A stretch of DNA of 64,000 nt from Thermothelomyces thermophilus ATCC 42464 (lineage: Eukaryota; Ascomycota; Sordariomycetes; Sordariales; Chaetomiaceae), in the NCBI RefSeq assembly GCF_000226095.1, contig NC_016474.1:1612001-1676000 (forward strand), read 5' to 3'. Position 1 is the first letter of the stretch. Each line of letters opens with the position of its first letter. Under the pieces are notes generated by a model. It saw only the letters and a program-made list of their open reading frames with translations, had not been told where the DNA came from and did not search any database. This document shows, in pieces, positions 1 through 64,000 of this stretch. A program made the position numbers and the translations under genes.

Positions 1-2048
1 GCGGTGCTAGCGCGCCGGGGGCGGTCTGCGGCCAACGACGGCTGAGGCTCCTGGCTCGCGGCCTTGCCACGGGATGCGGCGTGCCGAGTGACCGTAGTGG
101 TGGCGGAGGGAGCATCTGGCTCGGGCTTTGGAACGGTCGCCGGGCTGGCTGAGCGGGAGATGGCCCCGGCGACTTGGGCAATGCGCGCCTCCAGCTGCTG
201 CTGTTGTTGTTGCTGTTGCTGCTGCTGCTGCTGCTGCTGCTCCTGGGCTCGCGCTGCTTGGGTCTTGCGCGTCTCCCGGGTCGGCGGGACAATCGGTGTC
301 GTGGATTTCCTGGGAGAGATTACCGGAGGAGGTATCGGTGTCTCGGCTGCAGGGGGCTTGACGGGTGCAGGCGAGGGTGCTACAGTCCCGCCGGCGTTGC
401 TACTTGCCGGAGAGGTTGTTGAAGGGACCGATACTGCAGACCTGGCGGTGATGGACTGTTCCTGGCCGTGAATGGGCACGGGGATTGGTGTGGTGGAATG
501 AAGAACGCCTGCGGTTGAGTTACGCTGGAGAGGTTGCGCCGGCGTCTCATGGGCCAGCTGTGAGCCGCCCGGCGTCAGAACCGGAGGAGGTACCGGGGTT
601 TCTGTCTTTGTGCGCTTGAGCTGAGGTCGTTGGGCCTGGCCCTCTGCGGTCTCCAGCTTCTCCGTCTCTGTTTCTGGCGCCGAGTCTCTCTTGCGCTTCC
701 TCTGGGCCTTCGCCTTGGTGGCTGGAGCGTTAGCTTGGTTGGGATCGGACATGAGGGTCCTCGCAATGGCGTCGAATCTCCTAGCTGACTCTTCGGCCTC
801 TTCGGCGGCCATCTTTGCCAGCATCTCCCTCTTGAGTTTCTTAGCCTCGTTGAGTTTCATTCCGCGATTGCTCAGGGTCTTCTCGTCCGACGTGAGCGCT
901 TCCAGCGTCAGGGCTCCGGCCGGCATCCGCGCCTGACCGGTGTCCGGGTCGATGTCGGGCACGGGCAGCTTTCCTTCAAATACCCGCCCCTCCTCTTCGG
1001 CCTTCTTCTTTGCGGCGCGGAAGGCTTCCACTCCTCTGCCCAGCATGTTGAGCTCACGCGCCACCATGGTGTCGCTAGGGGTCCAGGCCGCGTTCTTCTT
1101 CATCCGCTTCCTCAGTTTGGCGAGCTCATAGGGTGTCAACTGGCCCCATGGTGCGTCCGGGCTGCCGATCACGGGATTTTGGGGCGGAGGGGGCAACTGG
1201 GCTATTGCGGCGCTCGTCGACAGAAGCGGCCCGGACGAGTTGGGCGCCGTAGAGGTTCCTGATCGAGGCGGTCTGCCGGGCCTGGAAGTCCTCGACGCGC
1301 CCTTGACCACTCTGATACGCGCGGGGGGTGCTGGTGTGACGGCCTCCTCGTCCTCCTCGGAGGAGGAGGAGCTGCTATCCGTCCCCGTAGTATAGGCGTC
1401 GTAGTCCAGGTCGTACGGGGCGAGTACCTCACCCGGAACCGTAATTCGCGGCACCCGGGGCCTGCGAACCTTTTTCTCGTCGGCCCGCGAGACCGCCTTC
1501 GAGGCCCGTGAGAGCTGGGGCGACTTGGTCGCGACAGGGCTCTTGTGCTCTTCGGCCGGGGTATAGTTTTCTTGCATCGTTGACAACTTTGCGAGTATGG
1601 TCTTGGCACGCGCATGGTGACGGAGGACATTCTCGGTCATGCGCTGAGCTTCGGAGAGCGAGAAGATGCGCGAGTTGAGGGCATGTTGAAGGTTCTCTGC
1701 GATCTCTGCCCGCAGGTCGACAGGGCTTGGCTGGTCGGCGGGCGGAGTGTCGGGGAGCCGTCCCCAGGCGGTGCTAAGCTTGTGCACGTTGACCGAGCTG
1801 TCGACGTAGGACTCGCCAAGTTTGCCGATGAGGGTCAAGGAACGCGTGATATCGGCTGGGAGGTGTTCGGTGAAGTCGAGAAAGTCGGAAACAGTGGCCT
1901 GCGCGTCGGGGTCGGCGCGGAGATCGAGGTGGTTGAGGGGGTTGTTGAGCTGGCCCATCGGCTGCATGGCCTGCTCGATGGGTGGCGCCTGCTGGCGGGG
2001 CGAAACGGCCTCGTCCATATCGGGGCGCAAAATGGCGTCTGTGGTCAT
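1..2048 (-). CDS. ING-family chromatin reader subunit (N-terminal part, 3' end outside window)
   Basis: An open frame runs without a stop from the ATG at 2048 to the left edge (about 682 codons). Residues roughly 30-130 match the N-terminal ING domain: a DFLDFTEHLPADI block, then a helical stretch with LIGKLGESYVD and a long helix containing SLSEAQRMTENVLRHHARAK. ING proteins are scaffold subunits of histone acetyltransferase or deacetylase complexes and read H3K4me3 through a C-terminal PHD finger. No PHD finger is seen here; it would lie beyond the left edge. The middle is a long disordered linker rich in Pro, Ser and acidic residues (a Ser/Glu run near residue 225), basic nuclear-signal-like patches, and a glutamine run of about 17 codons at 190-243. 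Which yeast paralogue it matches (Pho23, Yng1 or Yng2) cannot be decided. The start was chosen because the two ATGs at 2048 and 2018 precede the domain in frame. Confidence 0.8.
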   Translation of the reverse strand, partial: MTTDAILRPDMDEAVSPRQQAPPIEQAMQPMGQLNNPLNHLDLRADPDAQATVSDFLDFTEHLPADITRSLTLIGKLGESYVDSSVNVHKLSTAWGRLPDTPPADQPSPVDLRAEIAENLQHALNSRIFSLSEAQRMTENVLRHHARAKTILAKLSTMQENYTPAEEHKSPVATKSPQLSRASKAVSRADEKKVRRPRVPRITVPGEVLAPYDLDYDAYTTGTDSSSSSSEEDEEAVTPAPPARIRVVKGASRTSRPGRPPRSGTSTAPNSSGPLLSTSAAIAQLPPPPQNPVIGSPDAPWGQLTPYELAKLRKRMKKNAAWTPSDTMVARELNMLGRGVEAFRAAKKKAEEEGRVFEGKLPVPDIDPDTGQARMPAGALTLEALTSDEKTLSNRGMKLNEAKKLKREMLAKMAAEEAEESARRFDAIARTLMSDPNQANAPATKAKAQRKRKRDSAPETETEKLETAEGQAQRPQLKRTKTETPVPPPVLTPGGSQLAHETPAQPLQRNSTAGVLHSTTPIPVPIHGQEQSITARSAVSVPSTTSPASSNAGGTVAPSPAPVKPPAAETPIPPPVISPRKSTTPIVPPTRETRKTQAARAQEQQQQQQQQQQQQQQQLEARIAQVAGAISRSASPATVPKPEPDAPSATTTVTRHAASRGKAASQEPQPSLAADRPRRAST
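193..243 (-). repeat. CAG/CAA trinucleotide run (polyglutamine)
   Basis: A run of mixed CAG and CAA codons on the minus strand inside the ING-family gene encodes an uninterrupted glutamine tract. CAA interruptions are concentrated at one end. Confidence 0.85.
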
Positions 2049-3340
2049 CTCGACGGATCGCGACGGGTTGCTTGTCCCTTTTATGCGCCGTAAAATAGTC
2101 TCGCCGTTATCGCCCTTCGATGGAACTCGCGTCGCATTCCTTCTTTATTCAAATATTTCCCATGGGTGCGAACTCGATCGAAGCGCGCGACTGCTGCGTC
2201 GCTTCTGTTGCCGCGAAGCGCAACGGTTTCTTTCTGGCGATGGATGATGGGTTGGTGGTTGAGGTGAGCGGAACGAGGTCGCCAGGGGACAGACACGCCA
2301 AGAGATTGGCTCCGGGGCAGGCAAGTGGAGCTCAGGTAACTAACCCCCCATGTTAGCGTACAAGCGGGGCGAAGCTGCATCGGCCAAACCGAATCTAGAC
2401 TGGTTGCATGTTCCCAAACTTCGGGAGTTTCCAGCTTCCCAGCGATCTGAAAGCTACCCGGCAAGTCGGGCAAATTATTCCATGTGCTTTGTACCTTTGT
2501 GCTACGTATAGAGTACAGCCTCTTGACCCCACCATTCCGCTCTTCCATTGGCCTGTTCCTGAATCCTTCTTCTTCTAAGAAAAAAATATGACCGTTTTGG
2601 CGTTGATCCTTCGGGTCATCTGAGCGTGCCAATCTTACAGTGCTTACTTCGTTATGTCTTACCCCCAAGTTCGTCGGAAGTTAACCCGATCGAAGTGCAA
2701 GGCATGATAACATCATCACTACCAACATTTGTACCATAGTGGGGCTCAACAACAGCGGCAAACTGCAGCCGAGTTTCATGACGGCATGACGTCGGCAGAT
2801 GATTTCTTCTCCTCGGTACACCTTGGCTTTATTCGTGGCTGCCTTGATCCAGAGGCGTGCGAGGCAAAATCTCTCCAGCCCAATCCATCTAAAGTCTTAA
2901 GAGAAACCACACATTCCGTCATGTCTCCGGAGTACTGTGTCCGGATCTATCTAAGAGGAGACTGAAGAGTGAAAAGAGGGAGAGAGGAAGACAAAACGAC
3001 AGAAAATGACAGAGATGAGAGAATGAAAGAGAAGGAAGATAGATGCAACCTGTCTCCTCGAACCCAACAAAATCAAGTCAAAACACAAGCCAGTACCCAA
3101 GCTCAAAGCCAAACCCAAATCTATCCAAAAATCAGCCTAGTCTCAACCTGAACTCAAAAACCCAGACCCAAACCTAACCGTGGCCGGACAAAGAAAACAA
3201 GATGTACAACGCCCAGTCTAGTGAAGTGACTCCCATCCGTGCCCATAAACCGCTTGACCTTGACAGAGATGGACGCAAAGAAGAAACAAAAAAATATGGG
3301 AAACCCCCCGAGAACTCAAGGGGAAGAGAGTTGCGTTCGC
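2049..3340. other. Intergenic: upstream of ING-family gene, downstream of bactofilin-like gene
   Basis: No supportable gene. The stretch holds the promoter and 5' leader of the gene to its left and the 3' region of the gene to its right. A purine-rich segment (2965-3060) and an AC-rich segment (3060-3180) are the only compositional oddities. Confidence 0.6.
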
Positions 3341-4276
3341 TCAATACCTCTGTATGAGCTTGGCACCGTGAACCCTCTCGCCTTCTTCTACCTCATACCA
3401 CGAGTCGTCGACGGTTGTGAGGGAAGCATACGCCGTCAGGGTTCTGCACTTTCTGTGATCAAAACGGTTAGTTCCACCGTCAGGGGCAGACACCGTAGCG
3501 ATGACAGACTTACAAATATCCGTTGATGGTTAACGCTCCCCAAACTTCCAGGTCCCCGTGCACTTCTAGCGACCCGTTGATCTTGAGCTTGCCAAAGATC
3601 TTGACCTTGTCCCTGTACCAACCAAAAAAAAGAAAGAAAAAAAGAAAAGAAAAGAAAACACGTCAGTCGATCTTCATCCAAGCACCAGAAGAGAGCGGGG
3701 GGAATCAAAGAGAAGTGAGAAGAAGAAGAATGTGGGGGAGAATAAGGGAAGAAGGAAGGGAAAAACTCACATGCAGACGACCTGCCCGCGGACCCTGACG
3801 TTACCCATGCTCTTGACCTTGCCGCCGCAGCTGAGCGTGCCGTCGATCTCGAGGTTGCCGTAGGCCTCGATGCGGTCGCGGACCGAGAAGTCGCCGGCCA
3901 TGGAGATCGAGGCCATCGACTTGACCGACCCGTCCACCTCCATCGGCCCGTGCAGGGACAGCGAGTCGTCCGACCGGATCGACTTCCTCTTGCGGACCGA
4001 GCCCGAGCCCGGGGTGGACGACGAGCCCAGCATCATGGGCTCGTCAAAGGTCATGATCTGCTCGTGTTCGTACATTGGCGGTGGTGTTGCCGCCGTCGTT
4101 GTGGATGGGTTGGGGGAGGAAGCGGCGCCGGTGGTGACGGTTGGGGTGGGTGATGTTGTTGTTGTTGTTGTTGTTGTTGTCGACGACGACGACGCAGCAG
4201 TGCTTGTGCTTGTTGTGGGTGGCAACGGACTTGATGCTGTCGTCTCGACCGGCGGAGGTTGCGTGCCCCTTTTCAT
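3341..4276 (-). CDS. Bactofilin-like (polymer-forming, DUF583-type) beta-helix protein
   Basis: Three exons: 3771-4276, 3514-3612 and 3341-3452, giving 238 residues. Introns are GTGAGT...CAG and GTAAGT...CAG. The N-terminal ~60 residues are a Thr/Ser/Pro-rich disordered tail with a Thr run. From about residue 95 to 225 the protein is a series of short repeats with Gly and small hydrophobics at regular spacing (for example VDGSVKSM, IDGTLSCGG, VRGQVVCM, INGSLEVHGDLEVWG), the signature of the right-handed beta-helix of bactofilins. In bacteria these self-assemble into filaments without nucleotide; the role in fungi is unknown to me. The frame extends upstream of 4276 only to a TTG, so the ATG at 4276 is used. 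An internal ATG (MYEHEQ) just before the conserved part is a possible alternative start. Confidence 0.78.
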
Positions 4277-6118
4277 GTTCTCTCGACCCGCGGGGTCCAA
4301 GAGACGGCTCTTGTGTGACGGACCTGGCGTCGCTTTACGATGGCATCCACACGGCGTAGCCGTAATGCGTCATGTAACCGCTACGACCTGGTGTAGAGTC
4401 AGAGGGAGCAGCGAGGCTTGGCCCAGAGCACTTTTGGATGTCGAGTCTGGACATTGACTGGCTCGGTCTGGGACAGGTTCGGGAAGCTATATAGAAATGG
4501 GCAACATTTTGGGTCGACCGCCCGCTCCAGCCCCGAGGCTAGCCCCAGGCAAACATGATGTAAGTAAGGGGAGATAGGCCAAGGACAGGTGTAAGCCATG
4601 TGTCCTTCAGCGGCTTCTCTGAGACATCAACCTGGGCAGGCAAGCCGCAAACCTCCACTTGGACCGGACCGGTCCCCGTTTCTGCCTGTGGGCACAGACC
4701 GAAGACGGAGAGGGTGGAGGGGAGAAGGGAGGGGGGGGGTTCTGGTCTTGCCCCACGGGAGTTCATGTCTCAAAATAGGCAGGAATAAGTCTTATTTTTT
4801 GCTTGCTCCACTTCAACGTCCCCTTGCCCCGGTTCGATGAGCAATGACGGTTTGGATACACTACAGCCATGTTCGACGAAGGGCTCTGGTAATACTAGCC
4901 GAGTGTAAGGGGTCCACCGCTCCGGTCTCCATACCAGACCCAGAAGGGCGACGTGGGAGAAAGAGTGTTCCCCCGCTCCGAACTCCAAGCAGCAGCCGAC
5001 TTAGAGGCGGGTTGTGTAGTGTGGGCAGGTTCTGGGCAGGTTCTGGAGACCAGCATGCGGTCTCTGGGGACTCGGGAGTCTGGTCGTGAGATGTGATTGG
5101 GCAATTCGAACGGATGAGGCGCAGCGGGTTTCTATTTACTAGACGGTTTGCTCATTAGTATTAGTATTACCAAGTACGAATGCTCACTAGCCACCACAGC
5201 CTCCCGATAGCATTCTTTCTCCCTTAGTGTATGTACTATGTACTTCCCCGGATCGGAAACACATACCCAACGCTCGGTGGTCGGGGCAGCCGGCTTAAAC
5301 CCGGATGGCCGTAATGTTGTCAAGTCGACGGCGCCCAGTTCCCATAGTTAGAGCCCAAAAAAGCTAAGGCGCTCATTGTTGTCCCACCATTCGCCCAAGC
5401 GATATGGAACTAAAAGCTAGCTTCAGGTAAGGCGCAGCAGGGCGGCTGAAATAGAAGGTAGCGCCAAAGTCACCGCCGCACGTGGGTTTCCCGACTGGTC
5501 TCACCGGAGTGCCGTCCCCATTTCCATTGCACCCACCCCTGGGTCGACCCGGGTCGACCCGCATGCCGGGAAAGCCTTACCTTACCCTCCCCAAGGCGGA
5601 CCGCGACTCAGCTGGGCCTTGGCATGGCTACGTCTGCCGCAAACGCGCGCCAATCTTGTCCAGAAACGTGATGATACCTAGGGCACCGCAGAATCGGGCT
5701 CCCCAATGCGGTAATCGGTGCAACATCCTCGACGTTCCACGAGAGCTCAATCTGACCCGCGCTGCCCCCGATCCGTAACCAATTTCACCCCCCGTTTGCC
5801 TAAGGTGCACTCCCTCCACATCACACCACAGTGTGACACATACACTAAACAAAGTGTCTGGACCATGAGATGAAGGCATGGTAACGCAAGACCGGTCGAC
5901 AAAACAACCCGACCGGCCCACACCCCCCTTACCCCTCAATTGGTAAAGCCTTGCAGCCTAGCCTTCTTGTCATTCGGCGACCCGATCGACCTATGCTGCC
6001 TCGAGAGTCCAAGATAAACAGAAAGCTCTAGAAGAAAGAAATAAAAAGGAAACACCCCCCCCCCCCGGAAAGGCGCGTCATCTGCCTCCCCCGACGCGCA
6101 AACATATCCCAGGCACTC
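4277..6118. other. Intergenic: upstream of bactofilin-like gene
   Basis: No gene is supported; open frames here are short and show no family pattern. It contains a perfect 20-base palindrome at 5541-5560 and a run of 14 C at 6053-6066. The right part is the 3' region of the next minus-strand gene. Confidence 0.6.
5541..5560. repeat. Tandem duplicated palindrome GGGTCGACCC x2
   Basis: Two adjacent copies of the self-complementary decamer GGGTCGACCC form a perfect 20-base palindrome, 1.26 kb upstream of the bactofilin-like start codon. It could be a dimer-type protein-binding site or a chance GC-rich hairpin. Confidence 0.7.
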
Positions 6119-7415
6119 TCAAATGCTCCCGACATATCTCAGTGACAGTCCGGTCACGAGGGTCGCGATGACCCATACGCCCGCGTAGACAGCTGCGCCG
6201 TACGGCTCCACCCCGCTGATGACCAGCACGGTATCTAGATAGGTGCCGACCGCGGTGAACAGCATGGCCACGGCGGTGCGGATGAGGGACACCTTGGTGC
6301 GTGTTGTGTATCCCCACAAGTTCCACGCCACCGTCTGCCCGAGGGAGGCGCTAACCGGGTCAAACTCTGCGTTCTTGCGGTCTTCGGCCGTCGTTGGGGT
6401 CGTAACGAGCGGCGCGAAGATGAATGTCCGCGCCGCGAGCCCGAAGAGCAAGCTGAGCAACTGCGTCGTCGGACTGCCGAATCCCAGCAAGGGTGCGTCC
6501 GCCGCCGGCTGGATGGTGGGAATGCCCTCGAAATAGAGGACCAGGGTGTTGGGGAGGACGAACCGGCCGGCTAGGAACAGCACCACGCTGTACACGAGCG
6601 CAGAATGCAGCGACGTGAGCACTTGGATGCCCCGGTCGGCGACGATGTCCCGGTTAGGGACTCCGGGGGCGGCTGCGTGGGCGCCAGAGAGCCGGCGCAG
6701 GAGGAGGAACGGCACGAATGCCGATACGACGTCAACTGCGAGGTAAGCACCGGCGGTTATGGCGCGGATTCCGTAGAAGACGGAGATGAGAAAAGTCTAG
6801 GTCATGCAACGTTAGTTGAACTGTGCTCTGCCGTGACACGTGGGACATGCCGAAAACCCCCCCACGGTAGTCGGCTTGTCGTAGCTATACCGGGAACAAA
6901 AAGAAGGGTGGGGAGATGAAAGTGGTGGGAGTGGAGACGACGGGAAGTCTTACGACGGGACCATGGGAAAGTAAGGCGAGAGCAGCAAGATCGAAGCCGT
7001 CGTAGTCGTACCACCAGCCCAGAGCAAGCCCGAACCTGTCATGCAAGGAACAAAGTTAGCTCGACGGAGCTGACGGGTAAATTTAACCTCCTCAGCCTTA
7101 CGGCGGAGAGGAAGGGAGCGCGGGAGCATACAGTTTCCACGCAGCGAGGATCGAAAGTTCCTTTCTTGAGATCCCCTCCCCCGCGATACCTCCGATCTCG
7201 TTGTTGCTGCAATGATCGACAAATAAGCGGCCGAGCGACGAGAGCGCGAAGCTCAAGACGACTGCCAGCGCGAACCGGACCGGCCCGGGCAGCCGAGCGA
7301 CGCGTTTCGGCGACGGCGGAACGGCGGCGTGTGCGGCTGCTTCTGCTGCTGCTGCTGCGGTCCCCTCGGCGACGGAATTGGCAGCCTCAGCTGCCGCCTC
7401 TTTGACTCGAGCCAT
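6119..7415 (-). CDS. Fungal multipass membrane protein, function unknown
   Basis: Three exons: 7132-7415, 6954-7035 and 6119-6796, giving 347 residues. Splice phases agree (phase 2, then phase 0). The first ~60 residues are Ala/Glu-rich and probably cytosolic or helical. They are followed by six or seven hydrophobic segments, for example around RFALAVVLSFALSSLG, LVYSVVLFLAGRFVLP, LLSLLFGLAARTFIF and VYAGVWVIATLVTGL. A GLALGWWYDYDGFDLAALALLSHG stretch is encoded by the small middle exon and looks like a re-entrant or short membrane segment. I do not recognise a characterised family; it resembles conserved hypothetical membrane proteins of filamentous ascomycetes. No signal peptide is obvious. 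The ATG at 7415 is the first in frame that gives an uninterrupted Ala-rich start. Confidence 0.72.
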
Positions 7416-8035
7416 AGGGGGCAGTGGTGAGGTCTCGTGAAGCGATTGTGTTTGTAGTTGGCGATCGCGACAGGAGCGACAAAACGACGAATCGGAGGGC
7501 AAAAAGAAAAGCCCGGCTGGCAACGCTGTGCGACAGCGATAATCCGGATCCGAATTATCCCGAGGTAGTGGGCAGTGAACTTTGATTTTGGTTGCAAGTG
7601 TCCTGGAAATGCGGATGGAGAGGTATTCTCGGGCGTTGTGGTCTTGCTTGTTTGTTGGTCATGTTTTTGATGGATGACGATAGGATCGTGCATAATGGGC
7701 GGAGCTTCCATCTTACCTGCCACTAAAGCTCCCCCAGGTTTGGCGCGTTGCGAGTTGGTTCCTGGGGCCGGTCCGTGTGGAGCCGGTGACGTCCAGATCG
7801 TGAGAACCCCTCCCGACCCGCGTGCTAATCTTCCCAACTTACCAGGTACGGAAGCACTGCGTACCCGCTTCGGAGAATCGAGTGACTGGTTCTTACTTTG
7901 CTCCTCGTCGGGGTGTTCAGAGTGAGTTGTCTGCCCGAATCATCCCGACCGAAACAAAAGTCCGCAAAAGATCGTATCAATTGGGCCAGAGAGCATCGAT
8001 TCCAAGCTCACCTGCGAAGTTCTCGCGGGTACGTG

Positions 8036-8070
8036 TATATATATATGTATATATATATATATATATATAT
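8036..8070. repeat. TA dinucleotide microsatellite
   Basis: A nearly perfect TA run interrupted once by a G lies in intergenic DNA. Confidence 0.95.
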
Positions 8071-8441
8071 CATACCTATCACATCACACCCACTACCTAC
8101 CGGTTCACGTTCGGCTCAAGTTCAAAATCCCGACATAATTGGAGAATATGAATATTTGTATTCAATTCTCATCTGGCAGTCTCGCAGCGGATAGCGAACA
8201 GATCTAGCTGGTCTGTTTCCCGGAGTTCGGAGGCTTGACCTCCTGCCGGCACCTGAGCTTATGGCGCTTGTGTGGGATGGATGGGTAACTAGCCGTCAAT
8301 GAGGGTGATGGAACAGCCCGCCGAGTTTTCCCTCTTCTTCTCGATTCCATTGCGGATATTGTTTCAATTTCAACGGGTCCGGCTCTGGCCCAAACAGGAT
8401 AAGGAAAAGGCACCAGGCAATATATACATATGGCATAATGT

Positions 8442-8463
8442 TTATATATATATATATATATAT
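8442..8463. repeat. TA dinucleotide microsatellite
   Basis: A second TA run, about 370 bases from the first, also intergenic. Confidence 0.95.
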
Positions 8464-8817
8464 GTCTCCCAATCTGGTCCCTACAACGAGAGTCCCATCG
8501 CTATCAACACAGGTCATGGTCGCTCAACGCTCGCACACGACCCTCGCTTTAACCTCGTGGAGCTGGCGCACTCCAATCACTACATCTTCGGCTGGAGCCC
8601 ACGTTCTCCACTCTTCGGTGCCGGTGGTCGTCGGCGGAGCGACCTCGGTTACGCGCTTTACAAGATAGGTATACAAAAAGAACCCAAAAAAAATCCGCAT
8701 CCGTCATATCCATCCATAGCCATATCCATTTCGTGAAATCCTAGCAGCTGATCGCTCATGAACCGCCTCCGTCTTTCATGAGACGGCGAGGGGAAAGGTG
8801 CTGGTCCCCTAGAAAGC

Positions 8818-10463
8818 TCATTCCTCCATTCTCCCAAAGACACCGTCGTCATCCTCGTCGCTCCGGGCCCGGGACCGCATGTCCTCATCATCGTCGCCCA
8901 TGACGCTCTCGCCGCTCTCCTCCATCTTGGTGTCGGCTCGATCGGTTCGTCGGATCTCGCCGCGCGTAAAGCTCTCGGGCGCCCTACTAGGGAAGCTGTT
9001 GATGAAGCTCGTGCCCGACAAGATATCCTGATCCAAGTACTGTGCCGGAAGCGGCGGCACCGGCGGCGCATCGGGGGGAACCTGGGCCGTCCGCGAGCCC
9101 CCGTTGCTGTTGAAGCTGCAGCTGAGAAGCTCCACCGCCGCTGCGAGCTCGCGATCATCCTGTCCCGTGGCGTTCCTGCCCGAGGACGTGGGCCGCTGAT
9201 CCTGGCTGAGCTGCCGAAAGTGCCCAAAGCCCGAGCCGCGAGGCAAGCTGCCGGCCGCGGAGCTTGCGTACGGCCCGGTCTGGTATGACCGGGACAAGCC
9301 GTTCCCGATGCAGTTCCTCTTCCCAAAGCCATTGTAAGACGCGTTCGCGGGATGGATGGCATCCAACTGCGGCGGGGGTGTCGTATCGGCCGATCCCCGA
9401 TCTGGCTGCTCCGAGTAGCCGCTTGCGGCCGGGGATGCAGAATCCCGGTCGCTGCTAAAGTCCCGGGCAGAGTCTGGAGGTGTCGTGTTTGCGGGGGCAG
9501 CGGCGGGGTTGTTGCCGGCGCTGTTGTTCATGGCCACCAGGACAGAGGCGGCCTCTAGAAGCTGGACTTGCTGATGCTTGGAGATCAAGAGCTTGGAAGT
9601 GTAGGACCATTCGGGAGTGTGCTCCCACCTGAACGGGCAAACAAGTCAACACAAGTGCTTTCTTCAAACCGCGCAGGCTGGGATCCATCGGTAGGGGGTT
9701 GCCGGTTCCGCACTCGGGTACCACGTGATGGGAGAGGGTAGGGAAAGGAAATTGGGCACAAACAAATGCTTGTTCAAGCAGCTGCTATGCTTGTATCCCT
9801 TCCCGCACTTCTCGCAGCGAAGTTCCGGGCGGTTGCTCTTCCGGCCACCTTCCTTGACCAGGGGTTGGCCATCGCTGGCTCTTCTAACGCGCGCCTTGCG
9901 GAAGGTGGATTCGGCATCGTCCCCGGACATGTCGTTCAGCTCGTCGTCAATTGCGCTCTCCTGCCCGTTGGCCGCTCCATGTCCTCCTGCGAATCTGTGG
10001 GTGGGGAGGCTGGCCGGCGGGGACGGGAGGCTTCCCACGATCGCGGATCGCGAGAGGCCGCTCTTGGAGATGGTGTTTCGGCGGGAATTGACGGAGATGG
10101 GGAGTGGCATGGCCATGTCACCGGACTCCTGTAGAGCCGCGGCCACGGCTGCCACGTTCGCGCCCGTGTTTGTCATGCTCTTGCGGCGTGTGATGCGGTG
10201 CGATCCATTGAGGGCGCTTCCGAGGAGGGAGTGTGAGTTATTTCGCGAGTGGGATTGTCGGCTAAGCGTCAGCCCGCCCGGAACCGAGGTGGACGAGATT
10301 GAAGGACGGTGCGACAGCGGCCGCGATGTTTGTTGTATTTCCTAACGAGTCGCAAGCCATGGTCAGCATTTCTTGCCATCGGGCAGCGTGCACCGCGCGG
10401 CCGAAACCGCACCCGCCGTCTGTTCGGAACGTGTAAGAGGGGACCAACCTTGGAAGACGCCAT
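8818..10463 (-). CDS. C2H2 zinc-finger transcriptional regulator with a single finger
   Basis: Three exons: 10449-10463 (a 15-base first exon encoding MASSK), 9764-10341 and 8818-9628, giving 467 residues. The only finger is CEKCGKGYKHSSCLNKHLWEH (C-x2-C-x12-H-x3-H, about residues 176-196). The second intron falls inside it, between the two histidines. Directly after it is a conserved-looking helical block (TPEWSYTSKLLISKHQQVQ, then LLEAASVLVAM). The N-terminal 170 residues are Ser/Arg-rich with RITRRKSMTN; the C-terminal part is disordered and ends in a very acidic stretch (MGDDDEDMRSRARSDEDDD). This is the layout of a DNA-binding regulator with an acidic activation-type tail. Targets are not inferable. 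The tiny first exon is supported by a GTTGGT donor, a CGTTAG acceptor and phase 0 continuity, but needs transcript proof. Confidence 0.75.
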
Positions 10464-13400
10464 TGCCAGATCACTGCAAGGATACAGCGTGCTGCACGGG
10501 TCTTGGAAGGTACTTTCTATCCAAAACCGAGTGTTTTCCCCGGGAGGGAGTCAATTCCAACGCTGCAAAAGAGGGGCGTGCTGGTGGTGTGTCCGGTGTG
10601 TGTGTGTGTGTGTGTCAAGTTGTTGGTGGGCCACGATTGTTGGAGAGTTGCGGTTGGGAACAGCTGGTAGCTGCAAGTCGAAGCGCGGGGAGGAACATAA
10701 TAATTTCGGGCCGGCTAGGGTATGGGTCCCTGTGACTCTGACATCCACTCGATCTCGGAACACCAAGTTCCAAGACTTGCCCGCCAGCGATTGAGATGCG
10801 GCGGTGGCATACGCAGCAAGTCAATTCGAGAGCAAAGATAAGTGGCTGTGCCTCCCGTTCAGGAATGGGTGATGTGTTCAAGAGAGGAAGGCCCAACGAT
10901 AAGAATAAAATTGCGGGTCACGATTGATGGGTTGCCTGTCTGAGGGAGGCGCGTGTCATGCGACGAAAACGGAACCGGGTCAGCCCAAGAAAAAAAAAAA
11001 AAGTAAGCGAAGAAGGAGGAGGATAAGAAATTGAGAAAGAATGGACTGGAAGGCGTCATCGGACTTCGTTCGATCCGCAGAAGATGACAACAAGCTCACA
11101 GTGGCAGAAACTCCGAATGCAGCGAGCAGTGACGAGACTTGCACTTGACAGCACACCACCTCACCCGAGTCACCAGGCGATTGCCAGCTTCTGGCGCTGG
11201 AATGCTGGCGGCTACCAGGGGGCACTGACCTTATTTGGCAAAGCGCATGTGCCCCTGGCAAGTAAGGTACATACGTACATAGTGCACATACATACATTAC
11301 ATTCCCCCGCCAGGCATGCCAGGTGCTACCCCTCCCTCCCTGGCAGCTGGTAAGGTACCTGGCGCCTCCGCCCAAAAAGTATATCCGTTACATACCAAGT
11401 TGAACTGACCGGGAGGGACAGTCCAGGTAGTTCCTCTGGAACACCCACACGTTACGGAGTCGACGTAGAGTGCAGCGCAAATTGGCCTGCCTAAGGTTTT
11501 TTTTTTTGCTGAAACTGGTGTTTTGAGGAGTTTGGAACGGCCGTCTTACTGGGCGAGCTCTGTGATTGGACGCTCACACATGTAGATGAGAAGTTGCCGT
11601 TGAACAACCGGAGTAGACGGGCCCCAGCAATACAAATACACTATATCGTCCTCTGGTCTTCAAGCAGAGAGAAGATCGCTCGGTACCGTTGCCTGTTTGC
11701 GCTGTTATCTTGACCTCGGCGAATGCAACCGGAGGCCATGGGACCCTCTACGCGGTACACTGTATCCATAGAAACCAGTAACTATAGCCTGTACAACACA
11801 CACACTATCGCTGTACCGGTGTTAATTTCGACTACGTACTGTTATATCCAACTTCCAACGGAAAGTTAAGGGGAGGCGCGACTCGAAAGCACCACTGCAC
11901 CCACGAAGAACGGAAACCACAAGGTTAAAACATGTTGTAGAGGATAGTATAAAGAGCACGAGATGCGGGAAGCATAGGAAAAGATTCAGAGGGAACATTC
12001 CAAGTGGCAATTCGATCGCAAGCCTCGGTCACCGACACGAAACGAAAAGAAGTTGGGGTATCCACGAGCTAGCTTGGCAGTTAGTGACTCAACTTTGTCG
12101 ATTTCCATTCTTGGGCCAACTGACGAAAGCTTTGACGCCTGGCGGGCCGACCTCAGGGGTCTGCACAAGGACAACAAAATCATCGAAACCTCTAGAGCCT
12201 GTCTGACCTTCCGTTTGCGACCGAGTCGTTGTGGACGGGGTGACTGCTCCAATTGACTCTAATCGGAGGATTGCTATATCAGGTACAGGGATGGAAGACG
12301 GAGGTGTTCTTAAAAGCGCACCCCAAGTCTAGGTATGTACTGTACGGATTACAGTGCTGAGGACATACCAAAAGTAACATGCACAACTGCTTCCGGAGTA
12401 GTGTAATGGATGTACCTGATGTACCCGGTACGTTCCATTACCCCGCCTGTTTGTGCCCCGACTCGGCATCTCCATCATGCTTCTAGCCCATTGGGAAACA
12501 GGGCAGGGCACGACGGGGTTTCGGATGGAGCTGCGACGTACGAATACCCACAGATCCAGGCTGTTAGGGGATGCTTTCTCTTGGATTGATTGATTCAATT
12601 ATGGAGACGACACACTGGCCGACCGAGGGGTGATCTCGGGGGAGTGCTCTCGGGGGGTTCCCGTGGGGTCAGTATTCCGTGCGCTAACTCGTACTTTCGA
12701 GAATCGAGTGGCTGTACTGTAATCCGTACATCCTCCGTACTCTGTACTTTGTGGGCAGTAGTTTGGATACTTTGGCGCTCTTGCTGCTCCGTACACTATC
12801 CAGCAAGCGCGAGAACCGGGCCTGCCAAGACCGAGCATGAAAAGCCGCGAGTGCAGAGGATCGTGAAGAGGGACAGTCATATATTGATTGCCTCGATCAC
12901 CGTTTCAAAGAGCTCTATTGCGCCTTCTTTACTCTACACTAGCAGCGACTCCAAAACTCCGCATAAAGTTATTGACGGTCCTTATTATGTACTATGTGTC
13001 TTCAACAACCGAATGTCCCAAATTGGCTGGCTCACACCCTCGCATGCTCTCGTGGATGGCAAACCACCAATCAGGCCAGTGCGCCCGACTCCATCACCCG
13101 ACCACCCGCTATCTGACAGGCTGGAACCTCTCGAAGGACCCCGCCCAAGCAGCTCCCGTCCCGCAGCCCACGAGGACCAATGCGGGTGGCCGAGATCACC
13201 GGATCGCTCAAGGGGATGGGCGCATCTGCACGCTTAGTGTAGTGTAATTCATCGGGCTTAAAGTCGTTCGTTAGCGTCCCGGGGTCCTGAGCTGCCGGCC
13301 ACCAGGCTCACAAGCTGTCGGGTCTTGAAAAAAAGCGGCGGCAAGACCCAACTAGCGCCAAGCCCGGGAATCATTGTCCAGGGACCAAGATAGGGTGTGT

Positions 13401-14895
13401 AAGTGTATCTCCGTACTGTCCTTTTCGACCTACCAAGCTCCAATAGTCCATGTATGTACTGTACACGTGCATATCTCCATTCTCGGATCTACCCAAAGAA
13501 GGTTGTGCTTCGCGAGGCCTCAAGTCTATCCAGCGCGACAATCCATCCGTGTTCCCCACGCACCGATGCTGGGAGCGCTCAAGAGCTGGTGCCTGAGAAA
13601 TCTGGACTCAACGCAGAGTTGCCGCACGCTAATAAGCGAAAACCTCCTCTCCCCCCCTTCCCTTGCAAGTCGTGGAGCTTACACGAGGCTCAATTCTTCG
13701 GAGTTTCGTCCCGCACCCTGGGTTCGCAAAACATAACCTCGGGAACCAGGCCGCAGGGCCATGACTTGCTGACAGAACCTCGATTCAGCGTGCTTTGGAT
13801 GGAAAGGCCGAGAAGCAGATGACGTTGCCTGGAGACCCACATGATCAAGTGCAAAGCCTGGCATTGCAATTCTGCTCCCCTTCCCGGACAGGCCGGCAAG
13901 ATAGCGAAAGAAGGGGTGGTTTTCCAAGGCACATAAAAAAAAGGCCCTAGACTCAATCCCAGCCTTGAGCAGGGCAGACACAACCCAGCAAGGCTGCGGG
14001 TCCAGAATTTCAGCCGGCGATCAGGCACGCAAAAACGCCCGGCCGTGTCGCAAACTTCGGATATCTAACACTGCCGGTCATGCATCGAAACCGCTTGTTG
14101 CACCAGGGCCGGAAGGTAAGATTTATTCTTCCCTGACTGCCAGGTCACGGGTCGGTCGTGATACATGGTAAGTTGGGAATCGCACCGGCACTGGTGCATA
14201 TAACAAAGACGCACATGGCGTGGGAGGAATTGTAGATTGCGTGCGCTCGCTGTGTGTGACCCTCGAAGCGGCAAGGTGGCGCTGATTCTTGGCCGTCAAG
14301 TAGGTCAGATTCGTGTTTTCCTTGCCAGATGAGCAGGGCCCTTTGGTTGTTCAACACAGCAAGCTTAGTCAATGCTCAGACACAGGGTCTTCCTCGGTGT
14401 GCGTGCAATTGCTCGAAAGGCAAGACAGCCAACCGAACTCGCTTGAACCGGAATTCCTGAAGCAGGTACCGAGTACACACCACAGATGATCCTATTCAAA
14501 CCCCAAAGAAGAGACAAGGGAGTCAAGCAGAAGGAAATTGTCTGCCAGATGCTTCTTGGCGTGCCCTAGCAGTATCTTCTGAACCCTCGGAGGCGTTTAT
14601 TGTTAAGTGTAAATCTCTGGGCAAAAGGTTGAGGTGAATGCATTACACAAGCTGGAGCTGGTGAGCTGATAAGCCCTGGGGTACCCCAGATAAGGACATG
14701 GAGGAACTAAGATTCCAAGTCGCTCAAATTATCTATGTGAGGTAGTGTAGTTCAGGGCTGCGGACAGCAATCGAATTGACTAGATTACTAGTATCCATAC
14801 CCAACAACTGGATTGTGTTAGTTTCGTATACGCGGATTGCGTCTCTTGTCAACAGCGTAGTCGTGTTTCGTCCACCTCCGACAACGCAGCGACTA
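10464..14895. other. Long gene-poor interval between divergent genes
   Basis: About 4.4 kb with no supportable gene between the C2H2 gene (minus) and the DUF3602 gene (plus), so both promoters face into it. It contains a GT run (10596-10615), short A and T homopolymers, and several copies of the TACGGAGT/AATCCGTAC motif family (11453, 12346, 12720). The open frames present are short and low in codon bias. A non-coding transcript cannot be excluded from sequence alone. Confidence 0.55.
10596..10615. repeat. GT dinucleotide microsatellite
   Basis: Ten consecutive GT units, about 130 bases upstream of the C2H2 gene's start codon. Confidence 0.9.
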
Positions 14896-15558
14896 ATGTC
14901 CTCCGACGTCTTCCGCCGGGTCGGCCGTGGCGGGGCCGGCAACTTTTACAGCAAGCAAGACATCCAGGCCGTCGAAAAAGCCACCGAAACCGTCTGTCCA
15001 CTCCAGCACTCCCTCGCTTCCTCCAGCTCCGTCTCATCTGGTTCCTAACATGCCGAGCCCGTGCTGACTAAACTAACCTCTGGCCATTCCCCCCACTAGG
15101 ATCTCGAAGCCCAGAGTCAGCCCCACGCTGACCAGAGCCTGGCCCGAACCCGCACCATCGGGACCGGCTGCGGCACCGATACCGGGCCGAGCTACGCGCG
15201 CACCGGCCGCGGCGGCGCAGGAAACTTCACCTTTCCCACCATCTCTTCTTCCTCATCCTCCTCCTCCGCCGCCGCCGACGCCGATGCCCAGCAGCGGGGA
15301 GATCAAGAGCGGGCAGAAGCAGACCGAACAGAGACGGCAGCCGCCGTCACGGCGAGCCTGGCGGCCAAGTCTACGGCGGGGGGACTGAGCGGGCGGGGAG
15401 GAGCGGGGAATTGGACGGCGGGATCTGGCGGCGGCGGCGACCGCGGAGTCCAGGAGGAAGCGCGGAAGACGGTCGAGGAGCTGGAGAGGCGGGTTTTGGA
15501 CGAGGTCGCTGGCGGGTTGCCACCGCCGGCGAAGGCTTATACCCGATCACGGCGGTAG
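14896..15558 (+). CDS. DUF3602 (Par32-like) protein with GRGGAGN repeats
   Basis: Two exons: 14896-14991 and 15100-15558, giving 184 residues. The intron is GTCTGT...CTAAC...CTAG. The motif GRGGAGN occurs three times (about residues 10-16, 66-72 and 130-136), each preceded by a short Ser/Thr/Arg stretch. This repeated motif defines DUF3602, whose yeast member Par32/Amu1 is a TORC1-responsive regulator of ammonium permeases. The rest is low-complexity (a Ser run, Ala-rich segments), ending in a helical, charged stretch (EEARKTVEELERRVLDEV). No membrane segment or catalytic motif is visible. Assignment to the domain family is solid; a role in nitrogen or TOR signalling is inference from the yeast relative. 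Confidence 0.8.
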
Positions 15559-16102
15559 TTATGAATCGGGGGCGATGATGTGCCTGGAAAGCGCGGTTTT
15601 ACATTGCTGTCCTGATTCGCCAGCCACCGGAACAAATTTCGTTCCTTTACCATCATTGCAATCACTTGCACACACTTACTATGCTACTCTTCTGTTGTTT
15701 GGTGCCCAAGGGAAAGCTTAGACGAACATGAAAAATACGTATTGAGGCGTAACAGCGTAACAGATTGATACGGTGATACCGCGAACTACGGAGGTAATGA
15801 GCACGCATTCCGTCTCAGCATTACAGCTACCGTACTATTACAGATTTACGGCCCGGCTAGCTCCGCAACAAGGGAGGCAAATCGATCGTGTCCCGCCGAG
15901 AACCCGGGCAGAAAAAAGTTCCCGTCGGCTTCCATCATCAGAGGCGATCACCAGAAAAGCGCATCGTCGCAATCAACGAACCATAACCACCACCCCGAGG
16001 TCCACGGCCACAGTGCAATCGATATAAACCCCGTTTGAGTCCACAAACAACTATACATATACATTTGAGAGAAAAAAACATCACGAGCCGAAACGAGCAA
16101 CA
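15559..16102. other. Intergenic: between DUF3602 gene and pam18, same strand
   Basis: No gene seen. It serves as 3' region of the left gene and promoter of pam18; the sequence just before the pam18 ATG is A-rich (AAAAAAACATCACGAGCC). Confidence 0.6.
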
Positions 16103-16697
16103 ATGTCCTCAGCACTCGCCATCGGCGCTGGTGTCGCCGTCGCCGCTTTCCTCGTACGGTTTCCCGTCCTCCCCCAATCCTCCTACAATCCCTCCAACCA
16201 CAGCAAAGCGAAGAGAAGCGCGCGCAAAGCTAACCACTCTCTCTTTTCCTCCGCAAAACAGGGCAGAGCTGGCCTGGTAGCCTGGCGGCGCTCGCGCGGC
16301 GGCGTCGGCGCGCTCGGCAAGGCCTTCTACAAGGGCGGTTTCGAGCCGCGGATGACCAAGCGCGAGGCGGCGCTCATCTTGTCGCTCAAGTACGTAGACC
16401 TTTTTTTTTTTCCTTTTCCCATCTTTTCTCTCTCCCTCTCCCCCCCCCCCCCTTCTCTCTCTCTCTCTGTGTGTGTGTGTGCGCGCGTGCGCGTGTGTCT
16501 GTTTGGTATCTCTTCCAAGCAATGCTAACGGGACCCTCCACCTCCCCCCCTCCAACAGTGAGAGCGGCATCACCAAGGAGAAGGTGCGCAAGGCGCACCG
16601 CACGCTCATGCTGCTCAACCATCCCGACCGCGGCGGGAGCCCATACCTGGCGAGCAAGGTGAACGAGGCGAAGGAGTTTCTGGAGAAGAACACGTGA
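16103..16697 (+). CDS. pam18: Pam18/Tim14, J-protein of the mitochondrial import motor
   Basis: Three exons: 16103-16153, 16262-16389 and 16559-16697, giving 105 residues. A hydrophobic N-terminal segment ([14 protein letters not shown]) is the inner-membrane anchor. The C-terminal J domain contains [15 protein letters not shown], then [17 protein letters not shown], the HPD tripeptide at residues 81-83, and a final helix ([10 protein letters not shown]). The length and the absence of other DnaJ domains match Pam18/Tim14, which stimulates mitochondrial Hsp70 at the TIM23 channel with Pam16. The second intron is unusual: a T run, a long C run, CT repeats and GT/GC repeats between donor and branch point (16398-16500). 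All splice phases agree. Confidence 0.95.
16400..16500. repeat. Simple-sequence tract inside pam18 intron 2
   Basis: In order: poly-T, a pyrimidine tract with 14 C, (CT)n, (GT)n and mixed GC/GT repeats. It lies wholly inside the intron, upstream of the AATGCTAAC branch-point region. Confidence 0.9.
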
Positions 16698-17600
16698 GGG
16701 GACAAAAGCCAAGCCCGGACGGACGAGCCCCCCACTTCTTCTTTCCTCTGCTTCTTCTTTGATGGAGGAGGGAAGGAAACAGTGCGACGGGGCGATGGGC
16801 GTGATGGGGAAGCAACGGGGGCCTAAGTCGACGAGTTTTCATCCGGACGATTTTTTCCCCGCCGAGCCTACGATCCGAGGGGCCACACGGACCGGACCGG
16901 ATCGCCGTCGCAGATGACGCGGCGAATCTATCTTGCGCGTTCTCGATCAACTCTAACCTCCTTGCGCGGAGTCTGAGTGTCTTTGCTCCTTTGGGGGGCG
17001 TTGCGAACTTGTACAACAACACACAGTCACAGATCATAGCATTGGCGTTTGGGACGGGAAGGCGGCTTGGCTTCAGGATCGGTTGGCTTTTGATCACGTT
17101 GAGCCTTAGCAAGCGGGCGAGCAGGGGGAAGGCACCCGCGCGCTCTGTACTACAAGTCGCGGTGGTTTTCCCGCATATCTAGAATGGGCGAGGGGGAACG
17201 TGGTCTGCCACCAGAATTTGCTTGCTAGCCCTCGGCTTGGCTGGTGAATGTAACTCCCCTCTAATATACACCAACATGTGCGTCTACATCAGCTTCGCTG
17301 TATCCCTAAGATACATAGCCTGGCCAGGTCATTGTTATTGTCTCGGCCCCGCAACGAGGACGAGCGCTGTGGATGTGGCTCGCGATGTCAACTCCGGACC
17401 CTGGTTTCAGACCGGCAGTGCTTGCCATCACCAAGTCGAGGGTATCTACCCTGAAAAAAAAAAAAAAAATATCCCCCCGATCAGCTATATAATATCACAG
17501 GGCTGCCTCTCACCACGCTAGTCCTGACGGCTGACGGCCCCACGGGCCTCATGCCTCCCTCCGAGGTGGCTTTCACTCAGCAACCCACTCACTCACTCAC
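16698..17600. other. Intergenic between convergent genes
   Basis: The 3' regions of pam18 and of the DEDDh nuclease meet here. No gene seen. It contains an A run at 17455-17468 and the start of a CACT tetranucleotide repeat. Confidence 0.6.
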
Positions 17601-17609
17601 TCACTCACT
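17586..17609. repeat. (CACT)6 tetranucleotide repeat overlapping a stop codon
   Basis: Six CACT units. On the minus strand the repeat supplies the last two codons and the TGA of the DEDDh nuclease. Because the frame entering the repeat is fixed, changes in copy number would not move the stop. Confidence 0.9.
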
Positions 17610-19630
17610 TCCCCAGCCTAGCTGGGCATCGAGCAAGCCGACCGCATAGCCGCCATCGGTGTCCTCGCCGCTGGTCCAGCCCTCTTTCTGCTTGAACTCG
17701 GCATACGGAATGTGTCTGCAATAAGGTATGAGATAACCAAGTCCTGTTGACAAGGGGCTAGATTTGTTCCGGGCCATGCATAACCTACCCCTCTGTCTTG
17801 TCCCTCCGCCTCTGAAGACTGGCCTCTAGCTTCTTGGCCGCCAAGCCGATCATCGCCTGCAGAGTGTACACAGCATCGTTGCCCGCGTTGTGCAGGTACT
17901 GGCACGGGATGCCCAGGTGGCCCAGCACATTCGCCAGGCTGGCCGAGTCGTTGCTGCGGACCAGGTGCTGGTGCATCGTGCGCGTGTCGATCACCTCGAT
18001 GACGTTTCGCGCGGCCTCGACGTAGTACGACACGGATTTGAGGTATTTGATATCGGACGACGACTCGTGGAAGACGAGGACAACGGGTCGGGGCTTCTTC
18101 GTCCCGTCGACCCGGTCGACGAAGGTTGCGTCGTCGATTACGCCTTTTAAGAGCTGCGCAATATCAGATTCCCGGACAAACTCGGTTGTTCTGCGCCGAG
18201 TCAGTAATGCGGTACAGCACGGTAATACCGAGGGCTCTAGCAAGAGAGGGAGGGACATACCCGAAGCTAAAGTGGTCGGCACAGCCACGAACGAAGCGCG
18301 AGTTGGTGGCCCATGAATTCTCCTTGACGCGGATGTGGCGAGCTTCGATGAGCGGAAACCAATTCTGGCAGCCTTCGCCGGGTGCAATGTCCTTGACCTC
18401 GGTGGTGTCGAGCACGGCGATGCCAATTTCGGTGATGAGGTTCTGATCTTGCTCCCAAGCCTCGATGTCTATGGCCACGAACAGCACGAACTGTTCTGGC
18501 TCGTTAATGATAAGCCTGCTGAAATCAGACTCGGTGAGTCTGGCGGCCATGCCGTCACCCGCCCTGGCTCGCAGACCAAGATAGCGCTGAACTCGCTTGA
18601 TGGACCGCCCCCATGCCTTGTGGGCTTCGATACGCTTTAAGCGGTTCCTGTCGGACCTCTTGGCCTTCTTTCTGTCCGCGCGGGTCCGTTTCAGGAGCTT
18701 CCTAAACTCCTCAACGCCGAGCTGAGGTACCTTGCTCAAATCGTCATCTGGATGGGGTTCCGGGATCGCCCCACACAGAGCCTTGAACGTTTGGGCGCTG
18801 TCCGAGCGACCCAGAAAGCGCGGAAGAGGGCTCTTTTCGGTGCCGAAAGACATCATGAATCTCTCTTTGTTGCTGCCGGGCGGTATCGTGAATCGGGTCT
18901 CCAGCTTGGCGTTGATCACGTCCAGGAGATGCTGAAACTGATAAGTTGGGACGAAAATAACAGGGTCCATCTGCATATCCTCAGGGCAATGTATGTAGTA
19001 GCTAGTCCTTGTCAGATGGAAGACTGAGCAGCCGGCAGGTAGGGGCAACTCACAGGTCCCAGACGCGCTTCTCGTGCAGAGCGTCAAGCGTAAACAGGGG
19101 CGCAGCCTAGGTGTTTTCAGCACAACCGAAGACATCCATCCGACGTCGGGATGACACTTGTATAAAGCACTTACACGAACACTGTTGGCCTTCCCGACAA
19201 ACATGTCAGGGTAACTCTCAACGAGCGGCCACGGTACGAAGAGCTCTCCGTCGGCGGACCGGCCACCCAAGCCAAGGCCCGTTTCCTCCCACTTGACGGC
19301 CTCTAACTCGGCGAGCTTGTGCGGAAACGCCACCTCCTCGGACGCTAACTGGCGCGCCTTGCTGAGCTTGGAGACGCCGTGATTTTGGCGGGCCCTCTCA
19401 GCGGCCGTCAGCTTGTGGTAATTTAGAATCATCTCGGCCGAGTCATCCGAGGAGTATGCAAGATCTTGAAGAGGAGAGCTCGCGCCGTCCGCCGATTCGG
19501 CTCCTTCAAGTCCCTCGACTGCGGACTCCTCGAGAGCATGTCGCCACGAAGAGGGGTCGAAGCCGTCCCAGACGGCCGCATCCTCGCCGCTTATCTCCCG
19601 CAAGTAGCGCAGGAAGTCTTCATCCGCCAT
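17601..19630 (-). CDS. DEDDh exonuclease-fold protein of the Gfd2/YDR514C/QIP family
   Basis: Five exons: 19175-19630, 19054-19106, 18261-19001, 17789-18190 and 17601-17715, giving 588 residues with consistent phases. The C-terminal third is an RNase H-like 3'-5' exonuclease fold. Motif I is [10 protein letters not shown] (Asp and Glu). The second Asp follows a [10 protein letters not shown] block. The last motif, [15 protein letters not shown], supplies the His and Asp expected of the DEDDh class. All catalytic-type residues are present. A lysine/arginine-rich segment ([20 protein letters not shown]) precedes the nuclease and could bind nucleic acid or serve as a nuclear signal. Relatives are yeast Gfd2 and YDR514C, and Neurospora QIP, which degrades the passenger strand of siRNA. 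Which of these this gene matches cannot be settled without alignment. In-frame ATGs extend upstream to 19792; 19630 is chosen because the residues between do not look like protein of the same composition. Confidence 0.78.
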
Positions 19631-20834
19631 TTTCTGTGATTGCAGCACGCAGAGCTTATTGTCGTCTTGTCGGGCAAGTCGGAGTGATGCGAACAAGTGC
19701 CGGACGCTGTCGCCTTCGTAGCTTATCCGGAAGAGTAGATGCACAACGGAGGGGGGAAGATACGGAACTGACGCTCGACTGGGGAAAGGCAATGTGAAAA
19801 TCCTCAGAGGTAATAGACCCGTTTCACGCTGAGGAGGAAAAAAAAGGCCAATGACCCGGTCACAGTTTAGCTGCTCGATGTGGTCGCCCGGTCGACAAGC
19901 TCCAAAATTGCGTGAGCGTTGCGAATAATCGGTCCTATGGGCATTATCAACACCACTGCCGCAGCAGAATAGTGGATTCCAACACTCGAAGCACTGACTG
20001 ACGTGGATGGCATCTGTGAATCAACGCACCGTCACAGAGAGAGAATTCAAATTTTTCTCCAAGGATGTTGATGTGGGAATGTGCTGTGAGTTGAACCCAG
20101 CGGAAGGACCAAGCCGCACAAGAAACAGAATAAAGGGGTTCTGGAAGGAGCTGCTGGACGAGCGTGCTGAACGCAGTTGCTCCGGCTAGTGTGATCAGCC
20201 ACCAGTTCGTGCATTGACGGAAACACCATCACATTCTCAGTTGGAAAGCTACCGGTACCTACAGGAGTGATGGCCGTTCAAAGGCCGAGTGCTTTGAGTG
20301 CGTCCTATATAGTGCCCTGTTTGATGTCTTTTGTGTCCTGTCACACATATCCCGAGTAAACAAAGTCTTCATGAAGAAGCAGAAGAAGTTAGAAGCTGAC
20401 TGGTATAAAACAGACACAATTTTGGATTTTGGCAGCTGAACCCTTTCGCGCTCGCCTTGTAATCACCGAGCCCAGAGAGCACTCAGTAAATTGGGCTGTG
20501 ATAAGGCAGACAGGCAGGCACAACTGGGCCCCCACCTTCCCAATGTGGTGACGTTGGGAAGTAAGTAGTGGATGTAATCTGTACAGAGAGGTACGGAGTA
20601 AACCTCGCTCTACATGTCTCTAGTCTCACTCTGACCACAAGCGCAATGCTCACCCTCTGCGAGTATGGAAATATCATGGCCACTGGCTGCCAAGCCCAAT
20701 CCCAGCCTTCCAAGTTTATTTTGTCTACTACCATTACAACCAACTAGTTGTTTGATCGGCAGCATACCAGGAGCTTATTCCTTGTACTCTGCATTCAAAG
20801 ATGCCAAAGACCCAACAAAGCCTACACGACCGAA
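19631..20834. other. Intergenic: upstream of DEDDh gene, downstream of ku80
   Basis: No gene supported. It holds one exact copy of the dispersed TACGGAGTA motif (20592-20600). Confidence 0.6.
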
Positions 20835-23333
20835 TCATGTCTCAAACTGATCAGCAGTTAGCAGGCAGTCCAGATCGACCCAGGAGAGCAACGAAACTTC
20901 AAGACTTACCGCCCTGGCTTCCTCAGCCGTCACCTCCGACACTTCCGACTCGTCCCGAGAAATAAGGCCCAGATGCCCCCCAATGATATGTTTGAACCAC
21001 ATCTCTCTCCTGTCCCCATCCAACTCTCCGCTCAGGATACTCTTCTTCAGCCCTGTTAAAAACTTATTGTATAGCCCAGGAACCTCCAGGGCAATAAGCT
21101 CTTCGCGCATGACCCGGAGATTCTCGGCAGCCCGGGCGTAGTTCAAGCCCGCAAAGCTGTCGCGGATAAGCTTGCGGATAATCTCACCCATCTGTTTCGC
21201 CGCACTCTCAATCGTGGCATCATCCGATGCCGTGGCGAGGATCTGCTTGAACTCGGGCACCGCGTTGTCCGAGGAAATGGTGGTGCGCTTGTTCTCGCCC
21301 AGCAGGGCGTCGATGTCGAGGCCGGAGAGCGGCTTGACGGGCTCCTTACGGCCGCGCCTGCCTTGCGCTTTGGCTGGAACTATTGAACTTATCAGTATCT
21401 CTCGAAGTAATTTAGCAGCCAAGCAGCATACCCTTTTTGACCTCTGCTGCATCAATCAATGCATCAATTTCCGCCTTGGCCTTGTCGAGCAGTTTCTCGG
21501 GAGGCTTCGAGAAACGAAGTAGAATCTCCGCAGGCGGCCCGATCGGCGAGTCTGGATCTACGGCACGGGCACGAATGGCCTGATTGAGACGGTGGATGAC
21601 GGGGTTGTACAGTTCATCGATCGGCGCGTATTCCACCGGCTTCCTGGAAAGAACAGAATCAGTTGGCTGCATCATATTCGGGCCCAGGGCCGCTACGTAC
21701 CCCTCCTCATCAACGTCGAAACCGGTCAGATCCATGGCGTCGACGAAATCGCTCATCGCCTGCTTTAGGTCCTCCGAGGGCAAAAGCCGATGCTCCTTGA
21801 TGACGTTGCCGGTAACGGTCAACACCTTGTCCAGCGGGGGGAACTGATAGCTGCGCACGTCTTCGGCGAACGGCAGCGGCACATCGTAGAGACACTCAAA
21901 GTCATCCTCGAGAGCGGGGTTAGGCTTCAGTAGGAGAATCTGTGGTTGAGTGCCGTCTTTCTGCACATATCTCGCCACAGCATACGACTCAAGCTCGTGA
22001 AGCGCGTGAATGAGGGCCGACAAACCCAGTTCTGCCTCTTCGTTATGCTTTTGGGCGACGACAACGCCTGTCTCGCCCATGTTGATGAATTGGCTATACT
22101 ATCATCCGGGTAAGCATGTAGCGGCAACAGTCTCGGGCGACCGAGCTTACGCTGCTGAACGGGATGAACCCAATGATAGTAAAAGACTTCTTCGTCTCCA
22201 GTTTAGTGACTGAAAAGTCGGACTCGCTAAAGGGCACAACGGTCCGGCCGTATTGGTACCCCTTCGCAAGCTCCTCAAAGTCAACGTCCCTCTTCCCGCC
22301 TGGGGCATCTGGATCGTCGACCGTGTAGGTGCGCATGTGCTTGACGCCGGAAAACTCAGTTCCGCCCATTACTATATCCTCGCCAGGTGCCTGAGGCTGA
22401 GATGGACCGCCACGCTCGGGATTGGTGACCACGGTGCTTGCTGTCGGTGGCACGGCACGCTTGGTCTTGAAGTAGCGCTCAACATGAATGCTGAGGGCGC
22501 TTTGGTACTTCTGCGGGTCTCCGAGCGTAAGCGGGCCATCATACGCCTTGAACGGTCTCACAGGTTTGATGCGGGGGATGGCGAGCTCCTCGACGGCCTG
22601 CTGCATGGTTCCAAATACGCCACTGTTGCACTGCTCAACCAGCTTTCGGAGGATCTTCTCATTATTCGCCTATGCGGAGTTAGCGAGGTAACCTGCAGAT
22701 CAGGATTGGAGACAAGCTGACTTTGCCCCTGGACTTGTCCTCTTCTTTGTAGCCATAGTCCGGATCGTCGAAGTCGACGCCACTGACAAGGTTAGCTCCG
22801 CCGGGGCGGGTTTCTTGGGCGTCAGATAGTCAAACGTACACCACCACCAACTCAACGTTAAGCTCGTTCAGCCGGTTTGCAACCTCTTCAGACGACTCGT
22901 CATCAATGGGAGACTCTCCGTTTGTGACGAGGATGATCTTTCGGTTGTACTTGAGCTTTTTCGTGAAGTCCTCAATCATGGTCAGGGCGACCACAATGGC
23001 AGAAATGGCATCGCCGCCGTGTGTGCGTGAGGAAAGTATCATTGACCGGAGATCCCTCAGCGAGCTCATGGTCATCGGGCCGATACCTTGAAGGACAGAG
23101 ATGTGCTCGTATCCCTCGAGGCCCTCGCTATGCTGCGCATTGACGGTCTCCTCGGTGTTGAGGCCGACGACCCCCACCGTCCAGGTCTTGCGGCTGGCGG
23201 CGACGGTTGTCGATATCTTGTCCCAGACATAGCGCATAGAGAAGTCGAGATCCGACTCGTCGCGGCCGTTATGGCAGTCGGCCATTGACTCGCCGAGGTC
23301 GACGATGTACACTGTGGCTTCCTTGTCCGCCAT
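20835..23333 (-). CDS. ku80: Ku80, ATP-independent DNA end-binding subunit of non-homologous end joining
   Basis: Six exons: 22840-23333, 22722-22782, 22151-22669, 21432-22098, 20910-21373 and 20835-20846, giving 738 residues with all phases consistent. The N-terminus is a von Willebrand A-like domain (MADKEATVYIVDLGESM, then the RKIILVTNGESPIDD strand region). The middle is the Ku core beta-barrel that encircles DNA, including SFTIIGFIPFSSYSQFINMGETGVV. The C-terminal helical part has FKQILATASDD and RREMWFKHIIGG. The length is close to Neurospora MUS-52. It forms a ring with Ku70, recruits ligase IV machinery and acts at telomeres. The last exon is only 12 bases (FET and stop) behind a clear GTAAGT...CTAAC...CAG intron. 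The third intron joins the SS and YSQF residues of the core. The gene is divergently arranged with the TMEM205-like gene. Confidence 0.96.
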
Positions 23334-23907
23334 GCTGCGCGTTCGGTCGGGAATCTCGATCAATCAAATGACTGGAAGGTTGGATCAAGGGGACAAGGCA
23401 CCCAGGTCTGAAAAATCAAGTCACAGAACTGAGTGAGGTGCCCGAGATAAGACAGTCGGGACCCCATTCTGAGCCCAGGCAGCACTGGCGAGACAAACGG
23501 GCAGATCTCGCGTTGAGCCGTGGCTGCCTCGCGTCGGCACATGACAGCGCGTCATATCAATCTCACCATGGCGCACTGGCCCTTGCGCACTGTTCTGGCT
23601 ACTATACAGTGGGACTGCGGATTAGTGTGCATACTGTGGGGTGGCAGCACCTTGGCTGCGAGCTCGGCCCAGGCCCACAGCGCCTTCTGCCAAGACGGAA
23701 GCTCATGCAGTGACACTTGTTGACGTACTATAGCTCGGAATACTCCATACGGAATACACCATCTGCAACCTCGCTCAGACATACATCTCATCATCGATTG
23801 TTCCCCCTCTTCCGCAATCAGCTCGCCTCCTAACCTCCATCCGAAGATCAACAAATCTAACTCTGTAGATCTATCCGTGAATTTGATATAACCAATCTTC
23901 CTACACA
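23334..23907. promoter_or_regulatory. Divergent promoter region, ku80 / TMEM205-like
   Basis: 574 bases separate the two start codons, which point away from each other. No gene lies between them. A near copy of the dispersed motif (ACTCCATACGGAATAC) lies around 23737-23757. Confidence 0.55.
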
Positions 23908-24733
23908 ATGGGCTTCTTTTCACCCGCCCCGTATCATATTCTTAGGTATCAAACCTTTCCCCTGCTCTTACACTTGGGCAGAGAGGTGCATGGTCAACAG
24001 TTCGTTACTAACCGTCCATGAAACACGCCGTCAGCTATGGCATCCTGCTAGGAGCAACCGTCTTCCACGTAAGCTGGCCCCCTCACCCCCCCTTCCCGCT
24101 CCACTCCCAACAGCGTATTCCCTCGTCCTCATCCGGAATACTTAAAAAAACCGTTCACAGACCTTCATCGGCGGCATCATCTCCTTCCGCGTTCTTCCGC
24201 GCCCCCAGTTCGGCGCGCTCATGGCCAAGATCTTCCCCGTCTACTTCGCGATGCAGGCGGGGCTGCCCGCGGCGCTGGCTCTGACCTACCCGGGCAGCCG
24301 CAACCCGTTCGGCGTCGCGGGCGGGCTGGCCGGAGTGCTGGACCCGTCGAACCGGTGGACGGTGCTGGCGCCGCTGGCGAGCGCGCTCTTGTGTGCCGTC
24401 GGGAACTTGGTCGCTGTCGGGCCGCAGACGACTAGGGTCATGGAGGAGCGGCGGCAGCAGGGTATGTGCTTCCCCCCCCCACCCCCCTTTTTGAGGAATG
24501 AAGGCCGGGGGAGAAGGGAGGGTCGGTTTCGTGGTGCTGATCGATGGTGGCGCGCCTGAGAAACAGAAAGGAAAGACGGCAAAAAGGCATATGACGCGCC
24601 GCCGCACTCACGGGAAATGCAGGTGCTCAACAGACGGTTCTCGATGCTGCACGGCATTTCGTCACTGCTGAACCTGGGAACCCTCGTTGCGACAGTCGTG
24701 TATGGGGTCACCCTCTCGTCACGTCTGTCGTAA
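23908..24733 (+). CDS. TMEM205-like (DUF4149) membrane protein
   Basis: Four exons: 23908-23945, 24035-24068, 24161-24461 and 24567-24733, giving 179 residues. The spliced N-terminus reads MGFFSPAPYHILSYGILLG and continues into a first hydrophobic segment, followed by FRVLPRPQFGALMAKIFPVYF, a block typical of fungal TMEM205-like proteins. Four hydrophobic segments are visible. A cytosolic loop carries MEERRQQ and DGKKAYDAPPHS, then the last membrane helix (LLNLGTLVATVVYGV). Function is not established in fungi; the animal namesake affects drug resistance and secretion. The last acceptor could instead be six bases upstream (24561), which keeps the frame and adds two residues. Confidence 0.85.
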
Positions 24734-25156
24734 GTCTCTGGCGGGGGTGCAGTTGCAGATCCGCTGGTAGCTATTCTCTATCCTGGACTGGGTCTGCGAG
24801 GAAGCGGAGGAATTACAAAGTCCATACAGGCCATCCAACCAAGGTGACCGACAACCGGTTTCTGACCCAGCTCTTCTTTGGTATCGAAATCGCAAGAAAA
24901 CGAAGCACCTCTAGCTTTTCGGTCGGTCCTGTTCATCCCGAATTTTGTCTTCTCCCCAGAATAATCCCCTGACCCGGATTGTGTCTCTCTATCTGCCCAG
25001 ACCAAAGCATCTCGGTGAAGGTGGAACGAAAAAAAGATTGAAAAATCAAAGATAAAGCCAGCCGCTAAACGCCTCAATGATGCCCGACCGTCTCTGCAAA
25101 TACAGGCTCCGTCCGTCTAAGAGTCGAAAGAAACAATTCTAAGTCATCGCGCAGCA
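24734..25156. other. Intergenic between convergent genes
   Basis: 3' regions of the TMEM205-like gene and the following minus-strand gene. Nothing else seen. Confidence 0.6.
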
Positions 25157-25840
25157 TCACCGCTTCTCGACAAGCGCAGCAATCTTCTCCCGGTCCATCC
25201 GCAACTTCTGCTTGGTCTCCTCGAACTTGCGCGCCCGCTCCGCGAGCTCTTCCGCGGTCCTAGGCTCGTCGGTGATCTTGGACTCCCTAGGGTTCCGCAG
25301 ATAGTAGCTGAGCGAGTGCTTGCCAGGCTTGCGCGCGAGCATCTCATCCAAGGACAGCTCCTGGGTGGGCTTGGGGTACTCGCGCGACATAGGGTCGAGC
25401 GCGACGACGTGCGTTGCCGAGCGCCGCGGTGCTGGCGGCCGGTCGTCTTGAGAGGCGGGGGCCAGTGTCGTGTGGGACCGTTGCGGGTGGTCGGGTTGTT
25501 GTTGTTGTTGCTGCTGCTGCTGCTGCTCCGAGGGCGCGGTTGAGGTTGAAGAGATGGAGGGCGAGCGCTGGCTCTGGGGCGAGGATGGAGGGAAATAGTC
25601 GCGCTCGCTAGGCGCGAGAGAAGAGGTTGAGGACTCGGGCGATGGAATGGGCGGGCTGCCGGCCGCGCTGTGCCCCGAGTTGGGGGGCATGGGGACGTCG
25701 GTCTGCTTCATCGGGGTTGACCCGCCGGCTTTGGAGAAGAACGAAGATGAGAAGAAGGAGGAGGTTGTGCCTTCGGAAGGCGGGTCGCGCGCGGCGGCCG
25801 GGGAGAAGAAGGAATAGAGGGATTCCCACGTGAAAGGCAT
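25157..25840 (-). CDS. Conserved-looking small fungal protein, unknown function
   Basis: A single exon of 227 residues. It starts MPFTWESLYSFFSP. The middle is a Ser/Pro-rich disordered region with a run of 10 glutamines (25500-25529). The C-terminal 80 residues are different in character: LSLDEMLARKPGKHSLSYYLRN, then a charged helical tail (ELAERARKFEETKQKLRMDREKIAALVEKR) likely to form a coiled coil. I do not recognise the family. The C-terminal part looks like the conserved core because it is free of low complexity. No signal peptide or membrane segment is visible. Confidence 0.7.
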   Translation of the reverse strand: MPFTWESLYSFFSPAAARDPPSEGTTSSFFSSSFFSKAGGSTPMKQTDVPMPPNSGHSAAGSPPIPSPESSTSSLAPSERDYFPPSSPQSQRSPSISSTSTAPSEQQQQQQQQQQPDHPQRSHTTLAPASQDDRPPAPRRSATHVVALDPMSREYPKPTQELSLDEMLARKPGKHSLSYYLRNPRESKITDEPRTAEELAERARKFEETKQKLRMDREKIAALVEKR

Positions 25841-26513
25841 TGTGGGCGCAATTTCGAGGTTTGTGGTCGGCGGTTCGGGAAGGTGAGAGGGAAGGTGGGA
25901 AAAAAGGCTGGTTAGTCGGGTTCAAGCTTTGGCCTGAACCCTAATTATAATTACTCCTCCCAGGATGTTCCCCGCGGTTTTGTCAGTGATTCTGGGAAGG
26001 TGCTGCGGCCAGCACCGGTGGACCCCCACGGAGAGTATCCACTTGGTGCGGTAGTGCGAGGCTCGAATTGTTGGATCTGATGAGATAGATGCACCCACGC
26101 GCAGGGCGTGGACAAATAGCGACGGTAAGGGTCCAGGGTGGGGGGTTTGGATCTAGGTGTGAACGAACAGACGATGAGAATAATGTATGAGCAGGTTGGA
26201 GGAGTTCGGCCGGAGACCGGACGACTGTTGCTCTTATAGATCGAGTCCTTGTCGCCGATTTGATGGTGGCCAAAGGACCCGGATGTGCTTTCCGGTGTTC
26301 CGTGAGTCTGCAATCGAACGTGCAGGATGACGAATTGTTCACCCGAGTGTCAGTGTGTGCGTGTCGAAAACCTTATCGCAGTGAGCACGCAGAGATCAAC
26401 AGCGAGAGCCAGGGTAACCGTGCAGGCACATGCAGGCAGGCGGCGATGCTTTCGGGCGGTTAAGACGAAGTCGGGGGACATCAATGTTATTATTATATAT
26501 TCGCATTGCTGCG

Positions 26514-26522
26514 TACGGAGTA
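26514..26522 (+). repeat. Dispersed TACGGAGTA motif
   Basis: Exact copy, in a GTACGGAGTAC context. Confidence 0.7.
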
Positions 26523-27577
26523 CACTAATGCCCTTCGCACATCTTTCCATGCGGTGGGTCCCTCGAGGGGGACCCCATTTATCGTCATCTTCGAGACCGG
26601 CCACATGGTTGAGCCAGGCCACGGGGTAGCTCTCCCGAAGCCGCTGGCCAGGGGTGAGAGGCCCAACGCATCTCCCGCGAAGATCGTTCATCACCGAGGT
26701 GGGTTTCGGTACGGGGCCGCCGTTCACAGAAGGAGGTGGAGCCCTGGGCCGTTTGGTCTTCCGTCCGGTGGCTTTTGCCGGTCGGCCACGGCCATGGGCC
26801 AGCTGCCTGCGGCCGCCAAAAAGGGCCGCGAACAGCTGAAGGAGGCGGCTGAGAGTTCATACACTAGTGTAGACCCATGTTTCATCATATTGGCGGCCCT
26901 GCTCCTTTCCGGCTCGCACCCCACCCAGCAATATTGGGGGTTGGTCAGGTGAGCTTCTACTAGCGCGGGCCCCCTGACCCAGTCCCAGGGACATGGAAGC
27001 AGTCATTTGCTGCTGAGCCGCCCGGGCGCTTGAGTACACTACTGAAATCGTCATGCATGCCCCTTGTTGGCGATTTTGCAATGACAACCCACCAAATTTA
27101 ATTTTCACAACCACATTTCAAGCAGGATTTGGGAAAGCATTTGATGGCAGCATTTTGTACCCTCGAGTGCTTTTATGTCTCTTTTCGCCTCAGGCATGTG
27201 TCGTCCAAACTCGAATACTTGTAACTTACTTGGTATGCTACTCATCAAATAGATCCACATGTGGATCTCTCTCCCGTATCCAACACGACCCTGAAAATCC
27301 GTTGCGCGGATCTGGCTTGCCACTCCTCGTGGCTGACAGAAATAGTGTACGCTCCTTCGTAAATACATGTGTTGCCTCCTCTCCACAATTATCCCGCTAA
27401 CACGAGACGCCAACAGGACACATGTGTACGGATTACTGTGCTGCGTATGTCCATTACACTACATATTGCTGTTGGCCACATTCAGGGACGCATCCATCCC
27501 AACTTCGTCGCACACATCGATAGGTGCCTTGTACAGTGTTCTGCACCGTATTCCAAACGGAAGAACTGCCGGACCCA

Positions 27578-27615
27578 TACTCCGTATGTACGAGAGTACA
27601 GTAGGTACTCCGTAC
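27578..27615. repeat. Pair of dispersed TACTCCGTA motifs
   Basis: Two exact copies of TACTCCGTA, 28 bases apart start to start, with GTACAGTA between them. Same orientation. Confidence 0.7.
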
Positions 27616-27709
27616 AAATCCATCGCTTTTTTATCCAACGACATGCCGTCTGGGCTCACAACCGGCCTTTCCCCTGAATCGGCTCCCCACGGCCCTCCAT
27701 TTCTACCAG

Positions 27710-28980
27710 TCACTTTTGCTTCTGCTTCTTCTTCTCCTTTTGCTCCTGCATTTTCGCCAGCTCGCTTGTCCGGATCACTTTGGGGACCTTTACCCCGGGC
27801 CCCTTGTAGGGCGACAATCCCTTCGGCGTAAACATGCCCACGCTCTTTTGGTAGTCGCGGTACTCGGAGTACTTGCCCGCCGTGATGAGCTCCGTCAGCC
27901 ACGTCGAGCCCTGGAACAGCAGGATGAGGAACGACGGCCCTGCGCCCGCCCAGTTGTACAGAGTCTTGCTCGCGTAGCAGCTCCACTGGTAGAGGACGAA
28001 CCAAATGGACTGCTCGGCTGCGAAATTGGGGTGACGGCTGTACGCCCAGAGGCCGGACGTGACGAAGCCGCGGTCGAGGTCCGCCTGCTCAAATCCCCGG
28101 GGAACCTTGGCCGAGTCCTTGTATTGTTTCTTTGCCGACTGGTAGACTGCGAGTTGTGCGGTTGGTTAGCCTTGGGTTCTTCTCCCCAAATTGGACACAA
28201 GCTTACCCCATTGCTGCTCGTCGGCAATGTATTCGATGAGGATGAGTCCAAGCTCGACGGCCACTGACGCGATGTCGGCGCTGCTGAGATCTGGTTCAAT
28301 GGTCGACGCTAGAAGGATGGTGTAGACTGGCGCGGCAATGGCGAAGAGCAGGATGCTCTGGATAAAGGAGATGAAGGTCCAGTTAAAGATGTGAAACACA
28401 ACTTTAGGGACCTGCTGCCGGATGATTTCCCTGGCAGATGTTAGCGTGTGCTTTACAGGACATCGCGGTTGCTCACCATCTGTAGTCCTCGTGGCCGATA
28501 CCGTAACCTCCCTTCCTCCAGTAATTATAGGTGAGGCGAATCTGCGCTCAGACATCACGCTGTCAGCATTTGGCCCGTGGTGTCTGTGTCCAAAGGGCAT
28601 GCATGGTCTGTCCCACTCACACTCCAAATGGTGCTGAAAAGCAGTGCCGCGTCGATCCGCCGAGAGGGCAGTCCCGTGAGGCGCGCCCACGCGTCAAAGT
28701 GCGCAATGTACAGGGTCGGCAACAGGCTCCAGCAGCGGTCGACCTGCGAGTAGTTGCGGTTGATTTCAGCCACTACGAGAAACACGGCACCTAGGAACAC
28801 CGAGATGGCAAAGCCAGAGATGACCGGGTTTGTCTCGGTGTACAACTGCCGTAGGGTCTCGTGCCCCGCAAAGACGTCGAGCAGCTTTGCGGGGAGGTCG
28901 TAGAGCTGCGGGATGAAGGGCTTGACCGCCCTAGAGAAGTCGGCGCACTCCTCCAGCGTATGCACGACCGGGAGCGCCAT
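27710..28980 (-). CDS. DUF1295 / steroid-reductase-like integral membrane protein
   Basis: Four exons: 28621-28980, 28477-28541, 28207-28430 and 27710-28146, giving 361 residues. Several hydrophobic segments are visible (AISVFLGAVFLVVAEI; FNWTFISFIQSILLFAIAAPVYTILLA; ADIASVAVELGLILIEYI). The motif FDAWARLTGL appears early, and IRLTYNYWRKGGYGIGHEDYRWEI spans the second exon. The late motif GLWAYSRHPNFAAEQ is the NADPH-binding-type signature of DUF1295 and the ICMT/steroid 5-alpha-reductase superfamily. It is probably an ER membrane protein; the substrate is unknown. The C-terminus is strongly basic (EQKEKKKQKQK). It lies head to head with the topoisomerase III gene. Confidence 0.88.
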
Positions 28981-29795
28981 CTGGATGGGGGAAGATAAAA
29001 CTTAAGTAAACGATAACGGTTTGGCTGGGCGACGACTCAAGGTCGTTTTGCGATGCCTTCGGTTGCCCTGGCATCCAATTGCAGTGTTCGCGTCATCGCT
29101 CGGCTGAGCATACTCTGTACTTTCTCCTGGCCGGAGACGTCATGCACCGACACGTTTACGGAGTCGGTAGTTTTATTAGTGGGCCTGAGTACCTTTGTGG
29201 CGTTTCACTGCAGTGGTAGTAGCACCCGGATTAGTTATTGCAGCGAATGTAACGCCCGCTTTGGTGCGTAAGGGAACTCTAATTTCAAGCTGCTGACGGT
29301 AATTTACCCACTTTCCCCCGCGTCCGCGTTTTATGCAAAGCATGAATTTCATTCCCAAGTTTTGACGCGACTTCCTGAAAAGAAACGCGTCAACGGAGCC
29401 TGCCACCAATAGCTAAGGATAGAGACAAAAGATACCAGTCTCTAACTACAACACGCTGAACCTCTTTCGGAGAATAAGTGATGCATTGTAGATTCCAAGT
29501 CTGAGAACGTCCAGCAGCGCTCACAGTCCGGGGTTGAAGCAGTTGCTCTTTCAGTGCAATCCCGCATGCTGGATAACTTCTCACAACCATCGTGATAACC
29601 TGGACCTTCGCAAAACAAGCGCAGAAATGCCCTTCATAATAGGCGGAGTCAGACAGGTGTGCTATCGTCGCGACCCCGATATCTCCAGGAGGTAACAAAC
29701 ATCGCAAGATAATCTCCGGCCCGCGAGTCTCTCATCGCCTGCTCCCGCGCCATCTCTGCCAATCGACCACTGCTGCGCCTAAACCATCGACGGCC
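28981..29795. promoter_or_regulatory. Divergent promoter region, DUF1295 gene / topoisomerase III
   Basis: 815 bases between start codons pointing away from each other. It contains a TTACGGAGT motif copy at 29157-29165. No gene seen. Confidence 0.5.
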
Positions 29796-32116
29796 ATGAC
29801 GCGCGTTCTATGTGTGGCTGAAAAGCCCTCCATCGCCAAAGCAGTCGCAGGTCATCTTTCCGGTGGCCATTACCAAACCGTGGGTGCTCTGGCTGCTCGA
29901 TTGCGGTCATTGGTACTCTGCTAACGCTGCGCCAGAGCAACACACGCGATGCGTACATCAAGAACTACACATTCGACTTCGACTTTGGTCCGCCATGGGG
30001 TCACTGCTCGGTAACTATGACCGCTGTCAAAGGCCATCTCACGACAGTCGAGTTTCCAGGCGACTACAAGCAGTGGGAGTACCCGCCACCCGACCGCTTG
30101 TTTGACGCGCCCATTATGACGGTGGTCTCTAGCGTAAAAGAATCCCGGCCCTCCCAGCTCAAGTTTCGCGAGTGACTGACTCCGGGCAGGACAGCAAGTC
30201 AATCGCCAAGAACATTGAAGACCAGGCGAGGCACGCCAGTGCGCTCGTCATCTGGACCGACTGCGACCGAGAAGGCGAGCACATCGGAAGCGAGATCAGG
30301 GACGCGGCACGAAAGGGCAACGCTCGGATTCAAGTCAAGCGGGCGCGGTTCAGCAATGTCGAAAGAGCGTACGTCATCATCAACACCCGCTGGCCGTCAC
30401 CGTGTTGACTTTGATCTAGTCACATTCTATCCGCCGCTCGGCGGCTCACCGCCTTAGACGACAGGCAGGTGGACGCCGTGTCTGCACGCATCGAGCTCGA
30501 CCTCAGGATTGGTTACGCCTTCACTCGGTTCCTGACCCTGAACCTGCGTCCCCTCGGCGGCCCTTTGTCCAACCTCACGCTGAGCTACGGTAATATCCGA
30601 ACTCCGCCGTCGACCGCATAGTACTCTCTAACATGCGTAGGATCTTGCCAGTTCCCAACGCTCGGTTTCGTGGTGGACCGGTATTTCCGCGTCAAGAATT
30701 TTGTGCCCGAGCCTTTCTGGGGAATCAAAGTGATGCACGAGAGGGACGGCATCCAGGTCGGCTTCAACTGGTCCCGACATCGACTATTCGACCGCATGTC
30801 CGTCGTTATCCTTTACGAGCGATGCCTCGCTGCCAGAACAGCAAAAGTCACCAAGGTCCAGGAGAAGCCGACCAAGAAGTGGAAGCCGCTACCTCTCACG
30901 ACGGTCGAGCTGCAGAAGATGGCCACGCGGTTCCTCCGCATGAGCGGTCAGCAGGCCATGACAGTAGCCGAAAAATTATACAACAAGGGATTCATCAGCT
31001 ACCCCCGTACGGAGACCGACCGCTTTGATAAGGGGATGGACCTCCGCGCACTAGTGAGGAAGCAGACACAAGACAACCGATGGGGTTCGTTCGCGCAGGC
31101 CCTGGTCGACGGCGCGTTCCAGCAACCGCGCCAGGGCAGGCACGACGACAAAGCCCATCCTCCAATCCACCCCATCACCTACGCGGCACCGGCGGCGCTT
31201 GACGACAACGAGAAGCGGGTTTACGAACTCGTCACGCGGCGCTTCCTGGCCTGCTGCTCCGAGGACGCCCGCGGCATGGCCACGGACGTCGAGATCCTCT
31301 ACGGCGACGAGACCTTCACCGCGCACGGCGTCATCGTCCTGGAGCGCAACTACCTCGACGTCTACCCTTACGAAAACTGGACCGGCACCGCCCAGCTGCC
31401 CCGCTTCACCGTCGGCGAGCGCTTCGAGCCCACCGAGGCAATGGTAACCGAGGGCAAGACCAGCCCGCCGGGCTACCTCACCGAGGCCGACCTCATCGCG
31501 CTCATGGACGCCAACGGCATCGGCACCGACGCCACCATGGCCGAGCACATTGAGAAAATCCAAGAACGGCAGTACGTGCAGACCGTGGTTCGCCGTGGAG
31601 GGGGGAACCAGGGCGCCGCCGCCGCCGATGACGACGACGGCGAAGCAGACCCACCTCCCGCAGCACGAGGCGGACGCGGACGGGCCAGAGGGCGCGGCAG
31701 TCGCGGGGGTGCAGCACGGGGTGGGCGTGGGGGCGGCGGCGGTGGCGTGCGAGAGTTCATCCCGACCAGCCTGGGGGTGGCCCTGATCGAGGGCTTCGAC
31801 CGGATGCACTTTGAGACCAGTCTCGGCAAGCCGTTCCTGCGCAAGGAGATGGAGCTCAAGATGAAGGCCATCTGCGAGGGCAGGACCACCAAGCAGGTTG
31901 TCCTGCACGAAAGCTTGAGCGAGTATCGGCAGGTTTACGAGCAGTCGAGGGCGGAGCTCAATATCCTCAAGGCGGTAAGTTGGGTCCGGCCCGTCGCCAC
32001 CCTTTTAGAAGAAGGAAGGCTTCAGCACCTTTACTAGCATTATTGGGCTGGGCCTCGTTAACGGTATTATGTAGGCGTGCAGGCAATATGTCTTCCAGCA
32101 GCAGAACGGAGCATGA
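29796..32116 (+). CDS. TOP3: DNA topoisomerase III (type IA)
   Basis: Six exons: 29796-29879, 29936-30133, 30190-30368, 30420-30589, 30641-31974 and 32075-32116, giving 668 residues, phases consistent. The TOPRIM domain starts MTRVLCVAEKPSIAKAVAGHLSGG and includes WTDCDREGEHIG, with the acidic metal-binding residues. The catalytic tyrosine is in GFISYPRTETD at about residue 331. HPPIHP and GIGTDATMAEHI are further type IA motifs. The enzyme passes single strands and works with RecQ helicase and Rmi1 to resolve recombination intermediates. A glycine/arginine-rich insert (about residues 540-590, RGGRGRARGRGSRGG and more) interrupts the toroid just before VREFIPTSLGVALIEGF. It resembles RGG nucleic-acid-binding tails that other eukaryotic members carry at the C-terminus. 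No C-terminal zinc ribbons are present, as in yeast Top3. The donor at 30134 (GTAAAA) is weak. Confidence 0.95.
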
Positions 32117-34838
32117 CGAGCCACTTCGTCGAGTTGACCTATCCCGCCACGAAACCTCGCAATGCCGTGGCGTCGAGGATGCGGGGGAACGCGGCATTCT
32201 CCTAGCTGAACCCGCGATAAAAGGCGTGAGTGAAAGACCTTGGCCAACCACCAAGAATGGAGTGATTGATTGGACTTCATCAAGGAAAACCAAGGCAAGA
32301 CCGGCGGTCTTCGTATGGCTGAAACGGAATGTCATGTGGGTTGGGCTATGATGCAGATGAAGGAGGTCTCCCTTGGCCCGCCCTGGCACGGGGTTGCGAA
32401 CGCAATGAGGGGGGGGTCTCCATATCTTCTTCCGAGAACCGGATGCAGTATTCGGCATCTTTTGATGAAACGATGAATGCCGTTGCAGAGTAGCAGAGCA
32501 GCCAGTCACCACAGGCATTGGCGCCTTCTTAACCACTCAATTGGGACCGTGACGCGCGGAGCGACCTGAGGTGGGCTGGACCTCGGGATTGTCGGCGTGA
32601 AGCTTGGTAGCACCCCTCTCGGGCAACCATGGGACCGTTCTCCGTCCCACTCTCGCAGGAGGAGATCTTGTCCGTCCTGTTGTGGGGAGACTTCAGAGGA
32701 GGGCTTATCATGTACAGCGTGTTTCTTCTGCTCGGACAATGTTCTCCAGTTTGTGGGCCACGTTTTTGGACTGGATTCGGGGGAGTGGCTGGAACCGTTG
32801 GCGGGGCGATCGATCTGGGGTGGGCTAATCGGGGGTTGCACGGGGACTTGCGTGGACCGAGTCACCGAGGCCTTCACGACGTGGGGAAGCCAATGTGCGA
32901 CGGGTAGAACATGTCTTCCGCGCCCACGAACCTGTGCCGCCCTTTTTTTTTTTGGCTGGCCTACGAGGGTGGCGACGGTATCGACTCGGGGCATTGCCCG
33001 CCTTGAATCAGTGGCCTGGGTTGGATCTGGTTCCGTGAGTGCAGATGATGCCGACGTTGAGGTTCGCGGATCCGAGATTGTGCGTGAGCAGATCCTCGAT
33101 CTATCGTTGGCCCCATGAGGGAGGGTCAGCTGGACTCATAAGCCAAGTGCTGCTAGATCCAATTCGAGACCCCGTCATAGACGCCGGGCGCTCGATAAAT
33201 TCACGGTGCTCGTCAATGATTTGACGGTGCTGTCTGGGAAACATACGAAATTACGCTCCGTGATCTCTTTTTGTTTTTCAGGCCTCTTGAAGCTTTGCTG
33301 ACCCCTTTCAGTCCTATCGGTCTCCTCCTGGGTCTCATCTCCAACATCAGGGTTGAAGTTCAGACAGGGGCTCTCCCGGCTCCGGGAGCGCAATATCTCC
33401 AAAATCTGAACTCGCAAGATAGGTATATACTCAGTTGCACTGTCAATATACGTAGTGTATGATGGGAGTGAGTCAGCAGGACGCGGCAGCGTTGCGGGAA
33501 TATTCGGTCATTCTATCACCTGCCCAGTAGTCCCAGAATTGATAGCGAGATAAGTTGCGTGGGTATCATACAGAGTAGTGCACTGCATAGCCAACCCATG
33601 ATTGCCCTAGAAGCGGGGAATGAGAGGCTTCGATGAATCTGGACAACAAAAAAAAAATTGTATCGAGATCTGTAATTGCTGTGTGATCTTTGTGGGTGCT
33701 TTATTGAAGCACATGACAAGGGGCTGGCTTCCAGTTGGTGGTTGACGGGCGCGCACAGAGAACGGAAGAGAAAGCACAAGGCACAAATGTGAGCCATCAG
33801 TGGCCAGCGCTCTTTCGCGCACAAAGCAGCCTCCTTGGAGACTGGAAAGGTACGCCCCGGAACCTTGATGTCTGGCGAGTAGCGAGTACGGGTCTCGCAC
33901 TGTGCCTATCGGGATACGGATTGCTCCACCGTTTTGTCGTCATTCTGGGGTTCTGCGCAACGAAGCTAGGCTCGCCGAATATTGATGATACGAGTAATCT
34001 TGTTCAAACCCTAACCAAATATTTGTGGGCGAATTAACCTGATTGCGAAAAAAACCAGGATTGTCAACAGTCGACAACACAGATTTTTTTGCTGTCAGCA
34101 GCTATGACATACTAAGGAAAGACCTGAAACCGCACCCGAGCGGCGAAGCCGAACATAGCCCAGAGGTATAGCATTCCTTTTGTGCCCAGATGTTTTGCTG
34201 TGCCGATGACACGGTACGGGGACTGGCTCGTCCTCTCGCATCGCCGTGCGCACACCTCATGCCACAAAGGCGGAGAAAATCGGCTTGGCCCCTTGGGCCC
34301 ACGAGGCCCAGCAGCTGCAGCATGGGTGGGCTTGGTCTGAGCTGCCCAGTGCCAACTTCGCGCATTGGTTGCATCCGTCTGAATGTTCGCTGCGAGGTAC
34401 GGATGTACAGTACATACAGTACCTGCCTTGTAGCCCATGTATGTACTTCCCCTGCCCGGTGACGAGCACAAACCTTCCCATTCGCAATCCTGTGCCCAGG
34501 CACCACATGGTTTAATACTGCCCTGGCCTGCCATTCCTTGGCCTGCTCTCTTCTTTTTTGCTTCTCCAAAGCGAACAACAAAGCAACCCTTCTCACCACT
34601 TGACTTTACATCAAGAGAGTCATCTCTTGTCACAGAAGATCGATCATCCGCAGCAGCTCTGCCATTTTGCCCACCGCACTTTTGTCCGACAAGCCTTCGG
34701 CCAAAAGTTGTTAATCAGAAAGCTGCGCATTTGCTTCAGACATCTGTGAGTGTGACTCAAAAAGTTCCAACCCAGCGGACAATTCCCAATCCCGCCCCTC
34801 AGCCGGTGGCCATCGGCCAACAACACCAAAGAACCTTG
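32117..34838. other. Intergenic, 2.7 kb, between two plus-strand genes
   Basis: 3' region of TOP3 and promoter/5' leader of STB3. No gene supported. The open frame that precedes the STB3 start (34437 on) has no conserved character and may be a 5' leader, possibly with an intron. A cluster of GTAC/TGTACAGTACATACAGTAC sequence lies at 34398-34445. Confidence 0.55.
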
Positions 34839-36092
34839 ATGGCTCGCGCGACCGCTATCACCAGCGCCAGCGCCAGCGGCAGCCAGCGCCCATCAACGCG
34901 ACGCACCGTGTGTACCAAGAGAAGTAGTGCTGACACACGGGTGCGCCGCATTGCAGACACGTCTCGAAGCAAGCCGACATCCCCGAGAAACGTCAATATG
35001 GCAACTATGGCATCTGCTGTCCGCGATATCGCGATGACCTCCGGCCGAGACAACTTAGCTGCTGTAGCGGCGCGGAGCGTCCCTGTGGCAACCAACCCGA
35101 CCGACCTCCCGACTCCCCCGAACTCCATCTCCCCCTCGCTGCCTCCGCATGGGCTCAAGGCCCAGCTGCAGCGGGCCCGTCTTGACTCGATCGACTCAGA
35201 CCTGGACCTGCTGGACGGCAGGGGCGAACACGACGCCGGACTGGGATCCCCGCCGCACGACTCGGCCGGCGCCATCACGCCGGCTATGCTAGCCAAATTT
35301 CATCTGCCCGAGATCCTGCTCAACCACGGTCCGCTGCCGATTCGACACATAATGGGCTATCTCACCACTTCGGTCCCGGGGTTCGCGGGCATCGCGCCGG
35401 CAAAGGCGCGCAGGCTGGTGGTGGCCGCTCTGGAGGGGAAGGGAAGCGGGAACGACGGAGGCGGGCGGGATGGTGATGTGGAGTTTCTGAAGGTGGGCTG
35501 GGGACGGTGGGACGCGAAGCGACGGGGACAGCCTCCCCGGGACTCGCTGTCGCGTCAAGCATCGCCCGGCGCCCACCCGAACAGCATACCCATCATCAAA
35601 ACCCCCGGGTGGGACTCGGAACGGTCACGACTCGGCGCGAACCTCGGGTCTAGTTCGGGCGGTTTCTCGGCCGCCTTTTCGCACGACGACCGGTTCATGG
35701 ACACCGACATGGACATGATGGACCACGAAGCCGACAAGATGTCGCTCGACGGCTCCGGTTCGGCATCGTGCTCCGAGGCCCCCGACGACGACGATATGCC
35801 GAGGCACAATGACGATCCGGAGGACGCGACTGACGACGAGGACTGGGCAGCCGTTGGCGCGGCGGCGCTCCGTGCGTCGTCATACCAAGCCCGGTTCAAC
35901 CAGCAATCCCCTTTCAACAGCATTCATCCTTTTGGCGGCGGCATCCGCTCGTTTTCGGCAGGCATGGCGCGCCCGCCGCAGCTAAACGCACCGCCGCGCA
36001 ACTTAAACGTACCCTCGACGTCGGGAGTCGTGGCCGCTGACGCACAGGAGCGCGAGGCTGTAGAGGCTCTCCTTCGTCTGGGATCGATGTAA
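34839..36092 (+). CDS. STB3: Stb3-type Sin3-binding regulator
   Basis: Single exon of 417 residues from the ATG at 34839; the frame is open upstream to 34437, and an in-frame ATG at 34998 (MATMASAVRDIAM) is an alternative start that precedes the first conserved-looking part. The signature block is LPEILLNHGPLPIRHIMGYLTTSVPGF, then AKARRLVVAALEG, then a short linker and VEFLKVGWGRWDAKRRG (about residues 150-235). This is the Stb3 domain. Yeast Stb3 binds the ribosomal RNA processing element in ribosome-biogenesis promoters, recruits the Sin3-Rpd3 deacetylase and is controlled by TORC1/Sch9. The rest is disordered, with acidic runs (DTDMDMMDHEADKMSLD; EDATDDEDW) and TPPNSISPSLPPHG upstream. Family assignment rests on the domain; the regulatory role is by relation to yeast. 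Confidence 0.85.
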   Translation: MARATAITSASASGSQRPSTRRTVCTKRSSADTRVRRIADTSRSKPTSPRNVNMATMASAVRDIAMTSGRDNLAAVAARSVPVATNPTDLPTPPNSISPSLPPHGLKAQLQRARLDSIDSDLDLLDGRGEHDAGLGSPPHDSAGAITPAMLAKFHLPEILLNHGPLPIRHIMGYLTTSVPGFAGIAPAKARRLVVAALEGKGSGNDGGGRDGDVEFLKVGWGRWDAKRRGQPPRDSLSRQASPGAHPNSIPIIKTPGWDSERSRLGANLGSSSGGFSAAFSHDDRFMDTDMDMMDHEADKMSLDGSGSASCSEAPDDDDMPRHNDDPEDATDDEDWAAVGAAALRASSYQARFNQQSPFNSIHPFGGGIRSFSAGMARPPQLNAPPRNLNVPSTSGVVAADAQEREAVEALLRLGSM

Positions 36093-38577
36093 TACCACAA
36101 ATCACGGCACTTTTTTTTCGCACGGAGTAGCATGGGCGAGGCGTTTTCAACAAAGGGGTTAGGGACTTGGGAATCATCATCTCATCATTATCATCATCAT
36201 CATTCCCGCAGGTTAACAACACACTTCTGTTGCCGGGCGTGGAGCTATTTGGGTTTAGGGATTCTGGGCTATCAGGGACTGGTTGTTTTGGGACTTTTCC
36301 CCCCTAGTTTCACGGTTTCGGTCCGGTCCGGTTTGGCTTTGGGAACCACGGCTGGGTTGGCCGGGACATTGGTCGAGGCGGCGCCCTCTCTTCAACGCAT
36401 ACCCCAGTGGCTTGACTCGCTAAGACATCCACCTATCTCATCACGAAGTACTACGGCGTCGTTCTCGGTTACGTGCATACTTTTAGATCGCAGGTCGACC
36501 ACCTCAACTCAGCCTATTCATAATCCCAAACCCGGTCATCGGAATATCCACCTCGACAAGCATCAGCCGGCGGAGTCGACCACATCTCACGACTTCTTGG
36601 TTCGGTACTTCGCTTGCCGCTCGATGCTCGTATTGCATCTGTCATTCCGATCAACAAACTCGTCATGTGGAAACATCGTCTCTTCTCTTTTTTTTTATTA
36701 ACATATCAATTTTGTAATAGATGAAGGAACGAAAATTGGCTTGATTAAGCTAAGAAATGAAATAAAACAGCACCCCCGGGAACAGGCGTCGCGTTCCTGA
36801 AATGCTCATCCTCGCATGCTCATCCTTCCAAGAGGGAACCCCCCCCGGGTCCTTGTGCTCTAATTGTTGGTTGCTTGGGCCGCTACTTGGCATTGTACGG
36901 AATATGCCCAATTCTGTTACATCACTTCCTGTGTAGCTCAGCCGCTCGGTCAGTTCTGCACTCTGCTTACGACCCCCGCACGGGGTCAGGTCAGGTTATA
37001 ATCAGGGCTAGATCGCATTGAGCGAGTTGAGCACAACCTCCACCCACGCACACGGAGGTCCTAGGGTTTTAGTACGTTCTGAGAAGGAAGAGAAGCAAAG
37101 CTGTGCACATAGCCACCTGTTCTCTTGGCGGATGTGGAGGAAACCACAAAGTTGCAAGATTGCTTACAACTCTGAGGGACTCCAACAGGGGACAATGCCC
37201 AAACTGGATGATCCAAAACGCGAAACCTCTCAGGAGGGACCGGCTTGCCAAAGACAACAGAAGCAAGATCCTCCTACTTGACACTGGCACTCCTGGGTCG
37301 TGACAGTTCTCGTTCAATACTTGCCTAAATTGGGCTCAAATTGGCTTGGGGTTGGAGGGAAGGTGAACTTGACCTGAAAAGGCTTCGAACCGGAGATGTA
37401 CATGATCGAGAGAGGAGAGAGTCGTTTTGCTCGGACATGCTACACTTGAAATCAGAGTCGAGCTTAGCACGGACACACACGTTCATACCCCTCCACCCGA
37501 GCTCACTCGCGAAGGTGATGGGAGGTTCACTCCTGAGAAATAGACAGCAAGGCGCTCAGACTTTCGGTAGAGACCCCCAGGCGGCACGGGGAACTCAGAC
37601 TTGAGCCGGGGACACAAGTCATCAATGCACCATTTCCTTTTCCACTCCGTGTATGTACATACGGACTGTATGTACCTTACTGTATGTACACTACATAGCC
37701 TGGGCTGCAACCATGCTCCGGCCTGGTTGAATACGGTACCTACCTTAGATAATACACAGTAGCCGATTCGAGACTGGGTTGTCCCTATAGTTACCCAAAC
37801 CGAAGACGAGCCGATCCTAGATGAGGTTAAACAAATAAACGAACAAACAAACAAACAAGCCAACAAGCAGCAGTCCCCAACTTTGAACAACAAAGGAGAG
37901 AGAGCATTCAGCGTGTGCCGCATCGTATCGAATGACGGGCCACTTCAGAGACTATACCAGACATTGAAGACTCGTCTAGTACATACTTCCTACCTCTCAT
38001 GTCTGGCTCTACAAGGACCAAGTACTGCGACTGCATGTTGTCATTGGTAAGGGGGTTAGGCCCTGTCCCGCCGCCGTACGCGTTCCCCAGGCAACAGGAC
38101 CACCACATCGCCCGCTCAAACTTAACCCTGCCTCGGAACGTCCCAGCTGGGTCTTGTTCACGGCACCTTGACTCCCGGGGAGCATCGACCGCTCGACCGC
38201 TCGACCGAGAACGAACACCATCTTTGCTCTCGTCCAACCTCGAGTCGAAACCCCGCAAAGGTCGACTTGCCCCTCCAATCACCACTACCCCCCACTCCCG
38301 TTCCCATCCTCTCGGAGCGAGTCTCTTTTGCAACCGCAACCATCATCAACAGATTCAAGACTGTTCAAAAAGAACACAATATCAATTAGATAGTTCCAGA
38401 GACATCAGTCATCCTCACTTCAATATCGGGCACATCACGCCATCAGAGCTAGCGCATGCTCAGATCATCACCACATGACACCTAAACCTCATGCATCCAC
38501 GGTCATCCCCGTCGTATACAATGCCCTTCAGCCTCATCATAACAGGCTTGGTATTTCTCAAGTTGCGAAGCGGTGGA
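36093..38577. other. Intergenic between convergent genes, 2.5 kb
   Basis: No gene supported between STB3 (plus) and the SET gene (minus). It includes a CAT/TCA-rich stretch (36176-36208), a GTATGTACATAC-rich stretch (37646-37695) and AAAC repeats (37833-37860). Confidence 0.55.
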
Positions 38578-40415
38578 TTAAGAGGCCCCGTTCCCATTGA
38601 CTTCCTCCCTCGGCTCGCCAGCAGCAGTAGCCACAGCAGCAGCGGCCTCTTCCCGACACCGCTGGCACATACACCACCCGCCTAGACTCCCCTGTGCCCA
38701 CTCCCTCCGCTGTTGCACCGGCAGGTTCACATCGCAGTAATGGTTCAGAATCTCCTCTCCCGCTCTGATGCCACCGGGCTGGTTCCCGACCACGCGAGTC
38801 TCGCGCGCCCACAGAAGCATGCGTCCGCCCCACTCCCAGGTGACGTTGGGGTTGCAATCGTGGTTGGCGAGGCACCAGAAGGGGTGTACCGCGGCGACAT
38901 CGGGCCGGCCGTCGCGCGGGTTCTTGCGCGCCGAGGCGGTGCCGCGGAACTTGGCGTAGGCCGTGTTGAATACCCAGAGATCGTGGCGGTCGAGAGTGGC
39001 GTAGATGTCGATGTCCATCTTCTCGAGGATGTGGAGTGGTGTTTCAACATTGTATTTGAAAGAGAAGGGGAGCGTCCACTCGGGAGGCGGTTCGTCCGTG
39101 ATGGAGCCGTCGACATCGTTGAGGGCCACGCTTACAAAGTCGCCCCAGACTGATTGCACAATCTTAGTCACGGTTGCCCTCGATCTCTGACAATGTTTTG
39201 CTTGACGGTGAACGTACTGTACTTGATCTCTGGGACCTCCAATGGGTGGATATCCTGATGTGTCGACATGGCAAGCAGCCGTGCCAGGAGAAGGAGGTAG
39301 AGAGACTCGTCGATGACGCTCGGGTCCGGGTCTTTGGCGATCGAATCGACATCCTTCTCGCAGACGGCTGGGTGGTACAGCTCTTGAGCCTTGGCGAAGC
39401 AGAACTCGTCGCAAAAGATGGTGTCGTGGCACTCTGGGCAGCTTACCGCCTTCGAGTCGCTCTGGAGGGGTGGCAGCTCGGTACCGCAGGCATCGCAAGT
39501 CGATTCCTTGTGCCGATTGTTGGCAGTCAGAAGCGAGTATTCTTCCAGGACGGGTTCCCCAGGGCCAATATCCTGTTTCGCAAACAGGCCGAGTTGGTTG
39601 CACGTCGGGATGATGTCGTACTGGTCGGTGTTGCTTGCGCCGTCCAGCAAAACCGGGAGACTCGAGACCTTGACTTCGCATTTTGGCGCAATCTTGGCGA
39701 GCTTGGAGTTGAGGAACGAAAGCGAGTCTGCGCAAAAGCGATCAGGCTCGTGTGTGTTCCAGGGGTAGACCTCCCGGCGTACGACGCCGCGGTCCGGGAG
39801 CATGTGAATCTCGATGGGCTCGTCGGGGCCTTTCCGTAACCTGCGCCTGGCAACCTGCTCGATGTAGTCCTTGATCTCATGGAGTTCCCGGTTGTGGGGC
39901 ACCATCTTGAGGCCCCTTTCGCAGAATTCAAGCGCGCTCTTCAGGCAGCCACATAGCAGGAGGCTCAGCGAGAGGATCTGGAAACAGCGAACCGAGGCAA
40001 TGTTTGCTAAAATGTTGCACTCGCCGGCCGCCTCCACGCCTTGGCCGTCGACGATCTGGTCGAGGTCCTCGACGAGGCTGCCGTGGTTGAGCACCTCTGG
40101 GCAGGGCGCGGTCCTGTACCCACGAAGGGACTCCTTGGCTTGGTCATGGTACTCAAAACTCTCGTCGCGGACCTCGTCGGCCAGGAGCAGAGCACGGTAG
40201 GCGTCGCCGGCGGCGAGGTCCGGGTAGGCGAGGTCGGAGTGGACCACGGCGCGCTCCAAGTAAAGGATCAGGTCGTAAGGGGACCGGGCCAGGGCCTCCG
40301 TCAGCTGCTGCCGGCGCTGTAAGAGGGGCCCGCGCGGAGGTTCTCTCTCATCCGTGAGGGCCGAAGGCGAGGAGCTGTCTGTTTGAGGACTGCGGTTGCG
40401 ATTGGGCGCTTCCAT
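38578..40415 (-). CDS. TPR-MYND-SET domain protein (putative lysine methyltransferase)
   Basis: Two exons: 39218-40415 and 38578-39149, giving 589 residues. The 68-base intron (GTACGT...GACTAAG...CAG) joins EIKY to IWGDFV across the conserved SET split. The N-terminal ~200 residues are helical and TPR-like (LLQRRQQLTEALARSPYDLILYLERA; SLSLLLCGCLKSALEFCERGLKMVPHN). A cysteine-rich MYND-type segment (CDACGTELPP, then CPECHDTIFCDEFC) lies within the SET domain, as in SMYD proteins. The catalytic part has LANHDCNPNVTWEW, then AGEEILNHYCDV with the conserved Tyr, and a post-SET cysteine group (CMCQRC). The target lysine is unknown. Upstream in-frame sequence to 40886 was not taken as coding because it lacks conserved character; the ATG at 40415 precedes the first TPR-like helix. 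Confidence 0.88.
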
Positions 40416-41090
40416 GGTGTGCGCGGTCACGTCGAGTGGAGCGTGTCTGCTTGTGTGCTCAGCTGCTTGATGCAGGATAAAGCGGGCCAGGGGGACCAGA
40501 GACCTTGCAGGTTCGCCCCAAGGGAACTGTCCCTGGATGGAACCGTGATCGCCAAGAGCACGAGCAAGGCAGGCCGTGTATGCCGCTATATCCAACGAGT
40601 GTCGTGATGTCGCGACATGCGGCTCCGAGAGGTCCTTGGATGCTCGCGCCAGGGAACAACAGAGCCGTATGAGGGGAGGAGGGGAAGTGGGCTTGTGCTG
40701 TGAGTTGGCGGGCCCGGTTCCTGACACCCTGACACTACTGGGAAGGGCTCCTTCCCAGTTCTGGCAAGGCAGAAGCAAGGGAACGAAGCTGTGTGGAACT
40801 TGCGAACCTGACGATGACACAGAGGCAGGCGCGATCCGGAATAAAAGGCCCGGTCCGTCACCGGCCCTGAATTGCACCGGCACCACCCTGGGCTTGGAAT
40901 TGGGGGGGATATGGGGTCAAAAAAAGTCGCCTGCCAAGGCAACGAGGTCTCTCGAAGGCTAACAAAGGCACGGAAAATGGTTCGTGGGCAGGGCGCAGGA
41001 TTCGGGATTGGAGGTGCCACGGTATGTAGGTTGTAAAAGCGTGTTCTCTTTCTTTTTCGCGCTCTCTACCTCTCTCACCTTCAATGGCAG

Positions 41091-41111
41091 TTTTTTTTTT
41101 TTTTTTTTTTC
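41091..41111. repeat. Poly-T tract
   Basis: Uninterrupted run of about 21 T, 680 bases upstream of the SET gene's start codon. Confidence 0.9.
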
Positions 41112-41647
41112 CTTCCCTTCTCCTTCCCTCTCCTCTGCACAATTTGCACTCTAGCCCCCGCCGTTCCCCAGAATGCTTGCATTTAGATAAACCAGGCATC
41201 CTTGAAGGCCGGCAGTGTTTGGTGCAACGCACGGAAGCCGGGCACTTTCAGGGCACCGACCCGCCAAGCTCCGGGAAGGCTTGCTCACTGAATTGCCAGA
41301 CCTGTGGACCTCGGTGGCGGCCCGGCTCTTGTGGAAGTCACTAGCCGCACGACACCTGCCACTGCAGTCGGCACGGTTACGCGAACACTCAATGCTACCC
41401 ACGATCCTCGAGGGAGTATCAGGGATCGCCAACTTGCCCTGTCGGACGGCACGGGACATGGATTCATATCACCGACTACTTCTCCCGCGAGAGGCAAGCG
41501 CTCTCGAAGCTTCTGCCTGCGGTCGCTGTTCCGTAGCGTAGGGGTACTTGTATGTGCCGTACACTGCGTAGGTGTGACGGAAGATCTCAAATCCAGAAGA
41601 CCCTGACTCCACACCGGGCCCTTGTGCCAAGGTATCATTACGCTAAA

Positions 41648-41663
41648 ACGGAGTAATCCGTAC
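41648..41663. repeat. ACGGAGTA and AATCCGTAC fused motif
   Basis: One half matches the dispersed ACGGAGTA motif and the other is its AATCCGTAC variant in reverse complement, giving an imperfect inverted repeat. The same fused form recurs at 61398-61412. Confidence 0.65.
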
Positions 41664-42517
41664 ACACCCACCGAATCAGCGGCAATCCGGGAGCTCGAGA
41701 TTTCAGGGTCCTGCTCTGACAGATGGCTTGCAGATGGCTTCAGCAGCCCATTGGCCGCTGGGCGAGCCCAATGGGGATGCACTACGTCATCGCTTTCCAC
41801 ATTCCACGACCGTCCTCAACCCTCCACGTGCCCGATTAACAGGCCTGATGGTGAGCACGGTGGGGGGTGCAACGAAATCGGGCGCCAAGAAGCCGGCCAT
41901 GATCCGTTGCTACACTAGAGCCCGCAATCCGTCCGGGGTTTGCGCCACACGAGACCGAGCAGAACAGAACTGATCCCAGGAGGCAATGCGAGGGGGGATC
42001 GGCAGCGGATAAGCCGAGTACATACATCTAACTACTTATCGTTTCGGAAAGCTTAGAACGAGATGGCTAATCGTTGCTTCGCCTATCGTTGGGGATACCC
42101 CCCAGCCAACAGGAGCGTAGTGTATGTCCTTGTAAGGTGTTGTCGCCATGCATCCTGCCCCTAATCGGTGTCCCCCACGGCCAACACGCTCCATCCCTTT
42201 CCGGCATTCCTGTGGCCGGATCCAGATCTACGGACTGCTTGGAGGTCCTCTTGGATCGGGAGATGCCCGACAGGATGGACGCCTTCCACACCACACCACT
42301 CTCGGTCCATCCGAGAGCGACCGGGGACTCCGCGCGAATGCCACATACGCCCTCTGAACTGACTTTGAGCCGATCACGCCGGCCTTGCCACACACACAAT
42401 GCAGCACTGTTTCACTCGGGAGGGCCGGCGAAGTAACGCTACAGAGTCGGAACCCTACCCCCACAGGAGGGCCCATCAAGCGTTCTGGAGCCCGCGGCTG
42501 CTGCTGCTACTACAGAA

Positions 42518-43643
42518 CTACTGCTCGGCGGCGGCGCGGAGGTCGCTAAGCTTGTCGACGTAGAACGCGGGTACCGCCACGGCGTCGTCCGCCTCCCAGT
42601 CGGCCGGCCTGTTCACGCCCGTCAGCACCGCCAGCGTGCCGCCGAGGCGGCCCTCGATGCCAAACTTGATGTCCGTGTCGAGCCGGTCGCCCACCATGCA
42701 CGCGCGCGCGCGGTCCAGTTGGAACTTGCCCTCGATCGCGTCCAGCATGGCCTGGCTCGGCTTCCCCAGCGCCAGAGGCTGCCGGCCGGTCATGTATGCC
42801 AGCGGCGCGCTGATCGACCCGGCCCCCGGAAAGACGGTGTGGTGCGACGGGAAGGTCGAGTCCGTGTTGGTGGCGAGGAAGACGGCGCCGCGCCGGATGT
42901 ACTGCAGCGCGTGCGCGAGCTTGAGGTAGTTGATGTGCAGGTCGAGCCCGGCCAGCACGCAGCCGACGTCCGGGTCGAGGAGGGACCCGTCCGCGAGGCC
43001 CTGGCGGTCCTGCTCCGTGATGTCCCGCCGGAGGGCCGGGTCGGTGCCGCCAATAAAAGGAATGTTCTCGCTTCGCAGCTCGTGCTCGATGCCCGCCTCG
43101 CCGATGACGAAAACCTTGTTCTTTGGGGGCTGGAGCTTGAGGATGCGGGAGATGTAGATGGCCGAGGAGTAGGCCGAGCCGAAGATCTCTTCCACGTTCG
43201 AGGGGATGCCAAGGCTAGTGAACTTTTTGAGGTAATCCTCCCTGGACTTGGTCGAGTTGTTTGTCACGAAGACAATTTTTTTGCCTGATGCAGAAGGGGT
43301 TAGCAACCCTCTCGATAGCGGTGGGTGACAGCGCAGGCGCGCAGGTCTGTGTCGTCGATCTGACCTCTCGATCGCAACAACTCGAGCGTCTCGGGAACGC
43401 CCTCAAACACATGGTCACCTGACCATATTACCCCTGAGCAAGTGGTTAACGTTTTGGCAAGAAGATGGCCCTGGTGATGGATGATGCATGCTAACCGTCG
43501 CAATCCAGTAGAAACACCTGGTATCCGACCCGTGAGTAAGCGTGCCGTCAGGAGCCTCGGGGAAAGAGTCAACACACATCAAAACGGTCGATGAACTCGT
43601 TAATGGCGGCACTATCGCCAGTGAGGTATTTTGGTTTCGACAT
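42518..43643 (-). CDS. PHO13: Pho13-type HAD phosphatase (4-nitrophenylphosphatase / phosphoglycolate phosphatase)
   Basis: Four exons: 43578-43643, 43496-43517 (22 bases), 43365-43433 and 42518-43284, giving 307 residues, close to yeast Pho13. HAD motif I is FLLDCDGVIW with nucleophile Asp 27 and acid/base Asp 29, built across an exon junction. Motif II is VFVTNNSTKS. The late motifs are GKPSQAMLD and MVGDRLDTDI. The C2-type cap lies between (SILKLQPPKNKVFVIGEAGIEHEL onward). The enzyme hydrolyses small phosphometabolites such as 2-phosphoglycolate and 4-phosphoerythronate as metabolite repair. All splice phases agree. The promoter holds the dispersed GTACGGAGTAC motif about 100 bases upstream (43739-43749). 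Confidence 0.95.
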
Positions 43644-43738
43644 GATCCCAACCGGGTACGGGAGTTACAAGGAACGCAGGAACGCGGTTGAGGGGGGGAG
43701 GGGGGAGGGGACGGCTCCAGGTGCGTTTGGCTGCACGT

Positions 43739-43749
43739 GTACGGAGTAC
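43739..43749 (+). repeat. Dispersed GTACGGAGTAC motif
   Basis: Exact 11-base copy immediately upstream of PHO13. Confidence 0.7.
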
Positions 43750-45084
43750 TTTTGGGTTGAGTCGAGCGATCTACGGCTCCGTCAAGGTTGCCAACAATCC
43801 GGCAGCCGAACCCATCCTGGCCGAAATCGCAAGGCCGCTGAACTGGAAGGCAAAAGGCCTGCAATGATTGGTTCGCGCTGCTCAGGGCGCAGTTCTTGCC
43901 GGGAATTAGCGTTTCCGATAATTATTAAGGAGCGATCGTTCACAGCCAACAATTGGTTTTTCGGTAGTCGTACGCTAAATTCAGGTATGACATAACCTAC
44001 CTGAGGCAAGGCACCCTCCTCCAACATAATTACTACCAGGTTCCTGATTTTTTGGTGTATGTAAGGTACCTATGTACTGTACTGTACGACTATAGGTAAT
44101 CCGTACTTGTCGGCCTTGCGCTATCAAATCGTCCTAGACATTGCATGCACCGGACCTTTACAGTAATCCGTACATCGCGCCCTGCACGGCAGAGCTCAGA
44201 GCCAGCCCTATTTTAACCTCGTCGATTCCTTTGAGACCACAGGGTCCATCCAGGGTCCAGTCGCCCATCCTGTCGAGAACGGGTTTCGGAACCCACGGCT
44301 AGTGTAGAGTGGCTTGCAGATCCCATCCGGACCAGTGAGGTTCTAGCCTCGCGTCCGTAATCAATCCATGGGCACACAATGCCCGGATGCAGCGCCAGTC
44401 AAGGCCTCGAAAGTGTGTGAAAAGAGGGAGGCAGGAAGTTGCGAGTATTCTCCATGCTGCGGGGCAGTCTGTCATGACAGCTATGCCCTTGGCCGACGTG
44501 ACTGAGCCGGAGCATTTTCGAAAACTTGCCCTGGAAATGGATGCGCCCACAAGCGACAATGTCGTCGAAATTCTTGATACATGCGCCTCTTCGCCAATGC
44601 GAGGGGCATCCATGCATCGCAAGATTCCAACATCATGCTGCCTTAGCGCAGAGATCATTGCAAGGATTGAAGTTGCTGCATTGCAACTCGGAACCCCACA
44701 ACTGCAACCCATTCAAACTTCCCGGGTCCCTAGCGACCCCTCATTCCTCGCTACCCCGCAACGTTTTGGGTGAAACTTCTGGAATCGTCACGCGAGTAAG
44801 AGAGTGCGGGATGCTTTCTGGATTCGATACGTACGCTACACGACACTAGTAGGCATGAACCATGCAAATCTAAGGTAAACCAAGTTAGGAGGTGTACATT
44901 AACGCAACGAAGTTTCGCATTCCTTCTATCAGCCTCCCCCACCTCGGCGTTCAACGAAGACGGATGGAAGTACTGCAGTATCCGTGGTATAAACAAGGGC
45001 AGGATATACGTGGTACGCTATAAACCGAAGGGCAGCCAACAGCTGCGTGGAACGCGGCCAAACAAGTTCGATTTCGCGTAGGCC

Positions 45085-45113
45085 TACGGAGTACAGTACG
45101 TAGGTACTCCGTA
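45085..45113. repeat. Inverted pair of the dispersed motif
   Basis: TACGGAGTAC at 45085-45094 and GTACTCCGTA at 45104-45113 face each other around AGTACGTAG, an inverted repeat with 10-base arms able to form a stem-loop. Confidence 0.75.
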
Positions 45114-45882
45114 ACCATCTACCAAGCCAGGCAGGTAGAAACAATGCACTCTTTATTACCTATCATAGGTAGCTGAGGTACTGTATCTATGTATGTATGT
45201 ACGCTCCCACTATCTGGCCCCCGCATGGATGGAACCGAGGGCGTGGTAAAGGTGGGCTCCCCATTTTTTTCCAGCATTCCATCATCACTTCCTCCTTTCT
45301 TCGCGGTTCGCACATCAGCCCCAGTCGGCCCCGTCATTCTCGCCCGCCCTCGAGTAAAATCTCATTTTGCGGCAACCCTTGGGCACGCAGAGTAGCAGGC
45401 GCAGTTGCATCAAACGATAAGAGTAAGGTGTGACCGCTAGATACCAAGCTATACATGTCTTCTCTTTCTCACTCAATTCTATTACCTCGGAGGCTTGAGT
45501 TACTGTTTGTGTATACTTAGTGGACATTGCACGGGCAAAGGTAGGTTGTCGATAACCATGACCCCCAACATTCCAGGTGAGGGTCATGGCAGCCGCCAAA
45601 GCTCCCCTGCAGCTACCCCTCCATTCACCCATCCAACCTTCAGCTGCAACTCCCTTCCGAAAACACCTCACCATCTACCGCTCGAATCGTTAGGCATACA
45701 CACACTCTTCATCTTGGTAGAGCCAAGAGAAGATCTTGTTTTGTTTTGTTTTTTTTTCCACCCAGGCTAACCCTAAATCCGGAGCCGAGCCTTTGCTGGC
45801 CAAGTCTCCCAAGGTTCACCTGATCCACATCGACACCCCGCGAGAGAACTAGGTCGAGAAAAAAAAAAATAAACTACACACA

Positions 45883-46668
45883 ATGGGCGGACAAGCGAAC
45901 CTCTACTCGTTCCCGACCGTGGACGCCCTGGCCCCGGCCCTCCGCGCCTATGTCATCCACTGCCAGGATGCCGGCATCGCCCGCCACGGCGTGTTCAAGG
46001 TGGCCGTGTCCGGCGGCTCGCTCCCCAAGACGCTGGCCCAGGCGCTCCTGGCGTCGGCCACCTCGGAGGCCGACAAGGTGAGGTGGGACAAGTGGGAGAT
46101 CTTCTTCGCCGACGAGCGCGCCGTGCCCCTGGACCACGCCGACTCCAACTACGGGCTCCTGCGGGCGGAGCTGCTCGACAAGCTGCCCGCCGACGGCCCG
46201 CGGCCGGCCGTGCACCCGATCGACCCGTCCCTCCTCGACGACACGCAGGAGCTCGCCGACGGCTACGAGCAGGAGCTCGTCAAGAGCTTCGCCGGCCGCG
46301 ACTCGGTCCGCCTGCCCATCTTCGACCTGATCCTCCTCGGCTGCGGGCCCGACGGCCACACCTGCTCCCTCTTCCCCGGCCACGAGCTGCTGCGCGAGAC
46401 GGCCGCCTGGGTCGCCCCCATCGAGGACTCCCCCAAGCCGCCCCCGCGCCGGGTCACCCTCACCCTGCCCGTCGTGACGCACGCCGTCAAGGTTGCCTTC
46501 GTGGCCACGGGCGCCGGCAAGAAGGAGGTGATGAAGGAGATCTTCGAGCAGGGCAACGGCCTGCCCTGTGCCCTGGTCAACGAAGGGTGTGGCGAGCGGT
46601 GCAGCTGGTTCGTGGACAATGCGGCCGTCGAGGGCGTTACGTACCCTAGGAGGCCGTTCAGCTTGTGA
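45883..46668 (+). CDS. 6-phosphogluconolactonase
   Basis: Single exon of 261 residues, the usual length for the SOL/DevB family. It hydrolyses 6-phosphoglucono-1,5-lactone to 6-phosphogluconate, step two of the oxidative pentose phosphate pathway, in the cytosol. The sugar-binding loop VAVSGGSLPKTLAQAL (about residues 42-57), the WEIFFADERAVPLDHADSNYGLL block and GCGPDGHTCSLFPGH (about 155-169) are all intact. The C-terminus carries VAFVATGAGKKEVMKEIF. The leader just upstream is A-rich (a run of about 11 A at 45859-45870), and a T-rich tract precedes it, so a 5' leader intron is possible. Coding sequence is very GC-rich with C at third positions, which suggests high expression. Confidence 0.96.
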   Translation: MGGQANLYSFPTVDALAPALRAYVIHCQDAGIARHGVFKVAVSGGSLPKTLAQALLASATSEADKVRWDKWEIFFADERAVPLDHADSNYGLLRAELLDKLPADGPRPAVHPIDPSLLDDTQELADGYEQELVKSFAGRDSVRLPIFDLILLGCGPDGHTCSLFPGHELLRETAAWVAPIEDSPKPPPRRVTLTLPVVTHAVKVAFVATGAGKKEVMKEIFEQGNGLPCALVNEGCGERCSWFVDNAAVEGVTYPRRPFSL

Positions 46669-47409
46669 AGGAAGGGAGAGGTGGGATTGAGTAGGCGGAA
46701 GAAGAAGAGAAACATGAAGCGGTTACCAAGACACATTAGGGCAGGAATTTGCCTGAATTTGCTTATGTTTTAGGCGCCGGCTAGGTCAACGGCAAAGCAT
46801 GGCGGCATGACTCCGTGCGGGAGGGCACGGAAGGAGGGGGGGGAGGGGGGGAATACAGGGACGGACGGGTTAGCTCTCGTTAGCATTTGATATCCCAACG
46901 ATGCTATTATTTTACGTCACACTTGGCCAGGGAAACGGAGGTGGTCGTTGCCCTGGGTGCACCTCCTGAAACACACAGTGGACACTGCCTCCATTGACCC
47001 TCTTATCATCACCTGCCTGTTCTTGTGGGCCGTGTGTGATATTTTGTATCGGAGTCCTGCTCTGTTGACCAAGCCACTCACGAGACGAGACGCACCTCTT
47101 CTACCATTTGTATTTTGCGTTTGCGCGTGTACGAGATGGCGCCACCGTGTGTTTAGTACACAGCAACTATTCTTTACAGAGACGCTTCTGTCAACCTTCT
47201 CGTGAGGTTGAAAGCTTATCGGCTAGCCTCGTTGCCAGGCATACGAAGCTAGAACGAGATCACCAGACAGGGACAAGAATGGAGGAACAGGCCTATCCAA
47301 CATTGCAAATCGCAAGCAATCACACCACCTGCTACCCTTATCTCTCACAGCACCGCACTACCCCCCTGTTCCCTCCCTTCCCCCCAATTTTCTCCCGGTC
47401 TTTCCCCTG
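46669..47409. other. Intergenic between convergent genes
   Basis: 3' regions of the lactonase and GH76 genes; G runs at 46836-46850. No gene seen. Confidence 0.6.
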
Positions 47410-48914
47410 TCAGACCACAGCGACCAGCAGCCCGACCGCGCTCGCCTGCTTCCCGATTGTCGAGTTCCTGAAGGGCGGCCCTGCCCAGCCGACGTCGTAC
47501 AGGTCTGTCGCCTGCTCCCGCGCGTTGACGTACGCGCTCTGGGCGTTCCGCTCCAGGTACGCCCGGTAAGGCCGGCTGCCGTCCGGGACGGCCGCGTCGA
47601 GCTCGGCCAGGTTGTACGCCAGGACGCCCTTGAAGACCTGCTGGTCATGGTTGCACCCGTCCGGCTCGTCGGGCTTGCAGGACGCCTCCGTCAGGACGCC
47701 CCCGCCGCCTTCGCCGTCGTATGGGGAGCTGAGCTGCGGATTGGTGCTGCCGTCGTTGGAGAGGACCGCGTCGGCGATGGCGCGGGCCGAGGTCAGGTAG
47801 CTCTCGGAGGAGGTGGCACGGTAGAGTTCTGTGATTCGGGGAAGGGGGGGGGGGGAGGAATACGAATGGTTTAGTCAGAAGGCAGGCCGTGATTGCTGGG
47901 GCGTAGACGAACAGGAAAGGGGGGGAAAGTGGCGAGAACGGACCGACGAGGGCGCCGAGAATGACGCCTTGGTTGTAGGTCCAGACGGGCAGCCTATTGT
48001 TGTAGCAGGCCCCGTTGCTGGAAGCGGCTAGTCCATCGTTGATCAGGTTGTCGCCCTTGATCATGCCCGATCTTTGGAACCAGGTCCAGGCGGTTTCCGC
48101 TCGAGAAAGGTACTTGGTATCGTTGGCGATGCGGTTGTGCAGGGAGGCCGCGAGCTTGATGTAGAGCTCGTTTGCGATGGCGTTCTTGTATGTCTTGGTT
48201 TTGGTGTCGACATATATTCCACCACCGCAAGGGAAGGAAGTCCAGTATTTGTACATAAAGGTCTCGTCCTCGGTCGCGATGTTGAGGTAGGTGCTGTTGC
48301 CCGTCAGGTCGTACATCCGAATCATGGCGAGCCCCCCTGTCAACGATGTCAGCCAAAAGGCTCCTTCTCTGGGCGTGTCCAGGGCATTCTCGAAGCAGAG
48401 TCACGGTCTCGGGGTCACAAGGAGACTCCCAGAACGGCATCCAAGACGCAGAGCGCACAGATTCTTGCTTACACCATCCCGTATCGTCAGTCGAGTCGGC
48501 GCGGAACTCGCCACCGTTCTGCGGATGTTGGGTTCTCTGTACCCGGATTATGTTCTCAACTTGACCCAGGTAATCGCCGGTACCTGTCTTGCGCATGTAG
48601 TCTATGACAGCGGTGAGAGCTACGCCGCTGAGCCACCACGGGTCACCTGGCGACCAGATTGCCTGCGCGGAGGAATAGAACTTCTTGTTCATGGCCTCGA
48701 TGGCCGACCTTGCTGCTGCTCGGATATCGAAGTCTAGCCTCGGCTGCAGGTACCTGGTCTCGGATGGCGAAGGGCCAGTCGCCGCGGCATCGCTGTAGGG
48801 CTCAGGGGCTGCTTCGACTGCTTCGTGCTGGGTATCGATGCGACGGGCAACTCCTTGGGCTAGCCACGATTGACTGAACCCTCCGAAGATTGTGAGGAAC
48901 AAACGAGGCTTCAT
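47410..48914 (-). CDS. Secreted glycoside hydrolase family 76 (alpha-1,6-mannanase)
   Basis: Three exons: 48473-48914, 47944-48336 and 47410-47828, giving 417 residues. Residues 1-23 (MKPRLFLTIFGGFSQSWLAQGVA) form a signal peptide. The catalytic region contains ADSTDDTGWWG at about residues 139-149; the adjacent Asp pair is the nucleophile/acid pair of GH76. Other family marks are WSPGDPWWLSGVALTAVIDY, GGGIYVDTKTKTYKNAIANELY and GACYNNRLPVWTYNQGVILGALVELYRAT. GH76 enzymes act on alpha-1,6-mannan backbones; the fungal Dfg5/Dcw1 branch crosslinks GPI-proteins to the cell wall. Here no GPI attachment tail is obvious (the end is ASAVGLLVAVV), so secretion as a soluble hydrolase is more likely. 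Introns join DDTGW to WGLAM and ALV to ELY. Confidence 0.9.
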
Positions 48915-51030
48915 GATACTGCGTGCTTTCGCTTCAAGGCCTCTCCTGCTTGAACAGAGCAGTGATGATGAGAGGCCATCGCGAACGGTGAAGTGTATAG
49001 CGTCTCAACCCATCTTACATAGCATTCTGAGAGCCAAAGCGTCGCGGTCCTCGTTGGCCAAGCGAACCGTACCAGCAAAGCCTCATGACTGTGCGCATCC
49101 TCGTGTTTATGTCTCCAGGGAGGCAGCCAAGCAGCACGGAAGCTATACACGTCCTGTTGGAAGCCACGAGGTAACAGTCGAACCCCTCGTAACCACCTAC
49201 CACGCCGTCACAGATTGCTAGCTAACCGTGAGCTTGAGGGGGACTCTGAGAGAGGCCTTCCAGAGGCTGTGATTCCCTGGCAGACCACTCACCGTGTGCC
49301 CGCGCAACAGCGTGTTTGAATTTGCATAGGTGTAAGTGAAGGCATCTTCTCTACTCAAAAAAGAGATTAACTGCCATGCAGTAACACCTTATCTCGTTGG
49401 CTCTATAGAGGGAATTTGAAGGCAAGGGCCCGAAAATGCCCACCTTCGTCGCAGCGCCGATGAGATCACTTCAGCGCAGTGAAGACGACCATGGCAGCGG
49501 CCTGTGCAGAGCGCGCAGACTATGGTTCATTGCGGTTGGGCGTTGCGCAAAATGCGAAGCATTCGTGCACCGCACTGCTGCGGCCATTGCAGCACTCGTA
49601 TTCGCCCGTGTCAGGAAGATGCGACAGGAGGACATAGAGTGACACCAGCACGATCCTTGTTTGCATGCCCAGCGTCGGAAGCGGACTGCGTGCATTCACG
49701 GCCGGGAACTCTTTGCCCTAAAAGGAAATTTAAAGGTGTCTATCAAAGGAGGGTATGTACATACAAAGGATTTTGGCGGAATATGGCCGAGCACTTGCCT
49801 GGGATGCCAGGATTCACTGATGCTAGGCAGCGTGCTTCCCAATTCAGCCTGGATCCATCTGAACCCCAACAGTATTACTCAGACAAATTCGAAAAGTATC
49901 AAGCCACCGAATCGAAGACTGCAATGGCAAAGCTCACACCGAGCCCGATTGTTGACGATTTGGTTGTCTCATCATGGATTTCTGTCCGCGGCCCTTTGCT
50001 CTTCACATCCTTATCACAAAGCACGGTGAGCATCAAGGCCTGAAGAGTGGAGGAGATCTTGTTCCTGCCCTGACCAGCAGCTTCCCGTTCTCCTTTCCTT
50101 CCTGTGCGGAATATTTCGAGGAGTCAGTCCTTCCGTTCCTCTTTCCTGCTAATTCTTTGTTTCGCCGCGGAGCCTCGGGAAAGACTCATCCCGTCCTTGC
50201 AAGGTCGTCGGAATTCCGGACACCGGGGGGGGGCTTTGAGCCGAGTCCGCAGCATCCGCTCATTCCGCAACCACCTGCAACCTTTCACATTGTGGGGTGT
50301 GTCGGCTCCCAATGAGCGTCGGATGGGTTCATGACAAGGGGAAATCTGCCCCATCCAATCCCCATCAAGAAAACCGCGTATGTGCAGTACACTCTGCACG
50401 CGCCATTCCCGCTGCCAACGACTTCTCACGTCGAATCCCGCTTCTTCAGCAGACCCCTGACCCGTCTGGTTTTTGGGAAGGCGCTTGAAACGGCCCCCCT
50501 GTCATCAAAAGTCTGGTCTTGGCTCGTCCCTCTCGCTGGCCAGTCGCTGTTTCAGCTAGTCAGGGACCAGGGGCCGAGGCGATCGTCTAGTGTAATCTGA
50601 GCCCTGTCGGGTTTTGCCTGTTGCATCACTGCAGAAGATCCGAAAATCTGGTCACCATCCTGCTCTAGTGCGCTTCTTTCTGCAGCAGCTGTCGATACTT
50701 GTACTCCGTATATCCTTTCTGCTCTCGCCCCGCGTCTGCGCCTCAGGCCTGTCCGGGTCCAGACTGACGGCTCCAGCTGCACATCGACTGGACGAAACGC
50801 CCACCCTGTCGTTAGCACGTCGTCGCATATCAGGAGTCAGGATATGGTGGTCGACCGGCTCCATCTTTGTGCGACGACAGATGCCCTTGAGACGCGTGTC
50901 TGAGAACAACGAGCAGGATCACTCCCGACGCCCAGGGGCACAGCAGAGCCCGTCGGCGTGATAGCAGCTGGCCAGCTATACCATCCACGACTGATTGTGC
51001 CAGGGGGTTTATACGGATTCGAAAGACAAG
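48915..51030. other. Intergenic between divergent genes, 2.1 kb
   Basis: Shared upstream region of the GH76 gene (minus) and the proline-rich protein gene (plus). A 179-codon frame at 49504-50043 shows no conserved pattern and was not accepted. One GTACTCCGTA motif copy at 50701-50710. Confidence 0.55.
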
Positions 51031-53388
51031 ATGGTGGGAGCAGCAACCTTGGAGCCCCCAAAATCCGGGCGGTCTCGATTTTCGAAAGCTCTTCCTCCTC
51101 CACCTTCTTTGCCAACGTTTGACTTTGAGTCGGAATTTGATCTTTCACCGCCGGCTTCTGAGAAGGCCCTGCCTCAACCGCACCCCACGGCTCCGCTGCC
51201 TCCCGTACCGCCACCGAAGAGTGAGGTCCAAACAACGGGGGAAACCACCATGGCTGCAGTAGCCAAACCACGGGACTCTCCGTTACCTTCCTTGCCCCCT
51301 AAGCTCACCGGGCCACCGCTTAGGAGCATCCCGCGGCGGCCCGTTGCAGCTCCCGTTACCTCAACTTCAGCTCTTTCCCCAACTCCCTCTCCGGCCGCGG
51401 CATCCCCAAACCCGCTGCCCTCACCCGGAGGTTCTATCTCGAGTCTCCTATCTGCGTACTCTGACCACACGGACGATGAACCACTGTCGGCATCAGCAGA
51501 TTCGCCCGAGGGCATTCTTGACCCGAAAAGTGACTATTCGGTTGTGTCACCAAACCTGGACGTGCAGAAAGGCAGCGCAGTGGCCGGATCACCAACGCGT
51601 GGCTTACCATCATTGCCATCTGATCAGGATGCGCAGAAGCAAGAGCCCCGTGGCCGGGTGTTCGAGGGAGATGACAAAGAATTACCACCGCCGCCGCCTT
51701 TGAAAGATTCCCAGAGGAGCCTTTCCAGGCCTCGAACGCCTCCCGATCTGCAACAACAAATTACACAACCGTCCGCGTCTACAGACGCCGGATCACCCTC
51801 GGGGAAAGGCTCTCCACAGCAGGGGGAGCTCTGGAGGCGGCGATCGCTCAAGGCTGACAAAAACTTGGTTGTCCCGGACCTCAAACTGGTTTCCAGTCAC
51901 GGTTCCACTGCTGCGTCAGCTCAAAACTCCTCGCAGAGCAGCTATAGCGGTCAGAGCGGCCTGGAATCACAACCGTTGCCACCCCCTCCTCCCAAGAGCA
52001 ACCCGGAGCCATCCAAACCAGCCCCAGCGCAGCGACCCCCTCCACGTGGTGCCAACGGGGGCTTGCCTGGGCGGAATATTCGGCCTGCACGTAGCGAAGA
52101 GCCCGCAGCGCAGGGGGAAGGAAGCATGGGACAAGAAGGGTCACGGGTCAAGGAGAACCTAGAAACTGTGAAGAGGGGACGAAGCGGAGAGGAGGAGTTG
52201 AGCAGTCAGGGAACCGGACCAGCCGCCACGGTCAGTTCGGCAGCATCGGCGGCCGTCTCCTCAGCCTCGGCTGCACGTCTGCCGACGCCCGAGCACGGGG
52301 TTAACGATGCTCACAGCCCGCTGCCAGATACGGCTGTCTCGCCGATGTCCCCGGCGTCATCACCCAGACCTGCAGGCGAAACGAAGCCGATCACTCGGAA
52401 AGCCGTTGGGGCCCCAGGAGCTCAGCTACGCCATGCCAAGAGTTCCCAGTCTCTGGCACCGGGTCCGGAAGGCACGGGGCTAGGCGTGCGGTCGCCTGCC
52501 GGCCTCCCAATGTCTCCGAGACCTGATGTAAACCAGATCCAGAAGCAGACGCAACCCCCGGCGCCGCCCGGGGTCGACAACAGCAAGGCTTCCAGCCAGG
52601 AGCAGATCCTCCCCGTATCTCCGACGCCAGACCGAGACCAGACTTCAAGCCAGAAACATTACATCCCTTACTCACCTCCGGCTGATCAAAACAAGGCCTC
52701 GGCTCCAGCCCAGCCTGCAGCCCCGTCTCCCCAGAGCGACGAAGTTGCACGGTCGTCCCCTGCCGCTCCAACCGGAGCATCATCGGGCAACACATCAACC
52801 CAGTTCGCAGCCCGGCAGACACCCTACCCCCAAGATCCAATCCGCGAACCCATCCGGCCGCGCGCCTTCTCTGAAACAGAGTCCATCGAAACCGTAAAAC
52901 CGCGGCAACAGTATGAAATACCGCCTGTCCTCATCGACTCCTTCCCTTCCGCCGATTCCACTTCCACCCTAGGAGGAGGCGAACTCCTCCCCCTCCGCGA
53001 GCCGGACCCCAATGAACCAGATCATACGGATCACCCGGGGGCGGCTCGGTTCCCGCGCGGGTGGTACACCCCTCTGCCGGCGGACACGATCCCGGACGCT
53101 AGGCCGCTGACACAGCGGCACTATGACTGCCTGACGCAGCACCGGTACATGACGGCCAACAGACAGCGCACCAACCCGGTCGCGTGCCGGACGTGCGGAC
53201 ACAAGGACCGCAATGCCGAGTGCTACATATGCAGCGCGTGCTACCTGAACGTGTGCTCCGGGTGTGTGGCAGTCATCCGTCGGTGTAAGGGGGACCTGAG
53301 GGCTGTTTTGAAAGAGGTCGAGAAGGGGGGAAGTAGGGGGAGCAGGGTGAGCGGGGGGAACGGGGAGAGGAATGTTGGTCAGTATTAA
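51031..53388 (+). CDS. Proline-rich protein with a C-terminal cysteine-rich zinc-binding-type domain
   Basis: Single exon of 785 residues. Residues 1 to about 660 are disordered, with many PPPP and SPxP segments (LPPPPSLP, ELPPPPPLKDSQ, SQPLPPPPPKSNPEPSKPAP), suggesting SH3/WW-ligand sites. The C-terminal ~90 residues are ordered: FPRGWYTPLPADTIPDARPLTQRHYDCLTQHRYMTANRQRTNPVA, followed by a cysteine array C-x2-C-x8-C-x2-C-x2-C-x4-C-x2-C (CRTCGHKDRNAECYIC onward, about residues 727-753). That spacing suits two zinc ions. I do not recognise a named family; it looks like a fungal-specific adaptor with a small zinc domain. The ATG at 51031 precedes the first proline-rich block; another in frame at 50995 is possible. 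Confidence 0.75.
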   Translation: MVGAATLEPPKSGRSRFSKALPPPPSLPTFDFESEFDLSPPASEKALPQPHPTAPLPPVPPPKSEVQTTGETTMAAVAKPRDSPLPSLPPKLTGPPLRSIPRRPVAAPVTSTSALSPTPSPAAASPNPLPSPGGSISSLLSAYSDHTDDEPLSASADSPEGILDPKSDYSVVSPNLDVQKGSAVAGSPTRGLPSLPSDQDAQKQEPRGRVFEGDDKELPPPPPLKDSQRSLSRPRTPPDLQQQITQPSASTDAGSPSGKGSPQQGELWRRRSLKADKNLVVPDLKLVSSHGSTAASAQNSSQSSYSGQSGLESQPLPPPPPKSNPEPSKPAPAQRPPPRGANGGLPGRNIRPARSEEPAAQGEGSMGQEGSRVKENLETVKRGRSGEEELSSQGTGPAATVSSAASAAVSSASAARLPTPEHGVNDAHSPLPDTAVSPMSPASSPRPAGETKPITRKAVGAPGAQLRHAKSSQSLAPGPEGTGLGVRSPAGLPMSPRPDVNQIQKQTQPPAPPGVDNSKASSQEQILPVSPTPDRDQTSSQKHYIPYSPPADQNKASAPAQPAAPSPQSDEVARSSPAAPTGASSGNTSTQFAARQTPYPQDPIREPIRPRAFSETESIETVKPRQQYEIPPVLIDSFPSADSTSTLGGGELLPLREPDPNEPDHTDHPGAARFPRGWYTPLPADTIPDARPLTQRHYDCLTQHRYMTANRQRTNPVACRTCGHKDRNAECYICSACYLNVCSGCVAVIRRCKGDLRAVLKEVEKGGSRGSRVSGGNGERNVGQY

Positions 53389-54292
53389 GGGAAAAAAAAA
53401 AAGGGCCGGACCGGGGATGCGGGAGGGGTAGGGGGGGTTATTATGGTTTGCTGACTACCGAAACTGGGTGCTCGGCGCCACCATTCTTCTTCTTTCCCTT
53501 CTCTTTTTGAAATTATTTCTTCGCTTCGCCGTCTCTCTGAGACGTCTGTGGTTGTTTTGGCCCTTGGTTGGGTTTGCGCGGCAGTTGGCGGCGCATGACG
53601 AGTGAAGATATGTACTGTATAGTCTATGATGCAAAAAGGGAAAAGGTCGATGGTCTCTGAAGGGATATTTTCGGTCGGAGCATATATACGGAAGTGTATA
53701 AGGGATGCGATTCTTTGGTATAGTTTACGCGCCGGGCGAGGAAGCAGCTAGTTATATCGATATCGCAGAATGAGGCTATGTTCGTCCCTGTGCATACCTT
53801 TTCGAGCAGATGCGGTACCGGAGCCGTGGTTGCCGTATCTTGAACCTGCGTTCCTTCCTCCGTTCTCCCGTATCGTAAGATGCTTTCTAGTACGAGCCCA
53901 CTACTACGCTATTGTGTGTTCAGATTAGAGAAGGAGGTAATCCGCGTCGGTGGACCCTGGTTGATTGAGATGTCGAACTGCCGGCAAATGCAACCGACCG
54001 CCCTGCAAGGCGAGGGCTGAAGCCAAGAAGCGCGGAACGCCTCAGTACAGGGGCTCGCTTTAACTACTGGGGTACTGTACTGTACAGGACATACCGTACA
54101 TACATACAGTAGGGTCACGTCACTAGCGCTCCAAATGTCAGCCGCCAATCGCCAACCACAAATCAACGAAGATCCATCCACATGCGACTCGACAAATAAA
54201 TCTGAATAAACAATAAACAAAGCCACACTACAAGTCAATACTTTCGTCATTCATTACGGGATAAACCCGTTGAAGCACCAACGCAAGGACTG
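53389..54292. other. Intergenic between two plus-strand genes
   Basis: No gene seen. It holds a GTACTGTACTGTACAG-type palindromic cluster (54072-54112) about 190 bases upstream of the next start codon. Confidence 0.6.
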
Positions 54293-56179
54293 ATGGGAAT
54301 GTCTTCAACAACATCCACCAGCGCCCTGTCGCGCACGCGCTCGTTGCGCAAACCGACCAAGACGGAGACGACGGGCTCCAGCGGTGAGGCGCGCAATGTG
54401 TCGCCCAGCAGACTGCCCGTCAAGGGAGGACAGGATCATCCAGGTGTGGCAACGACCGGAGCAACTCGCACGACTAGGAATGCCACCATTGGTCCCGGTG
54501 CGACCAGAAGCAATCGCCCCGTGTCGGGAGTATTTGCCCGCATCAGCTCAACAACATCAACATCATCGCGCCCGCGAGAGGAGGACTCCCCCGGCGGGCC
54601 AAAGACATCATCACCCCCGGGTCGCCCGACGCGAGCGGCGTCCATTTGCCAGTCGTCGGCGTCCACCCGGTTATCTAGCGGTGTACCAGCAGCGAGGCCG
54701 ACCACTTCCTCTGGAGTCCCGGCGTCTCGACGGACTGCTTCGGGTGCCGGTCCCGGAATCCGCCACACGCGCGCCAAGTCCTCCGTGACGACCCTGTCCA
54801 GCACCACCACCCTCCGCCCGCCGCCTCAGACATGTGCCACTACCAGCACATCCACTGCTGTGCTGCCAGACCGCTCCCGGCCGCCTCTGACCAGCCTTAC
54901 GCGACGCAGCCCGGCTTCCGGAGCTACGCCGCCTTCCCCAACAGCAACCACCAGCTCGCGACGCCCCCTTTCCACTTCCTCCTTGCCAGGACCACCGAAA
55001 CTATCGCAACCTGGCAAGCAGCTCGGCAAGCCCCTGCCCCGTCCTCCCTCCCAGTCCTCTTCCACCACTACCACCACCACCACCACCACCACCACCACCA
55101 CCACCACCACTAGCAACTCTACCGCCACTCCTACTAAAACCACCGCCAATAACAACAACAACAACAACAACAACAAACCCGCCGCAGCCGCCACCACCAG
55201 ACCGGCCTTCACGACCCACCAGCAGTCCTTCACCCCGCTCAAGCCTCCGGCGCCCAAGCCGCCGACCGCCGCCTTCCTCGCCCCGCCCTCGCCCTCCAAG
55301 CTGCCGGCCAACGTGGCCCTCTCGGCCGAGACGGCCCGCCTCCAGGCCGAGCTGCTGCAGCTGCACCTGCTGCACCGCGCCGCCGACGGCACCCGCCGCG
55401 CCTGGGCGGACAGCGCCCGGGCCGCCCTCGCCGCGCGGTTCGACGCGCTGCGCGCGCAGGCCGACGCCGCGGCCGCGGCCGAGTGCGCCCTGGAGGAGGC
55501 GAGAGCGGTCGCCGTCCTGAGAGAATGGGGCGGCGCCCCGCCGACGGGGGCGAGCCTGGAGGAGAAGATTGCCGGGCTGGACGAGGTGCTCACGGGCTTG
55601 TGGGGGGTCGGGGAGCCCGGGGGCAAGTACGAGAGGGTCGTGCGGGGATTTGAAGGGTGGGCTGGGCAGGTGGAGAGGGTCGTCGAGAGTCGACGGAATC
55701 GGGGGCGCCTACACCCGTCGCGACGCACTTCGCGAGAGCAGTCGGATGGGCGTGAAGACGGCGGGGAGGAGGACGAGGAGCAGCAGCAGCGGCGGCGGCA
55801 GCGGCAGCAGCAGGAAAAGGAGGAGGAAGGGGAGGAGATGGAGGATATCTTCATACCCGCGCCGTCGGCCGCCTGGAAAGCAGAGCACGCCGCCCTCCTG
55901 CGCCGGGTCGAGGAGTGGCGCAGGAAGCTGCACGAGCTGGGCGACGCGCCCCCGCCTGAAGAAGGCGAGCCGCCCTCCAGCCTGGGCAGGATCCTCGCCG
56001 GGTGCCGCGCGTTGGCGGACGGGATGCTGGCCGAGCTGGAGCTCATGGAGCAGATCGAACGGGAGGCGGCGGCGGATGAGATGGCGTGGGTCAAGGAGAT
56101 GAACCGGTTAGACTCGGACGTGGCGGATGAGGGGGCGACCCCGAGACCGACGGCGGGCGCCATCTGGAGGGTTCTGTGA
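54293..56179 (+). CDS. Large low-complexity protein with C-terminal coiled-coil region, unknown function
   Basis: Single exon of 628 residues. The N-terminal ~340 residues are Ser/Thr/Pro/Arg-rich and disordered, with a Thr run of about 16 (around residues 258-273) and an Asn run of 9 (around 287-295). From about residue 350 it becomes helical: LSAETARLQAELLQLHLLHRAA, then WADSARAALAARFDALRAQADAAAAAECALEEARAV, then LEEKIAGLDEVLTGLWGVGEPGGKYERVVRGFEGW. A Glu/Gln/Arg-rich segment and a final amphipathic region (WKAEHAALLRRVEEWRRKLHELG; LAELELMEQIEREAAADEMAWVKEMNRLD) follow. The pattern suits a coiled-coil scaffold, for example a microtubule- or kinetochore-associated protein with a basic N-terminal tail, but no family was recognised. 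Conservation would be expected only in the C-terminal half. Confidence 0.72.
   Translation: MGMSSTTSTSALSRTRSLRKPTKTETTGSSGEARNVSPSRLPVKGGQDHPGVATTGATRTTRNATIGPGATRSNRPVSGVFARISSTTSTSSRPREEDSPGGPKTSSPPGRPTRAASICQSSASTRLSSGVPAARPTTSSGVPASRRTASGAGPGIRHTRAKSSVTTLSSTTTLRPPPQTCATTSTSTAVLPDRSRPPLTSLTRRSPASGATPPSPTATTSSRRPLSTSSLPGPPKLSQPGKQLGKPLPRPPSQSSSTTTTTTTTTTTTTTTTSNSTATPTKTTANNNNNNNNNKPAAAATTRPAFTTHQQSFTPLKPPAPKPPTAAFLAPPSPSKLPANVALSAETARLQAELLQLHLLHRAADGTRRAWADSARAALAARFDALRAQADAAAAAECALEEARAVAVLREWGGAPPTGASLEEKIAGLDEVLTGLWGVGEPGGKYERVVRGFEGWAGQVERVVESRRNRGRLHPSRRTSREQSDGREDGGEEDEEQQQRRRQRQQQEKEEEGEEMEDIFIPAPSAAWKAEHAALLRRVEEWRRKLHELGDAPPPEEGEPPSSLGRILAGCRALADGMLAELELMEQIEREAAADEMAWVKEMNRLDSDVADEGATPRPTAGAIWRVL
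55060..55175. repeat. ACC and AAC trinucleotide runs in coding sequence
   Basis: A nearly pure CCA/ACC tract (Thr codons) followed after 30 bases by an AAC tract (Asn codons), both in frame in the coiled-coil protein gene. Confidence 0.85.
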
Positions 56180-57052
56180 GAGGAAAGAAACGAAAAAGAG
56201 AAAAAGAGAAGCTGGCCTGTGTGCTATATTGTAATAATCAAGTGAAGCGGCCTTTCGGGGGCTTGTACTGCTTAAAGACTGAAAGGTGACGTTTAAGGCC
56301 TGGCTGAATAGAAATGAGCCCCAGGTAATGTGTATTCCACTAAAACGTCCGCTCCTTGTCTGCAGCTTCACAGGTTCTCCTATTTTGCTCTTTCTTTCCT
56401 CTTTATCTTCCCGTTCTTGTATGAATAAATATCCATATCAGCGGGCTCTGCTTTTGAACGACCACAGCCGTGCAAGCGATAGATTGGGTGGCATCCCAAA
56501 GCTTACTAAGTATGAAAATGAACCTTGGGCATCTTCTTCTTCCAGACCCAGATCAGACCGATCCACACACAGTCAGAGCAGAGACAGCTTGTCTTGAACT
56601 TGATTTATCGTTTGGTTGATCATGATCCCTTGGTATTGTAGAGTGAAGAGCATCTACAAAAGGGAAATTCGTAGTGTACATGTACCATGGTCAAATCCAT
56701 ATATTCATCAGGCCTAACAGCCGCGTGAAGCCATCTGATAGCAATTGCGCCCCGAACCACCTGGTCATCCCGACGTATCACGAAGCTACTAAAACTGCGC
56801 CACCCCAATCCCATCTTTTTGGATTGCATTTCCCACCAGATATGCCGGCCGCTAGCCGGACGAGAACGTCCCAGGCTGCTATACTTGGCAAAGCTGCTGG
56901 TGGGAGGTATCTTTCAGAAAGAGAAAAAAAAGGTAAAAAAAAAAAATGGAACGCAATGAAAGGCGACAAAGTCCCCGCATACAAGGCTAGGCGGTGTCCC
57001 TCTCTTCGGGGAGAAACCTTCCAGAGTGCCTTGTGACCAAGCCGCAATTTAC
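56180..57052. other. Intergenic between convergent genes
   Basis: 3' regions of the coiled-coil protein gene and pacC. No gene seen; one A-rich run at 56936-56946. Confidence 0.6.
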
Positions 57053-58997
57053 TTACTGTACGGGCGGCAGCGAGGGGTAGTTGACGCGGTCGCGGCTGCG
57101 GTCGACCAGAGCGGGGTCGATGCGGCTGTTATCAACGCGGCCATCGTCGGAGTCCGAGTCGTAGTCGTGACGCTCGAGGCGCTGGCGGACGTAGTTGCGC
57201 AGGAACTCGACAGCACGCACATTATGCAGCCACTCGTCATAGGTCTCATTGTCGCCGCCTTCCGACCCCTCGGACGGCGAGCTCACGGCAGCGCCATCAA
57301 GCGCCTTGGGGGTGGGCGTTTGGTTGCCGTCGCGGCGCGCACCGCTGGGGCTCTGGAGCATGCCGCCCGAGAGACGGCGCTGCTCGTTGTGGGCGAAGGT
57401 CGAGCCGAGACCGGCCGAGGACGGGTACGGCAGGTTCGGGCGGCTGGGGAGGCTCGGGTACGAGACCGAGGTCGAGCTGTGGCGCGACGACGGCGACATG
57501 CCGGCCGACGAGGCGGTAGGCGAGTGGCCAGACGTGTACGACAAGGTGCTTGAGGGCGGGGTGACGGCCGGAGTGCCGCCGTCCGAGTGGGTCGGCGCGC
57601 TGACCGGAGACATGACCTGGGCGGCCGAAACGGCGTACCCGTCGACGGCCGGGCGAGAAGAGTAGGCGGGCGAGTGGCGCATGTCAACAGGCGCGTACTG
57701 GGTGTTGGGAGAGCCCGAGTTGTCGTAGATTGTCGCCTGCATCTGCTCCAGCATGTGGTCGATCTGCTGAAGGTCCTCCTTGGTGCGAAGATTGGGCATC
57801 GGCGGCAGATAATAGTGCTGGGTGAGCGGACCGTGCGAGACACCACCGACGCCGCCCAGAGTGTGGGGAGCCTGCGGCATGTACTCGGCAGCCAGACCGC
57901 CACCGGCGTGCAGGCCGAGGGTGGCATGGAGAGGCATCAGAGAGCGGCCGATCTGGGAATACGAGCGGGGGTCGATCTGTGCGCGCTTAATGCTACCGAA
58001 GAACTCGTTCAGGGTCTCAAAGTCGGGCTTCCGGGCCTCGTTGAAGCGTTGGGGCTGGTGGCCCATGTAGTCGGTGCGAGGGCCGCCCATGGGATGCGAA
58101 TAGTACATGGGGGTGTGATACGTCGGCTGGGGGGGCGGCTGCTGCTGGCCGTAGTAGCTAGGCTGACCATTCTGGTGCGGGTGGCCAAAGTGGCCCGTGT
58201 TAGTAGCGCGCATATGGCCATTGTGATCATAGAAGCCGGAGGGAGCTGGAGGGGGCATTAGCCTCGGGTCTCCAAGAGGCGCAGCGGTGGCCGGCAGCGC
58301 AAATCGAGGTCAGATAGATACATACGCTTGTTGCCCGGGTGGGGGCGGTAGCCTGGGTTCATGCCGCCAGGCTGGTCCTGGGGGCCACGACCGGCGACAA
58401 GCACCGAGTCGTCGGCATGCGTCTTGACGTGCTTCTTGAGGTCCTGGGGCCGCTTAAACGACTTGCCACAAAAGTCGCATTTATGCGGCTTCAGAGGCAC
58501 GTGGACACGGATGTGGGAAGTGATGTGGTCGCGCTTGACCGTCGTGGTGCGGCACTGGTTCCATTTGCAGGTCAAGTTGAGATTGTTGGTGCTCTTGCGG
58601 CCGACATGCCTCTCGCAGATGTGTTCCTGGAAGGTGGTTAGCAAATGGCGTTCTTGTTCAATTTTTTTTATGTTTTCTGAATAAAAATTTATGAATCGGT
58701 TCAACTTACATAGAGAGCCTCGGGAGTCTGACACACTTCCTTGCAGCCCTCCCAGTGGCAAGGGAAGGTGTCATTCTGGCCGCTGCTGGAGGACGCGCTC
58801 CCGGCCGCCCCAGTCGAGGGCGCCGGAGTGTTGTCGGTTGAAGCGGGATTCGAAGTCGCCGAGGCTGGAGCTGCCGCAGCCGGAGCCGGAGCCGGAGCCG
58901 GAGCCGTGGCGTCATTGTTGTTATTGTTATTGTTGTTGTTGCTGCTGTTGTCCTCCTGGGCAGGAGGAGCCTGCGTGGGCTGTGGGATTGCCGACAT
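57053..58997 (-). CDS. pacC: PacC/Rim101 pH-response transcription factor
   Basis: Three exons: 58710-58997, 58326-58626 and 57053-58269, giving 601 residues. Three C2H2 fingers lie at about residues 80-103 (CHWEGC, split by the first intron), 116-138 (CKWNQC...HITSHIRVH) and 146-166 ([21 protein letters not shown]), the arrangement that recognises GCCARG. The signalling-protease box, cut by calpain-like PalB at alkaline pH, is visible as [14 protein letters not shown] at about residues 467-480. The C-terminal negative-acting part includes [34 protein letters not shown]. An Asn run and Ala-Pro repeats precede the fingers. The protein activates alkaline-expressed and represses acid-expressed genes after two-step proteolysis. 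The second intron acceptor is TTGGAG at 58270, the only in-frame choice. The TAA stop sits inside an ACAGTAAGTAAAT sequence that would be a strong donor. The upstream DNA is packed with GCCARG sites. Confidence 0.96.
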
Positions 58998-59236
58998 GGC
59001 TCGTGCGCGGTCGCTTAATGCTTGGCAAGTCTTCCTCCTCGCTTTGGTGATGGCCAAGTTCGGAGTTGAACGGTTTCCGTTCCGAAAAATCACGTGGGTT
59101 GTGGGTTGTGGGTTTTAAATCAGGCCGGCCGAGCACTAATCACCTGACTTGAAGGCTCCGAATCGAGAGCGAGCCCTAGGTGCCCCACTCTTTACCAAGA
59201 ATGCCCAGAGTTGGAGCGACTGCTTGCGGCAGGCGT

Positions 59237-60173
59237 GCCAAGGCCAAGAGAGCGTGCCGGTGCAGCACTGGAGCAAGAGAATGCCAAGGACGGCCAAGGA
59301 TCGGGACGAAACAGAATGCACAAAAAATAAAACCGCCTCGACTCGTGAGTGCAAGTTGGCGTCTTTTTCTTTGCGCGCTTCCTCTGGTGATGCAAAGGAG
59401 AAAATCGATCAACGATTGACTTCACCAGAACAGCGGGCCATTCTGTCTTTATTACGCCTTCTTTCTCATGGCAGTAACATTGGCGGAGGCCTTGGCATCC
59501 TCTTGGCAGTCTGGGCCATTCGTGCCAGGCGTGTCTCATTGGGCCACAAAGCCCTCCACGGGCCGCCCAAAGTATCTTCTGATGCCAGGTGGCGACGGCA
59601 GCACGCAAGCACGGGCCGCAACGTGCCAGTGGCTGTCTTGACCCTAACAGTACTACATGGCCGCCAAGCTGCGCCAAGATCCGCCAAGTCATCGCCAAGG
59701 CTTGGCATTTGCAGGTATGGGCTTGGCAGCGCTCATTCCCCCCCACCGCTCTTGCCCCATGGTCACACGCTTTGCCCAGACTGCCCAGAAATGCCCAGGC
59801 CGTCATGCGGTCCCTCGCTCACGCGCCTGCACCTGTGCTTGTCCTCGGCCCAGCTGTGGGCTTGGCTCTTACTGAGATATCCCGTCTGGTTCCGATCGAT
59901 TCTTTCCTGAACAGAATTTTCTGCAGGTCTTGCAGGTCTTGCAGGTCTTGTCCTGGGGGACCAAGCTGGCGCAGCCAAGTAATGTCTTGTTTCGTTCTAG
60001 GTCGGGTATGAGCAGCCATTGCCAAGCCTGCCCCCGATCAAGCATGCCCTCGGCTCGACCCTGACGCGCTCACCTCAATTCCGCGTGTGAGGCTCCCCGT
60101 TCCCGCAGCCTGATGCCAAGCTTTGCCCGCCCTGGCCAAGAGATCACCCTCCGCTCTGGGCCAAGCTCTTGGC
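59237..60173. promoter_or_regulatory. Dense cluster of 22 PacC recognition hexamers upstream of pacC
   Basis: Read by eye on both strands. GCCAAG starts at 59237, 59243, 59283, 59293, 59663, 59673, 59683, 59694, 59974, 60021, 60115, 60135 and 60160. CTTGGC starts at 59491, 59502, 59701, 59722, 59861 and 60168. GCCAGG starts at 59524 and 59584, and CCTGGC at 60131. Uniform base composition would give about one in this length. The four at 59663-59699 are spaced 10, 10 and 11 bases, one helical turn. The first lies 240 bases upstream of the pacC ATG. Binding is inferred from the known GCCARG specificity of PacC. Confidence 0.7.
59923..59949. repeat. Triple tandem repeat of GCAGGTCTT
   Basis: Three perfect 9-base units back to back, within the pacC upstream region. 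Confidence 0.9.
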
Positions 60174-61035
60174 GACCCGTCTCCTCCGACGTCCGTTATC
60201 ACTCCGACGAATACCGTCAGCTCGGGTCCAGCACAGCCCCTTTTCGCTTGGGACGCTCATTTCAGCAAAACGGCTGAGACCAATCTGGCCCGGAAAACCA
60301 TGACCGTTTGGCTTCCACTCGGCTGCGACGAAGGCGACGAGTCATGATACATACTAGTTATACACAGTAGAGCCTTCCATCTGGCGTCGCGTGACACTGG
60401 TGTGCCTCACCATTTCTAGCAAGTGGCGGCAGGTACGGAGCAGGTTATGCCCATAAGCTACCGAGCTGCCGTCACCTGCCGGTGTACAGTATTGAACGTA
60501 CGGAGTAGCTCCTGGTTGTTCGCTCGCTTGCCACGATCATGGACCGACTTAACTATTCCTTTAGTCATTGATCATCATCGGCGAGCACAGAAACCGTGCC
60601 CCTCAACCGCAGGTTCCGCCACGACATGAGATGGAGCCAAGCATCCGACCCCCACCATTGAGCCCCTCCATGTGGCCCACCAGTCGCACAACATTCCTTG
60701 CCAAGCGCCATAAAAACGTGAAGATCCTGGAAGCGCTCTTCCCGACGTACCCGTAATAAAAATAGTGTACGGAATAACTGCAGAATGCGCTTGACGGAAG
60801 CATGCCGAAGCTTGAGGCGATCCTCGATGATCTTGGTGGCAAATGTCCCGTCCCGATTGCTTTTTCCCCGAGCTCCGCTCGATGAATTACACATGTACTG
60901 TACGGAACTAAACGATACGCGATGGGGTGGTGAAAACTACATCCCGTGTGTAGTATGCTGCGGGCAAACACTCCGTTTCTCCATTTTTGGCTCGGGGGCC
61001 ATTTCACCAGTAATCAACCACACTCCCGTCCGAAT

Positions 61036-61133
61036 CTTGGCAACCTCTTATCCTTCTTGGCCGTTCTTGGCCCCGTCTTGGTCTTCTCTTGGCGAGCGCT
61101 CTGGATCAAGAAGCTTACCCCAGGTTTCTTGGC
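61036..61133. promoter_or_regulatory. Second phased array of CTTGGC hexamers, distal pacC upstream region
   Basis: CTTGGC starts at 61036, 61056, 61066, 61088 and 61128, with a one-mismatch CTTGGT at 61077. The run 61056, 61066, 61077, 61088 is spaced 10, 11 and 11 bases. All are in the same orientation. The array lies about 2 kb from the pacC ATG and only 0.8 kb past the SEA4 stop. Confidence 0.6.
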
Positions 61134-61916
61134 CCTTAGCCTTCCGCCGTCGTGTTCGCCGCCGATGCAGAGAAGACAGTGTGAAACAAGCGATCGAAAC
61201 TGGAACCCTCTCATTTCCGTACCAAGGACGGAGCATGGGAATCGTCCGAGACGTCCTTCCAAGTCCCAAGAGCGCGGAAACGCCTTGGCAGGGTGACGAG
61301 CGCACTTTGTCGCTCTGTCGTCATTGTTCCTGTCGGTTTTGCACGGAGATCACCAAAAGCAGAAGAGAATCCGAACCGAACATTTGGAGATGTGCACTAC
61401 GGAGTAATCCGTGCAAGTAGAACCTTGGCTTAATGAACTTCTTTAATCATCAACACTTTTGCCCCCCCCCCCCCTCTCACCAAAAAAAAACCCTTTTCGC
61501 TCCTTGTTGTTTCCCATACTAGCAACATGTCTCCTCTCCTCCTTACGACCTCTTGGCCGTGTACGGAGCATGTATGTACCGGACATATTTTATGAAAGTC
61601 ATCGCCCAACCAACCACTCCATCCATAGTAGTCATTCGACCGTATTATGCAGAGCATTCGAGACACCACGGCCATGTTTTGAGGTAGGTAGCAAATCCCG
61701 GAAAATTAAAAAAATAAATAAATAAAAATATAAAAATATAAAATATAAAGACTCAGCACCATGCTCCCTTCCACGACCCCTCCACCCCCCCCCGGGTCTT
61801 TTGAGTCCTCAAAACGCCCATTAAATACTCAAGCAACCTAGCGAAATCAAATCAGTCATTCCATACCGTCTCTCCCCGCGCCCCCCCCCTTTCTCCTCCT
61901 ACTCACCCTCGCGGCT

Positions 61917-64000
61917 CTAGGAATACTCCAGCTCCTCATTGACCCTCGTATTGCAAAGGCACCTGCACTCGGGCACCGGGCACTCGCGGTGGCGCGCGAA
62001 CCACTGGCGGGCGTGGTCGAGGTGGAGGACGTGGCCGCAGGCGACGCAAAAGGTGGGGAAGCGGGCGGTGCGGCGCACGTCCGGGTCGGCGTTCTGCTCC
62101 GGCCGGTCGCTGCGGGGCATGCCGACGACCTCGAGGCAGACGACGCAGCGGGGGAGGTGCTGCTTGCAGTTGGGGCAGCTGATCCCGCTGGCCACCATCT
62201 TCTCCGTGTAGGGGTTGGCCTGCTGCCGGCTGGCGCGGGCCTCGGTGCGCGACGTGGAAGTCGTGGAGGAGGGGGTCGCGGCGGCGGCGGCGGCGGCGGC
62301 GGCGGTCATGAAGCTCGGGATGCCGCTGCTGCCGGTCCGGGAGCCTGGGCCGGTCGCACTCCGTGGGGCCAGCGACTCGGTCTTGAACTCGACATCGCAG
62401 TAGACGCAGCGCAGGCCGATCTGGCGTGCGGGCAGGGGCAGGGTCGGGCGGCCGTGGTGTTTGCTGCGCAAGGTGGACTCGACGTCGAACTTTGCGCGGA
62501 AGAAGAAGGCGCGGTGGCGCTGGAGGTAGTGGCGGTAGGCGTTCCGTATGGCGGTGGCGCGGATGTCGTCGATGAAGCGGGGGGCGCAGATGGAGAGAAG
62601 GAGGGCGGCGGTTTGGGTGTCGTTGAACTTGTGTACGTAGCGGGCCAGGATGTCGACGAGGGAGTCGGTTATTCCGGTGAGGACGATGCCTTCGATGTTG
62701 CCGGTCTCGATGGCAGCGGCCAGCTCGTCCTCGAGCCACGCGGTGAGGGCGTCGTCGCTAAAGTAGCGGACGGCGACGTAACAGCGGTCGCGGAGAGGCA
62801 GGGTTTTCTGACCGGCGATCACGGCCCAGTCGCCGGTCGCAATGATGGCGGATATTGCGCGCAGGTAAGGGTCCGTCTTGCAGGCTACCCTCTCGTCAAA
62901 ATCGAGAGCCGTCTTGGTGTCATCATCCCCGCCCTTCCCGATCAGTTGGAGCGCCAGCGAGACAAAAAGCAACTCTGGGTGTTCAGAGCTGGCCCTTTTC
63001 AGCACCTGAACCGCGCCGTTTGTGTCGCCCCTGAATAGGGCCTGAGCGGCGACCATGGTGTACCACGTCGACTCTCTCCCGGGAGCCGATGTCGACACTG
63101 CGCGCTCGAACTCTATGTCGAACGAGCGGCCAAAGCTGCAGATTTCGAGGCACAGCTCCCTGTGGTGGCGGCGCTTGGTTTCGACTGCTCCGCCGACCTT
63201 GGGGATTCCAAGCTTCTTGTTGATCGCGTTCAGGCAACGCTCCCAGCCGGCTTCATCAGGGGGTGGAGCGTCGTCCGACAACCTCATCTGAGGCTTGCTT
63301 CCTATCGAACTTGTGAGAAAAGGCTCGAATGAGAGCGAGGGGGTGTGACTGCGCACCAAGGTTATTCGTCCAGACTGTGTGGACTCCCATGTAGCTGATG
63401 TCTAGGGGATCGGACATCATCCCACCGTCGGCGGCTGCTGTCTCGGCACCTTGGTCGAGGCAATGAGCAACGGGACCGTACAGCAAATAATAACATGCTG
63501 CTCCACTCACCAGCGACCCAGGCCCATACATCTGTCAACCACGGATCGTCGGCCACAATCTTCTGATTCTTGACAGGGTCGAAACGGTAACCCTCCTGCG
63601 CGCGGAGAAGCATAGCGTTGTCGAGGACAAACTGCTCTTTACTCGAGAGGTTTGCCATGTCTCTGGTGTCAGTAAGCAGCTTCTCGTGTCGCTCAAGCTG
63701 CGACAAGAGCATATCATCTGGCTGCTCTTTGCCTTGTTTCGCCGCCAGCCTCAGCGCCTTGAGCTGGTCGGCAATCGACGATGCGCCGTCAAATAGCAGG
63801 GAAGAATCGTTCGCTTCCTCCGAGAGCAAACGGCGATCAGGTAATCCGCTGGTAAGGCTCCTCTCCACCAGCTCCTTGATGTTGGCCTTCTGTGGCCCAA
63901 ACAGTGGTACATCGGCCAGGGCCTGCTCGGTCAGAAAAGGACCGTAAATCTCGCGCGCTTGCGTCGGCTCGAACTGCATAAGCTCCCGATAGTTCGTCCC
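61917..64000 (-). CDS. SEA4: Sea4/Mio subunit of the SEACAT/GATOR2 complex (5' end outside window)
   Basis: Three exons are in the window: 63511 to beyond 64000, 63357-63449 and 61917-63301; the frame is open at the right edge, so the N-terminal WD40 propeller lies outside. Typical Mio features are present: a helical middle (ERCLNAINKKLGIPKVGG; QALFRGDTNGAVQVLKRAS), then a C-terminal zinc region. That region contains CVYCDVEF, GISCPNCKQHLPRCVVCLEVVG and CVACGHVLHLDHARQWFARHRECPVPECRC, a RING/zinc-ribbon arrangement. The complex restrains the Npr2-Npr3-Iml1 GAP and so promotes TORC1 activity at the vacuole. An alanine run (62281-62310, GCG/GCC repeat) lies in the loop between the zinc elements. 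The first visible intron joins WVAG to AETAAADGGMM, and the second, 55 bases, joins TNNL to GSKPQ. Confidence 0.93.

Follow-up and report, generated by a model that had tools for sequence, protein, structure and literature searches.

Genes and sites upstream of pacC

The window analysed here is a stretch of 64,000 nucleotides from contig NC_016474.1 of Thermothelomyces thermophilus ATCC 42464, and its features around the array of GCCARG sites are collected in Table 1. The gene below the array is read on the reverse strand from a start codon assigned by eye at 58997-58995. An open reading frame at 58258-58761 matches the C2H2 zinc finger (zf-C2H2) with 27.7 bits against a cut-off of 25.2, and we take its finger sequence to be of the PacC type. 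Two YPSL motifs, both of the YPxL/I form, are located at residues 267 and 394 of the reading frame 57053-58258; two such motifs are what PacC requires for the binding of PalA, according to the cited passage of PMC4832277. Because the finger match lies above its cut-off and both YPSL motifs are present, we identify the gene as pacC. The next gene is arranged in tandem with it and bounds the region with its 3' end, so that its own promoter does not fall within the array and there is no divergent promoter of that gene at this place.

Table 1. Position of genes and site groups in the window
Feature	Position	Strand	Details
pacC, remainder of the gene	57053..58626	-	match to the C2H2 finger; YPSL motif present twice; may include further introns
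pacC, putative exon 1 from the ATG	58710..58997	-	intron border by eye
Whole pacC upstream region	59000..61916	both	34 GCCARG, 31 of them GCCAAG, from 59021 to 61552
Dense core	59237..60173	15 on +, 7 on -	22 GCCARG/CYTGGC: 19 GCCAAG, 3 GCCAGG
GCCAAG pair	59283..59298	+	spacing 10
CTTGGC pair	59491..59507	-	spacing 11
GCCAAG, four sites	59663..59699	+	spacing 10, 10, 11; TRF: 10-base unit, 2.8 copies
GCCCAG, three sites (59774, 59783, 59793)	59774..59798	+	spacing 9 and 10
CTTGGC pair outside 59237-60173	61056..61071	-	spacing 10
Upstream neighbour	61917..63359	-	zinc_ribbon_16 above cut-off; RING_16 and MIOS alpha-solenoid just below theirs

The 34 sites are spread over the 2.9 kb that separate the start codon of pacC from the 3' end of its neighbour, 18 of them within a single kilobase (59000-59999). 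Two sites (59021 and 59053) are closer to the ATG than the dense core and ten lie past 60173; the eight found in 61000-61916 all read CTTGGC. The initial annotation had described 22 hexamers in 937 bases, beginning 240 bases from the pacC ATG, with several neighbours 10 or 11 bases apart. On recount the number and the coordinates were exact, the distance agrees with the position of the ATG, and every named neighbour was found together with the further pair at 61056/61066.

Adjacent sites tend to have the same orientation (11 runs vs. 18 expected, p 0.01). Across the 34 sites the flanks have no common sequence past the hexamer, which indicates that it is the hexamer itself that recurs and not a longer repeat. 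A longer repeat or transposon at the array was rejected because TRF finds only short tandems and the flanks differ. A coding repeat was also rejected, as the sites fall in three frames and on two strands and the four open reading frames tested have no Pfam match (E 0.1). Within the array, positions 59922-59950 carry TGCAGGTCT in three tandem copies.

Site density in the array and in the genome

The genome of 38.74 Mb in 7 contigs contains 31,277 copies of GCCAAG (15,800 forward and 15,477 reverse), corresponding to 0.81 per kb. At this rate 0.76 copies would be expected in the core, where 19 are found; this is a local surplus of the kind expected of a homotypic cluster. GCCAAG is also the most over-represented hexamer of the core (0.8-1.0 expected), the next two words being ones that overlap it; p for GCCAAG is about 1e-18 when the remainder of the window serves as the reference and 4e-20 when the genome sample does. 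For the degenerate word GCCARG, Markov models (orders 1-4) trained on the window predict 1.4-1.9 occurrences per 937 bases. A background sample of 200 kb, composed of 20 spread 10-kb pieces from contigs C1-C3 and read in 3,640 overlapping windows of 937 bases, gave a mean of 1.46. The initial annotation's expectation of about one was thus near the mark, and the rarity of such a density elsewhere, which it had named as a point to be checked, was borne out: the richest of the sampled windows contains 6 sites, compared to 22 here. Models fitted to the core itself predict 3.0, 5.7, 13.7 and 19.1 sites for orders 1 to 4. The last two of these orders have learned the word GCCARG itself, and orders 1 and 2 reach maxima of 10 and 13 among 400. 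The cluster of GCCARG is not due to chance.

The same picture emerges from tight same-strand triplets of GCCAAG. There are 57 in the whole genome, five of which lie within 1.5 kb at this locus; according to the full genome list, any other neighbourhood of 1.5 kb contains at most two. Five further clusters chosen from the triplet lists (L041-L045) hold 5-9 GCCARG per 937 bases, and the count at an ATPase locus (L037) peaks at 8.

Could local micro-duplication have multiplied the hexamer by drift, leaving an array with no function? Two 10-base tandems were detected by TRF, with 2.8 copies at 59661-59688 and 1.9 copies at 61054-61072. In the core, words with one mismatch to GCCAAG are raised when pooled (24 vs. 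11.1, p 0.0005), and some sites could stem from duplication. On the other hand, the sites extend over 2.5 kb in two orientations with unlike flanks, and across the whole region the words one mismatch away stay close to background (44 vs. 34.5, p 0.07), whereas GCCAAG itself is up about 12-fold. We therefore consider duplication without function a very improbable origin of the array.

Among the single one-mismatch words, GCCCAG shows the largest rise, with 6 copies in the core where 0.7 are expected. It agrees with BGCCVAGV, the preference given for PAC-3 of Neurospora crassa in the cited part of PMC4996508. The agreement with this preference does not extend to all words: GCAAAG, which falls outside it, is raised in the core as well (4 vs. 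0.6), and GCCGAG, which it permits, shows no surplus there (4 vs. 3.7). The flank rule contained in BGCCVAGV is followed by 25 of the 31 GCCAAG sites, not significantly more than the background of 69% (p 0.11).

We compared the array with the upstream stretches of other genes linked to PacC. In the 1.5 kb upstream of palH there is 1 GCCARG, and upstream of two genes with BRO1 domains there are 4 and 1, each vs. about 2.4 expected; dense arrays are therefore not seen at these pathway genes, the check covering palH and two of three BRO1 matches, the third of which falls below cut-off. In N. crassa, by contrast, PAC-3 binds pal promoters, as the cited passage of PMC4996508 states, whereas the Pal-type regions considered here have no clear enrichment. 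Three genes of the ENA type, out of 13 ATPase stretches, hold 17 GCCAAG in 7.5 kb of upstream sequence that may be partly coding, compared to 6.05 expected (p 0.0002). The individual stretches of 2.5 kb contribute 9, 5 and 3 sites (p 0.0003, 0.05 and 0.33). The richest of them (L039, C5:4113501-4116000) lies upstream of a match to an ENA-type cation ATPase, with 2.0 sites expected, and judged by its site content this gene is a likely target of PacC. Density of GCCAAG thus marks one expected class of targets moderately and pacC extremely.

Spacing by one helical turn

The initial annotation had further proposed that the sites lie on one face of the DNA and form a phased array. Six of the 33 gaps between neighbouring sites measure 10 or 11 bases, compared to 0.7 under uniform placing, where none of 5000 trials reaches six, and to 1.2-1.5 under three jitter nulls (p 0.0002-0.002). 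Three of these six come from the single four-site block that TRF reports as a 10-base tandem. When the block is counted once, three gaps are left, with p 0.02 under uniform placing and 0.05-0.06 under jitter. The other 27 of the 33 gaps are not one turn long, and the 10.5-base periodicity over all pairs in the array is weak (p 0.02-0.06). The placement on one face is accordingly limited to such runs. Phasing of the array fared similarly: it has the six gaps and a genome-wide surplus in its favour, and against it the local p values once the block is counted a single time.

The genome-wide surplus concerns same-strand pairs of GCCAAG, of which there are 89 at spacings 10/11 (62 and 27), 27 at 13/14 and 27 at 16/17. 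For the control, the word read backward, the corresponding numbers are 11, 15 and 8. As every one of these spacings is indivisible by three, no set gains from codon phase. For GCCARG with repeats included, there are 121 pairs at spacing 10, whereas spacings 6-36 average 74 (2,293 pairs). The raw surplus at 10 bases arises in part because a dispersed repeat carries such pairs. Copies of GCCAAG-NNNN-GCCAAG in dispersed repeats (L046-L061 and L063-L065) inflate the counts at this spacing, and 19 of 20 inspected places with the spacers GTTT, AAAT, CTTT or ATTT share their flanks as judged by eye. We removed 26 repeat copies with these spacers, 19 by their flanks and 7 by the spacer alone, together with the six pairs of the present locus, and retained L062, which has unique flanks. 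This leaves 57 places at 53 loci, about twofold over the off-phase level as counted with repeats retained in the 13/14 and 16/17 sets (p 3e-6 to 4e-4 for the 53 loci). At spacings 20 and 22, again with repeats retained, there are 18 and 11 pairs genome-wide, of which 15 and 10 lie outside pacC, without surplus; the preference is thus for one turn and not for a lasting period. Eight loci with one-turn pairs were inspected for open frames: L005 lies in a frame of 536 codons, and the frames at the other seven have 83-227 codons and may or may not be coding. One-turn spacing is repeated in two of the other triplet clusters, L041 (930-967; 10, 11, 11) and L042 (962-988; 11, 10), both lying upstream of putative genes (open reading frames) by about 500 bases.

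A possible function of this spacing is a phased cooperative switch, in which PacC molecules one helical turn apart touch each other and the response becomes steep. The number of one-turn gaps in the array, the genome-wide excess of 10/11 over off-phase pairs, the 53 loci that survive removal of repeats and the recurrence of the spacing at L041 and L042 all argue for it. PacC probably binds as a monomer, which argues against it, as do the three gaps that remain after the block is merged, the predominance of gaps other than one turn, the weak periodicity and the missing surplus at 20 and 22 bases. In 259 kb of sampled sequence there is also just 1 pair at 10 and 1 at 11, too few for any peak. 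Taken together, these points leave such a switch a tentative idea that we do not favour. Its broader form, that one-turn pairs of GCCAAG are a genome-wide grammar of cooperative PacC binding, with pacC as the extreme case, where the array would set how steeply the pH switch responds, appears to us rather doubtful. Among the matches listed in the open-licence literature we found nothing on the spacing of PacC sites or on a preference for the helical turn, and we found no open-licence literature on DAP-seq with pac-3. The genome-wide surplus of one-turn pairs offers a simple test case for cooperative binding of PacC.

Regulation of pacC and comparison with known systems

We hypothesize that PacC (PAC-3/Rim101) controls its own gene through this region, which would then be a homotypic cluster of its sites, and we regard this as probable. 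The hypothesis is based on the identity of the motif, on a density far outside the range usual for the genome, on the location of the array, which pacC alone has downstream of it, and on published cases of both autoregulation and site clusters. The rise of GCCCAG and the surplus at the ENA-type genes, a partial positive control, also speak for it. Points against it are the Pal-type regions near background, the flank rule without significant agreement, the raised GCAAAG and the unraised GCCGAG, the pooled surplus of one-mismatch words in the core and the missing effect of PacC27 in A. nidulans. The autoregulation read from the sequence by the initial annotation is to this extent well supported; the phased cooperative binding that went with it is supported only in part.

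A different factor recognizing GCCAAG could bind instead, in which case the cluster would be regulatory without being autoregulatory. A motif alone cannot name its protein, and the N. crassa gene responds to heat as well, as noted in the cited passage of PMC3432076. Nonetheless, GCCARG is the established word of PacC and GCCAAG one of its two forms, the array precedes pacC itself, and the pac-3 promoter of N. crassa is occupied by PAC-3 itself in the cited account (PMC4996508). Binding by another factor is therefore improbable.

If the cluster is autoregulatory, PacC would bind many separate GCCAAG sites along about 2.5 kb of the pacC promoter, and probably the GCCCAG sites too. The high number of sites would raise the local occupancy of PacC and make transcription of pacC sensitive to the amount and the form of the protein. 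By analogy with Aspergillus nidulans, the full-length form would act as a repressor of pacC under acid conditions, a repression lifted by processing; by analogy with N. crassa, PAC-3 would occupy the promoter at alkaline pH. One-turn pairs may in addition put neighbouring molecules on the same face of the DNA, a refinement of the hypothesis that we think unlikely.

The sign of the regulation is uncertain because in A. nidulans, as far as the cited text of PMC4832277 goes, PacC72 is a repressor of pacC, whereas PacC27 leaves its transcription unaffected. In that species, too, the pacC product acts on its own gene according to pH. That account deals with the sign and with the form of the protein, whereas an array of sites is the feature of the pacC described here. 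In the pac-3 promoter of N. crassa, which belongs to the same order (Sordariales), many PAC-3 motifs are reported and ChIP-PCR detects binding at alkaline pH only (cited part of PMC4996508). Many motifs in the gene's own promoter are common to both; for N. crassa the binding comes from ChIP, while the present array is known from sequence and its density is not comparable with that report. The sign of autoregulation suggested by the passages on A. nidulans and on N. crassa differs. With about 30 candidate sites, several of them exactly one turn apart, the locus is suited for asking how the number and spacing of sites shape a pH switch.

The only published count that we found comes from Trichoderma virens, where the cited passage of PMC3618310 gives 9 GCCARG in the 1 kb upstream of pacC, compared to 1.3 per kb in random promoters and 3.1 in genes induced by PacC. 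The two pacC genes are alike in a several-fold surplus of GCCARG directly upstream, and differ in that the present array packs 18 sites into 1 kb and 34 into 2.9 kb and includes one-turn runs, spacing being a point on which the cited passage is silent. The earlier remark that no array this dense had been described is hence correct for the number of sites and not for the kind of array, since the T. virens count and the many motifs of N. crassa are published. As far as these cited sources extend, elements of this type and their use in autoregulation have been described before, and the density upstream of this pacC exceeds that of its T. virens counterpart.
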